From NCBI GenBank assembly GCA_902801885.1, contig CADCJX010000017.1, forward strand, positions 1-50,020: DNA of 50,020 bases, in the 5' to 3' direction. The position numbers and the translations under genes were made by a program. The notes beneath the pieces were generated by a model that saw only the letters and a list, made by a program, of their open reading frames with translations, did no database searches and was not told where the DNA came from. This DNA comes from an uncultured Bacteroidia bacterium. GTDB lineage: Bacteria; Bacteroidota; Bacteroidia; Bacteroidales; UBA932. Positions within the stretch are counted from its first letter, which is position 1, and every line of letters starts with the position of its first letter. Shown here one piece after another: positions 1 to 50,020 of this stretch.

Positions 1-1
1 A

Positions 2-382
2 TTGGTCAGCAAGGAGCTCCATCTTGGGATTCCGAAGTTCAACGCAGAGTTCACGCATAACAACCTGTTCGGTCTCCTGGACGAAGAATTCGTCAAGGAC
101 TACTCCAACCAGATAGAAAAGAAACTTTCTGAAGATTTCGACAACACGATCTGGTTCAACATGCTCGCCCAAAAGTCTCTTTTCAAGATGGATGAAGACG
201 GAGCCACGGCAGCGGCAGTTACTCAGCTCGGCTATTGCACATCTCCCGGCGGAGAGCCTGACCCTATTGAAGTTTTCAATGCAGACCATCCATTCGTTTA
301 TGCTATCTCCGAGGCAGGATCAGGACTGGTTCTGTTCATGGGAACATATTCAGGTAAAGGTGCCCAGCAGATCAGCTTCTAA
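2..382 (+). CDS. Serpin family protease inhibitor, C-terminal fragment (5' end outside window)
   Basis: This reading frame is open at the left edge, so only the C-terminal ~126 residues of a serpin (normally ~400 aa) are visible. The serpin landmarks are clear: LHLGIPKF near the start, the reactive-loop hinge DEDGATAAAV, and the C-terminal block FNADHPFVYAI followed by LFMG. The small residues in the hinge (G-A-T-A-A-A) are those of an inhibitory serpin, which traps serine or cysteine proteases by inserting its cleaved loop into a beta-sheet. Bacteroidetes serpins are usually exported or surface lipoproteins, but the signal region is not in view. The TTG at position 2 is probably not the real start. 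A hairpin terminator follows. Family assignment is secure; the target protease is unknown. Confidence 0.87.
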   Translation: MVSKELHLGIPKFNAEFTHNNLFGLLDEEFVKDYSNQIEKKLSEDFDNTIWFNMLAQKSLFKMDEDGATAAAVTQLGYCTSPGGEPDPIEVFNADHPFVYAISEAGSGLVLFMGTYSGKGAQQISF

Positions 383-408
383 CGAAAAGACCTTTCGTTA
401 CATTTTTA

Positions 409-449
409 CGGCCCGTACGTCTATTTTATAGAGTATGGGCCGATTTTTG
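409..449 (+). terminator. Intrinsic terminator after the serpin gene
   Basis: CGGCCCGTAC (409-418) pairs with GTATGGGCCG (433-442), a 10-bp stem with one G-T pair, and is followed by ATTTTTGT. A smaller inverted repeat, AACGAAA (381-387) with TTTCGTT (393-399), starts at the serpin stop codon. Confidence 0.7.
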
Positions 450-460
450 TCCTTAAGATG

Positions 461-490
461 TTGCATTTTACAAAAACATCCGTATCTTTG
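461..490 (+). promoter_or_regulatory. Bacteroidetes-type promoter of the efflux operon
   Basis: A -33 element (TTG at 461-463) is followed after 19 bp by a perfect -7 box TATCTTTG (483-490). The first gene starts at 537, leaving a 5' leader of about 40 nt. Confidence 0.7.
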
Positions 491-536
491 CAGTGTATTA
501 GTAAAATAATACACCAAACAGACAAGACGAAATAGT

Positions 537-1259
537 ATGCTGATTGAGCTTAAAGACGTCAACAAGACATATTTTGGAGCACAGCCTCTGCATGTCCTGA
601 AAGGAATCAACCTGGGTATTGAGCGTGGGGAGTTCGTGTCAATCATGGGTGCTTCTGGTTCCGGAAAGTCCACCCTTCTGAACATCCTGGGCATCCTTGA
701 CAACTATGATTCCGGCGAGTACAGGATCGACGGGAAGTTGATCTGGGATCTCACCGAGGCCAAGGCCGCCGAGTACCGCAACAAGATGATCGGATTCATC
801 TTCCAGTCCTACAACCTTATCGGCTTCAAGACTGCGGTCGAGAATGTCGAGCTGCCTCTTTTCTACCAGGGAGTCAGCCGCCACAAGCGCCATGAGATGG
901 CGATGGAATACATCGAACGTCTTGGTCTGAAAGACTGGGCCGGGCACTATCCGAACGAAATGTCCGGAGGCCAGAAGCAGAGGGTGGCAATCGCCCGTGC
1001 TCTCGTTACAAAGCCTGACATCATCCTTGCCGACGAGCCCACGGGAGCCCTCGACTCCAAGACGTCGGTCGAGATCATGGAACTCCTCAAGGAACTCAAT
1101 GAAAGGGATAAGCTTACAATAATCGTAGTAACCCATGAGAGCGGAGTCGCAAACTACACCAACAAGATAATCCACATCAAGGACGGAGTGATAGGACAGA
1201 TTGAGGAGAACCGCGCACATGATGCGATGCGGTTCGGATCTGACGGAGTTCTGAAGTAA
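537..1259 (+). CDS. ABC transporter ATP-binding protein, MacB/LolD type
   Basis: A 240-aa nucleotide-binding subunit that powers the two FtsX-type permeases encoded just downstream. All ABC motifs are intact: Walker A GASGSGKST (about residues 38-46), the signature MSGGQKQRVAIARAL, and Walker B IILADEPTGALD, where the TGALD tail is typical of the MacB/LolD/FtsE branch. In canonical MacB the ATPase and membrane domain are one polypeptide; here they are separate genes. It is the first gene of a five-gene operon with an adaptor and a TolC-like channel, so a tripartite efflux pump for a peptide, macrolide-like compound or siderophore is the best reading. Substrate is unknown. Confidence 0.93.
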   Translation: MLIELKDVNKTYFGAQPLHVLKGINLGIERGEFVSIMGASGSGKSTLLNILGILDNYDSGEYRIDGKLIWDLTEAKAAEYRNKMIGFIFQSYNLIGFKTAVENVELPLFYQGVSRHKRHEMAMEYIERLGLKDWAGHYPNEMSGGQKQRVAIARALVTKPDIILADEPTGALDSKTSVEIMELLKELNERDKLTIIVVTHESGVANYTNKIIHIKDGVIGQIEENRAHDAMRFGSDGVLK

Positions 1260-1270
1260 ACCGCAGGAAT

Positions 1271-2533
1271 ATGTTCGACCTTTTTTCGGAAATATGGAGT
1301 ACCCTGCGGCAGAACAAGCTGCGCACCGCCCTTACCGGGTTTGCGGTGAGCTGGGGCATAATTATCATCATCGTGCTTCTTGGAACCGGCAACGGACTCA
1401 TGAACGCGCTGATGAACAATGCCTTCGACACAGTCCAGAACATAATTGCCGTCTATCCTGGATCCACCAGCAAACCTTACAACGGAATAAAGGAAGGTAC
1501 TGTCCTGCGCTTCAATGACCGAGACATAGCCTTCTCCGAGCAGTTCAGCGAGAAGATCGACAGGGCTTACGGAAGCCTTGACTTCTCCGACACGCTGAGT
1601 TTGGGAAAGGAGGCGCTTTCGTCCCAGATCATGGGTGTGGATCCCCAGCTCAAGGATGTCTGGAGGCTGAACCTTGTTGCCGGCCGGTTCATCAACCAGA
1701 GTGACATCAAGAACGAGAGTAAACACATAGTGATTGACGATAACGCTGCCACCCAGTTGCTTGGAGACGACAAGGACTATTCCAAGATCCTTGGACGCCA
1801 TGTCAACATGGGCAACATTCCGTTCAAGGTCATAGGAATAGTGGAGTCCGAGGAACAGTCCTGGGGACATAATTCATATATTCCTTATTCAACGGCAAAG
1901 ACAATGCGCACTGAAGGCGCGTGGCTCAGCCGGATCACTATGGAATTCCATGACCTTGAGACCAAGGAAGCCAACGAGGAGTTCGAGAAAGGCTACAAGA
2001 GGGCGATGAATATTTTCCATGGAATGGATCCCGAAGACACCAGGACGACCTATCTGAGCAACTATTACCTCAGCAACCAGGAAGTCAGCAAGGCAATCCG
2101 TATCATGCGTACCGCCCTTTGGATCCTTGGACTGCTGACCCTTCTGAGCGGAATAGTCGGAGTCTCCAACATCATGCTCATCACCGTCAAGGAAAGGATC
2201 CACGAGTTCGGCATCCGCAAGGCCCTGGGTGCCAAGCCACTCTCGATCATGAAACTCATCGTGGTGGAAAGCGTCGTGATTACCGCTTTCTTCGGCTACA
2301 TAGGCATGGTGATAGGCATGCTGGCTGATTTTGCCCTTGACAAGACCATAGGCTCGCATCCCATGGACATGGGAATTATGCAGATGTACATATTCAAAAA
2401 CATCGGAGTCGGTTTCGATGTCGCGATCGAGGCGACACTGCTTCTGATTGTGGCTGGAACCATAGCCGGAATCATTCCGGCCTGGAAGGGTGCAAGGGTG
2501 CGCCCGATCGAGGCCCTGAGAGCAGAAAAATAG
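1271..2533 (+). CDS. MacB-like ABC permease (FtsX family), first of a pair
   Basis: A 420-aa inner-membrane permease with MacB architecture: an N-terminal membrane segment (about residues 20-42), a large periplasmic MacB_PCD-type domain (about 45-280), then three membrane segments with the FtsX consensus VSNIMLITVKERIHEFGIRK. The conserved end PAWKGARVRPIEALRAE is also present. It begins 11 bp after the ATPase gene and ends 12 bp before a second, related permease, so the two probably form a heterodimer bound to the single ATPase. These proteins couple ATP hydrolysis to movements that push substrate from the periplasm through a TolC channel. Substrate cannot be told from sequence. Confidence 0.9.
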   Translation: MFDLFSEIWSTLRQNKLRTALTGFAVSWGIIIIIVLLGTGNGLMNALMNNAFDTVQNIIAVYPGSTSKPYNGIKEGTVLRFNDRDIAFSEQFSEKIDRAYGSLDFSDTLSLGKEALSSQIMGVDPQLKDVWRLNLVAGRFINQSDIKNESKHIVIDDNAATQLLGDDKDYSKILGRHVNMGNIPFKVIGIVESEEQSWGHNSYIPYSTAKTMRTEGAWLSRITMEFHDLETKEANEEFEKGYKRAMNIFHGMDPEDTRTTYLSNYYLSNQEVSKAIRIMRTALWILGLLTLLSGIVGVSNIMLITVKERIHEFGIRKALGAKPLSIMKLIVVESVVITAFFGYIGMVIGMLADFALDKTIGSHPMDMGIMQMYIFKNIGVGFDVAIEATLLLIVAGTIAGIIPAWKGARVRPIEALRAEK

Positions 2534-2545
2534 GAGGGGGGAGCC

Positions 2546-3796
2546 ATGAGATTCGACATTGACAGATACAAAGAGATAATCGACACCCTGGCCCGCAACC
2601 GAAGCAGGACCCTACTGACCGGTTTCGGAATATTCTGGGGAATATTCATGCTCCTGATCATGCTTGGAGGCGGAGATGGCCTTAAGTCCATCCTGAACCA
2701 GAACTTTGCCGGTTTCACTTCCAATTCGGTGATAGTGGGATGCAACAAGACAACCAAGCCTTACGGCGGGTTCAAGAGGGACCGTACCTGGCATCTAGAT
2801 AATAACGACATAGAAGCCATCAAAACCCTCGTACCGGAGACAGATGTCGTGACCATGATGGACTCCGACTGGGGACAGGGAATGTCTTACAAGGAAAACA
2901 CCTATTCCGGAATCCTCAAGGGCCTTTCCTATGAATATGTCAACATTGAAACGCCTAAAATGCTCTATGGGCGTTGGATAAACGAAGTGGACTGCGAACA
3001 GGAGAGAAAGGTCTGTGTGATTGGCAAAAGGGTGTATTCCAACCTGTTTCCCGAAGGAGGTGACCCGACAGGAGAGTACATAAAAGTCAAGGATTCATAT
3101 TTCCAGGTCATAGGAGTGGATGACCGGAATTCAGGAATAAACATCAATGGCAGCCCTAACCAGAGCGTTGTCATTCCTTACCAGCTGATGAACAGGCTGA
3201 ACAACAGGGGAGGCAAGTTCGACATCATCTGCATGACCCTCAAGGAGGGAGTGGATTCGGATGCAGCCCAGGACAAGGTTCGTGGCATCCTTTCAAGACG
3301 CCATTCCATAGCTCCGGACGACAGCAATGCCGTCATGATGCTGGACACTGAAAAGATATTCAGGATAGTAGACAACCTCTTCAAGGGGGTCAACATCCTG
3401 GTCATCCTGGTCGGTCTCGGAACCCTTCTGGCCGGAGCTATCGGAGTCTCGAACATCATGATGGTCACAGTCAAGGAGCGCACTACCGAAATCGGTATCC
3501 GCCGCGCCATCGGTGCAACTCCCAAGATGATACTTTCTCAAATCATAACCGAGAGTATCGGCCTTACAATATTGTCAGGAATGTTCGGAATACTGTTTTC
3601 AGTGCTGATCCTATGGGGTGCAGGCAGTATTGTGTCCTCCATGCCTGACATCGGGTCACCGGTGTCTTTCCAGATTGGCTTCTGGACAGGAATAGCCGTA
3701 CTGCTGCTCCTGGTCGTTCTGGGAGTCCTGGCAGGACTTGCTCCCGCCCTCAGGGCAATGAATATCAAGCCTGTGGATGCAATGAGAGATGAATAA
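2546..3796 (+). CDS. MacB-like ABC permease (FtsX family), second of a pair
   Basis: A 416-aa paralogue of the preceding permease with the same order of parts: an N-terminal membrane segment (GFGIFWGIFMLLIML), a periplasmic domain, and three C-terminal membrane segments with VSNIMMVTVKERTTEIGIRRAIGA and the end motif PALRAMNIKPVDAMRDE. Having two different permeases with one ATPase implies a heteromeric transporter rather than a MacB homodimer. A copy of the dispersed hairpin repeat begins at its stop codon and fills the spacer before the adaptor gene. Confidence 0.9.
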   Translation: MRFDIDRYKEIIDTLARNRSRTLLTGFGIFWGIFMLLIMLGGGDGLKSILNQNFAGFTSNSVIVGCNKTTKPYGGFKRDRTWHLDNNDIEAIKTLVPETDVVTMMDSDWGQGMSYKENTYSGILKGLSYEYVNIETPKMLYGRWINEVDCEQERKVCVIGKRVYSNLFPEGGDPTGEYIKVKDSYFQVIGVDDRNSGININGSPNQSVVIPYQLMNRLNNRGGKFDIICMTLKEGVDSDAAQDKVRGILSRRHSIAPDDSNAVMMLDTEKIFRIVDNLFKGVNILVILVGLGTLLAGAIGVSNIMMVTVKERTTEIGIRRAIGATPKMILSQIITESIGLTILSGMFGILFSVLILWGAGSIVSSMPDIGSPVSFQIGFWTGIAVLLLLVVLGVLAGLAPALRAMNIKPVDAMRDE

Positions 3797-3823
3797 TGTC
3801 ATCCTGAGCGAAGCGAAGGAACT
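3797..3823 (+). repeat. Dispersed hairpin repeat, copy A (between permease and adaptor)
   Basis: A 27-bp unit with core TCCTGAGCGAAGCGAAGGA (3802-3820). The core folds as TCCT/AGGA, then a tandem G-A mismatch, then GC/GC closing a GAA loop. It directly follows the permease stop codon (3794-3796). Related copies lie near 14186-14257, 24421-24462, 36129-36155 and 45239-45265. Confidence 0.75.
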
Positions 3824-3854
3824 GAATAAAAGAAAAGAAATAAAGAACGATAAT

Positions 3855-4949
3855 ATGAAAAAGAACCTTAAGTACATCATCCTGGCGCTGGTCGCCATAG
3901 TGTTCATAGGTACCTTCGTGGCCCTGTGGAGGAACTCCCGTCCGAAGGAGATCCGTTACGAACAGCTGGAGGCCTCCATCAAGGACATCCGCAAGACTTC
4001 CGTCGTGACCGGAAAGATCATTCCCCGTGACGAGGTCAACATCAAGCCACAGATCAGCGGCATCATCTCCGAGCTTTATAAGGTTGCCGGGGAGAAAGTA
4101 ACCGAAGGTGAGGTCATAGCAAAAGTGAAGGTCATCCCTGAGATGAGTTCGCTGAGTTCCGCCCAGTCCAGGGTCCGCTTAGCCGAGATCAACCTCAAGC
4201 AGGCCCAGACCAACTACGATCGTGAGAAGGCCCTGTTCGACAAGAATCTGGTGAGTGCCGAGGAATATGACCAGGTGCGCCAGGCTCTTGACCAGGCCAA
4301 GGAAGAGAAGGCTGCAGCCATCGAGACCCTCGAGGTTGTCCGTGACGGTGTTTCGAAGAGCAACGCCAAGTCCAGCTCGACTCTTATCCGCTCAACCATC
4401 TCAGGTCTCATCCTTGACATTCCAGTCAAGGTCGGTAACTCCGTGACCCAGAGCAACACCTTCAACGACGGAACAACCATCGCCACCGTGGCCAACATGG
4501 GAGACCTGATCTTCGACGGCTTTATCGACGAGACGGAGGTCGGCCGTGTCAAGGAAGGCGTTCCGATGAAGATCACAGTCGGTGCACTCAAGGACGTGCA
4601 GCTGGACGCCGTGATGGAGTTCATCTCGCCCAAGGCCCAGGAAAAGAACGGGACCAACGAGTTCGAGATCAAGGCGGCACTGACCGTTCCTGACAGCGTC
4701 ACCGTCCGTTCAGGCTACAGCGCCAATGCGGAAATCCTTTTGGAGGGGGTTGAGGGAGTCCTTTCGGTTCCCGAAAGTGCGCTGACCTTCAGCGGAGATT
4801 CTTCTTTCGTCTACCTTGTCAAGGGGGAGAAAAAGTACGAGAAAATACCTGTAACCACCGGCCTTTCCGACGGGATCAACATTGAGATCAAAGCCGGCCT
4901 GAAGGAGGGTGACAAAGTTCGTGGCAACCAGATAATCGAGAAGAATTGA
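3855..4949 (+). CDS. Efflux periplasmic adaptor (HlyD/MacA-type membrane fusion protein)
   Basis: A 364-aa adaptor that bridges the inner-membrane ABC permeases to the outer-membrane channel. The start at 3855 gives MKKNLKY followed by one membrane anchor (IILALVAIVFIGTFVALW). Then come a lipoyl-like half (VNIKPQISGIISELYKVAGEKV), an alpha-helical hairpin rich in Gln/Ala/Glu (about residues 95-165), the second lipoyl half (STISGLILDIPVKVGNSV) and beta-barrel domains. An upstream in-frame ATG at 3789 would add 22 residues encoded mostly by the hairpin repeat; I prefer 3855 because it begins directly at the anchor. The stop overlaps the next gene's start (TGATG), indicating coupling. Confidence 0.9.
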   Translation: MKKNLKYIILALVAIVFIGTFVALWRNSRPKEIRYEQLEASIKDIRKTSVVTGKIIPRDEVNIKPQISGIISELYKVAGEKVTEGEVIAKVKVIPEMSSLSSAQSRVRLAEINLKQAQTNYDREKALFDKNLVSAEEYDQVRQALDQAKEEKAAAIETLEVVRDGVSKSNAKSSSTLIRSTISGLILDIPVKVGNSVTQSNTFNDGTTIATVANMGDLIFDGFIDETEVGRVKEGVPMKITVGALKDVQLDAVMEFISPKAQEKNGTNEFEIKAALTVPDSVTVRSGYSANAEILLEGVEGVLSVPESALTFSGDSSFVYLVKGEKKYEKIPVTTGLSDGINIEIKAGLKEGDKVRGNQIIEKN

Positions 4950-6268
4950 TGAAAGCACATTTTTTACTCATAGCTGTTTTTGTGACAGGGGCCGCCTATG
5001 GCCAGACGCACAGCGGTCCCTGGACTTTAGCTGAATGCATCAGTCATGCCCAGCAGAACAACATCACCCTGCAACAGCAGGATCTGAGAGTCAAGCAGCA
5101 GGAGATCCAGCTCGAGACTGCAAAAGGCAGCCGGCTTCCACAGATCAGCGGCAGCACCAGCGAGAATTTCTCCTTCGGCCGAGGCCTTACTGCAGACAAC
5201 ACTTATTCCAACACCAACACGACCAGCACCGGATTATCCCTCGGCACCTCTGTACCCATATTCAATGGTCTAAGGATCAGCAACAACATAAAGGAGTCGG
5301 AACTGAACCTCAAGGCTTCCACGGCCGACCTTGAAAAGGCGAAGGAGGACATGAGCGTCAACGTGGCCCAGGCCTATGTCCAGATCCTTTACAACATGGA
5401 GCTTTTGGATGTGGCTCTGAATCAGGTGGGAATAGATTCGCTCCAAGTTGAACGTCTCTCCGCCATGCTTGAGAACGGAAAGGCTTCCCAGGCCCAGCTC
5501 TCGCAGCAGAAAGCCGCTCTCGGACAAAGCCGTCTTTCTGCCACCCAGGCGAGGAATAATCTCAAGCTTTCCCTTTTGGACCTTACACAGTTGCTTGAAC
5601 TGCCCAATCCGGAGGGTTTCAGTATAGTGCGTCCTGCAGTACCGATTGACGGCCTCCTGCTCGGCGACCCTGAGGACATCTACGCTGAGGCAGTGGAGAA
5701 CAAGCCTTCTATCCAGGCTGAGATGTTCCGTCTTGATGCTTCCGAGTTCTCCATCAAGAGCGCAAAGGGAGCCTTCCTTCCTTCGCTCAGTGCCAGCGGC
5801 GGAATCGGCACCAACTACTACACCATGAGTGCAGCCCCTTCGGCAGCCTTCATGGAACAGATCAAGCACAACTTCAGCCAGTACCTTGGGCTTTCCCTGA
5901 GCGTACCTATATTCACTGGCTTCCAGAACAGGAACCAGGTCCGTCAGGCCGAACTTTCAAGGACAAACCAGATGCTCCAGCTCGAGAACACCAAGAAGAC
6001 CCTTTACAAGGAGATCCAGCAAGCCTATTATAACGCAGTGGCGGCCGGTGAGAAGTACCGTTCCAGCATGGATGCCCAGGCCAGTGCAGAAGAATCTTTC
6101 GAACTCGTGAAGGCGAAGTATGAGAACGGCAAAGCCAACATCACTGAATTCAACGAGTCGAGGGATGCTTACCTTCGTGCCGAGTCCGACCTTGTGCGCT
6201 CCCGCTACGAATACCTTTACTCTGCCAAACTCCTTGACTTCTACCGGGGCCGTCCGCTGGAATTCTGA
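4949..6268 (+). CDS. TolC-family outer membrane efflux channel
   Basis: A 439-aa exported protein with a cleavable signal (LLIAVFVTGAAYGQ) and two OEP repeats, each rich in helices (WTLAECISHAQQNNITLQQQ at the start; GKANITEFNESRDAYLRAES near the end). The family forms trimeric outer-membrane channels with a long periplasmic tunnel, here the exit duct of the ABC efflux system. The ATG at 4949 is preferred over the TTG three bases upstream because it makes the usual 1-bp overlap with the adaptor stop. Last gene of the operon. Confidence 0.92.
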   Translation: MKAHFLLIAVFVTGAAYGQTHSGPWTLAECISHAQQNNITLQQQDLRVKQQEIQLETAKGSRLPQISGSTSENFSFGRGLTADNTYSNTNTTSTGLSLGTSVPIFNGLRISNNIKESELNLKASTADLEKAKEDMSVNVAQAYVQILYNMELLDVALNQVGIDSLQVERLSAMLENGKASQAQLSQQKAALGQSRLSATQARNNLKLSLLDLTQLLELPNPEGFSIVRPAVPIDGLLLGDPEDIYAEAVENKPSIQAEMFRLDASEFSIKSAKGAFLPSLSASGGIGTNYYTMSAAPSAAFMEQIKHNFSQYLGLSLSVPIFTGFQNRNQVRQAELSRTNQMLQLENTKKTLYKEIQQAYYNAVAAGEKYRSSMDAQASAEESFELVKAKYENGKANITEFNESRDAYLRAESDLVRSRYEYLYSAKLLDFYRGRPLEF

Positions 6269-6279
6269 TTTCCTTTCCT

Positions 6280-6287
6280 TATCTTTG
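6280..6287 (+). promoter_or_regulatory. -7 box of the dipeptidase gene
   Basis: Perfect TATCTTTG, 25 bp before the ATG at 6313. The -33 region is weak. It lies just after the TolC-like gene stop, so the dipeptidase has its own promoter. Confidence 0.6.
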
Positions 6288-6312
6288 TGTCCATCACAAT
6301 AATAAGACGGAC

Positions 6313-7866
6313 ATGAAGAAGATTTTTTCGGTGGGCCTCGCGCTGATTTGCGCATTTGCAGCCTGGGGGCAGGATGACGAGTATTCAAGGGATGAATGTA
6401 CCAGCCTTGTGGTAGGGCGTCTGGCGTCGGCCGACGGCTCCGTTATCACCTCGCACACCTGTGATGGAGTGTCCCGTACTTGGATAACCGTCGAGCCTGC
6501 AGCCAACTATGGGCGCAAGGAGATGATGGACATATTCAAGAATACACGCAGGACGGCGTTCAAGGGTGACACAACCGGAGTCCGCTACGCCGGGCAGATC
6601 CCTCAGGCCCGCCACACCTATGCCTACCTCAACACCGCCTATCCGTGCATGAACGAGAAGCAGGTGGCTATGGGCGAAACCACATTCTCAGGTCCGGACA
6701 CCCTGCGCAACAGCAGCAGCATGTTCCTCATCGAGGAACTTCAGAGGATAGCCCTCCAGCGCTGCGACAACGCCCGCGACGCTGTGCGCATGATGGGCGA
6801 ACTTGCCGAGAAGTACGGCTATGCCGACGGCGGAGAGTGTATTACCGTAATCGACAAGAAAGAGGCCTGGTTCTTCGAGATCCTTGGTTGCGGCCGTGGA
6901 AAGAAAGGTGCGGTCTGGGTGGCTCAGAGGGTACCTGACGATGAGGTTGCAGTCTCGGCCAACATTCCCAGGATCGGAAAGATCGACCGCAGCAACAAAA
7001 ACTATTTCATGGCTTCCGACAATGTAGAGGCCGTGGCCAAGGAATATGGACTCTGGGACGGCGAGGGCGATTTTGTCTTCTGGAAGGCCTACCACGGCTC
7101 CTACGGTGACGGCAAGAATTTCAAGGAGAGGGAATATGTTATCCTGAACACCCTGGCTCCTTCTCTGCATCTTTCTTATGATGCTCCGGACCTTCCGTTC
7201 TCTGTCAAGCCTGACGAGAAAGTGGATGTGCGTAGGGTCATGGAGATCCTCCGTGGCACTTATGAAGGGTTGGAATTCGACATGACCAAGAACCTTCTGG
7301 TCGAAGTGCCTTCAAAGGATGGAAAGCCGGCCTCCAAAGTTGTCAGCCCGGTTGCCAATCCCTGGCTCACTACTGACACCCGCAACATGATCAACGGAGT
7401 GGCTCCTGGAGCCGTTGAGTTCTCCCGCACGATAGCTGTTGCCTGGTGTTCCCATTCCACTGTCATCCAGGCCCGTGACTGGTTGCCTGATTCGGTAGGC
7501 GGAGTCTGCTGGTACGCCCTTGACAATCCTGGTGAAAGCCCTCGCTTCCCCATATTCAGCGGCACGACTGAACTTCCCGCAGCATTCGACACCTGCGGCA
7601 TGAGGCGCTATGTTCCTGAAGGAGCTCTCTGGTCTTTCCGCCGTCCGAACCGTCTTGCAACTCTTGCGTGGCAGACCAACAAGGAAAGGGTGATGAAGGA
7701 TGTCCAGACCATCGAAGACCTTGGTTTCGAAGGTCTTCCTGAGGTGGAGAAGAATCCTTCCACCGCGTCTCTCAACGCCTACACCGCCAAGATCTACAAC
7801 GCCGCCGCCGACCTCTGGCGCAAGCTGGAGGAAGACCTCTGGATGAAGCACGGCCGCGGCTTCTAG
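6313..7866 (+). CDS. C69-family dipeptidase (secreted Ntn hydrolase)
   Basis: A 517-aa exported peptidase of family C69/U34. The signal peptide runs to about residue 20 (CAFAAWGQ). A short propeptide precedes Cys29 in CTSLVVGRLASADGSVI, the expected N-terminal nucleophile after autocleavage. Family blocks follow: GVRYAGQIPQ, NEKQVAMGETT, and DKKEAWFFEILG. Such enzymes cut dipeptides in the periplasm or outside the cell. The gene is monocistronic and converges on metX; both stop codons lie in a single CTAG (7863-7866), so there is no room for a terminator between them. Confidence 0.92.
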   Translation: MKKIFSVGLALICAFAAWGQDDEYSRDECTSLVVGRLASADGSVITSHTCDGVSRTWITVEPAANYGRKEMMDIFKNTRRTAFKGDTTGVRYAGQIPQARHTYAYLNTAYPCMNEKQVAMGETTFSGPDTLRNSSSMFLIEELQRIALQRCDNARDAVRMMGELAEKYGYADGGECITVIDKKEAWFFEILGCGRGKKGAVWVAQRVPDDEVAVSANIPRIGKIDRSNKNYFMASDNVEAVAKEYGLWDGEGDFVFWKAYHGSYGDGKNFKEREYVILNTLAPSLHLSYDAPDLPFSVKPDEKVDVRRVMEILRGTYEGLEFDMTKNLLVEVPSKDGKPASKVVSPVANPWLTTDTRNMINGVAPGAVEFSRTIAVAWCSHSTVIQARDWLPDSVGGVCWYALDNPGESPRFPIFSGTTELPAAFDTCGMRRYVPEGALWSFRRPNRLATLAWQTNKERVMKDVQTIEDLGFEGLPEVEKNPSTASLNAYTAKIYNAAADLWRKLEEDLWMKHGRGF

Positions 7867-8882
7867 GGTAGTTCCGGGGTGAGGAGGCGTCCGATGGCTT
7901 CGGTCTCGATGAGGAAGCCGTCGTGGCCGTAAGGGGTTTCAATCTGGAAATACTTAGCGCCGGGGACCATATCTGACCAAGGTTTCATGTCTTCGGGAGG
8001 GAATAGTTCATCCGAAGACATGCAGACGAAGGTACAGTCAGCCTTGATCCCGTTCAGGACCTTTTCCACACCGCCGCGGTCGCGGCCGACATTGTTGCTG
8101 TCCACCTCGTCGCAAACATAGAGGTAGGAATAGGCGTCCCAGTCCTTCACGAACTTGGAGCTCTGGTGGCGGTAATATGAGCCTGCTTTATCTGCGAACA
8201 TCACGTCCGGAGAATCCTCGATCTGTTTGAAAAGACCCTCTTCGCAGCGATATGTCAGCAAGGCAATGGTACGCGCAGCCTTCAGGCCATCCATACCACC
8301 CTTGAGGCTCTTGTGCTCCTTGAATGTAGGATCGGCATAAAGCGCCATCTTCATCGCTGAATTGAAACCCGTCAGCCAAGGGGTGACCCTGGCCCCGGTG
8401 GCGATGAAGAACACCTTTCCGGTGAAGATCTCCGGCTTCCAGGCCAGCCAGTCGAAGGTCATGAATCCTCCCATAGAGGTGCTCACGATCATGTCTATGG
8501 TCTTGATTCCAAGGTGCTCGCGGAGCAGGTCGAAGGCCTTGACAGTGTCGTGGACGGTCACTTTCGGGAAGTCAAAATAGTAGGGTTTTCCTGTCTTGGG
8601 ATTGGTAGAGGCAGGACCCGAGGAGCCGCATGCTGAACCGAGTACGTTGGCACAGATCACGAAATATTTGTCTGTATCGATCACCTTTCCTGGTCCCACA
8701 AGGGCGGGCCACCATTCTCCTTCTGCATCAGAGGATGCCGTCAGGGCATGGCAGAGCCAGATTACTTTCTTTCCGGGAACATATTCCCAGGGTGATGTAT
8801 GATAAACGACTTCGAGATTGTCAATGCTCCCTCCGGCCTCGAATCCGAAGGATCCGGGATGTCTGTAGATGTGTCTGATCAT
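7863..8882 (-). CDS. metX: MetX-type homoserine O-acyltransferase (alpha/beta hydrolase fold)
   Basis: A 339-aa enzyme expected to activate homoserine as O-acetyl- (or O-succinyl-) homoserine for methionine synthesis in the cytoplasm. The MetX signature is clear: HALTASSDAEGEWW, then NVLGSACGSSGPASTNP, then DFPKVTVHDTV. The nucleophile is Ser136 in STSMGG; the acid (SSDELFPPEDM) and the histidine (YGHDGFL) are in place near the C-terminus. The start at 8882 (MIRHIYRHPG) overlaps the upstream symporter's stop by 4 bp; a longer frame to 9023 only adds 47 residues inside that gene. Acetyl versus succinyl donor cannot be decided by eye. Confidence 0.87.
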   Translation of the reverse strand: MIRHIYRHPGSFGFEAGGSIDNLEVVYHTSPWEYVPGKKVIWLCHALTASSDAEGEWWPALVGPGKVIDTDKYFVICANVLGSACGSSGPASTNPKTGKPYYFDFPKVTVHDTVKAFDLLREHLGIKTIDMIVSTSMGGFMTFDWLAWKPEIFTGKVFFIATGARVTPWLTGFNSAMKMALYADPTFKEHKSLKGGMDGLKAARTIALLTYRCEEGLFKQIEDSPDVMFADKAGSYYRHQSSKFVKDWDAYSYLYVCDEVDSNNVGRDRGGVEKVLNGIKADCTFVCMSSDELFPPEDMKPWSDMVPGAKYFQIETPYGHDGFLIETEAIGRLLTPELP

Positions 8883-10078
8883 ATATTCTTGCAGAGTTTG
8901 TCCACCCAGACGGCGCTGACGATATTGTCCGACGTGTTGAGGAGGGTCGCGGGGATGTCGACCAACGTTCCTATCACAAGCAGCGTCGCGGCAAACTCGG
9001 GATCGACTCCAAGGATGGTACAAATCAATATTTCTCCTGTCATGCCTCCGACAGGAATGGCTCCTATAACAAGGCTGGTAAGTATTGCTATTCCTATAAT
9101 GTCAATACATCCGTAACCGCTGAGACCGTAAAAGGAGACCGCGAAGATTGTTTTAAGGACTCCGGAAACCACGGAGCCGTCTTTGTGGAGGTTTATTCCA
9201 AAAGGAATGACAGATTCGGCTACGGATCCTTCCGCTCCCATTTTCCTGGTTGCTTCGATGCAGGCCGGGATGGTAGCTGCACTGGAGCATGTTGAAACAG
9301 CCATTAGGGAGGGGCCTGCCATGTTTTTCCAGAAATCAGCAAGCAGCCCCGGGCCGCCTGCGCAAAGAACGTAGACTGAATTGACTACAAAGAACAGGAA
9401 GGCGGCCATGACAAGGTACAGCAGCAGGCTGTTGATGTAGCTTCCGACTATCTGACCTCCAAGGTTGCCGATCATGTCGGCAAAATAGCAGCCAAGGCAC
9501 AGCGGAGCGAGGTACATAAGGGCTTTCAGTGCTTGCATGACCACGGCCATTCCGCTGGAAAGGAACTGCTCCATAGGCTTTCCCTTCTCTCCGCAGAGAG
9601 GAACGGCGGCTCCGAAAAGTGCAGAGAACACGAACAGGGGAAGCAGGCTTTCCTTGCTGAGGATGTGGCTGAAATCGCTGACTGTGAACATATTCCTGAT
9701 TGTCTCCAGGAAGGTGCTGCCCGCAAGGGCGAATCCTGCCTCTTCCGACCTTTCCGGCGGAATCCTTGTAGCGAACGCTCCCAGCGGATTCCAGAATTTA
9801 CAGAGGAGCCAAGTGAGGATTCCGGCCACAATCGAAGTCACAAGAAACACTGCCAGGGACCAGCCAAGGACTTTCCAGACTTTCTTTTCAACAGTCAATC
9901 TGCACACTGCATTTGCCACACAGAAAAAGACTATCGGCACCACGAGTACGAACATCAGGTTGAGGAATATTTCCCCTACAGGCTTGACAAAGGAGGCGTC
10001 AGGACCGAAAATGGCCCCGCAGACGGCCCCAATCGCCACACCAAGCAGAAGGAAAAGAGTCTGGATGTAGTTTTTCAT
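8879..10078 (-). CDS. DAACS-family cation:dicarboxylate/amino acid symporter
   Basis: A 399-aa inner-membrane transporter of the GltP/DctA/SstT superfamily with about eight hydrophobic segments. The conserved hairpin-loop motif is present as STCSSAATIPACIEATRKMG, and the family's NMDGT-like block appears as PFGINLHKDGSVVSG. These carriers bring in dicarboxylates, glutamate/aspartate or serine/threonine with Na+ or H+. The unusual NLHKDG instead of NMDG weakens prediction of substrate. It sits between a secreted propeller-like protein (9 bp upstream) and metX (4-bp overlap), so an amino-acid substrate tied to methionine or homoserine supply is possible but unproven. Confidence 0.87.
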   Translation of the reverse strand: MKNYIQTLFLLLGVAIGAVCGAIFGPDASFVKPVGEIFLNLMFVLVVPIVFFCVANAVCRLTVEKKVWKVLGWSLAVFLVTSIVAGILTWLLCKFWNPLGAFATRIPPERSEEAGFALAGSTFLETIRNMFTVSDFSHILSKESLLPLFVFSALFGAAVPLCGEKGKPMEQFLSSGMAVVMQALKALMYLAPLCLGCYFADMIGNLGGQIVGSYINSLLLYLVMAAFLFFVVNSVYVLCAGGPGLLADFWKNMAGPSLMAVSTCSSAATIPACIEATRKMGAEGSVAESVIPFGINLHKDGSVVSGVLKTIFAVSFYGLSGYGCIDIIGIAILTSLVIGAIPVGGMTGEILICTILGVDPEFAATLLVIGTLVDIPATLLNTSDNIVSAVWVDKLCKNI

Positions 10079-10087
10079 GAATTTAGC

Positions 10088-10960
10088 TTATTTGAGGCTG
10101 AAGCGGTGAAGGACAGAATGGCGAGGCTGTTTCGGAGTGTGGAGAACCAGATAAACCCATTTGCCATGGATGTCTATTCCTTCAGGTTCGTTGACAAGTT
10201 CTGTAATGTCCTTCGAGACTATGATTTTCTTGTCCTGAAGGTCAACGATGTGGAGATAATGGTTGTAGGGCGGATAGCCGTCAGGAAGATAGGCATAGCG
10301 TCCGCGTACGAAACTGCCTTGCCAGATGTTGATCCCTGTGTCAAGCCTTGTCACGTCCAGTACATCATCGTCAGTCAGATGAACTTCTCCATTGGCATCC
10401 GAATCAGAAAGTTTCGGCAGGCGGAATTTCTTCAGCAGTTTGTAGTCTCCGTTTCTGCCGCCGTAGGTGTAGATGAAGCCGTTCTTGGCATCGAGGCACC
10501 AGTCTATCGTACCGGCATAGTCAGTTCCGACATAATAGATCCTCTGGACGACCCTGCTGCCCTCGAGATTGATGTCAGTTACGTAGCAGCAACTGGTTCC
10601 GCCACATTCCGAGATGTAGAGGAGGGGGAACTTGGAGTCCTTGGAAGCTTTCTCTGTGCCGAAACAGGCGTTGTTGCAGTGGCCGGTGTTGCCTGGCATC
10701 ATGAAGCTGTTGACATAGGCTTTCTTTTTCATGTCAAAGATGCAGCACATGCCCTTGTCATGCATGACGAAGGCATATTTTCCGTGCATGGCAAATCCCT
10801 GGGTGGAACCCTTGACTTCAACGTCCTCAGGAGTCCAGTCTGCAAAATCACAGATTAGCTCATGTTTAAGGGAAGGGTTGTAAGTTCTGTTATTCTGGGC
10901 GAAAGAGCTGACGCAGGCAAAGGTGGCTGCAAGCAGCATGATGAGTCTTGATGTCTTCAT
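10088..10960 (-). CDS. Secreted beta-propeller-like protein of unknown function
   Basis: A 290-aa protein with a signal peptide (LIMLLAATFACVSSFAQ). The mature part is a series of short beta-rich units alternating aromatic and Gly/Asp turns (GKYAFVMHDKGMCCIFDM, PLLYISECGGTSCCYVTDI, GRYAYLPDGYPPYNHYLHIV, GKWVYLVLHT), which look like blades of a propeller. Two Cys pairs (CC) could form disulfides. I do not recognise a catalytic motif. It is the first gene of an operon with a symporter and metX; a binding or sensing role is only a guess. Its promoter box lies 4 nt from the ATG. Confidence 0.75.
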   Translation of the reverse strand: MKTSRLIMLLAATFACVSSFAQNNRTYNPSLKHELICDFADWTPEDVEVKGSTQGFAMHGKYAFVMHDKGMCCIFDMKKKAYVNSFMMPGNTGHCNNACFGTEKASKDSKFPLLYISECGGTSCCYVTDINLEGSRVVQRIYYVGTDYAGTIDWCLDAKNGFIYTYGGRNGDYKLLKKFRLPKLSDSDANGEVHLTDDDVLDVTRLDTGINIWQGSFVRGRYAYLPDGYPPYNHYLHIVDLQDKKIIVSKDITELVNEPEGIDIHGKWVYLVLHTPKQPRHSVLHRFSLK

Positions 10961-10964
10961 ATCA

Positions 10965-10972
10965 CAAATATA
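10965..10972 (-). promoter_or_regulatory. -7 box very close to the start codon of the propeller gene
   Basis: TATATTTG on the minus strand ends 4 nt before the ATG at 10960. With the usual Bacteroidetes spacing, transcription would start at or next to the start codon, implying a leaderless mRNA. Confidence 0.55.
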
Positions 10973-10986
10973 CCGATTTGTTTTCT

Positions 10987-10994
10987 TAATTTTG
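10987..10994 (+). promoter_or_regulatory. -7 box of ispF
   Basis: TAATTTTG fits TAnnTTTG and lies 22 bp before the ispF ATG. It is divergent from the propeller-gene box only 14 bp away, so the two polymerase footprints overlap. Confidence 0.55.
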
Positions 10995-11016
10995 TCCCAC
11001 CAAGATCATTTTCATC

Positions 11017-11520
11017 ATGACAGGATATTCCAACAACGGCCTGCGGGTTGGCAACGGCTATGATGTCCATGCTTTGAAAGAGGGCCTGCCGATGTGGCTC
11101 TGCGGAATCAAGATTCCTTCCGAAAAGGGGTTCATCGCCCACTCGGATGGGGATGTGGCCATACATGCGCTTTGCGATGCCCTTTTAGGAGCGGCCGCTT
11201 TGGGAGACATTGGACTTCATTTCCCGGACAGTGATCCGAAATTCAAGGGAATTGATAGCAAGAAGCTTCTTTCAGAAGTGGTTTCCATGCTTGAATATGA
11301 TATCTTGAACGTTGACATCACAATAGCCCTCCAGGAACCCAAGCTGAGACCTTTTATTGATCAAATGAGGGAAACCCTGGCCGGGATCATGGGCGTAGAA
11401 AAAGGTCAGGTCAGCGTCAAGGCAACCACGACGGAGCGCCTTGGTTTCGTCGGTCGTGGAGAAGGTTGTGAGGTCTGGGCAACAGTGCTGCTTATGGCAA
11501 AGACAGCTGAAAAACTATAA
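11017..11520 (+). CDS. ispF: 2-C-methyl-D-erythritol 2,4-cyclodiphosphate synthase
   Basis: A 167-aa cytoplasmic enzyme of the MEP isoprenoid pathway that cyclises CDP-methylerythritol phosphate, releasing CMP. The metal-binding DVH (Asp16, His18) in GNGYDVHAL, the HSDGDVAIHALCDALLGA block and the C-terminal KATTTERLGFVGRGEG are all intact. Length matches the family (~160 aa). Another MEP gene, ispE, lies 8 kb away in a different operon. A new promoter for the tRNA genes follows. Confidence 0.96.
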   Translation: MTGYSNNGLRVGNGYDVHALKEGLPMWLCGIKIPSEKGFIAHSDGDVAIHALCDALLGAAALGDIGLHFPDSDPKFKGIDSKKLLSEVVSMLEYDILNVDITIALQEPKLRPFIDQMRETLAGIMGVEKGQVSVKATTTERLGFVGRGEGCEVWATVLLMAKTAEKL

Positions 11521-11533
11521 AAATTCGAATTAA

Positions 11534-11565
11534 TTTTGCGGATTCAGGATAAATCTCTATTTTTG
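11534..11565 (+). promoter_or_regulatory. Promoter of the tRNA-Gln/tRNA-Met unit
   Basis: -33 TTTTG (11534-11538) and -7 TATTTTTG (11558-11565) are separated by 19 bp, 36 nt before the tRNA-Gln 5' end. Confidence 0.65.
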
Positions 11566-11601
11566 CAATCCCAAACCACATCTAATGTGCGAGGGAACCA
11601 T

Positions 11602-11672
11602 TGAGATATGGTGTAATGGTAGCACTACAGATTCTGGCTCTGTCAGTGAGGGTTCGAATCCTTCTATCTCAA
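11602..11672 (+). tRNA. tRNA-Gln (anticodon CTG)
   Basis: A 71-nt cloverleaf. The acceptor arm is TGAGATA paired with TATCTCA plus discriminator A; the anticodon stem ACAGA/TCTGT encloses the loop TTCTGGC; the T-loop TTCGAAT is normal. CCA is not encoded. The 1-72 pair is U-A, a usual feature of glutamine tRNAs. Confidence 0.93.
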
Positions 11673-11679
11673 CTTCAGG

Positions 11680-11717
11680 CACGGGCGTTTGCCATCAAGC
11701 GTTCCGTGTTTTTTTAA
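11680..11717 (+). terminator. Probable terminator between the two tRNAs
   Basis: CACGG (11680-11684) pairs with CCGTG (11704-11708), and a run of T follows. It may cause partial termination before tRNA-Met. The stem is short and imperfect. Confidence 0.4.
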
Positions 11718-11726
11718 TGAAATGAT

Positions 11727-11800
11727 GGCGGGGTAGCTCAGCTGGCTAGAGCGTCGGATTCATAATCCGGAGGTCGTGGGATCATGCCCCACCCCCGCTA
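11727..11800 (+). tRNA. tRNA-Met (anticodon CAT), elongator-like, with unusual T-loop
   Basis: A 74-nt cloverleaf. The acceptor GGCGGGG pairs with CCCCGCT; the D-arm contains AGCTGGCTA; the anticodon stem TCGGA/TCCGG holds the loop TTCATAA. The stem lacks the three G-C pairs of initiator tRNA, so it is elongator Met, or tRNA-Ile if C34 is changed to lysidine. The T-loop reads ATCATGC rather than TTCRANN, so positions 54 and 58 are A and T instead of T and A. CCA is not encoded. Confidence 0.88.
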
Positions 11801-11821
11801 CTACCACAAATACTGACGATA

Positions 11822-12553
11822 ATGCCAAACGCGTTTCATTATTCGATCGGCAGGAAGTTCATCCAGGCAATCAGTGGAGCCTTCCTCATTGTTTTCCTGC
11901 TCCTCCACGGGACTATAAATTTTTTCTCTGTCATTGATTCATTCACGGGCAAATTCGGCTCCGTGGCTGCTGATGACAAGCTCTTCTCAGCCGGCGATGG
12001 CCTTTTCAAGCTTGGTTGCGACTTCATGTCAACTTCTTTCATTGACATCATGGTCCCCATCCTTGCTCTTGGCGTGTTCGTACACATCATCTACGGTTGC
12101 GTGATCACCTACAGGAACATCAAGGCTCGCGGTGGTGTCAAGCGTTACGAGGCTCAGAGCGTGGCTGCTGCTGATTCTTGGGCAGCAAAGAACATGTTCG
12201 TCCTTGGTATCGTGATCCTCGGCATCATCCTCTTCCATCTTTCCCATTTCTGGGCCAAGATGCAGCTTCCGGAGATGTTCGGAATAGGTAACTTCGAGAA
12301 CAATCCTTACCTCCTGCTTGAGGCAACCTTCGGCAAGTGGTGGATGCTTCTCCTATACATCATCTGGTTTGTGGCCATCTGGTTCCACCTCTGCCATGGC
12401 TTCTGGAGCATGTTCCAGACCGTGGGTTGGAACAGCCAGATCTGGTTCAAGAGGCTCAAGGTCATCGGCGTCATCGTCGCCAGCCTGATCGTCTGCCTCT
12501 TCCTGGCAACGGCAGTCAACGCCTTCCTTCAGGCAAACGGAATTATCGGCTAA
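11822..12553 (+). CDS. sdhC: Succinate dehydrogenase/fumarate reductase cytochrome b subunit
   Basis: A 243-aa membrane anchor of the single-polypeptide b558 type that carries heme b and passes electrons between the SdhAB/FrdAB catalytic dimer and quinone. Five hydrophobic segments are visible, with candidate heme-ligand histidines in LLLHGTINF, VFVHIIYG, LFHLSHFW and WFHLCHGFWS. In Bacteroides the flavoprotein and iron-sulfur genes normally follow directly; here the next gene is a tryptophan synthase, so the partners must be encoded elsewhere. No separate promoter is evident, and it may be co-transcribed from the tRNA unit. Confidence 0.92.
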   Translation: MPNAFHYSIGRKFIQAISGAFLIVFLLLHGTINFFSVIDSFTGKFGSVAADDKLFSAGDGLFKLGCDFMSTSFIDIMVPILALGVFVHIIYGCVITYRNIKARGGVKRYEAQSVAAADSWAAKNMFVLGIVILGIILFHLSHFWAKMQLPEMFGIGNFENNPYLLLEATFGKWWMLLLYIIWFVAIWFHLCHGFWSMFQTVGWNSQIWFKRLKVIGVIVASLIVCLFLATAVNAFLQANGIIG

Positions 12554-12555
12554 AA

Positions 12556-12586
12556 TTTGTTTTTAAGATTTTTTTAGCCATATTTG
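12556..12586 (+). promoter_or_regulatory. Promoter of the trp leader
   Basis: -33 TTTG (12556-12559), 19-bp spacer, -7 CATATTTG (12579-12586, one mismatch to TAnnTTTG). It lies 6 nt upstream of the leader-peptide ATG, so the leader mRNA would start almost at that codon. Confidence 0.6.
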
Positions 12587-12592
12587 CGAAGA

Positions 12593-12646
12593 ATGAAGAC
12601 TACGAACAACAATTTCTGGTGGCGCACTTGCAGTTCAAAGCTGTAA
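12593..12646 (+). CDS. trpL: Trp leader peptide (attenuator peptide)
   Basis: A 17-residue open frame, MKTTNNNFWWRTCSSKL, with tandem Trp codons TGG TGG at 12617-12622 and a TAA stop at 12644-12646. It sits between its own promoter and a Rho-independent terminator ahead of a tryptophan synthase gene. The peptide has no role itself: ribosome stalling at the Trp codons is the sensor. The stop codon and preceding codons lie inside the RNA segment that forms the antiterminator, as expected for ribosome-mediated attenuation. The peptide is too short for ordinary gene finding. Confidence 0.85.
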   Translation: MKTTNNNFWWRTCSSKL

Positions 12647-12714
12647 GTCGTCCGTCGTAGTTACCATTGAAGCACACAGGTGGCACGCTGACTTACAGCG
12701 GGCCACCTTTTTTT
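12626..12714 (+). promoter_or_regulatory. Trp transcription attenuator (protector, antiterminator, terminator)
   Basis: Four mutually exclusive RNA segments are visible. Segment 1 ACTTGCAG (12626-12633) pairs with CTGTAAGT (12641-12648). Segment 2 GCTGTAAGTC (12640-12649) pairs perfectly with segment 3 GACTTACAGC (12690-12699). The terminator is AGGTGG (12678-12683) plus CGCTG (12686-12690) with CAGCG (12696-12700) plus CCACCT (12703-12708), then seven T. A ribosome stalled at the Trp codons covers segment 1, frees segment 2 to pair with segment 3, and so prevents the terminator. Confidence 0.85.
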
Positions 12715-12755
12715 GTGACTATTTTTAATTATTAACCCAATAAAAACGAACAGCA

Positions 12756-14120
12756 ATGAGACAGAAAAAGTTCTTGCTCCCGGAATCAGAGATTCCTACG
12801 CATTTTTTCAACATCCAGGCCATCATGCCTAACAAGCCCCTTCCTTTCCTTCATCCAGGAACCAGGCAGCCGCTGACCCCACAGGACCTCTATCCGATCT
12901 TCTGTGAAGAGTGCGCCAACCAGGAACTCAACCAGACTGACGAGTGGATCCCCATCCCCGAGGAAGTGCGCGAACAGTATGCTGCGTATCGCTGCACCCC
13001 GCTTGTGAGAGCTTATGAGCTTGAGGAAGCTCTTGGTACTCCCGCCCACATCTATTTCAAGAATGAGAGCGTGTCTCCTGCCGGAAGTCACAAACTTAAT
13101 TCCGCCCTTGCCCAGGCCTATTATGCCAAGAAGCAAGGAATCACGAACATCACGACCGAGACCGGTGCCGGTCAGTGGGGAGGTGCCCTTTCCTACGCCG
13201 CAAAGAAGTTCGGCCTGGACTGCGCTGTCTACATGGTGAAGGTCAGCTTTAACCAGAAACCTTACCGCCGTTCGATCATGCAGACCTTCGGCGCTGCCAT
13301 CACTCCTTCCCCTTCCATGTCGACCCGTGCCGGAAAGGACATCCTGACCGTCAACCCCAACGACCAGGGATCCCTTGGCTGCGCAATCTCTGAGGCCATC
13401 GAGTTGGCAGTTACCACTCCGAATTGCAAGTACACCCTCGGTTCCGTTCTAAACCATGTCTGCCTGCACCAGACCATCATCGGTCTTGAGGCCGAAAAAC
13501 AGATGGAACTTGCCGGTGAATATCCTGACATCGTCGTGGCCTGCTTCGGTGGCGGATCCAACTTCAGCGGAATCGCCTATCCTTTCATGCGCCACAACAT
13601 CCAGGACGGCAAGAAGACCCGTTTCATCGCTGCGGAACCATATTCATGCCCCAAACTGACCCGCGGTAAGTTCGAATATGACTTCGGCGACGAGTCCGGT
13701 CTCACTCCGCTCCTCCCGATGTACACCCTCGGTCACACCTTCAAGCCTGCAACTATCCATGCTGGAGGCCTCAGGTACCATGGCGCCGGTGTCATCATGT
13801 CCCAGCTGATGAAGGACGGTTTCATGGAGGCTGTAGACATCGAGCAGCTCGACTCCTTCAAAGCCGGAGTCCTGTTCGCCCAGACAGAAGGCATCATCCC
13901 TGCTCCGGAATCCTGCCATGCAATCGCAGCCACTATCAACGAGGCTCTCAAGTGCAAGGAGACAGGTGAGCAGAAGACCATCCTCTTCAACCTGTCCGGT
14001 CACGGTTTCGTGGATATGAGCGCCTACGACCAGTATTTCTCAGGAGAGATGAGCAACTACCATGTCACCGACGAGGATTTGGCCAAGTACATCAAGTCAG
14101 CTGACGCCCTGAATCAGTAG
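12756..14120 (+). CDS. trpB: Tryptophan synthase beta chain, TrpB2 type
   Basis: A 454-aa PLP enzyme that joins indole and serine to make tryptophan. It belongs to the longer TrpB2 (TrpB-like) branch, not the TrpB1 partner of TrpA: it has the extra N-terminal segment and blocks such as CTPLVRAYELEEAL. The Schiff-base lysine is Lys113 in SPAGSHKLNSALAQA; the phosphate loop is CFGGGSNFSG. TETGAGQWGGALSYAA and NLSGHGFVDM are also conserved. No trpA or other trp gene is adjacent, so this is a stand-alone gene, yet it is controlled by the Trp attenuator just upstream. It may recycle free indole or serve with an unlinked TrpA. Confidence 0.93.
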   Translation: MRQKKFLLPESEIPTHFFNIQAIMPNKPLPFLHPGTRQPLTPQDLYPIFCEECANQELNQTDEWIPIPEEVREQYAAYRCTPLVRAYELEEALGTPAHIYFKNESVSPAGSHKLNSALAQAYYAKKQGITNITTETGAGQWGGALSYAAKKFGLDCAVYMVKVSFNQKPYRRSIMQTFGAAITPSPSMSTRAGKDILTVNPNDQGSLGCAISEAIELAVTTPNCKYTLGSVLNHVCLHQTIIGLEAEKQMELAGEYPDIVVACFGGGSNFSGIAYPFMRHNIQDGKKTRFIAAEPYSCPKLTRGKFEYDFGDESGLTPLLPMYTLGHTFKPATIHAGGLRYHGAGVIMSQLMKDGFMEAVDIEQLDSFKAGVLFAQTEGIIPAPESCHAIAATINEALKCKETGEQKTILFNLSGHGFVDMSAYDQYFSGEMSNYHVTDEDLAKYIKSADALNQ

Positions 14121-14168
14121 ACTGGCCATTTGCTGTTTTTTGTAACAGCTTGCTACATAAATAGATGT

Positions 14169-14275
14169 AGAAAGAGGCTGACCAAAGAGATTCTTCACTT
14201 CGTTCAGAATGACAGTTGCATGTCATTCTGAGGCAGGTAACACCTGCCGAAGAATCTTTTTGGTCAGTCCCTTTC
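14169..14275 (+). repeat. Inverted pair of dispersed hairpin repeats (copies B and C), composite palindrome
   Basis: Between convergent trpB and aroC. Copy B is on the minus strand (14186-14212, core TTCTGAACGAAGTGAAGAA). Copy C is on the plus strand (14221-14257): ATTCT (14225-14229) and AGAAT (14251-14255) flank GA/GA mismatches and a separate inner stem GGCAGGT/ACCTGCC. Flanking sequence extends the symmetry: CTGACCAAA on the left mirrors TTTGGTCAG on the right. The whole can fold as one long hairpin and may end transcription from both sides. Confidence 0.75.
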
Positions 14276-14330
14276 TGTAATTGATTGGTTATTAAAGGTT
14301 TGAATAAACCGATTTTTTTAGGGGCGGTGC

Positions 14331-15365
14331 TTAAATGTTGTACGCCAAATCGGCAAGGACAATTGCTGCGACGGCTTCGACAATGACAGGGGTACGTAAA
14401 GCGAAGCATACATCGTGACGGCCTGGAACGTTGAGGCTGACTGTTTCGCCGGTCTTGATATTGAGGGTTTTCTGGGTCTTGGCGATGCTGGAAGTCGGTT
14501 TGAAGGCCACGCGGAACACGATAGGCGCCCCATTCGTAATACCCCCGTTGATTCCTCCGGCCCCGTTCTTAGCTGATTGTACGCCCGAAGGAGCCAGGCC
14601 CGGCCTCTCGGTATGAAACATCAAGGGATCATTATGTTCGGAGCCTCTCATGCGGGCGGCTGCGAATCCGTCACCGAATTCGATGCCGCGTACTCCAGGA
14701 ATGGAGAATACGGCATGGGAAAGAAGAGCTTCGACTGAATCGAAAAAAGGATTACCCAGGCCGGCTGGAACGTTATCAATCCTGCATTCTACAATACCGC
14801 CAAGCGAATCTCCCTCGCGGGATGTTTCTTCCAGGAGGGCGTCCCATTTGGACGGATCAGTCTCTCCGCCGATTTCTTTCAGACCAGCTTGGAACGAAAT
14901 GTCATTACTGCCAAATTGTTCTGAAAGACTGGCCCTGCACTGTTTCTTGGCTATCACTCCGGCTGCTACAAGAGGCAGGGTAAGCCTTCCGGAAAAATGT
15001 CCTCCTCCACGCGGATCGTTGAACCCGTTCCATTTGACAGAAGCGGTAAAATCAGCATGGCCAGGCCTGGGGACCTCCCGGAGGGCTTCATAATCGGAAG
15101 ACCTGGTGTTGTTGTTCCTGAATATGATGGCAAGCGGAGCGCCCGTGGTGTGACCCTCGAAAACGCCGCTGAGAAACTCAGGTTCATCTGATTCAATGCG
15201 CGGGGTTGTGCCTTTAGCACCACTCTTGCGGCGAAAGATGTCCTCCATGAAGTCTTCCTTGCATAAAGGCATACCAGCCTTGACTCCGTCCACGACGACT
15301 CCTATGGCCTCACCATGTGATTCTCCGAACACCTGTACCCTGAAATTCCTGCCGAACGTATTCAT
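14331..15365 (-). CDS. aroC: Chorismate synthase
   Basis: A 344-aa flavin-dependent enzyme for the last step of the shikimate pathway, EPSP to chorismate. Conserved blocks are NTFGRNFRVQVFGESHGEAIG at the start, RPGHADFTASVKWNGFNDPRGGGHFSGR (split here by the FMN-binding Arg/Gly-rich stretch) and GIEFGDGFAAARMRGSEHND. The start at 15365 (MNTFGRNF) is chosen; the frame could begin at a TTG two codons upstream. Transcribed alone, divergent from sufB. The other shikimate genes aroB and aroDA are at 23.3-26.3 kb. Confidence 0.96.
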   Translation of the reverse strand: MNTFGRNFRVQVFGESHGEAIGVVVDGVKAGMPLCKEDFMEDIFRRKSGAKGTTPRIESDEPEFLSGVFEGHTTGAPLAIIFRNNNTRSSDYEALREVPRPGHADFTASVKWNGFNDPRGGGHFSGRLTLPLVAAGVIAKKQCRASLSEQFGSNDISFQAGLKEIGGETDPSKWDALLEETSREGDSLGGIVECRIDNVPAGLGNPFFDSVEALLSHAVFSIPGVRGIEFGDGFAAARMRGSEHNDPLMFHTERPGLAPSGVQSAKNGAGGINGGITNGAPIVFRVAFKPTSSIAKTQKTLNIKTGETVSLNVPGRHDVCFALRTPVIVEAVAAIVLADLAYNI

Positions 15366-15391
15366 ATCCAATCAATGTTACTGCTAACTAA

Positions 15392-15418
15392 CAAAGATAC
15401 TTATTTTCGCTATCTTTG
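15392..15418. promoter_or_regulatory. Overlapping divergent promoters of aroC and sufB
   Basis: TATCTTTG occurs on the minus strand at 15392-15399 (26 nt before aroC) and on the plus strand at 15411-15418 (18 nt before sufB). The boxes are 11 bp apart, so each promoter's -33 region lies beyond the other's -7 box and the polymerases should compete. Confidence 0.6.
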
Positions 15419-15436
15419 CATAATCTAGATTTTACG

Positions 15437-16885
15437 ATGGATCAAAGAGAAGAAGACAAGATAATCGAAGGGATAACCTCGCAGGAGTACAAGGAGGGAT
15501 TCGTGACGGACATCCACCAGGAGTTCATTCCAAAGGGCCTGAACGAGGACATCATACGTACCATCTCTGCCTTGAAGCAGGAACCGGACTGGCTTCTGGA
15601 GTTCCGCCTGGATGCCTTCAGGAAATGGCAGAAGATGGAGATGCCCGAGTGGGGCCATCTCGACATGCCCGAGATTGATTTCCAGGATATCATCTATTAT
15701 GCAGCTCCCAAGAAGGACTCTGAAAGGCCGAAGGAGATCGATCCCAAGCTCGAGGAGACTTTCGAGAAACTTGGCATTCCGGTCCGGGAGCGAGAGGCGC
15801 TGGCAGGGGTCGTGGCTGTGGATGCCGTGTTCGATTCTGTGTCCGTGGCTACCACTTTCAGGGCTTCGCTGGCTGAGAAGGGGATTATATTCTGCAGCTT
15901 CTCCGAGGCAGTGAAGGAGCATCCGGACTTGGTCAGGAAATATCTTGCCAGCGTGGTTCCTTCCGGGGACAATTTCTTTGCTGCCCTCAATTCGGCAGTG
16001 TTCAGCGACGGCAGCTTCTGCTATATTCCCAAGGGGGTGAAATGCCCCATGGACCTTTCCAGCTATTTCAGGATCAACGCGGCCGGTACCGGCCAGTTCG
16101 AAAGGACCCTGATCGTTGCTGACGAAGGATCTTCGCTGAGTTACATGGAAGGCTGCACCGCTCCTATGAGGGATGAGAACCAGCTCCATGCAGCAGTTGT
16201 GGAGATCGTTGTGGAGAAGGATGCCGACGTGAAATATTCCACGGTCCAGAACTGGTACCCCGGCGATGCACAGGGACGTGGCGGAATCCTGAACCTCGTG
16301 ACCAAGAGGGGAATATGCAAGGGCAGCGGGGCCCACTTGAGCTGGACCCAGGTCGAGACCGGCTCGGCTATCACATGGAAATATCCTTCCACTATCCTGA
16401 AGGGGGATTATTCCTCTTCGGAGTTCTATTCAGTGGCGGTCACGAACAACTACCAGCAAGCGGACACCGGTACAAAGATGGTTCATATCGGCCGCGGCAC
16501 CAAGAGCCGTATCGTCAGCAAGGGCATTTCAGCTGGGCACAGCCAGAACAGTTACCGTGGCCTTGTGAGAATGAATTCCGGAGCCGTGGGAGCGAGGAAT
16601 TATTCCCAGTGCGACAGCTTGCTGATCGGGGCGTTGTGTGGAGCCCACACCTTCCCGGACATCCAGAGCTTCAATCCTACGGCAATTGTCGAACATGAGG
16701 CTACCACCTCGAAGATCAGCGATGAGCAGCTCTTCTACTGCAACCAGCGTGGCCTGGATGCTGAGGACGCTGTCGGCCTGATCGTCAACGGCTATGCCCA
16801 TGAGGTTCTTTCACGGCTCCCTATGGAGTTTGCGGTAGAAGCAACCAAACTTCTCCAGGTTTCACTTGAAGGTTCAGTAGGATAA
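15437..16885 (+). CDS. sufB: Fe-S cluster assembly scaffold SufB
   Basis: A 482-aa SufB with SufC and SufD forms the SufBC2D scaffold on which Fe-S clusters are built in the cytoplasm. Typical blocks are present: [74 protein letters not shown], and the C-terminal [24 protein letters not shown] at 15437 is preferred to a TTG seven codons earlier because it follows the promoter by a reasonable distance. Its stop overlaps the next start (TAATG), so pnuC is translationally coupled. Confidence 0.96.
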
Positions 16886-17544
16886 TGAATTTTTTCGACA
16901 TCAATAACATAGCCTTTACAATGGGAGGAGCCGGAGTCAGCTGGCTCGAACTGATTGGCGTCATCGCAGGCCTTACCTGCGTGGTGATGGCCGGCAGGAA
17001 CAGCAAATATAATTTCTGGGTAGGATACTTGTATAACATCCTGCTCTTCATGTTGTTCTGGCAAAGGCACCTTTATTCGGCCATGCTCCTCCAGCCGATT
17101 GCTTTTGCTATCAATGCCTTCGGTCACTGGCGCTGGACCCATCCAAAGGAGGATGAAAAGAGTGCGGGAGACGCTTCAGCCCTCAAGGTCAGCCGCCTGG
17201 ACATGAAAGGCTGGTGCGTGGCCCTGACTGTCGTAGTTGCCGCCGGAGCGGTCTGGGGATATGTCCTCAGCCAGCTTGGAGTGCGCTGGGGAGTCGGGAC
17301 ATTCAGTCCAGACCCGACCCCTTGGCTGGATTCTTTCGTGCTGATGCTGACGTTGCTGGCCCAGTTCCTCTCGGCTCAGAAGAAATGGGACTGCTGGATT
17401 GTCTGGCTGGTCGTGAACATCGCAAACATCACCCTTTACCTAAGTGCCGGCCTGGTGTTCATGCCGATCGTCAGCGCCCTGTACCTCATCAACGGAATCT
17501 GGTCTCTCTGGACCTGGTTCAAGTTGTACAGGGACGGAAAATAA
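16885..17544 (+). CDS. pnuC: PnuC-family nicotinamide riboside/nicotinamide transporter
   Basis: A 219-aa integral membrane protein with about seven hydrophobic segments. PnuC features include WLELIGVIAGLTCVVMAGRNS, the WVGYLYNILLFMLFW segment, QPIAFAINAFGHWRW and the late block WIVWLVVNIANITLYLSAG. The family carries out facilitated diffusion of nicotinamide riboside (sometimes thiamine or riboflavin analogues). It lies inside the suf operon, overlapping sufB by 1 bp and ending 55 bp before sufC. That placement is unusual; NAD precursor supply has no known direct role in Suf. The vitamin substrate is uncertain. Confidence 0.85.
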   Translation: MNFFDINNIAFTMGGAGVSWLELIGVIAGLTCVVMAGRNSKYNFWVGYLYNILLFMLFWQRHLYSAMLLQPIAFAINAFGHWRWTHPKEDEKSAGDASALKVSRLDMKGWCVALTVVVAAGAVWGYVLSQLGVRWGVGTFSPDPTPWLDSFVLMLTLLAQFLSAQKKWDCWIVWLVVNIANITLYLSAGLVFMPIVSALYLINGIWSLWTWFKLYRDGK

Positions 17545-17599
17545 AAGCGGAGAGCGTAAGGAGATACTTGATTAATAAATAGTTACATAACAGGATAAT

Positions 17600-18320
<721 letters not shown>

Positions 18321-18340
<20 letters not shown>

Positions 18341-19010
18341 AGAGGTAGACCACGGCAACTATGTGTCCACTCCGGTGCCTGTTCCGACGGGACCCGCGGC
18401 CAGGGTTATCATCATCGATGGCAGCCGGTCGCAGGAGGAATATTCATTCGTAGTCGGCGAAAGTGAGAAACTCGAGGAGACCTTCGTGGTGCTGCCGGGA
18501 GTGTCGGCGAGGATTCCCGTCACTGTCGACCTTGTCGGTCCTGGCGCAGAAGCGGATCTTAAAGGAATATACATTTCCGAAGGCTCGGACGAAGTCACCT
18601 TCGACATCACCATGCACCATAGGGTCGAGGGTTGTACCTCCCATCAGCTTTTTAACGGGCTGGCTTCCGGCCAGTCCAAATGTGCTTTCTTCGGAAAGAT
18701 CATCGTGGCTCCAGACGCCCAGAAGACAGAGGCTTACCAGGAAAACCACAACATAGTCCTTTCAGAAGAGGCCAGGGTCAACACGAAGCCCCGCCTGGAG
18801 ATCTATGCCGATGATGTCAAGTGCTCCCATGGCGCTACCGTCGGAAAACTCAACGAGGACGAACAGTTCTATATGCGTTCCCGCGGAATCCCGGAGGACG
18901 AGGCCAAGGTCCTGCAGATGATTTCATTTGTTGCTCCAGTCCTGGAAGGTCTTGAGGATGAGGCTCTTGCCTCCAGTATAGAATCTGCCATCCGCTCTCT
19001 GGCAAAATAG
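18321..19010 (+). CDS. sufD: Fe-S cluster assembly protein SufD, short form
   Basis: A 229-aa protein containing only the SUF core beta-helix and C-terminal helices; usual SufD is ~400-450 aa. The conserved end is intact: ARVNTKPRLEIYADDVKCSHGATVG, including the histidine of CSHGATVG needed in SufBCD, then LNEDEQFYMRSRGIP. The start at 18321 lies inside sufC, so the N-terminal half has no room and is truly missing rather than unread. Retention of the core and position in the operon argue that it is functional as a minimal SufB partner. Confidence 0.88.
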
Positions 19011-19018
19011 AAGCTGAT

Positions 19019-19873
19019 ATGGTTCTCCGGACGAATGTGAAACTTAACTTCGGGTTGAATGTGATCCGGAAGCGGCCCGATGGCTATCATGACATCGAGA
19101 CGCTGTTTGTTCCTTGCCATGAGTTCGGGGACACTCTTGAGGTTATCGCAGGTGATGATTACAGCCGCACATCCGCCTCTCTTTTCGCCCGTTACGGCAA
19201 TGTTGTGCAGGGGCTGTCCGAAGATGGGAAGTTGATGATCACCATCGCGAGGGCAGAGGGTGTGGATTGGGATCCGCTCAAGGACCTCTGTGCCAAGGCC
19301 TACTTCCTCCTGGCGGAAGATTTCGACCTGCCGCCGGTAAAGATATTCCTTGAAAAAGAGGCTCCTGTGGGAGCGGGCCTCGGAGGCGGATCCGCCGATG
19401 CGGCCTTCACCTTGAAGGCTCTGAACGAGCTTTGTGGCCTCGGCCTTTCCGAGGAGAGGCTTTCTGAATATGCTTCCAGACTTGGCAGCGACTGTGCCTT
19501 TTTCATCTGGAATCGGCCGATGATAGGCACCGGCCGCGGGGAGATTCTGGAACCGTTCGACCAGGACCTCACAGGTTACGACCTTAAGGTCATCGTCCCC
19601 GAGGGCATCAGTGTCTCCACCAAAGAAGCCTACGACGGCATCGTGCCCCGATGCTCCATCGAAGGGACTATAGGCACCGGGGACGGTTTGCGGGAGCTGC
19701 TGAAGAGGCCGGTGGAAGAGTGGAAGGGACTGGTGGTGAACGACTTTGAGACGACGGTCTTCAAGCTCCATCCGGAGCTCGCTGCCATCAAGCAGTCCCT
19801 CTACGATGCCGGCGCCTCCTATGCCGCCATGTCCGGCTCCGGATCAGCCCTGTTCGCCCTTTTCAAAAAATAA
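19019..19873 (+). CDS. ispE: 4-diphosphocytidyl-2-C-methyl-D-erythritol kinase
   Basis: A 284-aa GHMP-family kinase of the MEP isoprenoid pathway that phosphorylates CDP-methylerythritol at the 2-hydroxyl. The N-terminal KLNFGLNVIRKRPDGYHDIETL, the ATP loop PVGAGLGGGSADAAF and the C-terminal MSGSGSALFALF are typical. It starts 8 bp after sufD and is the last gene of the suf unit. The MEP enzymes IspG and IspH need Fe-S clusters, so linkage of ispE with suf may be meaningful, though this is inference. Confidence 0.94.
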   Translation: MVLRTNVKLNFGLNVIRKRPDGYHDIETLFVPCHEFGDTLEVIAGDDYSRTSASLFARYGNVVQGLSEDGKLMITIARAEGVDWDPLKDLCAKAYFLLAEDFDLPPVKIFLEKEAPVGAGLGGGSADAAFTLKALNELCGLGLSEERLSEYASRLGSDCAFFIWNRPMIGTGRGEILEPFDQDLTGYDLKVIVPEGISVSTKEAYDGIVPRCSIEGTIGTGDGLRELLKRPVEEWKGLVVNDFETTVFKLHPELAAIKQSLYDAGASYAAMSGSGSALFALFKK

Positions 19874-19887
19874 CGTATATTTATCCC

Positions 19888-21669
19888 ATGGCTCTTCCGA
19901 AAAAAGACATATTCAAATGGATAGCGGCAGCCATGGCGGTCCTGGCGGCCTTGCTCTCCTGTGTCCTGCTTCAAAGATGGGAGGAATTCACGTTCTTTTA
20001 TAGGGAGCAGAACCAACTATTCCTCTATGACTGTCCCGACATCCTGTCGAAACTGGGCGGCATCGGAGGATTTGCCATGGTTGTTTCGCAGTTCTTCGTC
20101 CAGTTCTTCAAGCTTCCTTGGGCCGGGTCCTTGCAGACCGCCTTGTTAGGAGCTTGTGCAGCCATTATCCTTTGGAAAACCTTTAAAAAGGTCGGTTCTC
20201 CGATTGCAGTCCTTCCACTTTGTTTCTTACCCGTTTTCTTCCAGGAAGGAGCTCTGGGCGATTCACTGTATTATTACCAGGGATTCGTAGCCTTCATCAT
20301 GGTGGCTATATTCCTTTGGCTGTATGTCGCTGTGTTTCAGGAGAAGAACAAGCTCGGAAGAGTCATCGCAGGAGTCCTGATGTCGGTTCTTCTTTACTGG
20401 CTTGTCGGTTCTGCTGCAGTGCTGTTTGCTGTCTGTGTCATCCTTCTCGATGCTCTTTCGGGCAAAGATCAATGGTACCTCGGTGTCGCCTCCCTGGCTG
20501 CCGTCCTGCTTTTTGCCTGGGGCGCTGTACGTCTGGGATTCATTCAGAGCATGAGGCTGGCCCTGCTTCAGGATTTCTACTATGAACCTCTTGTCCACCC
20601 GGGACTTTATATTCATGCATCATGGATCGCACTGCCGCTTGTGACAGTCTTGGCTGTACTTGTCGGGAAACTCAAGGGCAATGTAGCCCAGGTGGTGGTG
20701 GCCTGTGCTTCCATCCTGCTGTCTTTGGTTTCCCTTATGAGGATTCCATCCCACATGGACAAGAAATACTACGACATGCTCCGACTGAACCATTTCGTGG
20801 TAGCAGAAGATTGGGATTCAATACTTTCCGACAGGACGGCAAGGCATGAGAATTTCCTCATGATGAACGTGCGCAACCTTGCCCTTTCCCATAAAGGACA
20901 GCTGCTGGATAAACTTTTCGATTATCCCCAGAGCGGGATCATGTCCCTCGTGGCTTCTGATGACCAGAGTGACAGGATTCCAGACGTCATAGCCCTGGAC
21001 AGCCACATCTATTACCAGATGGGAAATGTGGCACATTCGCAGAACAAGGCGTTCGATGCGAGCGTTGGCGTCCGTTTCGGCAGTCCTTCGATGATGATGC
21101 GCCTGATCAGGACCAACCTGGCCTGGGGCGCCTACGAGGTTGCCGGTAAGTATATTTCCGAAATGGAAAAAACCTGGGGGTATGGGAAAGAAGCCCGTGA
21201 GATGAGGCGTTTCCTTTGGAATGACGAGGCCGTCGAGTCCGATCCCGAACTCGGTTACTTGAGGCGTTGCATTCCGCCCGCCGACCATTTCGTAGGCATG
21301 GATCCTCACAAGGATCTCGAACTGATCCTGGGGGTAGCTCCGGACAATGCAGCTGCCAGGGATTATTACGTGTCCTACATGCTCCTTGCGAAGGATGTCG
21401 AGGGGCTTAAGTCTTACATCGAGAATGATCCCAAGGCCTACAATCCGGATGGATCCCTTCACCAACATCTGCAGGAAGCTGTACTTGTGTACTCCGAAGA
21501 GGATGAGGCTTATTGCAGGGAGCATGGAGTAACTGACGCAACCTTCTCACGCTACCAGTCTTTCAAGAGGCGTTTCCTTGAACTCGGAGCTAGCAACGGC
21601 AATCCGATCAGGGACATGAAGTCTTTCTCGGACACTTATTGGTACTATTTCATGTTCAAAAAGATCTGA
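19888..21669 (+). CDS. Large polytopic membrane protein, DUF6057-like
   Basis: A 593-aa protein with about ten hydrophobic segments in residues 10-300 and a soluble C-terminal half of ~290 aa. Recognisable stretches are YREQNQLFLYDCPDILSKLGG after the first segment and GDSLYYYQGFVAFIMVAIFLW. I believe this is the Bacteroidetes family DUF6057, from memory rather than a search. The C-terminal half is helix-rich and looks like degenerate TPR-type repeats (SPSMMMRLIRTNLAWGAYEV). The architecture is faintly like membrane glycosyltransferases, but I see no catalytic motif. It is followed 5 bp later by a CxxCH lipoprotein, so the two probably work together. Function unknown. Confidence 0.75.
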   Translation: MALPKKDIFKWIAAAMAVLAALLSCVLLQRWEEFTFFYREQNQLFLYDCPDILSKLGGIGGFAMVVSQFFVQFFKLPWAGSLQTALLGACAAIILWKTFKKVGSPIAVLPLCFLPVFFQEGALGDSLYYYQGFVAFIMVAIFLWLYVAVFQEKNKLGRVIAGVLMSVLLYWLVGSAAVLFAVCVILLDALSGKDQWYLGVASLAAVLLFAWGAVRLGFIQSMRLALLQDFYYEPLVHPGLYIHASWIALPLVTVLAVLVGKLKGNVAQVVVACASILLSLVSLMRIPSHMDKKYYDMLRLNHFVVAEDWDSILSDRTARHENFLMMNVRNLALSHKGQLLDKLFDYPQSGIMSLVASDDQSDRIPDVIALDSHIYYQMGNVAHSQNKAFDASVGVRFGSPSMMMRLIRTNLAWGAYEVAGKYISEMEKTWGYGKEAREMRRFLWNDEAVESDPELGYLRRCIPPADHFVGMDPHKDLELILGVAPDNAAARDYYVSYMLLAKDVEGLKSYIENDPKAYNPDGSLHQHLQEAVLVYSEEDEAYCREHGVTDATFSRYQSFKRRFLELGASNGNPIRDMKSFSDTYWYYFMFKKI

Positions 21670-21674
21670 CGGCC

Positions 21675-23180
21675 ATGAAAGAGATGAAAAGATTCTTAAG
21701 AATATTCATGGTGCCGGTGCTCCTTGCCGCGGTGTCCTGCTCTTCGAAAGTAGAGGTTGCCGGGACGCTCGACGGCCAGCCAGAAGGAATGTTCCCCGAC
21801 TATTCCGAAGTGACCGTTCCCTGCAACATAGCGCCGCTGGATTTCACCATCGGTGGAGAAGAAAAGGCTTTCCTTGAAATCACGTCTCCCGACGGCCGCA
21901 GGATAGGCGTCAAAGCCGGGAAGCACGGTTTCAAGATTCCTATCCGCAAATGGCGGAATGTACTCGAAGCCTCGAAAGGCGGAAGCCTGGACTTCACGGT
22001 GGCGGTGCGTCGTGGCGGAAAGTGGCTCTCTTACAGCCCTTTCAAGGTGAATGTCAGTGAATATGAGGCCGATCCTTATGTGGCTTACCGTCTGATCGCC
22101 CCCGGCTACGGCCTCTGGAACAAAATGGGACTGTACCAGAGGAATATAACTTCTTTCAAGCAGACTCCTATCTATGAAAACCGTCTGACGGACAACAATT
22201 GTGTCAACTGCCACTCGTTCAGGATACAGGATCCTTCCAGGATGGTCTTCCACATGAGAGCTGCCAACGGAGGCACGGTCTACATGGACGGTTCCCATGT
22301 CGAGAAACTGAACACCAAGACGGACAAGACCATATCCAACCTGGTCTATCCCTACTGGCATCCGGAAGGGCGCTACATAGCTTTCTCGGTTAACAAGACT
22401 TTCCAGTCGTTCCATGCTGCCGACCACAACAGGATCGAGGTTTTCGATGCGGAATCGGATGTGGTCGTGATGGACACGCAGACCATGCAGGTCTTCTCCA
22501 ACCCGGAGCTGATGCGTTCAGATGCTTTCGAGACCTTCCCGACTTTTTCTCCGGATGGAAAGAGCCTTTATTTCTGCTCTGCCCCGGCTGTTGATCCTAT
22601 GCCGGAAGGTTACAGGGATGTCCACTACAATCTCTGCAGGGTTGATTTCAATCCTGAGACCGGGACTGTCGGATCGAAGATAGACACCCTTTTCCATGCT
22701 GCTGATTCTTCAAGCGCATCTTTCCCGAGGGTGTCTCCAGACGGGAAGACGCTGGTCTTCACCAAGCATGGTTACGGGAATTTCTCAATCTGGCACAAGG
22801 ATTCTGACCTTTATGCCGTCAATCTTTCAGACGGTGAGATCCGTCCGATGTCAGAAGCTAATTCCGACAATGTGGACAGCTACCACAGCTGGAGTTCAAA
22901 CAGCCGTTTCATGGTGTTTTCGAGCAGGAGGATAGACGGCCTCTACACTCGTCTGTACATGACTTACATCGATGAGAACGGGCAGGAGCACAAGCCGTTC
23001 TTGCTGCCACAGAGGAAGCCGGCTAAGTTCTATTCAGACCTGATGTTCTCCTACAATATTCCTGAATTCATCAAGGGTCGTGTCCGCACCGACCGTCATC
23101 GTATCGGTCACACCATGCGCACCTCCCCCGGTACCACCCTCTCCTTCCGGGAATCTTCCGCCATTGGTAGTTCCGAATAG
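21675..23180 (+). CDS. Lipoprotein with CxxCH motif and TolB/PD40-type propeller
   Basis: A 501-aa lipoprotein. The lipobox LLAAVSC puts the lipidated cysteine at residue 22. A beta-sandwich-like region (about 25-130) is followed by NNCVNCHSF (Cys176, Cys179, His180), a c-type heme attachment motif. Then come WD40-like/PD40 repeats with the marks YWHPEGRYIAFS, FPTFSPDGKSLYFCSA, PRVSPDGKTLVFTKHG and YHSWSSNSRFMVFSSRR. The protein probably faces the periplasm or cell surface and may carry a single heme. The ATG at 21675 is chosen over an upstream frame start inside the previous gene; ATG at 21684 is also possible. Its stop codon falls within the left arm of a palindromic element. Confidence 0.82.
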   Translation: MKEMKRFLRIFMVPVLLAAVSCSSKVEVAGTLDGQPEGMFPDYSEVTVPCNIAPLDFTIGGEEKAFLEITSPDGRRIGVKAGKHGFKIPIRKWRNVLEASKGGSLDFTVAVRRGGKWLSYSPFKVNVSEYEADPYVAYRLIAPGYGLWNKMGLYQRNITSFKQTPIYENRLTDNNCVNCHSFRIQDPSRMVFHMRAANGGTVYMDGSHVEKLNTKTDKTISNLVYPYWHPEGRYIAFSVNKTFQSFHAADHNRIEVFDAESDVVVMDTQTMQVFSNPELMRSDAFETFPTFSPDGKSLYFCSAPAVDPMPEGYRDVHYNLCRVDFNPETGTVGSKIDTLFHAADSSSASFPRVSPDGKTLVFTKHGYGNFSIWHKDSDLYAVNLSDGEIRPMSEANSDNVDSYHSWSSNSRFMVFSSRRIDGLYTRLYMTYIDENGQEHKPFLLPQRKPAKFYSDLMFSYNIPEFIKGRVRTDRHRIGHTMRTSPGTTLSFRESSAIGSSE

Positions 23181-23303
23181 CAGACTATACCACCTGTAAC
23201 CGCCGCTTCGCGGCCCCACCGCTCGCTTTACTGCGTTCCGCTCCGGTCCCCCCTCTTAACGTGCCGAGGGTGGCAGTGGTTATAGGTGGTATAGCCTGCT
23301 ATT
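23176..23303. mobile_element. MITE-like element with 26-bp terminal inverted repeats
   Basis: The left arm (23176-23201) and right arm (23278-23303) are inverted repeats matching at 24 of 26 positions; the left arm begins AATAGCAGACTATACCACCT. The ~76-bp centre holds smaller hairpins (GCCGCTTCGCGGC; CCCTC at 23251-23255 with GAGGG at 23266-23270). It lies exactly between two convergent stop codons, supplies the stop of the upstream gene and ends 3 bp before the stop of aroDA. It encodes no protein. As RNA it would be a strong two-way terminator. No target-site duplication was established. Confidence 0.65.
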
Positions 23304-23306
23304 CAG

Positions 23307-25322
23307 TCAGGAAAGTCTGTTCCAAATGTCTAAGAAGGCGGGGAAGGATTTGGCGACACAGGCGGTGTCATCGATGATGACCGGGCTGTCGGCGCCGAGC
23401 GAAGCCACGGTCAGCGCCATCGCCATGCGATGATCATGGAATGAGGAATAATCACCTCCCTTCAGGAGTGTTCCGTTCAGCAGGCGGCTCTCGAGAGTCT
23501 GCCCCGGAACGATCATCATGTCCCCTTCGGCGAAGGCCACGACACCCATCTTATTCAACATCTCCAAAATCGCCTTGCCACGGTCGCTCTCCTTGCTTGC
23601 AAGCCTCCTGAACCCAAGGATATGGCTCTCTCCACCGCAGAAAGCGGCTAGCACCGAAACGATAGGGAAAAGGTCCGGGCAGTTGTTGAGGTCGGTGTCG
23701 AAGGCTCTCAAAGGAGCCCTCTGAGATGTGATCACGCCCGATTCATCCAACTGGGAAAGACTGGCTCCGGCATCCATCAGGATGTCCATTATGGAGATGT
23801 CAGCCTGGAGGGAAGAGGTGTCAAGCCCAGAAAGCTGGACCTTGCCGAACACCGCCCCTGCAACCAGGAAATTGGCAGCTGCGCTCCAGTCCCCCTCGAT
23901 GTCGAAGGATGCGGGAAGATATTCCTGACCACCTTTGATCTTGAATGTAACCCCAGTGCAGAGACTCCAGTCCTGGGTCTCCATGAATTCCTCATCACCC
24001 TCCATCTCGCTGCCGATCCGGATACCGAATTTCTTCAGCACATCCACCGTTATGAACATGTAGGGGATGCTCTTGGGATCGTGGACATGGATGGTCGAAT
24101 CGCCCTGGAGTAGGGGCAGGGCCATCAAAAGGCCTGAAATCAACTGTGAGCCATCCTTCCCGGAGATGTCGTTCTTCCCGGGCAGGAGCGGTCCTTGCAC
24201 TGAAAGAGGAACTTTGATCTCACCGGTCTGCTCGTTCAGCGGTCTCAGAACGGTTCCGAACCTGGCCATTATCTCTGAAGCCCCTTTCAAGGGACGGCCC
24301 AAAAGGGTTCCTTCGCCGGTGATGTCTGTCTTGGAGCCGGATCCCGGATGTTGCATGGCAGCCGTGAGCGGAATCATAAGGCGGGTGAGAAGGCCGGATT
24401 CGCCGACATGGAGACTCGTCAGATTCTTCGCTGCGAGGTCCTTCGCTTCGCTCAGGATGACAGTGGTGTTGGAGACAGTGACATCGGCGCCAAGGGCTTT
24501 GGCAACATTGATGGCGGCTTCATTGTCGCCGCAGGGGGAGTAGCCATTGAGAACCGTTGTGCCCTGGCCGGAGCGGCATGCAAGGGCGGCGGCGATGATT
24601 GCCCGTTGGGCGAAACTCTTTGAGGACGGCATCTCAACTATCTCCTTGCCGGACAGCGGTTTCCTGTTCCCGTACACTTCCTCTGTCATCTCTGAATATG
24701 CCCACTGTCCCGGGGCTGCGGCCTCCTGTTCGGACAGAGCTGCATAGGTGAACGGAGCTCCCCTTCGAAGACATTCGACACGGGATTGCCTGCCAGGGGC
24801 ACCCATGGCAAAAGCTACAAGTCGGTTAGGATCGTCATGATCATAAAGGGATAGGATCCTGACAGCATCTTCTTCTGAGCCAGCCATGCCTACCACCTTC
24901 ACGATCTCTCCTCCGAATTTCCTGCATTTTTCCGCGGCTTGGAGGAGGGTTTCTTCAGAAGGAACCCCATGGAAAAAATGGCACGAACGGATCATGGTCG
25001 TACCGAACTCATTGCAAGCCCTTCTCAGGCGTTTTCCAATCTCCTTGGGAGCTTCGATTTCCAGATCTACGAAAGCTGCTCCGGCTTCGATTGCCTTTCT
25101 TAGCTTGGCTTCGGCCTCTTCCCATGTACCGCTTCCGTCTCCGGCAACCCGGCAGGTGGCTATCAAAGGAGTGTCTGAACTGGAGAACAGTTCTTCGATC
25201 CCATCCAAGTCGAGTGGGCATCGGTCAAGCCGGATCTCGGCCATCTGGATTGTTGGAGAGCTGTTTTCCAGGAGGTCGAAGATTTCTTCAAGAGAGCGGT
25301 TCTGAAGAGTTGTACAGATCAT
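23307..25322 (-). CDS. aroDA: Fused type I 3-dehydroquinate dehydratase and EPSP synthase
   Basis: A 671-aa bifunctional shikimate enzyme. Residues ~1-215 are type I dehydroquinase: MAEIRLDRCPLDLDG, His115 in MIRSCHFF and the Schiff-base Lys142 in GGEIVKVVGMAG. Residues ~222-671 are EPSP synthase: EMPSSKSFAQRAII with the substrate Lys, LHVGESGLLTRL, FDIEGDWSAAANFLVAGA, and SSFHDHRMAMAL near the end. The two activities are not consecutive in the pathway (shikimate dehydrogenase and kinase come between). A 42-bp repeat lies in frame at 24421-24462 and adds 14 residues (VILSEAKDL...) on the loop before LHVGESG. The start overlaps aroB by 4 bp (ATGA). Confidence 0.93.
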   Translation of the reverse strand: MICTTLQNRSLEEIFDLLENSSPTIQMAEIRLDRCPLDLDGIEELFSSSDTPLIATCRVAGDGSGTWEEAEAKLRKAIEAGAAFVDLEIEAPKEIGKRLRRACNEFGTTMIRSCHFFHGVPSEETLLQAAEKCRKFGGEIVKVVGMAGSEEDAVRILSLYDHDDPNRLVAFAMGAPGRQSRVECLRRGAPFTYAALSEQEAAAPGQWAYSEMTEEVYGNRKPLSGKEIVEMPSSKSFAQRAIIAAALACRSGQGTTVLNGYSPCGDNEAAINVAKALGADVTVSNTTVILSEAKDLAAKNLTSLHVGESGLLTRLMIPLTAAMQHPGSGSKTDITGEGTLLGRPLKGASEIMARFGTVLRPLNEQTGEIKVPLSVQGPLLPGKNDISGKDGSQLISGLLMALPLLQGDSTIHVHDPKSIPYMFITVDVLKKFGIRIGSEMEGDEEFMETQDWSLCTGVTFKIKGGQEYLPASFDIEGDWSAAANFLVAGAVFGKVQLSGLDTSSLQADISIMDILMDAGASLSQLDESGVITSQRAPLRAFDTDLNNCPDLFPIVSVLAAFCGGESHILGFRRLASKESDRGKAILEMLNKMGVVAFAEGDMMIVPGQTLESRLLNGTLLKGGDYSSFHDHRMAMALTVASLGADSPVIIDDTACVAKSFPAFLDIWNRLS
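24421..24462 (-). repeat. Dispersed hairpin repeat inside aroDA (copy D)
   Basis: A 42-bp insertion (14 codons) within the EPSP synthase part. On the coding strand it begins TGTCATCCTGAGC and contains the core TCCTGAGCGAAGCGAAGGA (plus-strand 24439-24457); a further GCGAAGAATCT end follows. It is stop-free in the gene's frame and encodes VILSEAKDL. Confidence 0.75.
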
Positions 25323-26317
25323 GTTTCAAGTAATTTGACTACCTCTTCGACAGTGAGATCCCTGGTTTCTACATGTCCTATCGACACCGGAAGCACGAAG
25401 TGGACTATGCTTCCCTCGGCTTTCTTGTCTTTCTTCATTGCTCCGGCCATCTCACTTATTCCGAACGGACACTCGGTCGGCAATCCGCAGGCCTTGAAAT
25501 CTTCTTCAAGACATTTTGCCAGCCCTTCCTGTGCGGCTCCGGTTTTCTCTGAAAGCCTGGCAGCCATGATTATTCCCATGGCCACGGCCTGGCCATGCCC
25601 GATGCTTTCTTCAGACAGTTTTTCGATAGCATGGGCGAAGGTGTGGCCGAGATTGAGGAGGCGCCTTTCGCCGTGTTCCTCAGGATCCCTTGAAGCGATT
25701 CCGGCCTTGACCTTTGCGGCCTCTGCCACCAGCGGTCCAAGATCTCTTGATTTGCTCTTCAAGGCGTCCACCGCCTTGAAGTAGTTATCATTGTCGTTGT
25801 TGATTATGAAGGTCTTGAGCAGCTCTGCCGCTCCGGAAACCATCTGCGTATCAGGCAGGGTTTCAAGCGGCTCCGGACAGATGAAGGTGGCTTCAGGCTG
25901 GCGTATTACACCGACCATATTCTTGAAAGAGTCCAGGTTGACTCCGTTCTTTCCACCGATGGCCGCATCGACCTGGGAGAGCAGGGTAGTGGGGATGAAA
26001 CCGAACTTTACGCCCCTTTTATAGACGGATGCAGCAAATCCCGTGATGTCCGTAGTTACACCGCCGCCTATTCCCAGGAGGAAGGCTTTCCTGTCCGCAC
26101 CCTGTTCCATCAGCCAGCGGCAGATTTCAGCCACGGTTCCGATCGTCTTGTTCTGCTCCGTGGCTTCAATAGTATAAACACCTTCAGCCAGGGCTCCTAT
26201 CTTTTCGGGAATCCAGGAGACATTCCGGTCGCAGATTATGAACAAACCGGAGAACTCCGGAATGTGGCTTCCGACCTCCGCCAGAGGGCAGTGGACTATG
26301 TTTATCTTCGTTTCCAA
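25319..26317 (-). CDS. aroB: 3-dehydroquinate synthase
   Basis: A 332-aa NAD+- and metal-dependent enzyme that closes DAHP to 3-dehydroquinate, the second shikimate step. The nucleotide site (LLGIGGGVTTDITGFAASVY), RGVKFGFIPTTLLSQVDAAIGGKNGVN, and the metal-ligand histidines in LNLGHTFAHAIE and GHGQAVAMG are intact. The gene is between a PPC-domain gene (11 bp) and aroDA (4-bp overlap), forming a shikimate operon read leftwards. Confidence 0.96.
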   Translation of the reverse strand: METKINIVHCPLAEVGSHIPEFSGLFIICDRNVSWIPEKIGALAEGVYTIEATEQNKTIGTVAEICRWLMEQGADRKAFLLGIGGGVTTDITGFAASVYKRGVKFGFIPTTLLSQVDAAIGGKNGVNLDSFKNMVGVIRQPEATFICPEPLETLPDTQMVSGAAELLKTFIINNDNDNYFKAVDALKSKSRDLGPLVAEAAKVKAGIASRDPEEHGERRLLNLGHTFAHAIEKLSEESIGHGQAVAMGIIMAARLSEKTGAAQEGLAKCLEEDFKACGLPTECPFGISEMAGAMKKDKKAEGSIVHFVLPVSIGHVETRDLTVEEVVKLLET

Positions 26318-26328
26318 ACCTTTGGATG

Positions 26329-26751
26329 CTAGAATGAATAAAGGTTCAGTCCTGTCTCTTCGTCAAAGCGCCTGCCTACCTTGCAATGGAATCTGGTGAC
26401 TACCAACTCACAAGCTCCGTTCAGCACGCAGCTGAGCAGATGGCCGCCGACTACGGTGTAGTCCCTCCTTCCGAAATTGGCATGGAGATGCAGGTAGACC
26501 TCTCCGTCCTTTTCGGAGATGTTGCCCACGAGGCTGGAGATCTCCATCTGCTCCTCGAAGGTCTTGTCGACGTATTTCTTGGTCGCGGGGTCCAGGAAAC
26601 GGAGGACGGCATGGTTGACCGCTCCGATCCCGCTGATTTCGCCGCAGAGGATTCCCTGATCCTTGCAGAAGGCTGCCAGTGCGCTGACCACTTCCTGTTG
26701 GTTGTCTATGCTGACGACATACCTGTCGCCGTCTTGAACGAATGAGTACAT
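26329..26751 (-). CDS. PPC (DUF296) domain protein
   Basis: A 140-aa single-domain protein of the PPC/PCC family found alone in bacteria and fused to AT-hooks in plants. The core HLHANFGRRDYTVVGGHLLSCVLNG, including the His-x-His and GGHL residues that form a metal or ligand site, is present, as is GEISGIGAVNHAVLRFLDP. It is the first gene of the aroB-aroDA operon. Bacterial members have been called DNA-binding, but many are probably small trimeric proteins of unknown ligand; the operon suggests a link to aromatic synthesis only by association. Confidence 0.85.
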   Translation of the reverse strand: MYSFVQDGDRYVVSIDNQQEVVSALAAFCKDQGILCGEISGIGAVNHAVLRFLDPATKKYVDKTFEEQMEISSLVGNISEKDGEVYLHLHANFGRRDYTVVGGHLLSCVLNGACELVVTRFHCKVGRRFDEETGLNLYSF

Positions 26752-26763
26752 ATTCCCAATTTT

Positions 26764-26788
26764 TCGTGAATATAGCGATTTTTCACGA
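26764..26788. promoter_or_regulatory. Inverted repeat between divergent PPC-aro operon and GH84 gene
   Basis: TCGTGAA (26764-26770) and TTCACGA (26782-26788) are perfect arms with an 11-bp spacer, 13 bp upstream of the PPC gene start. It could be an operator for either gene. Confidence 0.35.
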
Positions 26789-26798
26789 CATCGTTTAG

Positions 26799-26806
26799 TA
26801 TCTTTG
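26799..26806 (+). promoter_or_regulatory. -7 box of the GH84 gene
   Basis: Perfect TATCTTTG, 32 bp before the ATG at 26839. Confidence 0.6.
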
Positions 26807-26838
26807 TTATGCTCTAAACCATAAACACGTCATTTCAG

Positions 26839-28608
26839 ATGTTAAAGAAATCTTTGTTCACTCTTGCAGGTCTCTTTGCCTGCCTGTTCCTTTCCGCCCA
26901 GATCGGCGATGTTGCGCCTCCGGTACCCGGAGAGAAGGTCGATCATGGTGGAATCGTCATCAATCCGCTTCCACACAAGGTAACCATCGATAACGGTGCA
27001 ACATGCCCCCTTGGCAATGGCTTTTCCTTGAAGGGAGACAAGAAACTGTTCCAGTTGGCTGGCTTCCTTCCGACTGCAGTAGGCGGAACGTCGCTGACGT
27101 TGAAGATCAATACTTCCAAGTCATATTTCACGAAGCAGAACATTGAACCGGTCTCCGGAGCCTATCGTCTTGAGATTGCCGGGAATTCCGTCAATGTCAC
27201 CGGCTTTGACAAGGCAGGTGTCTTTTATGGACTTCAGACCCTCCGCCAGGTGATTAAAGACGGTAAGGGGACGGACCTGCCGGTAATGACGGTCTGTGAC
27301 AACCCGACCCTGCCGCTTCGCGGTGTGATCGAAGGCTTTTACGGACCGCCATGGCCGCACGAAGTGCGTCTTGATCTCATCGATTTCATGGGACGTAACA
27401 AGATGAATCTCTATGTCTATGGCCCCAAGGATGATCCTTACCACAGGACACCCAGCTGGAGGGAGCCCTATCCTTCAGAAGAGGCTGCGAAGATTGCGGA
27501 ACTGGTGAAGGCCTGCAAGGACAACCTCGTGGAATTTGCCTGGGCTATCCACCCCGGCGGCGACATCCGTTGGGATGCTGAGGACTATTCGAACATCCTA
27601 AAGAAGTTCGACGCCATGTATGCCCTTGGCGTACGTTCCTTTGCAATATTCTTTGATGACATCAAGGGAGACGGTGCAGACGCCCACAAGCAGGCGGAGT
27701 GGCTCACCACCCTCAAGAAGGACCTCTTCAAGGCTCACAAGGACATCGCCCACCTGATCCTCTGTCCCACTGAATATGCCAAGGCTCGTTCGAAACCAGG
27801 AGAGGACGGAGCCCTTGCGATCTTCGGAAAGTCGCTTGATCCGGCCTATCAGATTTTCTGGACCGGCGACCAAGTCATGTCCCATGTCACGAGGAGCACC
27901 CTAGAATATGTTGGCAGCCGCACCCGTCGTCCTGCTCTCTTCTGGTGGAATTTCCCCGTGTCGGACTACATCCTTCCACACATTCTCCAGGGACCTGCTT
28001 ATGGCTTTGATACCGATCTTACTTCCAAGGATCTTTCTGGCCTCCTGACCAATCCGATGGAGCATGGCGAGGCCTCGAAACTTGCAATCTACAGCGTCGC
28101 AGACTACACATGGAATCCTTCCGGCTATAATCCTATGGACAGCTGGGAAAGAGCTCTTGCTGAGCTGGTTCCTGAGGACACCGAGGCCTATCGTCTCTTC
28201 GCTATTCACAACTGTGACGCCGGAAAGCGTTTCCGCAGAGCCGAGTCCTGGGAGACCGGGATCATCGATCCTGACAACTATACCCCCGAGCAATTCAACC
28301 GTCTCTACGACGAGTTCCTCAGGATGGAGACCGTACCTGCCCGAATGGAAAAAGCCTGCCCAGAGATGCTTCTCAAGGAACTTCGTCCTTGGCTTGTACA
28401 GTTCGGAGCACAGGCCTCCAGATGCCGTAAGGCAATGGATGCCCTCCGTTTGTCGAAGGGCTCAGACAAAGCGGCTTTCAGGCAGGTGTTGGAAAGTGCC
28501 CGTATGAACGACGAGGAAAAGAAGGCTTATGAAGAGCACAGCACCGGTACGGTAGTGCTCCAGCCTTTCTACGAGAAGCTGATGGAAAAACTCGAAGGTA
28601 TGCTATAG
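26839..28608 (+). CDS. GH84 beta-N-acetylhexosaminidase (O-GlcNAcase-like)
   Basis: A 589-aa exported enzyme (signal FTLAGLFACLFLSAQ) that removes terminal beta-GlcNAc by substrate-assisted catalysis, as on host mucin or glycoproteins. Residues ~35-155 form the N-terminal alpha/beta domain; the catalytic barrel begins at LRGVIEGFYGPPWPHEVR. NKMNLYVYGPKDDPYHRTPSWREPYP and AWAIHPGGDIRW are close to known Bacteroides GH84. The catalytic pair is Asp273-Asp274 in FAIFFDDIKGDG. It is shorter than Bacteroides GH84 (~720-740 aa), lacking the far C-terminal module. Transcribed alone; it converges on the sulfatase cluster with 3 bp between stops. Confidence 0.94.
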   Translation: MLKKSLFTLAGLFACLFLSAQIGDVAPPVPGEKVDHGGIVINPLPHKVTIDNGATCPLGNGFSLKGDKKLFQLAGFLPTAVGGTSLTLKINTSKSYFTKQNIEPVSGAYRLEIAGNSVNVTGFDKAGVFYGLQTLRQVIKDGKGTDLPVMTVCDNPTLPLRGVIEGFYGPPWPHEVRLDLIDFMGRNKMNLYVYGPKDDPYHRTPSWREPYPSEEAAKIAELVKACKDNLVEFAWAIHPGGDIRWDAEDYSNILKKFDAMYALGVRSFAIFFDDIKGDGADAHKQAEWLTTLKKDLFKAHKDIAHLILCPTEYAKARSKPGEDGALAIFGKSLDPAYQIFWTGDQVMSHVTRSTLEYVGSRTRRPALFWWNFPVSDYILPHILQGPAYGFDTDLTSKDLSGLLTNPMEHGEASKLAIYSVADYTWNPSGYNPMDSWERALAELVPEDTEAYRLFAIHNCDAGKRFRRAESWETGIIDPDNYTPEQFNRLYDEFLRMETVPARMEKACPEMLLKELRPWLVQFGAQASRCRKAMDALRLSKGSDKAAFRQVLESARMNDEEKKAYEEHSTGTVVLQPFYEKLMEKLEGML

Positions 28609-28611
28609 AAT

Positions 28612-30162
28612 CTACTGGAGAGGATCGGACTCGTGACCAGGGTTGTAACTCGATCCCACGAGACTGAGAAACTCTTCTTTCATACTCGCAAGAAGACCGG
28701 GCCTCTCTTCGGAGAGGTCCTTTCTTTGTGCAGGATCTTCCTTAAGGTCCCAGAGGGTGTCATGGTCATTGCAGCCAAGCTCGATACCGGTCTCGTTAGT
28801 GGCCGGTCCTGAATATGCCGGGATGAAGACATAGTCTCCCTTGCGGAGGGCAAGCCTTCCCTGGGCCTCCAGGATCTGTGCCTCGCGGCCGCCCGAAAGT
28901 TCCTTACCCAGGAATACGTCAACATATTCCTTACTGTCAAGACCTTCGGGCACGGAGAGTCCTAGCATTTTTCCGAACGTGGCGAAAAGGTCCACCTGGC
29001 AGAACCACGCATCTGAAACAGATGGTTCAATGTGTCCTTTCCAGTACACGATGAAAGGAATATGGGTTCCGGCATCATAGAGACTGTACTTTCCTCCGCG
29101 AAGTCCGTTGTCAGGATCGTGGCCTTTCTCAGTGGCGAGTTCCAGAGCCAGGTCCTGGTAACCGTCCTGGAGGACAGCCCCGTTGTCGGCAGTGAAGATC
29201 ACTATCGTGTTGTCCAGGATTCCAAGCGAATCAAGACAGGCTATGGCCTGGCCTACGCACCAATCTGCTTCGATAATGGCATCACCTCTTGGGCCTAGTC
29301 CGCTGGCCCCTGCAAATCTCTCATTCGGAACTCTTGGCACATGTGGCTCATGAAGACCGTAGTAAAGGAAAAAGGGCTCATCCTGATGGTTGGTCATGAA
29401 GGATTTGACCTTGCCGAGAAAATAGTCGGCCATGGTTTCGTCATTCCATCTGGCTTTCTTGCCGCCTTTCATGAAACCGATCCTTGGAACTCCGTTGACA
29501 ATAGTCCCCTGGTGCCCGTGATGCCATCGCATCTTCAACATTTCCGGATTGGTGAGCGCAGTGGGTTCTCCTGGGAAATTATTCTCGTAGTCTACTTCTA
29601 TCGGATCGTTAGGATCCAAGCCTTGCACAAGGCCGTTTTCCACATAGACAGTCGGCACACGGTCCACGGTAGCCGGAATCAGGTTGGTGTAGTCGAAGCC
29701 CACGGTGTTGCCTGAAGGGGAAATCTCCTTGTTCCAGTCCAGCTTGCCATACCCCATTCCTAGATGCCATTTTCCTATGGCGGCTGTGGCGTAACCATTC
29801 TCCTGCATCATTTTAGGCAGGGTGGGGGTCTTCGGATCGATGATCAGTGGAGCATCCCCCGGAAGTATCTTTGCATCAGGATTCCGCCATGGATACATTC
29901 CTGTGAACAGAGCAAACCGGCTTGGAGTGGATGTTGCTGAGGTGGCGTAGGCATTGCGCATCAGGAGTCCCTCGTTTGCAAGCCTGTCGATGTTTGGTGT
30001 GTTGATAGTAGTGCTGCCATAACAGCTCACGTCACCGAGTCCGAGATCGTCGGCAACAATGACCAGGACATTAGGCCTTGGTGCTTGGGCTTCTTTCTGG
30101 CCGCAAGCAGTAGCGCCAAGTGCCAGTGCCGGCAGAAGGAATCGTGAAGTTTTCATATTCAT
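28612..30162 (-). CDS. Sulfatase, Ser-type, lipoprotein
   Basis: A 516-aa type I sulfatase that would remove sulfate esters from a glycan. The start MNMKTSRFLL leads to lipobox GATAC (Cys20), so it is probably an outer-membrane or periplasmic lipoprotein. Metal ligands appear in IVADDLGLGD. The maturation site is S-T-P-S-R (Ser78 to Arg82): the formylglycine would be made from serine by an anaerobic SME. GKWHLGMGYG and FTADNGAVL complete the active site. The ATG at 30162 shares a base with the upstream hydrolase stop (TGATG). Substrate cannot be read off. Confidence 0.93.
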   Translation of the reverse strand: MNMKTSRFLLPALALGATACGQKEAQAPRPNVLVIVADDLGLGDVSCYGSTTINTPNIDRLANEGLLMRNAYATSATSTPSRFALFTGMYPWRNPDAKILPGDAPLIIDPKTPTLPKMMQENGYATAAIGKWHLGMGYGKLDWNKEISPSGNTVGFDYTNLIPATVDRVPTVYVENGLVQGLDPNDPIEVDYENNFPGEPTALTNPEMLKMRWHHGHQGTIVNGVPRIGFMKGGKKARWNDETMADYFLGKVKSFMTNHQDEPFFLYYGLHEPHVPRVPNERFAGASGLGPRGDAIIEADWCVGQAIACLDSLGILDNTIVIFTADNGAVLQDGYQDLALELATEKGHDPDNGLRGGKYSLYDAGTHIPFIVYWKGHIEPSVSDAWFCQVDLFATFGKMLGLSVPEGLDSKEYVDVFLGKELSGGREAQILEAQGRLALRKGDYVFIPAYSGPATNETGIELGCNDHDTLWDLKEDPAQRKDLSEERPGLLASMKEEFLSLVGSSYNPGHESDPLQ

Positions 30163-31013
30163 CAATTATTCAGGAAGTTCTTGATGATTCCGATTGCTTC
30201 TTCCTGGACTTTGCCACGGAATCCGTGACCTGCTCCAGGCATTACCTTGAAGGCGGAGTTCCTGTAGGCTTCATGGGCCTTTTCTGAATAGGAAATCGGG
30301 ACGAGACGGTCCTGGTCACCATGGATGATCTGGACCGGGCCCTTGTACCGTGCAATCCTTCCGTAGACATCCAGGTCGTACAGACCTTCCACATAGGCCC
30401 GCCCAAGCTGCATTCCGAACGAGTTTACTACCTCCGGCATGTCGGTCAGCTTAGGGTATTTGTTCACCCAGTCATCCTTTATGCAGAGTGCCGGATAGAC
30501 AAGGACAAGTTTCTCTACCATCTTCGGATTGTCTCCGGCAAACAAGGCGGATACCATGCCACCCTGGCTTATTCCCAGCAATGTGACTTTACCTTTCTTT
30601 ATTCCCTTGATTTTCTTCAGTCCGGTGACCACGGCTTCCAGATCCTTCTCTTCAGAGAAAATGGACATGTCGGAAGTCTTGCCGTCTGATTTGCTCGCCC
30701 TGCCACCTCCGCAGAAATCGTAGCAGTAGACGGCATAACCAAGTTTGACCAGGGCTTCGGCATAAGGAGCTCCTGAACGATGATTGCTCCCTATTCCGTG
30801 AGACACGACCAGGAGCGGGGCCTCTTTGATTCCGTCGGGTCTGTAAAGAACTCCGTAGATCTTCTGTTCTCCCTTGTTAAGCCAAATATCCTCAGTGGTA
30901 AAAGTCTCACTTGAAACAGTTCTGCCCGCCGAGCCGCAGCTGCAAAGGATGAATGAAACGGCCAAAGCCAAAAACAGGCTGGAATATGTAAACCGATAAT
31001 GTGATCTGGACAT
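30162..31013 (-). CDS. Alpha/beta hydrolase, lipoprotein, esterase/peptidase S9-like
   Basis: A 283-aa serine hydrolase with lipobox FILCSC (lipidated Cys about 25). The fold's marks are VVSHGIGSNHRSG (oxyanion region), the nucleophile elbow LGISQGGMVSA, IHGDQDRLVPISYSEKA (acid) and PGAGHGF (histidine). It resembles dienelactone hydrolase/BAAT-like esterases often found beside sulfatases in glycan clusters, where they may remove acyl groups. Spaced 47 bp from the upstream sulfatase and coupled to the downstream one. Confidence 0.85.
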   Translation of the reverse strand: MSRSHYRFTYSSLFLALAVSFILCSCGSAGRTVSSETFTTEDIWLNKGEQKIYGVLYRPDGIKEAPLLVVSHGIGSNHRSGAPYAEALVKLGYAVYCYDFCGGGRASKSDGKTSDMSIFSEEKDLEAVVTGLKKIKGIKKGKVTLLGISQGGMVSALFAGDNPKMVEKLVLVYPALCIKDDWVNKYPKLTDMPEVVNSFGMQLGRAYVEGLYDLDVYGRIARYKGPVQIIHGDQDRLVPISYSEKAHEAYRNSAFKVMPGAGHGFRGKVQEEAIGIIKNFLNN

Positions 31014-31060
31014 ATCTTTTGATAGTTCAATTAATTACAAAGATGTGAGCAAGCCGTAGT

Positions 31061-32713
31061 TTACCAAATTACCCTTGGGTAGAGAGGTTCCGTGGTTTGG
31101 TTCGCTATCTCGCGATTGCGGGCTATGGTCTTCTGCGTCTCTTCAATGGCGGCCTTGTCATAGCTGGAATGAAGGAGTTCGGCCAGTTCTGCCATGAGTT
31201 TCCGGGTTTTCTTGTCCGGATTGTGAGCCAGGTTGACATGTTCTTCCGGATCCGTCTCATAGTCATACAGCTCGACGCCTTCCCGACCTTCGTCCCATTC
31301 CGTATAGCGGTAGCGGTCTGTCCGTACGCTTCGGCCAAAGACGGTGGTATTGCTGTCGGAGAGAGCCGGATTGAACCTGAAACGTGTGCCTCCATTCAGG
31401 CCTCGCATCATTGCATTGGCCTGGACCTGGTCTTCAGGGAACAGGGTTCGTGCCTGCTGAGTGAATGCGGGGCGGTCCCATTTAAGGTTGACGTTCTCAA
31501 GAAGGGGTTTCAGGCTTACTCCATCGATAGTGTCAGGGGCTTTGAGTCCAGCCAGGTCGGCGATGGTCGGATAGATGTCTATTGTTTCAACTATGGCATC
31601 GCAGGTCTTCCCATCTGTGACTCCTGGTGCATAAATCAGCAACGGCTGATGGGCAGTACGTTCAAAGAGATTTTGTTTCTGCCACATGCCATGGTCTCCA
31701 AGCATGTACCCATGATCGCTCCAGAATACGATGATCGTCTTGTCCATCAGGTCAAGTTCCTCCAGGGCATCCAGCATTTTCCCGATCTGGGCGTCGATGA
31801 ATGAGATGGAGGCATAGTAGGCACGAACGGCCTTCTTGCACTCTTCTTCGCTGGCCCCATTGTTCCAAGATGTGTTGGTACGCGCCAGGTCCGGTTTGGT
31901 CAGCCACTCCTGCTCGAAATTCTCTGGAATCTGAACATCCGGATACATGTCGAAATACTTCTGCGGCGCGATGTAAGGAATATGTGGACGGTAGAAACCT
32001 ACTGCCATGAAGAAGGGGTCAGTAGCCCTTCGTACCGGAGCATCCTTACGGGCAGGACCACTGTAAGCACGTCCTACGTTGCTGTAGCGACCACGCAAGA
32101 GGCTTATTGCTACATTTGCGGAGATTCCATCCGTCATCTCGTTGTCGTTGCAGTCCAGAGCCAACCAGGTGCCCAGATGCGGATCACCTTCGAGCAGATA
32201 TTCATCAGTGCGGTCACGGCCGATTGGATTGTAGGCAATCGTCCATGATGCCGGATCGTCCGAACCTGGCTGGCCGATGTCGCTGGGAACTCCTGCATGG
32301 TAGATCTTGCCAACCCTGACGGTATAGTACCCGTCATTCTTGAAAAGCTGGGACAAGGTCACGGCATCCGGCATGGCATAGCGGAACTTTCCGCTCAGAT
32401 CATGTACTCCGGTGCGGTCAGGCCTGCAACCTGTCATGATTGAAGCCCGGCTGGGGCCGGAGAGGGGAGACTGGTTGTACGCCCTGTTGAATACGACTCC
32501 CATGCTGGCAAGACGATCCAGATTCGGCGTCTTGACCCTGGGATCACCAAAGGCATTCATTGCACTGCACAGGTCATCAGAGGCAATGAAAAGAACATTC
32601 ATCCTATTGTCTGAAGGCTGGGATTCCTGCTGGGGCCGGACTGGCTGCGCAGCTGCGGTTGTTCCGGTTATGGCTGCAGCAGAGAGCAGCAGGCTGGTTT
32701 TGACTTTATTCAT
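31061..32713 (-). CDS. Sulfatase, iduronate-2-sulfatase-like, Ser-type
   Basis: A 550-aa exported sulfatase with a Sec signal (LLLSAAAITGTTAAAQ). Family marks: LFIASDDLCSAMNAFGD (iduronate-2-sulfatase-like start), the modification site SGPSR (Ser85 to Arg89), KIYHAGVPSD, and FWSDHGYMLGDHGMWQK. The long insert with PFFMAVGFYRPHIPY is typical of this branch. Like its neighbour it needs conversion of Ser to formylglycine. The two sulfatases are from different subfamilies, so they likely act on different sulfate positions of one glycan. Confidence 0.92.
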   Translation of the reverse strand: MNKVKTSLLLSAAAITGTTAAAQPVRPQQESQPSDNRMNVLFIASDDLCSAMNAFGDPRVKTPNLDRLASMGVVFNRAYNQSPLSGPSRASIMTGCRPDRTGVHDLSGKFRYAMPDAVTLSQLFKNDGYYTVRVGKIYHAGVPSDIGQPGSDDPASWTIAYNPIGRDRTDEYLLEGDPHLGTWLALDCNDNEMTDGISANVAISLLRGRYSNVGRAYSGPARKDAPVRRATDPFFMAVGFYRPHIPYIAPQKYFDMYPDVQIPENFEQEWLTKPDLARTNTSWNNGASEEECKKAVRAYYASISFIDAQIGKMLDALEELDLMDKTIIVFWSDHGYMLGDHGMWQKQNLFERTAHQPLLIYAPGVTDGKTCDAIVETIDIYPTIADLAGLKAPDTIDGVSLKPLLENVNLKWDRPAFTQQARTLFPEDQVQANAMMRGLNGGTRFRFNPALSDSNTTVFGRSVRTDRYRYTEWDEGREGVELYDYETDPEEHVNLAHNPDKKTRKLMAELAELLHSSYDKAAIEETQKTIARNREIANQTTEPLYPRVIW

Positions 32714-32725
32714 GGCTACTGATAT

Positions 32726-34075
32726 TTAGAAATTGAGCCTGACGCCTGCTTCGCGGAGCTTTTTCTGCAGGAGGGAAATGTCGACATCTTTAGCAGCGCA
32801 GCGGGAATTCACTGCGATGGAAGCAGCGACTCCTGCGGCCTGACCAGTCACCATGCACGTTGAAATCTCACGGGCATCCCATGTGATCCCCTGGTCGTAG
32901 CCGAAACACCGTCCTGCCACGAGCAGGTTCTGGGTCTGCCTTGGTACCAGGGAGCGGTAAGGAATCTGCCAAACCGGTCGCTCCTGCCGGGTAATCTCGC
33001 GTCCCTTGTACATAAAGGGATCGCAGACACCGGACATTCCGATCACGTCAGGGTATTCAACCCACTCCATGGAGTCCTCGAGAGTCACGTTATGCAGGCT
33101 GTCGAGTACGCGAGTGACGCGGACGCCAGTAGTCGGCGCCACCTCCATCAGATAGGCGTTTTCGTAACCGTTCTTCTTTTTCATCTTCTGGACTTTATCC
33201 CAGAGTTCAAACCGACCTTGCTGCTGGTTCTCTGAAACTTTGAAGATGTCCAGTCCGTCCATGGCGTCCCGTGTTCCTGAACTATCGATCCTCATTTCCC
33301 GGATTGGGACAGACTCATTTGTGGCGGGGCAACCACCCACACGGCCAAGAACAGTCATGTGATAGCGCCTTGCTTCGAAGGGATCGCCAGCCCAGGTAAA
33401 CACCAGTCCATCTCCGCTCGCATCCACTACCATGCGGCATTTGATTGCAAGCCGGCCGGTAGAACAGTCGACCAGCACAGACTCGATACGGTTGCCGGAC
33501 ATTGTCACACCAGCTGCAGTTGCGTTATAGAGGACACGTACGCCGGCATCGTAGATCATCTTGTCGAGCAGATACTTGGTGGCCTCAGGGTCCACCTGAG
33601 GGTTGAGCGGATTGACAGCCCATCCCTTGTCCAGTAGAATGTTACAGACTTCCGCGCAAATACCCTTTACGGCCTTGTCCCAGGGCTCGTTCTTGCCCTT
33701 GCCGTGCGTGGCTAGTACTGGAAGTACGAGACCGCCTGTCCAGAGCCCACCGAGAAAGTTTGTCTTTTCAATCAGCAAGACACTGGATCCGCCTCTTGCT
33801 GCACAGACAGCAGCGGCTACACCAGCAGCTCCGCCACCGACCACAACGACATCCGACGAAGCGACGACCGGAATCTTGTGGGAAGGTTCCCTCACATAGG
33901 AACTGACTTTGAGATGGTTTTCTACGCCGTTAGAAACTGCTCCAGCTTTGCCATCGGTCGGTACGGCACCTGAAAGAATCACGCCCGCCCGCACTTCCTC
34001 AGCAAAGATACCGGGAGCTGCAGCCAGTCCGGCAGCACCAACGACTGACGATTTGATAAACTTTCTCCTGTCCAT
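32726..34075 (-). CDS. FAD-dependent oxidoreductase with Tat-like signal
   Basis: A 449-aa protein of the FAD_oxidored (PF12831-type) family. The N-terminus MDRRKFIKSSVVGAAGLAAAPG has a twin-arginine pattern, so it is probably exported folded with its cofactor. The dinucleotide fold is VVVVGGGAAGVAAAVCAARGG and LLIEKTNFLGGLWTGG; VVDASGDG and LVAGRCFGYDQG are the later FAD contacts. Members occur in sugar-degradation clusters, but the reaction is not known. It is 12 bp upstream of the sulfatase and clearly in its operon, suggesting oxidation of a sugar or uronate released from the glycan. Confidence 0.87.
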   Translation of the reverse strand: MDRRKFIKSSVVGAAGLAAAPGIFAEEVRAGVILSGAVPTDGKAGAVSNGVENHLKVSSYVREPSHKIPVVASSDVVVVGGGAAGVAAAVCAARGGSSVLLIEKTNFLGGLWTGGLVLPVLATHGKGKNEPWDKAVKGICAEVCNILLDKGWAVNPLNPQVDPEATKYLLDKMIYDAGVRVLYNATAAGVTMSGNRIESVLVDCSTGRLAIKCRMVVDASGDGLVFTWAGDPFEARRYHMTVLGRVGGCPATNESVPIREMRIDSSGTRDAMDGLDIFKVSENQQQGRFELWDKVQKMKKKNGYENAYLMEVAPTTGVRVTRVLDSLHNVTLEDSMEWVEYPDVIGMSGVCDPFMYKGREITRQERPVWQIPYRSLVPRQTQNLLVAGRCFGYDQGITWDAREISTCMVTGQAAGVAASIAVNSRCAAKDVDISLLQKKLREAGVRLNF

Positions 34076-34140
34076 GTGAAAAATATCGATAATACCCTAA
34101 AGGTAAGCAAGTCTGGTCACAATTCCAACCTTTTCAACTA

Positions 34141-34674
34141 TCAAATCACCACCAGGCTGTGGCCGGTAGATGGAAGGTACTTTTCAAGCAGGTCCTTTGT
34201 CTTGATCTTTACGAAACAGGTTGGGGTTCCGTCCGTGCAGGCGAACACATCGCTTCGTTCAATCTCCTTGTCCATGACCAGATGCACTGTAGCGGCTTCA
34301 GGGAGAACGGCACTGAGGATTGTAGTGGCTCCAACTTCTACACCGGTCAGTTTCCTGAGGTTATCCGGACCTGCAAAAGAGACCCTGGGAATGCCGAGCT
34401 TTCCGCAGAATTCCTTGGTTATGAATGGTTTGTCGTCAGAAGTGACATAAAGGTAAAATTCTGTCTGCTGACGGTTGCATAGGAAAAGAGTCTTGACTAT
34501 CCGACAACCGATCTTCTCGTCGATCCACTGGCAGTCTTCCATTGTGAGACCCGGATCGGTGTCTACTCTTTCAAATGGAATCTCGAGTCTGGCGAATGCT
34601 GAAAATACCTCTTTCTGCAAAGGCGTAGAAAAATTTTCCGGTGCCGTGTGGATAATATCGCTGACTTTGAACAT
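34141..34674 (-). CDS. ProX/YbaK-type aminoacyl-tRNA editing protein
   Basis: A 177-aa cytoplasmic deacylase of the YbaK/ProX superfamily, which hydrolyses misacylated tRNA (Ala-tRNA-Pro for ProX). Typical are CRIVKTLFLCNRQQTEFYLYV (with the conserved Lys), PRVSFAGPDNLRKLTGVEVGATTIL and HLVMDKEIERSDVFACTDGTPTCFVKI. It is a stand-alone editing domain. It lies 15 bp after the outer-membrane barrel gene and 65 bp before the FAD oxidoreductase; the link to the glycan cluster is probably by chance. Confidence 0.88.
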   Translation of the reverse strand: MFKVSDIIHTAPENFSTPLQKEVFSAFARLEIPFERVDTDPGLTMEDCQWIDEKIGCRIVKTLFLCNRQQTEFYLYVTSDDKPFITKEFCGKLGIPRVSFAGPDNLRKLTGVEVGATTILSAVLPEAATVHLVMDKEIERSDVFACTDGTPTCFVKIKTKDLLEKYLPSTGHSLVVI

Positions 34675-34689
34675 AGATGATTGGAAAAA

Positions 34690-35313
34690 TTAGAAACCGA
34701 ATCCGACAACAACCATGATGTTATTGAAACGGGTTGTTCCAGTGATGCTATGTTCGGGATGAGGAACCCGCATGTTGCTGAGTCCGATGTTCCCTTCTAC
34801 ACCCCATTTGAAATGCTTTCCATGCTCGAATATCAAGCTTGGACGAAGTCCGAAGCCATGATTCCTGAACTTATGGTCACTATTTCTTGGATCCGTTGGA
34901 TCGGCATCAATGTAGTAGGTGTCCTTGTTTTTCGAATAGTAGAAACATGGTCCGAGGCCTAGGACTATCTTGCTTCTGTCTGATTCGGTATGGAACCTGA
35001 CATCGCAGAAAGCATCCACGCAGGAATAGTCATCAACATCTCCACCAACCCAGCCCCAGTGCCGTATGTCACCAAGCATTCCGGTCGCTCCTATCCCGGG
35101 CATGATGGACCAGTTTTCGTCAAACTTGATGTCCAGGCCATAGGAGAGTCTCTGGGAAAGTCCGGGATTGTTACCGCTGTCGTAAGTGCCACTTTCCAGG
35201 AAAAGGCCTCCTCCGACCATGAATATATTCTCAAACCTTTTGATTCTGTCCTGTGCCATGGATCCGGCGGCGATGGCAAGCACTGAGATAACTGTAATAA
35301 AGATTCTTTTCAT
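34690..35313 (-). CDS. Outer-membrane beta-barrel protein, unknown function
   Basis: A 207-aa exported protein: signal MKRIFITVISVLAIAAGSMAQ, then alternating hydrophobic/polar strands and Gly-rich turns ending in the aromatic NIMVVVGFGF, the terminal-residue pattern of outer-membrane barrels. About eight to ten strands fit the length. The start at 35313 is preferred; the open frame extends 40 codons upstream through the promoter. It is divergent from another small barrel gene across a shared palindrome. Confidence 0.8.
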   Translation of the reverse strand: MKRIFITVISVLAIAAGSMAQDRIKRFENIFMVGGGLFLESGTYDSGNNPGLSQRLSYGLDIKFDENWSIMPGIGATGMLGDIRHWGWVGGDVDDYSCVDAFCDVRFHTESDRSKIVLGLGPCFYYSKNKDTYYIDADPTDPRNSDHKFRNHGFGLRPSLIFEHGKHFKWGVEGNIGLSNMRVPHPEHSITGTTRFNNIMVVVGFGF

Positions 35314-35320
35314 ATGAACA

Positions 35321-35371
35321 CAAAGATATTGGGCAAATGCGAAAGATGCAAGATTTTTATATATCTTGCAT
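35321..35371. promoter_or_regulatory. Promoter of barrel gene with palindromic operator
   Basis: On the minus strand TATCTTTG (35321-35328) lies 7 nt before the ATG at 35313; a -33 TTG (35349-35351) is 20 bp upstream. That TTG is part of a perfect inverted repeat ATGCAAGAT (35346-35354) / ATCTTGCAT (35363-35371) with an 8-bp AT spacer. A regulator bound there would block the -33 and face both divergent barrel genes. Confidence 0.55.
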
Positions 35372-35401
35372 TTAGTGTTGTGAAATCCAAAGAATAATAC
35401 A

Positions 35402-35929
35402 ATGAAAAAGGTACTCTGCTCTTTTGCTGTCATTCTTTTCGCGATGGCAGTTTCTGCTCAGAATGCGGATAAATCCGGCTGGTCACCAGAGTTTTCCCTT
35501 AAGGCTTTTGTTTCCACCTATCATGGTTCTTACGAAGTGATGGCTGGCGCCCTGGTGGGAGACAACGTGTTCGGTCTCGGCAGTGGTCTGGGATTGGAAT
35601 ACTGGAATGCATATCCGGCGGACGTAAGAAAGATTCCGGTTTACGGTTTCTATCGCAGATATGTTCCTCTTGACCAGAAAAGGCGTTTCATGTTGTTCGG
35701 AGAAGCGACGCTCGGAGGTGAGTGTGTCTATAAGATAACAGGAACAAATGTCGACGGCAGTGAAATCGAACATACACCCTACTGGAAATGGAGATCCACC
35801 CTTTCTCCGGGCATAGCGTTGAGATTATTCAAACACTTCAATATCTATCTTGCTCCTGCAGCTGAGATCCTTCCCTCCTCGAAAGAAGTCAATGGTGGTT
35901 TGACCGCCGGCTTTACAGTTGGTTTTTAA
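35402..35929 (+). CDS. Small outer-membrane beta-barrel protein, unknown function
   Basis: A 175-aa exported protein with signal MKKVLCSFAVILFAMAVSAQ. The mature chain alternates beta-strands (FGLGSGLGLEYWNAY, RKIPVYGFYRRYV, RFMLFGEATLGGE) and ends LTAGFTVGF, the C-terminal aromatic of an outer-membrane barrel; about eight strands fit. No family recognised. Divergent from the 207-aa barrel gene; they share an intergenic palindrome and may be co-regulated. Confidence 0.8.
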   Translation: MKKVLCSFAVILFAMAVSAQNADKSGWSPEFSLKAFVSTYHGSYEVMAGALVGDNVFGLGSGLGLEYWNAYPADVRKIPVYGFYRRYVPLDQKRRFMLFGEATLGGECVYKITGTNVDGSEIEHTPYWKWRSTLSPGIALRLFKHFNIYLAPAAEILPSSKEVNGGLTAGFTVGF

Positions 35930-36007
35930 GGTGATCTGATAATCGAGCCCGCGGGTACCATTTTAGCGCCTGTTATGTAAGTATATTATTTCTAGTAAGT
36001 TAAATGA

Positions 36008-36037
36008 TTTAACGGTCCTGATTTCAGGACCGTTAAA
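36008..36037. terminator. Perfect hairpin after the small barrel gene
   Basis: TTTAACGGTCCTGA (36008-36021) mirrors TCAGGACCGTTAAA (36024-36037), a perfect 30-nt palindrome. The T/A ends give a weak poly-U on either strand, so it may terminate in both directions. The ~75 bases between the gene stop and this hairpin hold nothing else I can identify. Confidence 0.5.
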
Positions 36038-36128
36038 ATGCTTAATATTCAGAGTATCAATCAATTCTGTAACAGCACTACCGCACAAACTAATCAACAT
36101 ACCTAACCGAGTTTGTACAAACCTGAAT

Positions 36129-36155
36129 TGTCATTCTGAACGAAGTGAAGAATCT
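36129..36155 (+). repeat. Dispersed hairpin repeat, copy E
   Basis: A 27-bp unit TGTCATTCTGA...GAAGAATCT with core TTCTGAACGAAGTGAAGAA (36134-36152), identical in core to copy B at 14186-14212. It stands in a gene-free spacer. Confidence 0.75.
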
Positions 36156-36204
36156 GCAATCAGTTATTCCGCACCTTGGCGAAGTGTTGGATCTCTGCAA
36201 GCCG

Positions 36205-36302
36205 AATAAGGCCGGATTTCTGCTTGGAGAGTACTTCGGAGTACTCTTGGAGCAGAAATAGACCAAGAAGATGCTTTGGGAGTACTGCCGAAGTGCCTTA
36301 TT
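36205..36302. other. Structured intergenic element with nested hairpins
   Basis: The outer stem AATAAGGC (36205-36212) pairs with GCCTTATT (36295-36302). Inside, TTTCTGCT (36217-36224) pairs with AGCAGAAA (36251-36258), a symmetric TGG/TGG internal loop follows (36225-36227, 36248-36250), then AGAGTACT/AGTACTCT closes a TCGG loop (36228-36247). It holds no open frame. It could be a repeat element or a small structured RNA; strand and function are unknown. Confidence 0.5.
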
Positions 36303-36311
36303 GAATAAATG

Positions 36312-36341
36312 AACCGCCCCCAGGGAGGCCTGGAGGCGGTT
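36312..36341 (-). terminator. Terminator of tRNA-Arg
   Basis: AACCGCC (36312-36318) and GGCGGTT (36335-36341) enclose a second stem CCAGG/CCTGG. On the minus strand it lies 14 nt after the tRNA 3' end and is followed by a T-rich stretch. Confidence 0.6.
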
Positions 36342-36355
36342 TGTGATGCTAAGGG

Positions 36356-36429
36356 TGATTCCGTTGGGATTCGAACCCAAGACCCACAGCTTAGAAGGCT
36401 GTTGCTCTATCCAGCTGAGCTACGGAACC
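36356..36429 (-). tRNA. tRNA-Arg (anticodon TCT)
   Basis: A 74-nt cloverleaf on the minus strand: acceptor GGTTCCG with CGGAATC and discriminator A, D-arm AGCTGGATA, anticodon loop CTTCTAA within stem CAGCC/GCTG-type pairing, normal T-loop TTCGAAT. It decodes AGA/AGG. CCA is not encoded. Confidence 0.93.
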
Positions 36430-36431
36430 AT

Positions 36432-36486
36432 TCCACTTTCTTAAGAAAAGTGGTGCAAAGTTACATTTTTCTTTTCTTTGCGCAAA
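36432..36486 (-). promoter_or_regulatory. Promoter and 5' leader hairpin of tRNA-Arg
   Basis: On the minus strand -33 TTTG (36483-36486) and -7 TAACTTTG (36456-36463) are 19 bp apart. Between the box and the tRNA lies a near-palindrome CCACTTTTCTTAAGAAAGTGG-like stem (36432-36452), probably part of the precursor's leader. Confidence 0.6.
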
Positions 36487-36508
36487 CTATTGCGCGTCAA
36501 TTTGAATT

Positions 36509-38371
36509 CTACAGGCTGATAGAAAGTCCTCCGAGAACTGTTATTCCAGGCTCAGGGAAGCCGTCCATGGTCATGTAGCTGCTGTCCAGAAGGTTTTCGC
36601 CACGGACGAAAAGGGTCATCCAGGGAAGGGCCTGCCATGAGAGCCTGCACTTAAGGTCGACATAGTCACTGGTGGTGGCGTTGTCGCCGGTTGTGAGGTA
36701 GAGATCCTTGATCCCCATCGCACCGAGGTTCACTGCGAATTTGCCGATGTTCCAGGTTCCTGACACATAGGCTTTGTGGACCGGGGCTCCTGTGTAGATG
36801 GTCCCCATGTGGAGATAGCTGTAGTTGGCATTGAAACGAAGGTTGTCAAGGGCTCTCCAGACCATGCTGAACTCAGCTCCGTTATTCTCAAACGCTCCAA
36901 CATTGCGGTTTGCTCTCTTGCCGTCCACTACAGTCACCTCGATAATATTCGAGCCTTTTGTGTGGAAGAGGCTGAGTTCTGTGTCCAGCTTGCCTTCCAG
37001 CCAACGTTTCGAGACGGTGAAGTCGTAGCTCCATGCCCTTTCCGGTTCGAGGTTTTCATTAGCTACCATGTACATGTAGAGTTCGCGCAGGTTCGGGGTC
37101 CTGAAGCCTTTCGATGCGGAAAGTTTGACGCTTGTTCCGGGTGCGGCGATCCAGCTCACACCTGCCTGGGGGACCCATTCAGTGCCGTAAAGGCTGTGGT
37201 TCTCGAGTCGGATTCCGGCATCAAGGGTCAGTTTTCCGAACATCTGCTGTGCGAGCAGGTAGGCCGCTTCTTCATGGAGCTTCTTGTGGTCGGCATAGTA
37301 TTCAGTCTCGGGATTGCGATAAGCATCTCCACCGTAGTACTTGAAATCAAGGCCTCCCGTGATGGTGTTGCCATCAAATAGATGGACAGCCTGGAAAAGG
37401 TTAGCTCCGCTCTGGAAGTCCGTGCTGTTGAAAAGATAAGGCTGGGGAGAGCCTCCTGCAGCGTAGCCGTCATTGATCTCATGCTTTCCGGCATTGTAGT
37501 AGAGGTTGAGGCCTCCGTCGGTGCGGTCATAATGATTCTCCAGTGAGATCCAGGACATCATCCTGGTCACGTCGGCGGTTCCCTCGAACATCGGTCTGGC
37601 CACAGTTCCAGGGTTCTCTGAATATGCCCTCATGAGGTTGACGTCGCCGCTCAGCTTCCAGGCGTCGGAAAAATCGTAGGACGCTTTCAGCATCCCGTTT
37701 GTCGAGCGAAAGGCGGAATTGGGGCGGTGCCCGTCAGTCCTGTCGTGCCCGGCATTGGCGACAAGGTAGAACTTGCCATTTGAATATTGTTCCGTGACTG
37801 AAGCCCTGGCCGTTCCGAAAGAACCTCCCATAAGCTTGGCGTTGAGGCGGTTCCCAGTGAAGTCGGGCCTGCGAGTAATGATGTTGATCGCGCCTCCCAT
37901 TGCATTCGAACCATAGAGTACGGAAGCAGCCCCACGGGTTACTTCCACCCGTTCGGCCAGGTCGGCAAGATATTCATCGGCAACGGCATGACCGTAGATC
38001 GACATGTACTGGGGATGTCCGTCGATCAGGATCAGGGTCCTTCCGCTGGCAGCGCTGAATCCGCGGAGGGATATTCCTCCGGCTGCTCCGGCAGAGACTC
38101 CGTAGCCGGTCACTCCTCGGGAAGTGACGAAGAGGCCGGGGACTTCTTCCATAAGCGAAGGCATGAGGGCGCTTTCATCGCTGCTTTCTATCTTCTGCCT
38201 GCCGATGACCGAAATGGGTGCAGGAATACGGAACCTGTCCATTTCGACCCTGGTTCCGGTCACTACGGAGCTGCGCAGGGTGTCCTGGGGAGTGGCTTCC
38301 TGTTGTGCCCAGGCATTCTGTCCGGACAGTAATGCCGCAATTGAAACTAGTGTAATGATCAATCTTCTCAT
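36509..38371 (-). CDS. TonB-dependent outer-membrane receptor (BtuB/siderophore type)
   Basis: A 620-aa receptor with signal LVSIAALLSGQNAWAQ. The plug domain (about 30-150) shows SSVVTGTRVEMDRFRIPAPISVI, ISLRGFSAASGRTLILIDG and VEVTRGAASVLYGSNAMGGAINIIT; the barrel ends GITVLGGLSISL. It lacks the N-terminal CarboxypepD_reg-like domain of SusC proteins, so the cargo is more likely a metal chelate, heme or cobalamin than a glycan. It is divergent from an AraC-family regulator with tandem repeats in the intergenic region, a layout known for siderophore uptake (PchR/FptA style). Confidence 0.92.
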   Translation of the reverse strand: MRRLIITLVSIAALLSGQNAWAQQEATPQDTLRSSVVTGTRVEMDRFRIPAPISVIGRQKIESSDESALMPSLMEEVPGLFVTSRGVTGYGVSAGAAGGISLRGFSAASGRTLILIDGHPQYMSIYGHAVADEYLADLAERVEVTRGAASVLYGSNAMGGAINIITRRPDFTGNRLNAKLMGGSFGTARASVTEQYSNGKFYLVANAGHDRTDGHRPNSAFRSTNGMLKASYDFSDAWKLSGDVNLMRAYSENPGTVARPMFEGTADVTRMMSWISLENHYDRTDGGLNLYYNAGKHEINDGYAAGGSPQPYLFNSTDFQSGANLFQAVHLFDGNTITGGLDFKYYGGDAYRNPETEYYADHKKLHEEAAYLLAQQMFGKLTLDAGIRLENHSLYGTEWVPQAGVSWIAAPGTSVKLSASKGFRTPNLRELYMYMVANENLEPERAWSYDFTVSKRWLEGKLDTELSLFHTKGSNIIEVTVVDGKRANRNVGAFENNGAEFSMVWRALDNLRFNANYSYLHMGTIYTGAPVHKAYVSGTWNIGKFAVNLGAMGIKDLYLTTGDNATTSDYVDLKCRLSWQALPWMTLFVRGENLLDSSYMTMDGFPEPGITVLGGLSISL

Positions 38372-38391
38372 CTTAAGTTCGTTATTTTCTG

Positions 38392-38399
38392 CAAAGTAA
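38392..38399 (-). promoter_or_regulatory. -7 box of the TonB receptor
   Basis: TTACTTTG (one mismatch to TAnnTTTG) on the minus strand, 20 nt before the ATG at 38371; the -33 region abuts the direct repeats. Confidence 0.45.
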
Positions 38400-38420
38400 A
38401 TCTAACTCAGCCAATAATAA

Positions 38421-38464
38421 TTGACTGAAAAGTCCAAATAATTTGACTGAGAAGTCCAGATTAT
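38421..38464. promoter_or_regulatory. Tandem 22-bp direct repeats, likely AraC-regulator binding site
   Basis: Two head-to-tail units of exactly 22 bp, 38421-38442 and 38443-38464. Each contains TTGACTGA, then AAGTCCA, with 19 of 22 positions the same. A 22-bp spacing (two helical turns) suits an AraC dimer. The second unit covers the -33 of the regulator gene's own promoter; the first faces the receptor promoter. Confidence 0.7.
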
Positions 38465-38467
38465 TCT

Positions 38468-38475
38468 TAATTTTG
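38468..38475 (+). promoter_or_regulatory. -7 box of the AraC regulator, adjacent to start codon
   Basis: TAATTTTG ends 7 nt before the ATG at 38483, implying a leaderless or nearly leaderless mRNA. Confidence 0.55.
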
Positions 38476-38482
38476 CAGCATT

Positions 38483-39307
38483 ATGGAAGGATACAGCAGA
38501 ACCAACCAGTCCGGGGTCATCTTTTCCCGGGTAGACAAGGAAGCCGTCCGCGGCCCCCAGCACATCAAGGAGCACACCCTCCTCTACATCACTTCAGGCA
38601 GCGCGGAAGTGGCTTTCAACGGTCGCAGAACCAGTCTTTCTGCGGGTGATTGCGTTTTCCTGCGCAAGGACTTCAGGGTGGTAGTTGATGCATGGTCTCC
38701 AAAGGACGGGGCTCCTTTCCGTTCGATAGCCTTGTTTTTCTGCCGTAAGTTCCTACTGTCTTATTTCAAGAGCCTGCCGCAGGATAGCCTCCCGCTCGAT
38801 GCAACACCACTCGAAGAAGCAGTCCTGAAGATTCCTGCAGGACCGGACCTCGAGAGTCTCTTCCTTTCTCTCACACCTTACCTGGATTCGTCAGACACCC
38901 TTCCGCAGGAAATCGCATGGATGAAAAGAATTGAAGGGCTCAGGTGTGTGCTCGCAACGGATCGAAATTTCTACGCATCCTTGTTCGATTTCACCCAGCC
39001 TTGGAAGATAGACCTGCTTACATTCATGGAAGAAAACTACATGTTCGATCTTTCCGTTCCGGAACTCGCACGATACACAGGACGGAGTCTCTCTTCTTTC
39101 AAGAGGGATTTCAAAAAGGTTAGTGAGCTGACTCCGGAGAAATGGATAATCCAAAGGAGGCTTTTGGAAGCAAGGAGATTGTTGTCTGAAGGCAGTTGCC
39201 GTGTGAGTGAAGCAATGCTTGAATCCGGTTTCAAGGATCCTGCATTTTTTTCGAGGGCCTACAAGAAACAGTTCGGCTTCTCTCCGAGGGAGACTCCTGC
39301 AAATTAA
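38483..39307 (+). CDS. AraC-family transcriptional regulator
   Basis: A 274-aa regulator. Residues ~1-150 are a cupin-like sensing domain (EHTLLYITSGSAEVAFNGRRTSLSAGDCVFLRKD). The C-terminal ~100 residues are two helix-turn-helix units: LSVPELARYTGRSLSSFKRDFKKV and VSEAMLESGFKDPAFFSRAYKKQFGFSPRE. It is divergent from the TonB receptor and probably activates it from the 22-bp direct repeats. Its stop overlaps the convergent DUF368 gene stop within TTAA. Confidence 0.92.
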   Translation: MEGYSRTNQSGVIFSRVDKEAVRGPQHIKEHTLLYITSGSAEVAFNGRRTSLSAGDCVFLRKDFRVVVDAWSPKDGAPFRSIALFFCRKFLLSYFKSLPQDSLPLDATPLEEAVLKIPAGPDLESLFLSLTPYLDSSDTLPQEIAWMKRIEGLRCVLATDRNFYASLFDFTQPWKIDLLTFMEENYMFDLSVPELARYTGRSLSSFKRDFKKVSELTPEKWIIQRRLLEARRLLSEGSCRVSEAMLESGFKDPAFFSRAYKKQFGFSPRETPAN

Positions 39308-40203
39308 TCGGAAGCCTTTCCGGATTTCTTTGATAGAAGCTCGAGGGCAAGTACCAGTCCGGCACCTATAACTGCCCAGACCACGGCACCGAAGACGTGG
39401 AGTTCACTTTCCGGCACTCCGTTCAGTACGTTGGCTGCCTGGCAGGCTGCCTTGTCAGCCCATGGCCAGACTTTCACGAGGGCCCCGATGGTGAAACCTA
39501 TCAGGACAAGGAGGGTTTGTTTCTCATATTTCCCTATCAGCCAGTGCAGGAACTTTGAGAAGGCCACGATGCCGATCACACAACCAAGTGCGAAAACCAG
39601 AAGCACCGGGATGTTCAGTTCGCTGACTGCCTTCATGATGAACTCGTACTTTCCGAGCAGGACAAGGATGAAACTTCCGGAGATTCCAGGAAGGATCATT
39701 GTGCAGATGGCTATGGCACCACACAGTGCTATGAACCAGAGGTCAGACGTCGTTTCAGTAGGGGAGAGAAGGCAGATGAATGCTCCCAGGGCAACTCCTC
39801 CTATCAACCAGCAAAGGTCGCTTCCCTTCCATCCCTTGATGTCTGAAAGCATGAATATGGCAGAGACAATTATAAGGCCGAAGAAAAATGCCCAGGTCTG
39901 GACAGGATGATGCGCGAGGACATATTCCATAAGTTTGGCAAGTGAGAAGACGCTTAGCAGGACTCCTATTGCAAGCCATAGCAGGAAAGTCCCGTGGATG
40001 GTTCTCCAGAACTCCTTGAAATCTCCTTTCAAGAGCAATTTCCAAGTAGAGATGCTCATGAGGGAGTTAAGGGCTTCGATGAGTTCATTGAATATCCCTG
40101 TGAGCAGGGCGATAGTGCCTCCGGATACTCCCGGAATGACATTCGCCGCGCCCATGGCGAATCCCTTGAGCGCGACGATAAGGTTCTTTATAATGTCTGT
40201 CAT
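39304..40203 (-). CDS. DUF368 membrane protein, PopT-type undecaprenyl-phosphate translocase
   Basis: A 299-aa polytopic protein of the DUF368 family. The N-terminal signature is KGFAMGAANVIPGVSGGTIALLTGI, with a second inverted copy ICTMILPGISGSFILVLLGKYEF; this inverted-repeat PGxSGG pair is diagnostic. DUF368 proteins have been shown to recycle undecaprenyl phosphate across the membrane for cell-wall synthesis. It is the third gene of a tight operon behind a PfkB kinase and a small conserved protein. Confidence 0.9.
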   Translation of the reverse strand: MTDIIKNLIVALKGFAMGAANVIPGVSGGTIALLTGIFNELIEALNSLMSISTWKLLLKGDFKEFWRTIHGTFLLWLAIGVLLSVFSLAKLMEYVLAHHPVQTWAFFFGLIIVSAIFMLSDIKGWKGSDLCWLIGGVALGAFICLLSPTETTSDLWFIALCGAIAICTMILPGISGSFILVLLGKYEFIMKAVSELNIPVLLVFALGCVIGIVAFSKFLHWLIGKYEKQTLLVLIGFTIGALVKVWPWADKAACQAANVLNGVPESELHVFGAVVWAVIGAGLVLALELLSKKSGKASD

Positions 40204-40206
40204 CTG

Positions 40207-40740
40207 TTATCTAATCTTTCCGAGATAGTTCTTGATGGCACCCCAACTCTCCAGTTGGGAGATGTCTTTCCCTGCCGGGTCATTGATGACGAGGTCGAAA
40301 AGGTTGCCGTCCATCTGCTTGCGTCCGATCTTGAAGCGGGCCTTTGATGTCTTTGTCATGTACTCGATTGCGAAATCCGGCTCTTTTATCAGGGAAATGA
40401 ACAGGTCAGGATTCTGCTCGTCAAGCACGCCCAGTTTGTATTTGTTGGGTCTTCCAAGCCAGTCCAGATCCTTCTTGGTGATCGTGGTCTGGATGCTGGT
40501 GATCAAGCGGTCTTCACTCCCGATCTTGCGGAAATCCTGGAAGAAAACCGATCCGCGGATGTCCATGCTGCGGAAATAATTCAAAATTGCCGACTTGCAA
40601 GTGTCGTAAGTGGTGTCCTCGACATCGATTATCGCAACGTATGACTTGATCTGGCTTAGCGGTAGGATCCCGGTCGGGACCGTGCTCGCATGCTTCTTCA
40701 GACTGCTTTTCCTGAAAATATCCTTGACAAATTCAAACAT
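40207..40740 (-). CDS. Conserved Bacteroidales protein, DUF6913-like
   Basis: A 177-aa soluble protein without signal peptide. Features: a basic N-terminus (FRKSSLKKHAS), a Rossmann-like region YVAIIDVEDTTYDTCKSAILNYFRS, the segment TKKDLDWLGRPN, and DLFISLIKEPDFAIEYMTKTSKARFKIG. I believe it matches DUF6913 from memory. It is 3 bp from both neighbours, so it is co-translated with the kinase and the DUF368 protein. Function unknown. Confidence 0.7.
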   Translation of the reverse strand: MFEFVKDIFRKSSLKKHASTVPTGILPLSQIKSYVAIIDVEDTTYDTCKSAILNYFRSMDIRGSVFFQDFRKIGSEDRLITSIQTTITKKDLDWLGRPNKYKLGVLDEQNPDLFISLIKEPDFAIEYMTKTSKARFKIGRKQMDGNLFDLVINDPAGKDISQLESWGAIKNYLGKIR

Positions 40741-40743
40741 AAC

Positions 40744-41739
40744 CTATTGATTGACAGATGCTATCAGTTCCCTAATCTCGGCTTTTGCGTCCCTCCAACG
40801 GGGCACGTCGATCTTGGTTCCGACAACTTCGACCACCTTTGCCGCAATTATCGAGCCGACTTCTCCGCAAACCTTCAGAGGCATTCCAAGGGAGTGGGCA
40901 TAGAGGAAGCCTGCGGCGTAGGTGTCTCCGGCTCCGGTTGCATCGATTGTGGCTGCCGGCCATGCGGGGATATAGTGATATTCATTACCCTGCTTTACCA
41001 TGGAGCCGTCTTTCCCGACTTTGACAACGGCTATTTCGCACTGTGAAGCCAACTCGTCGATTGCGGCAAGAGGCTCTTTCTTGGTGTAGGCACGAGCCTC
41101 GCTTTCATTGGCAAAGACGATGTCTATGTACTTTTCCACGAGGTTGTGGAAGAAGGCATCATTGGATTCGACCACGTTGTAGGAGGCCATGTCGATGGAA
41201 ATCTTGCATCCGGCATCCTTGGCCATCTGCACGGCCTTGCGGATAAGATCCTGGTTCTGGACGAGATAGCCTTCGATATGGAAGTAGTCGAAGCCTTCGA
41301 AATATTCAGGTTTCAAGTCCTCCGGCACGAGTTCGAGGGCTGCACCCATGTAGTCCGCAAAGGTCCTTTCGGCATTGGCTCCGGTGATGAAGCACATGGC
41401 GCGTCCGGATCCCTTTGTACCTTCCAGAAGCGTTGTCTGGACTCCGAACTGTTCCAGGGTACTCTTGTAGAGATGGCCAAGCTCGTCATTTCCTATCTTG
41501 CCTATGAAGCAGGAAGGCATTCCGAAGATCGAAGTGCAGGTAATCGTGTTTGCCGCAGAACCACCGGGTACGTATTTGACTCCGTATTCCTTGAGTTTCG
41601 ACCAGATGCTGTCTCCGGTTTCCAGGTCCACATGCTGCATGCTTCCCGGAGGAAGGTGGTACTCACGGAGCATTGAATCGTCAGGGAATACCGCCAATAT
41701 GTCCGTCAGGGCGTTCCCGATGCCTAAAATAGATTTCAT
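40744..41739 (-). CDS. PfkB-family carbohydrate/nucleoside kinase (adenosine kinase-like)
   Basis: A 331-aa ribokinase-fold enzyme. The N-terminal GIGNALTDILAVFPD and PGGSAANTITCTSIFG bind substrate; the C-terminal DATGAGDTYAAGFLYAHSLG holds the catalytic Asp and anion hole. Overall pattern (GKIGNDELGHLYKSTLEQFGVQ; GSGRAMCFITGANAERTF) is nearest to adenosine/inosine-type kinases of Bacteroidetes. First gene of the operon, with its promoter box 6 nt from the ATG. Substrate is not certain. Confidence 0.88.
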   Translation of the reverse strand: MKSILGIGNALTDILAVFPDDSMLREYHLPPGSMQHVDLETGDSIWSKLKEYGVKYVPGGSAANTITCTSIFGMPSCFIGKIGNDELGHLYKSTLEQFGVQTTLLEGTKGSGRAMCFITGANAERTFADYMGAALELVPEDLKPEYFEGFDYFHIEGYLVQNQDLIRKAVQMAKDAGCKISIDMASYNVVESNDAFFHNLVEKYIDIVFANESEARAYTKKEPLAAIDELASQCEIAVVKVGKDGSMVKQGNEYHYIPAWPAATIDATGAGDTYAAGFLYAHSLGMPLKVCGEVGSIIAAKVVEVVGTKIDVPRWRDAKAEIRELIASVNQ

Positions 41740-41745
41740 AACTCA

Positions 41746-41774
41746 CAAAGTTAATTATAATTTGCTTAAATTTG
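41746..41774. promoter_or_regulatory. Divergent promoters with -7 boxes next to start codons
   Basis: Minus strand TAACTTTG (41746-41753) is 6 nt before the kinase ATG (41739). Plus strand TAAATTTG (41767-41774) is 5 nt before the YbhN-like ATG (41780). Both would give leaderless mRNAs. Confidence 0.55.
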
Positions 41775-41779
41775 TTACC

Positions 41780-42859
41780 ATGAACAAGAAGGTCGGGAAT
41801 ATTCTCAAGTACTCTTTGTCCATCCTGCTTGCCGTCGCACTCCTGTATTTCGCTTTCAAGGACGTCGATTGGTCCGAGTTCTGGACAGCTCTCAAAGCAT
41901 GTAGATGGGAATTCGTAGTTCTTTCCATGGCCTTCGGTACCCTGGCCTTCTTCTGCCGGGCAATGAGATGGCGTCAGCTCCTGCTTCCGATCGACAAGTC
42001 AACTTCTGGCCTTACCTGTTTCAATGCAGTCAACATTAGTTATCTGGTGAACATGGTCCTGCCACGCGTCGGGGAAATTGTAAGGTGCGGTTACATCACG
42101 GCACATTCCAAGAAAGTCCAGGACGATGAAAGCGGACAGCCCCACAGGCTTGCAACCTTCGACAAGGTACTTGGTACGGCAGCCCTTGACAGGATGGTGG
42201 ACATCATCATGCTGCTGCTGTTCCTGTTCACATTCCTGCTTTTCACATGGAAGCGTTTCGGAGGCTTTTTCTCCGAGAAGATATTCGGCGCAGCATCCGG
42301 CAGTGTCACTGCTGCCAAGGTGACTGTGGCCGTGGGTGTCGTTGTCTTTGCGGTGCTTTTCATTTGGATGATAATCCGTTATGCCGACCGGTGGAAGCCC
42401 CTGGGCAAGATCAAGGACTTTTGCGTGGGACTTGGACAGGGTTTTGTCAGCTGCCTGAAGATGGAGAAGGCTTGGCAGTTTTTTGCATGGTCACTGGCAA
42501 TCTGGATTTGTTACTGGATGATGAGTGCAACCATCCTGTGGGCCGTCCAAGGGATTGACATCTCATCCGTTCCCTCCGACATGGCATCTGCTGTTTCCCT
42601 CGTAAATGGCCTTAACCTGACGGATGCCATGTTCCTGATGCTTGCAGGAAGCCTTGCTTCAATCGTACCGGTTCCCGGTGGTTTCGGTGCCTTCCATTTC
42701 ATTGTGGCCGGAGCCTTGTCCTACACTTATGGGATACCCTTCGGATTCGGAATGATCTTCGCCACCCTGTCCCATGAATCCCAGGCCATCAACCAGATCA
42801 TCTGGGGAATGATTTCCTACATCAGCGAACATTTTAGAAAAAACAATAATGAAGTCTAG
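41780..42859 (+). CDS. YbhN/LPG-synthase-type flippase-like membrane protein
   Basis: A 359-aa integral membrane protein of the lysylphosphatidylglycerol synthase transmembrane (UPF0104/AglD-like) family. Marks: LLYFAFKDVDWSEFWTAL after the first segment, NISYLVNMVLPRVGEIVRCGYI, KVLGTAALDRMVDI, and the C-terminal PVPGGFGAFHFIVAGAL. Members act in polyprenol or lipid translocation. The frame extends upstream, but ATG at 41780 directly follows a promoter. It overlaps the GH106 start by 11 bp, so it is transcribed with the pectin-degrading genes although its role there is unclear. Confidence 0.87.
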   Translation: MNKKVGNILKYSLSILLAVALLYFAFKDVDWSEFWTALKACRWEFVVLSMAFGTLAFFCRAMRWRQLLLPIDKSTSGLTCFNAVNISYLVNMVLPRVGEIVRCGYITAHSKKVQDDESGQPHRLATFDKVLGTAALDRMVDIIMLLLFLFTFLLFTWKRFGGFFSEKIFGAASGSVTAAKVTVAVGVVVFAVLFIWMIIRYADRWKPLGKIKDFCVGLGQGFVSCLKMEKAWQFFAWSLAIWICYWMMSATILWAVQGIDISSVPSDMASAVSLVNGLNLTDAMFLMLAGSLASIVPVPGGFGAFHFIVAGALSYTYGIPFGFGMIFATLSHESQAINQIIWGMISYISEHFRKNNNEV

Positions 42860-45713
42860 CAGAATCATTTTGATCACAGCCTTGCTCCTTGTCCTGCCTC
42901 TGGCTGGAATGACGCAGGCTCAGACCAAGCTCTCTTCAAAACAACTCTACTCACAGTTCCAGAATCCGGACAGCCGTTACAGGCCTTTTGTCAGGTGGTG
43001 GTGGAACGGCGACCGTGTCAAGGCCGAGGAATTGGTGCGAGAACTGCACATCCTCAAGGATGCCGGAATAGGTGGAGTGGAGATCAATCCGATCTCCTTC
43101 CCGTCCGGAGCTGACACCCTTGACACAAAGCCTCTCAAGTGGCTGAGTGACGAGTGGATCGACATGCTGAAGGTGGTCTTTGACGAAGCCGACAGGATCG
43201 GTCTTCAATGTGACCTTATCATAGGTTCAGGATGGCCTTTCGGAGCTGAGGACCTGCCAAGGGATGAAAGGGCGGAAGTTCTTCTTACCTATGCTCTTCC
43301 GGTCCCTTCAGGAGAGAGGCTCGAGATGTCGACCTTCCACATATTCAAGGAGATCGATCCGGGGGTAACTATAGTAAACCCCCGCCGTACCCCCGAACTG
43401 GTGTCAGTCTGCCTGGCCCCGGATCCCATGGGAAGCCTGGACGATGCAATCGACCTCAGCGGAAACGTCAAGGACGGCATCATCTCCGTTGACGTTCCTG
43501 AAGGCAAGTGGCAGCTCTATGCCATGGTCAAGTTCGAGTCTTTCGCAAGCGTCATCAACGGAGCTCCCGGGGCTGCCGGATCCATCCTCAACCACATGGA
43601 TGCCACTGCCGTCAGGCATTATCTCGACCATATGGCTGATGCGATTGAGGCCAAGCTCGGCCCCCTTTCCGGTCACCTGAGAGCCTTCTTCGTGGATAGC
43701 ATGGAGCTTGAAGGGAACAACTGGACGGCTGACTTTGCTACAGAATTCAAGGCCCGCAGGGGCTACGACCTTCTGCCCTGGCTGCCTTTTACCATGTTCG
43801 AAGTAGGACGCCTGGGTGATGTCAAGAGTTTTGAATATGGTTCAAAGAAAACTCCGAAATTCCAGGAGGAAGTGGACAGGGTCAGGTTCGATTTCGAGCT
43901 CACAAAGGCCGAACTCCTTCATGAGCGCTACACCAGGACCTTCCTGGGATGGTGCAAGGAAAAAGGCGTGAAATCACGCGCCCAGGCCTATGGTCGTGGT
44001 TTCTTCCCCCTTGAGAGTTCCCTTGGCTACGACATCCCTGAAGGGGAGTCCTGGACCACCAACTGGCTCAAGCACAGGATCGGTGAGGAGATGGGTGATG
44101 AGGACTACCGTCGCGGACGTGGCTACACGATGATCAACAAGTACGTCTCTTCAGCGGCCCATCTATCTGGCAACCGCATGGTCAGTGCCGAAGAGATGAC
44201 AAACACCTACAAGGTTTTCACCACCTCCCTGGAATTCCTCAAGGTCGGATCTGACATGAGTGCCATTTCCGGCGTCACCCATTCAGTGTGGCACGGATTC
44301 AACTATTCTCCACTTGAGGCTGAGTTCCCGGGTTGGATCCAGTACGGAACCTTCCACAACGAAAGGAACACCTGGTGGCCCTATGTAAAGAATCTCAATG
44401 ACTACCGTGCCCGGCTTGCAAGCCAGCTCCAGAATGCGGACATGTACACCGACATCGCCATCCTTCCGGCCAACTATGACATGTGGACCACCATGGGCGT
44501 GCAGACCGAACCGTTCCCGGTGAAGCTTAACATTCCCTACACCTCCCTCATCTGGGAGGCCATCCACAAGACAGGAGGCGGAGCCGACTATGTCAGCGAG
44601 ACCATACTCAAGGATGCTACAGTCAGGAAAGGCAAGCTCTGCTACGGTCCCAAGGAATATGGAACCCTCTTCATCGTAGAAGTCACCGGAACTACTCCTG
44701 AGGTCATCTCCAAGCTCGAGGAGTTCGTCAAGCAAGGCGGAAGGGTTTTCTGTGTCGGCAAATATCCTCAGAAGTCTCTTGGATTCAAGGATTATGAAGC
44801 CCGTGACAGGGAGATAGCTGCAGGAGTAGAGCGCCTCAAGGCCTACCCTGACAACTTTATCCTTCTCCAGAAGCCCGAGGACGGGAAGTATCTCGAGTGG
44901 TACGAGGCTGTCATGGAAAAATATTCCCTGCCTCATTCCATCACTGTTTCAACTCCGGACCGTTTCCTGCTCCAGAATCGCTATGTCACCGATGACGGCA
45001 GCAACATGTTCCTCATGATGAATGCCCACATGAGCGAACCTCGTGAGACAGACGTTACTTTCCCCAGGTCAATCACTTCCGGCAAGCATGCTTGGGTGTA
45101 TGACCCGGCGACAGGCACAAGGACTGCCCTCAAACTTGACAGCAACGGGAAGGTCCATTTCCGTTTCGGTCCTTCGGAGACCTACCTGATAGTCTTCAAC
45201 AAGGATGGCCGCGCCTCATCTAAGAGGAATCCTTCCCCTGTCATCCTGAGCGCCGCGAAGGATCTAGGCACAGCGACTGGCCCCTGGACACTGACTCTCC
45301 ACCAGCCCCAGCTTGACTCTACCTGGACTGCCACCCTTGACACCCTCCAGGATTTCAAGGACATGAAGGATTCTTCCTTCGTGAACTTCATGGGAACGGT
45401 AGTCTACAAGACAACAGTCACCCTTGACGGAAAGGATCTTCCCAAATACATCGACCTCGGCAAGGTTGCCGACATCTGTGAACTGAAGGTCAACGGCAAG
45501 GATGCCGGAATGAAATGGTTCGGAGAAAGAATCTACGACATATCCCCTTACGTCCGGGGAGGAGAGAACACCATCGAGGTGAAAGTCACTACCTTGATGG
45601 GTAACTACATCCAGACTCTAAAGGACAACCGCGCTGCCCAGCGTTTCGTGCTGAGGCGTAACCAGCCTTATGTGTCTGCAGGATTGATTGGACCAGTAAA
45701 ATTATACAAATGA
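42849..45713 (+). CDS. GH106-family alpha-L-rhamnosidase
   Basis: A 954-aa exported enzyme (signal LITALLLVLPLAGMTQAQ). The GH106 start FVRWWWNGDRVKAEELVRELHILKDAGIGGVEINPI (two short blocks) is followed by GSGWPFG, AFFVDSMELEGNNWT and VSAEEMTNTYKVF. The C-terminal ~110 residues form a jelly-roll domain (NFMGTVVYKTTVTL, KVNGKDAGMKWF). It removes alpha-L-rhamnose from rhamnogalacturonan or plant glycosides. A 27-bp hairpin repeat lies in frame at 45239-45265 (about residues 797-806, PVILSAAKDLG) in the linker before the jelly roll. Its stop overlaps the next gene by 4 bp. Confidence 0.9.
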   Translation: MKSSRIILITALLLVLPLAGMTQAQTKLSSKQLYSQFQNPDSRYRPFVRWWWNGDRVKAEELVRELHILKDAGIGGVEINPISFPSGADTLDTKPLKWLSDEWIDMLKVVFDEADRIGLQCDLIIGSGWPFGAEDLPRDERAEVLLTYALPVPSGERLEMSTFHIFKEIDPGVTIVNPRRTPELVSVCLAPDPMGSLDDAIDLSGNVKDGIISVDVPEGKWQLYAMVKFESFASVINGAPGAAGSILNHMDATAVRHYLDHMADAIEAKLGPLSGHLRAFFVDSMELEGNNWTADFATEFKARRGYDLLPWLPFTMFEVGRLGDVKSFEYGSKKTPKFQEEVDRVRFDFELTKAELLHERYTRTFLGWCKEKGVKSRAQAYGRGFFPLESSLGYDIPEGESWTTNWLKHRIGEEMGDEDYRRGRGYTMINKYVSSAAHLSGNRMVSAEEMTNTYKVFTTSLEFLKVGSDMSAISGVTHSVWHGFNYSPLEAEFPGWIQYGTFHNERNTWWPYVKNLNDYRARLASQLQNADMYTDIAILPANYDMWTTMGVQTEPFPVKLNIPYTSLIWEAIHKTGGGADYVSETILKDATVRKGKLCYGPKEYGTLFIVEVTGTTPEVISKLEEFVKQGGRVFCVGKYPQKSLGFKDYEARDREIAAGVERLKAYPDNFILLQKPEDGKYLEWYEAVMEKYSLPHSITVSTPDRFLLQNRYVTDDGSNMFLMMNAHMSEPRETDVTFPRSITSGKHAWVYDPATGTRTALKLDSNGKVHFRFGPSETYLIVFNKDGRASSKRNPSPVILSAAKDLGTATGPWTLTLHQPQLDSTWTATLDTLQDFKDMKDSSFVNFMGTVVYKTTVTLDGKDLPKYIDLGKVADICELKVNGKDAGMKWFGERIYDISPYVRGGENTIEVKVTTLMGNYIQTLKDNRAAQRFVLRRNQPYVSAGLIGPVKLYK
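45239..45265 (+). repeat. Dispersed hairpin repeat inside the GH106 gene (copy F)
   Basis: A 27-bp (nine-codon) in-frame unit with core TCCTGAGCGCCGCGAAGGA (45244-45262). The stem partners and tandem G-A are kept while the loop changes from GAA to GCC. It encodes VILSAAKDL, the same frame as copy D in aroDA. Confidence 0.72.
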
Positions 45714-47209
45714 AAAAATTCCTGAAACTTGCAGCCGCAGTGCTGCTTCTCGCGGGAGCCGGCCAGACGCTCGGAGCCGCAGATTACTTTGCGAGGGACT
45801 TCGGTGCAGTCCCTGATGGCGTGACGCTCAACACTGTGAGCATCCAGGCTGCCATCGACTTCGTGTCCGCGCACGGAGGCGGTCGCGTTGTCCTTGACAA
45901 TGGCGACTATGTTTCCGGATCGATCTATCTCAAGAATGGAGTGACCCTGTGGATTGATGAGGATTCCTCCCTTTTGGGCTCGCTGAACCCATTCGACTAC
46001 ATTAAGGACCCTGATGCCAAGTGGACAGCACTCATCTTTGCAGTCGGCCAGAAGAATATCGGCATCGAAGGTGGCGGTACTGTCAACGGACGTGGTTTTG
46101 AGATCGCCACCCGTTTCATCGACTTCGTCCACCTTGGAGTTTTCACTGATCCCCTGGGGAACGACCGTCTACAGGAAGGCAACCGTCCGGAAAACATCCA
46201 TTTCCTGAAATGTGAAGGAATAGTTATCCGTGACATCACGCTCAGGGATCCAGGTTGCTGGAACCAGCAGTACGACAAGTGCCGTGACATCCTTGTGGAA
46301 AGGGTCCATGTCGATGCAAAGTCCTATTGGAACAACGACGGAATCGACATCGTGGACAGCAGCGACGTGATCATCCGCGATTGTTTCTTCGACGCAGCTG
46401 ACGATGTGTACTGCTTCAAGAGCCATAGCAACGATGGCATAAGCGAGAATATCCTTGTCGAGAACTGCGTCGGACGTTCGAGTGCCAACGGCATCAAGTT
46501 CGGAACCTACACCAGGGGCAAGTTCCGCAATTTCAAGTTCAAGAACATCAAGATCTACGACACCTACCGCAGCGCAATCACTATCGCTACAGTCGATGGA
46601 GCCACGATCGAGGATGTCGAGTTTGATGGAATAGAGAGCATCCATACAGGCAATCCCATATTCCTTCGTACCGGAACCCGCCACACCCGTGACGATCAGA
46701 AGCCATATCTAAGGAACATCACGATCAAGAACATGTATGCCGAGGTTCCGCTTGAGAAACCGGACGCAGGCTACAGCTATGAGGGCCCTGTCGAGGATCT
46801 CCCGCGCAATGTCTGTCCCAGCATCATCGCAGGTGTTCCCGGAATCAGGATCGAGAATGTGAAGCTTGAGAACATCGAGATCGTCTATCCCGGCCATGCC
46901 GACCCTGAATATGCCTACGCGGGATCTTCCAAGGAGGAACTCGCTGCCATCGAAGAGCAGGAGACCCGCTATCCTGAATTTTCCAACTGGAAGGAGCTTC
47001 CCGCCTGGGGCTTCTGGATCCGTCACGCTGACGGGATCGAGTTCAACAACGTAAAGATTACGGTTGCCGGCGAAGACTACCGTCCTGCCATCATTACCGA
47101 CGATGTCAACGGACTCCGCCTGAAGAATGTCGAGATCAATCAAGACACTGCTCCCAAGGGCAAGAAGCAGATCATCAACAAGGACACCAAGAACATCAAG
47201 AAGAAATGA
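45710..47209 (+). CDS. GH28-family polygalacturonase-like enzyme
   Basis: A 499-aa exported right-handed beta-helix protein (signal AAAVLLLAGAGQTLGA). GH28 features: FGAVPDGVTLNTVSIQAAID at the start, DPGCWNQQYDKCRDILVERV, the catalytic Asp region NNDGIDIVDSSDV and DAADDVYCFKS (the usual GDD is ADD here). The loop usually GHG is NGIKFGT, so the exact mechanism may differ from plain polygalacturonase; exo-acting or rhamnogalacturonan specificity fits. It overlaps GH106 (ATGA) upstream and the short GH28-like gene downstream. Confidence 0.9.
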   Translation: MKKFLKLAAAVLLLAGAGQTLGAADYFARDFGAVPDGVTLNTVSIQAAIDFVSAHGGGRVVLDNGDYVSGSIYLKNGVTLWIDEDSSLLGSLNPFDYIKDPDAKWTALIFAVGQKNIGIEGGGTVNGRGFEIATRFIDFVHLGVFTDPLGNDRLQEGNRPENIHFLKCEGIVIRDITLRDPGCWNQQYDKCRDILVERVHVDAKSYWNNDGIDIVDSSDVIIRDCFFDAADDVYCFKSHSNDGISENILVENCVGRSSANGIKFGTYTRGKFRNFKFKNIKIYDTYRSAITIATVDGATIEDVEFDGIESIHTGNPIFLRTGTRHTRDDQKPYLRNITIKNMYAEVPLEKPDAGYSYEGPVEDLPRNVCPSIIAGVPGIRIENVKLENIEIVYPGHADPEYAYAGSSKEELAAIEEQETRYPEFSNWKELPAWGFWIRHADGIEFNNVKITVAGEDYRPAIITDDVNGLRLKNVEINQDTAPKGKKQIINKDTKNIKKK

Positions 47210-47784
47210 AAAAGTTACTCATCATAGCTTCCTTGCTGCTGGTTTCGCTGGCGGGAAGCGCTCAGGACAAACAGCCGGTTTACAAGTCCTCTTTCTTCGG
47301 AATCAGGAGCAACGGCACAACCGACAACACGACTTCAATCCAGAAGGCGGTTGATTTCATCGCTTCCAAGGGTGGCGGTACACTTGAATTCAGCGTGGGA
47401 CGCTACCTTACCGGAGCGGTCCAGTTGAAGTCGGGAGTGGACATCTATCTTCGTGAAGGAGCAGTGATCGTCGGATCATCGAACATATATTCCTATGGCG
47501 GCCACAAGGGAGTCTTCTGGGGAGAAGGGATCTCGGATGTGACGATTTCTGGAAAGGGGGTCATCGACGGCCGTGGTCCTGAACTTCTAAGGAACATCGA
47601 TGGCCAGATAAAGATGAGGCATATCCCGGATGACACCACGGTCCCTACCCTTGTCTACCTCAAGGACTGCAAGAATGTGAATCTCAAGGACTTCATCCTC
47701 CGTTATCCCGCAACCCGCGACAACCTCTACATAATCGAAGGAGGAGACGTGAAGGTTGAGGGTTGCTACACCGACACGAAATGA
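47206..47784 (+). CDS. Short GH28-like beta-helix protein (N-terminal part only)
   Basis: A 192-aa exported protein (signal LLIIASLLLVSLAGSAQ) resembling only the N-terminal half of a GH28: SFFGIRSNGTTDNTTSIQKAVDFI, then VDIYLREGAVIVGS, ISGKGVIDGRG, and NVNLKDFILRYPATRDN. It stops just before the region that carries GH28 catalytic aspartates, so it cannot be an active GH28 as read. The 4-bp overlaps at both ends (ATGA) preserve coupling to its neighbours, arguing for a maintained short protein rather than recent decay. It could be a carbohydrate-binding relic. Confidence 0.75.
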   Translation: MKKLLIIASLLLVSLAGSAQDKQPVYKSSFFGIRSNGTTDNTTSIQKAVDFIASKGGGTLEFSVGRYLTGAVQLKSGVDIYLREGAVIVGSSNIYSYGGHKGVFWGEGISDVTISGKGVIDGRGPELLRNIDGQIKMRHIPDDTTVPTLVYLKDCKNVNLKDFILRYPATRDNLYIIEGGDVKVEGCYTDTK

Positions 47785-49724
47785 GAAATATATTAGCGAC
47801 AGCCGCCCTGCTCCTGTGCCTTTGTGCGGGAGCAGGAGCGGAAGAGTATTCCTGGAAGGCCAAATGGATTTCAAAGGAGCAGCAGGTCAGTGAAACCAAC
47901 TCCTGGATGGCTTTCCGCAAGGACGTTGAAATCGAGAAGGTCCCTTCATCGTTGGTGGCGAGGATAGCGGCCGATACCAAATACTGGCTTTGGATCAATG
48001 GTGAGCCTGTAGTCTTCGAAGGGGGACTCAAGAGAGGCCCTTCCATCGGAGGAGGCTATTACGACAAGGTTGAGATTGCTCCTTTCCTCAAGCAGGGCAA
48101 GAACAGGATTTCAGTCCTGGTGTGGTACTTCGGGCGTTCCGGTTTCAGTCACATGAGCAGCGGCACCCTGGCCCTTCTTTTTGATGCCCAGTGCCCAGGA
48201 ATCGAGATCCTTACCGATAAAAGTTGGGAGGCCTCGGTGCAGCATGGTTACGGCACCGCTTCCCATCGCAAGCCCAACATCCGTCTCTCCGAGAGCAATA
48301 TCCGCTACGATGCCAATGCCTACAACTATTTCTGGTTCAAGGAGGATGATCCCAAATGGCTGGGGTCTGCCCTCGAGCTTCCATTCAAGCCGGGTGATGC
48401 CCCGTTGGGTGAGCTTGTAGAGCGTCCTATCCCTCTTTGGAAGGATTACGGGCTCAAGGAATATCCTTCCACCCGACAGAGCGGAGACACTCTCTACTGC
48501 AAGCTACCCTACAATTGCCAGTTCACTCCCTGGCTCAAGGTTGAGGCTCCGAAAGGAAAGGTTATTTCCATCCACACCGACCACGACATCGTCACCGGCG
48601 AGAAATGCATCAGCGCTGAATATGTCACCAAGGACGGTGTCCAGGAATATGAAAGCTTCGGTTGGATGTCAGGAGAGGAAGTCTTTTACATAATACCAAG
48701 TGATGTCAAGGTGTTGGATGTCAAGTTCCGTGAAACGGGCTACAATTCTGAATTCACCGGCACCTTCTCCTGTTCAGATCCCTTCCTTAATGACTATTGG
48801 CAGAAAGCCCAGAGGACCCTTTACATCTGCATGAGGGACACCTACTACGATTGTCCGGACCGTGAAAGGGCCCAGTGGTGGGGAGATGAGGTGAATGAAC
48901 TCAACGAGGCCTTCTACCTTCTGGACCGTAAAGCTGACAACCTCGCCCGCAAGGGGATCATGGAACTTGTCCGCTGGCAGAAGCCGGATGGGGTGATGTA
49001 CGCTCCTATCCCTTGTTCCAACTATTTCAAGGAACTGCCTATGCAGATCCTGAACTCCATTGGCTGGTACGGTTTCAGGGGATATGGCTTTTATTCAGGG
49101 GATTTCTCGTTCGTAAAAGATGTCTATCCTGCTGTCCACAAGTATATCCATGAAGTCTGGGAGCTTGATTCAGAAGGGCTTCCGATCTACCGTACAGGAG
49201 CCTGGGACTGGCCTGACGCCGGTTTCCACCAGGATAGGTACGCCCAGCTTCATCTGTGGTATTACCTGGCTCTCAAGGCAGAAGCTGAGTTCGCGAGGAT
49301 GCTTGGAAAAGAGGCAGATGCAGTCAAAGACGAGGCCATGATGGCAAGGATAGCAGCTGTGCTCAACACAAAGTACTGGAATGGAGCAGCATACATTACT
49401 CCCGGCCATACTGACAATCCTGACGACCGTGTCCAGGCCCTTGCCGTGATCTCCGGAGTGGCTTCAGCTGATAAGTATCCTGCTTTGAAAAAGGTGTTTG
49501 CCGAGCGCTTCAATGCGACGACCTACATGTTCCCTTATGTCCTGGATGCCCTTTATACCATGGGCGAGCCGCAGATGGCCCTTGACAGGATGAGGAAGAT
49601 GTACCCTACCATCATGAAAGACTCTTGCAGTACCCTTTATGAGCATTGGAATTTCGACGGTTCCTGCAACCATGCATGGGCTGGAGGCGGGGTGATCTCC
49701 ATGGTGACCCTGATGCTCAAGGGC
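47781..49724 (+). CDS. GH78-family alpha-L-rhamnosidase, 3' end lost at a chimeric join
   Basis: About 648 residues are visible from MRNILATAALLLCLCAGAGA (signal). The N-terminal beta-sandwich domains include AADTKYWLWINGEPVVFEGG and ISVLVWYFGRSGFSHMS. The GH78 signature DTYYDCPDRERAQWWGDEVNE marks the catalytic (alpha/alpha)6 barrel, and the general-base region STLYEHWNFDGSCNHAWAGG is present near 49,650. After MLKG (about 49,713-49,724) the frame continues into an unrelated CbiQ sequence, so the C-terminal domain is missing. It overlaps the previous gene by 4 bp. With GH106 and GH28 it fits rhamnogalacturonan breakdown. Confidence 0.88.
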
Positions 49725-50020
49725 GTTTTTTGCCTGATGGCCTCCTTCCTGCTGATGGCCACCACGCCCATCGACAGCCTCTGCGCCGCCCTGCGGAAGC
49801 TGCACGTGCCCGGCATGATCGTGACGCTGCTGCTGCTGACCTACCGCTACGTTGGCGTGATGACGGAGGAGCTGGCGGTGATGACCGACGCCTACCATCT
49901 GCGGGCCCCGGGGCAGAAGGGCATCCAGGTGTCCGCCTGGGGTTCCTTCCTGGGCCAGCTTCTGCTGCGCAGCATGGACCGGGCCCAGGAGCTCTACAGC
50001 AGCATGCTGCTGCGGGGCTA
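49725..50020 (+). CDS. cbiQ: CbiQ, cobalt ECF transporter T component (internal fragment, foreign origin)
   Basis: About 98 residues of an ECF-transporter T protein: FCLMASFLLMATTPI (membrane segment), ALRKLHVPGMIVTLLLLTYRY, AYHLRAPGQKGI and LLLRSMDRAQELYSSML. The RAPGQKG and SMDRAQ blocks are those of CbiQ from Clostridia/Oscillospiraceae. The N-terminus is absent, since the frame is entered from the rhamnosidase, and the right end runs out of the window. Third codon positions are almost all G or C, unlike the rest of the window. This is probably from another organism joined during assembly. Confidence 0.85.

Follow-up and report, generated by a model that had tools for sequence, protein, structure and literature searches.

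A TGTC-tagged DNA hairpin with a conserved tandem G-A step, dispersed in a Bacteroidia genome and recurring across phyla

Copies in the window and the fold they keep

The window analyzed here, a stretch of 50,020 nucleotides, holds six exact matches to TGTCATYCTGA: at 3797, 14221, 36129 and 45239 on the plus strand, and at 14214 and 24462 on the minus strand. These are the six places where an initial annotation had put copies of a hairpin repeat (Table 1). With one mismatch allowed there are seven matches, against a mean of 2.4 in shuffled sequence and seven or more in 2 of 100 shuffles. Rfam matches in the window at the gathering score are three tRNAs and none for the hairpin.

Table 1. Hairpin copies and related features of the window
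Feature	Coordinates	Strand	Description
Hairpin copy A	3797..3822	+	ATCCT; inner GCGAAGC; foot pair lost
Composite palindrome, ~105 bp	14169..14276	.	pair B/C between arms AGAGGCTGACCAAA and TTTGGTCAGTCCCTTTCT; self-match on other strand
Hairpin copy B	14189..14214	-	ATTCT/AGAAT; inner ACGAAGT; left half of head-to-head pair
Hairpin copy C	14221..14256	+	ATTCT/AGAAT; 7-bp inner stem GGCAGGT/ACCTGCC; right half of pair
Extra 3' half-copy GCAGCGAAGAATC	24422..24434	-	directly after copy D
Hairpin copy D	24437..24462	-	ATCCT; inner GCGAAGC; foot pair lost; pattern match 24424-24461
Hairpin copy E	36129..36154	+	ATTCT/AGAAT; inner ACGAAGT; intergenic
Hairpin copy F	45239..45264	+	ATCCT/AGGAT; inner GCGCCGC

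Copy A occupies the gap past the stop of an ORF at 2546-3796, and the ORF at 3789-4949 reads it as an N-terminal extension. The copies at 14214 and 14221 form a head-to-head pair within the composite palindrome, which sits between convergent ORFs, has complementary arms (fold z = -9.75; copy C, z = -5.27) and looks like a bidirectional terminator. Copy D is read in frame as VILSEAKDL within the AroA part of an ORF at 23307-25322, and AroA orthologues lack it at mostly similar length. Copy F is read in frame as VILSAAKDL within a 954-aa ORF (42849-45713), and the related genome G017 also has a copy there. Copy E is followed, as the nearest feature, by a tRNA on the opposite strand (36356-36429). 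The ORF that holds copy D is itself a fusion of aroD and aroA into one 671-aa frame on the minus strand; in several relatives the DNA matches to the two parts adjoin each other.

The fold that is kept has the form [T]GTC-ATYCT-GA-inner stem and loop-GA-AGRAT-C, with compensatory changes preserving it; its stem comprises seven pairs and two G-A mismatches over nine steps. The outer stem had been annotated as 4 bp long, which is true of the copies at 3797 and 24462, where the foot pair is lost; in the other four it is 5 bp (ATYCT/AGRAT). The changes between T-A and C-G in the outer stem and between G-C and A-T in the inner stem, as well as the 7-bp inner stem of copy C, are as the initial annotation described them. 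Its statement that most copies hold GCGAAGC did not stand, as in the window this applies to two of the six (3797 and 24462). That inner accounts for 20 of the 60 seven-base inners in the sampled own genome and for 138/159 in cross-phylum loci, the latter a biased count because those loci had been found with a GCGAAGC sequence.

When tag and outer stem were fixed and the step left free, GA/GA stood on the two sides in 80 of 93 matches in the own genome (793,520 bases sampled), in 41 of 42 in genome G024 and in 32 of 33 in G005, while Markov controls for the three genomes returned 5, 3 and 0 matches. Across phyla the count is 216 of 226, in loci that had been found with a GA-bearing sequence. 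The seven-base inner form, with its 3-nt loop, makes up 60/80, 32/41, 19/32 and 159/216 of the GA/GA matches; GNA triloops are unusually stable. Longer inner stems also occur, and some hold further nested G-A steps.

In a second search the tag, the G-A step and the A-T foot were fixed and the rest left free, giving 120 genus and 171 cross-phylum matches. Six complementary outer triplet pairs (TCT/AGA, CCT/AGG, CCC/GGG, TTC/GAA, GCT/AGC and GTT/AAC) account for 117/120 and 164/171 of these. The pair just inside the step is G-C or A-T (purine first) in 117/120 and 171/171, and the base before GA is T or C in all 291 (120/120 and 171/171). A T/C-GA-A/G context on both strands is the rule for sheared tandem G-A pairs in DNA. 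The base before GTC is T in 98% of 227 cross-phylum copies, which were found with T there and with GTC fixed; after the stem comes C, then T (80%) or C (16%). The AT foot was fixed in the search patterns, and window copies A and D have lost that pair. Tag and A-T foot are also those of the Neisseria repeat dRS3, whose stem is uninterrupted.

The stem covariation is strong. Among 48 distinct 26-mers compared with 500 shuffles (the rows are related, so that a shuffle fraction is not a probability), 43 cells carry two-sided changes against 9.9 in shuffles (0/500 as many), and the covariation score, which drops when partners are slid, was reached by 0/500. Two measures are weaker (19/500 and 14/500), the first being the number of pairs that change on both sides, five of seven. 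Together with the kept G-A step, these results support the initial annotation of a dispersed, REP-like family with a constrained fold. The short hairpin is not set apart by energy: a lone 27-mer has z = -0.11 on the GA strand and 0.07 on the other under standard DNA energies. Both strands thus fold alike, and the choice of strand therefore rests on the context rule for G-A pairs.

Occurrence, placement and comparison of sites

A search of the whole genome (2.46 Mb in 31 contigs) with GTCATNCTGA N5-30 GAAGRA returned 85 matches, 49 on the plus and 36 on the minus strand, and the reversed control returned 0, so the excess of copies expected by the initial annotation is there. In 24 other genomes of the genus the same search found 0 to 53 matches (control 0 to 3); copy number across one genus thus runs from 0 to 85 and is very patchy. 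A 26-nt match is present in 57 of 247 genomes drawn from the phylum, with up to 66 copies. We take this phylum to be Bacteroidota, since by DNA the closest named loci, L088, L080 and L064 (70-77% identity), come from uncultured Bacteroidia/Bacteroidales.

Beyond the phylum, the exact 26-mer TGTCATTCTGAGCGAAGCGAAGAATC occurs in at least 120 stretches of named genomes, where by our own estimate chance would give about 1e-4 occurrences of a fixed 26-mer in 257 billion bases. The 80 titles among the matches listed fall into about 16 phylum-level groups, and the description of the repeat as widespread was well founded. Named among the matches listed are Acidobacteria, Nitrospirae, Chloroflexi, Clostridia/Lachnospiraceae, Nitrospinota, Planctomycetes, Bacteroidetes, Ignavibacteria, Poribacteria, Fimbriimonadaceae (which we take to belong to Armatimonadetes), Omnitrophota, Deltaproteobacteria, Abyssobacteria, Daviesbacteria, Verrucomicrobia and Elusimicrobia. 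Most hosts are metagenome bins, and some placements may be contamination; the matches listed also include, for example, the isolates Mucilaginibacter sp. SG564 and Winogradskyella psychrotolerans, as well as a complete Brocadia genome.

Placement was counted for 79 copies of the own genome with crude ORF calls that cover 93% of bases. ORFs contain 44 of these copies (27 sense, 17 antisense), another 3 extend over an ORF end, and the remaining 32 are intergenic. The in-ORF copies make use of each of the four open frames of the standard hairpin, giving peptides such as VILSEAKDL, CHPERSEES, ILRSAQND and RSFASLRMT. Eighteen of 20 hairpin-bearing proteins match a Pfam family, including FtsA, peptidase U32, UbiE, LacZ, GH92, UvrB, MnmA and DegT. 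Because copies stand in frame within many enzymes, the element also alters protein sequences, and a peptide such as VILSEAKDL can be taken as a sign of it. In the MnmA at L272:8701-10308, the HUP and PRC-barrel domains are separated by about 140 additional residues, which hold a hairpin copy. Close pairs are head-to-head in 9 of 13 cases in the genus set and in 6 of 40 at cross-phylum loci, where most (30/40) are tail-to-tail.

We compared 18 sites with the relatives G017 and G020, and both flanks were found in at least one of them at 15. Clean absences were seen at window 3797 (in both relatives), L268 (both), L263 (G017) and L247 (G017). The L254 copy is absent from G020, and G017 has an altered version of it; at several further sites there are differences but no clean gap. 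The GH92 copy is absent from G017, against which the own genome has 21 additional nt; the sugar epimerase gene likewise has 21 additional nt against G020. At the DegT copy the excess is 36 nt against G020 and less against more distant relatives, and the U32 copy sits in a loop of variable length.

Copies common to the own genome and G017 are window copy F and those in LacZ, the epimerase and U32. At the LacZ site the inner stem has changed on both sides (GT/AC against GC/GC), and in the G017 outer stem one pair is broken and another is T-G. The epimerase copy of G017 likewise has a broken outer stem. Copies inside genes are therefore under no constraint to keep the fold.

In UbiE the hairpin replaces about nine codons with no net change in length against four of seven orthologues (of the others, two are 1 aa shorter and one is 8 aa longer), and AroA has a length similar to most of 11 orthologues. 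A general rule of replacement rather than insertion, which these two genes fit, was rejected, as GH92, the epimerase and DegT are longer and the U32 loop is variable. Copies appear to arise mostly by insertion and sometimes by overwriting.

Target duplication was not detected: among 137 genus copies, a flank repeat score of 6 or more was found in 7, against a shuffled mean of 10.0. Across phyla a score of 8 or more was found in 5 of 203 (1.15 in shuffles), several of these being tandem arrays. A match matrix had hinted at direct repeats; per-copy scoring placed none above shuffles in the genus, and across phyla it picked up tandem arrays. At L254, about 3010-3060, and its G017 orthologue L426, the two relatives have segments of nearly equal length in which the full hairpin is shifted, with a half-copy then a full copy in one and a full copy then a tag remnant in the other.

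Half-copy duplications and known repeats

Some hairpins are accompanied by a directly repeated half of themselves. Among 136 distinct full hairpins in sampled stretches of three genomes (the genus set), a 5' half-copy lies directly upstream in 37 and a 3' half-copy downstream in 12, with 0 and 1 of the reverse arrangements. The cross-phylum loci show 30/202 and 10/202, with 4 and 3 reversed. That reverse arrangements are scarce is in part a simple consequence of how tandem duplications are laid out. Near hairpins (within 45 nt), 11-base repeats spaced 13-30 nt apart start at 2.41 per kb, against 0.042 per kb elsewhere, a ratio of about 57 to 1 (36 and 49 events).

The duplication period is 14-27 nt with a mode of 20-21. 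The flank outside the tag is duplicated as well in 21/37 genus cases and 9/27 cross-phylum cases, for which shuffles give means of 3.3 and 1.6 and maxima of 10 and 5, respectively. Arrays of three were seen by eye in some loci (L044, L280, L288 and L298). For seven-base inners, 30 of 45 breaks fall at hairpin positions 10-13 and the rest at 9 and 14-18. The idea that breaks follow the apex is not clearly borne out, as among nine events with longer inner stems one, L257, ends at the apex and the other eight at 10-14. We infer that the half-copies are marks of breaking or mis-copying at the folded element. Our literature search found no account of such half-copy duplication and no later work on CGTC-tagged REPs; searching by peptide and by hairpin letters gave unrelated papers only.

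The closest known relatives are the CGTC-tagged REPs, a superfamily described from five phyla including Bacteroidetes and Chlorobi (Di Nocera, De Gregorio and Rocco 2013, PMC3733652). The initial annotation called the repeat not explained, which is right only in part: the superfamily has been described since 2013, its mover was left open at that time, and the survey found no transposase (PMC3733652). The survey pruned repeats with more than one mismatch. The two share a small palindrome with an unpaired (C/T)GTC at one end, a short tail, and no flanking transposase gene found (here in 31 Y1 loci, 120 hairpin loci and 247 genomes). The first two stem pairs of CGTC REPs are A-T and T-A, to which the A-T foot of the present hairpin, fixed in the search patterns, may correspond. 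CGTC REPs are mostly extragenic and in part intragenic, and the TGTC hairpin is likewise found in both settings.

The differences lie elsewhere. CGTC REPs have an 8-9 bp stem with at most one mismatch, a loop of 4-5 nt and a tail near CCA, whereas the TGTC stem is interrupted by the tandem G-A step, its loop is usually 3 nt and its tail is mostly CT (PMC3733652). Head-to-head dimers predominate in the CGTC families, as they do here in the genus set and unlike in the cross-phylum loci. Their host range is given as five phyla against about 16 groups among the matches listed here, and the available text of the survey makes no mention of half-copy duplications (PMC3733652). Since tag, size, the lack of a transposase and probably the foot are shared, we file the TGTC hairpin as a variant of the CGTC REPs that differs in G-A step, loop, tail and host range.

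Other families offer partial parallels. GTAG REPs with their RAYT (TnpA-REP) genes also consist of tagged hairpins in paired arrangements, and those of the E. coli group have a conserved mismatch bulge that TnpA-REP activity needs (PMC2817692, PMC6006769, PMC8266576), which is a good analogue of the G-A step. Unlike these, with their GTAG/GTGG tag and linked transposase gene, the present hairpin is headed by TGTC and no linked transposase was found. Rickettsia palindromic elements, as cited in PMC3733652, resemble it by description rather than by sequence in being palindromes in frame inside ORFs; that survey assigned RPE-4 and RPE-6 to CGTC families and named Neisseria dRS3 CGTC-1.

Possible routes of dispersal

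We give a probability of about one half to the repeat being a mobile, non-coding hairpin of the CGTC-REP kind, its stem broken by a tandem G-A step, that is moved as a folded single strand by a putative trans-acting activity. The element would move as a folded single strand, probably when that strand is exposed at the replication fork. Tag, foot and G-A step would be the features recognized by a putative trans-acting enzyme, either a hairpin-recognizing nuclease or one that joins strands. Half-copy duplications would arise as side products when the folded element is broken or wrongly copied at a point between its G-A step and its loop. We count in favor of this the 85 copies against a control of 0, the spread of copy number (0 to 85) in one genus, the kept G-A step, the covariation, the pairs of filled and empty sites, the lack of target duplication and the half-copies.

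Counted against the mobile hairpin is that no mobilizing enzyme was found at Y1 loci or among the ORFs of hairpin loci. Further, the short hairpins are ordinary in stability and fold alike on both strands, the shared epimerase and LacZ copies have lost parts of the fold in G017, the UbiE hairpin (no net length change against 4/7 orthologues) is not a plain insertion, and the cross-phylum pairs are mostly tail-to-tail, unlike described CGTC REPs.

More specifically, and only tentatively, we suggest a nearly invariant DNA hairpin, stabilized by a tandem sheared G-A step, that is copied across about 16 phylum-level groups by a putative non-Y1 activity. The points at which this activity cuts or switches would lie about 7-8 nt outside the tag and, within the folded element, between loop and G-A step. 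Half-hairpin duplications of 20-21 nt would be its footprints, and it would be able to overwrite codons at constant gene length. New here are the 44 of 79 copies within crude-call ORFs, the filled and empty sites without target duplication, and the half-hairpin tandem duplications some 57 times commoner near hairpins. That almost identical copies occur in different phyla suggests a common means of copying folded single-stranded DNA. What moves CGTC REPs becomes a testable question through the structural rule (tag, A-T foot, Y-GA-R on both strands), the near-identity of copies in different phyla and the footprints that half-copies leave.

The main rival needs no dedicated enzyme, and a host-driven process of this kind fits nearly as well, although we are inclined to doubt it. 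Folded strands would provoke template switching during host replication or repair, short fragments would anneal by microhomology and overwrite or insert, and arm-to-arm correction would yield the covariation. This route accommodates the half-copies with their 14-27 nt periods and duplicated flanks, the lack of target duplication in the genus set, the overwriting of UbiE at equal length and the small length change in AroA, and the presence of one element in many phyla with no common neighbor gene found. It leaves unaccounted for the near letter-for-letter sharing across phyla, tag included, and why arm correction would spare the G-A step; the very patchy copy number within one genus also speaks against it.

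When the 808 ORFs of 120 hairpin-bearing loci were clustered, five clusters had four or more members and no common neighbor gene stood out; one may still lie among the largest (20 ORFs in 13 loci and 10 in 8, at median distances of 933 and 416 nt). No ORF among the 808 has a Y1-like motif pair.

The initial annotation had pointed to REP sequences moved by Y1 (RAYT, HUH) transposases and proposed looking for a TnpA_REP/Y1 gene flanked by the same hairpins. The anatomy is indeed REP-like, and the own genome has two Y1 genes (26.5 and 23.4 bits, low scores that mark the limited sensitivity of the HMM). The nearest listed copies on the same contigs are about 10 and 13 kb away from them. None of 31 Y1 loci (these two and 29 others, making 18 from the genus and 13 from other families, out of 91 Y1 matches counted) has a hairpin within about 1.5 kb; for two other Y1 matches (G005 C18 and G017 C9) the distance to a copy is about 2.4 kb.

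Within the genus, copy number is 0-5 in the 7 genomes that have no Y1 and 0-85 in the 18 that do (p = 0.010, with no correction for relatedness or completeness). Among the 247 phylum genomes presence is unrelated, with Y1 in 44/57 hairpin genomes against 132/190 others (p = 0.32). Within the limits of HMM sensitivity, a Y1 match is missing from 13 of the 57 and from 3 of the 18 with at least 10 copies (G045 with 55, G283 with 27 and G092 with 11).

Four further Y1 loci were chosen for hairpins on the same contig or genome, and at one of them, in G213, TGTC hairpins are present on a single side, some 0.64 kb upstream. That gene (L436, G213:C1:2248500-2256000, 3254-4350) lies between inverted arms of 132 nt that contain different hairpins, CCCCGGACTTCAGTCCGGGG and GGGCTTCAGCCC, and is a REPtron of its own kind; a linked set is therefore recognizable where present. 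A Y1 enzyme may act in trans on TGTC hairpins. With a tag of TGTC rather than GTAG/GTGG and no Y1 gene found between the same hairpins, we consider mobilization by a RAYT-type transposase unlikely.

It is less probable still that an RNA-level task, as a terminator or in protecting mRNA ends, keeps the hairpin. Gaps between convergent ORFs hold 11 copies in 8.7 kb and those between divergent ORFs 2 in 10.8 kb (on crude ORF calls), and the composite palindrome resembles a bidirectional terminator. Against this stand the copies within ORFs, in sense and antisense, the missing Rfam match in the window and the rarity of G-U intermediates, with T.G at outer pair 3 in 0/93, 2/42 and 0/33 matches.

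A MITE moved by a DDE transposase is highly improbable. In its favor, the composite has inverted arms and three dispersed relatives in G011; against it, the single hairpins of the genus set have no target duplication. Each of the G011 relatives (contigs C53, C20 and C5) has one short-type and one GGCAGGT-stem hairpin, and as the G011 orthologue of the gene upstream of the composite is on contig C36, the composite itself is dispersed.

Palindromes of other kinds were also met. At a sigma-54 regulator site (L262, about 10303) the own genome has a TGTC hairpin and the G017 orthologue L430 a different palindrome, GATGCCCGATCAAAGTCGGGCATGACGGG. At L094, L118, L153, L096, L073, L075 and L082, full TGTC hairpins have on either side one half of a longer related palindrome (GTCATTCTGAGCCCTTCGCT ... 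CTCAGGGTAAACTCCGCGAAGAATCT, whole or in part), an arrangement that would result if a hairpin had inserted into another's loop.
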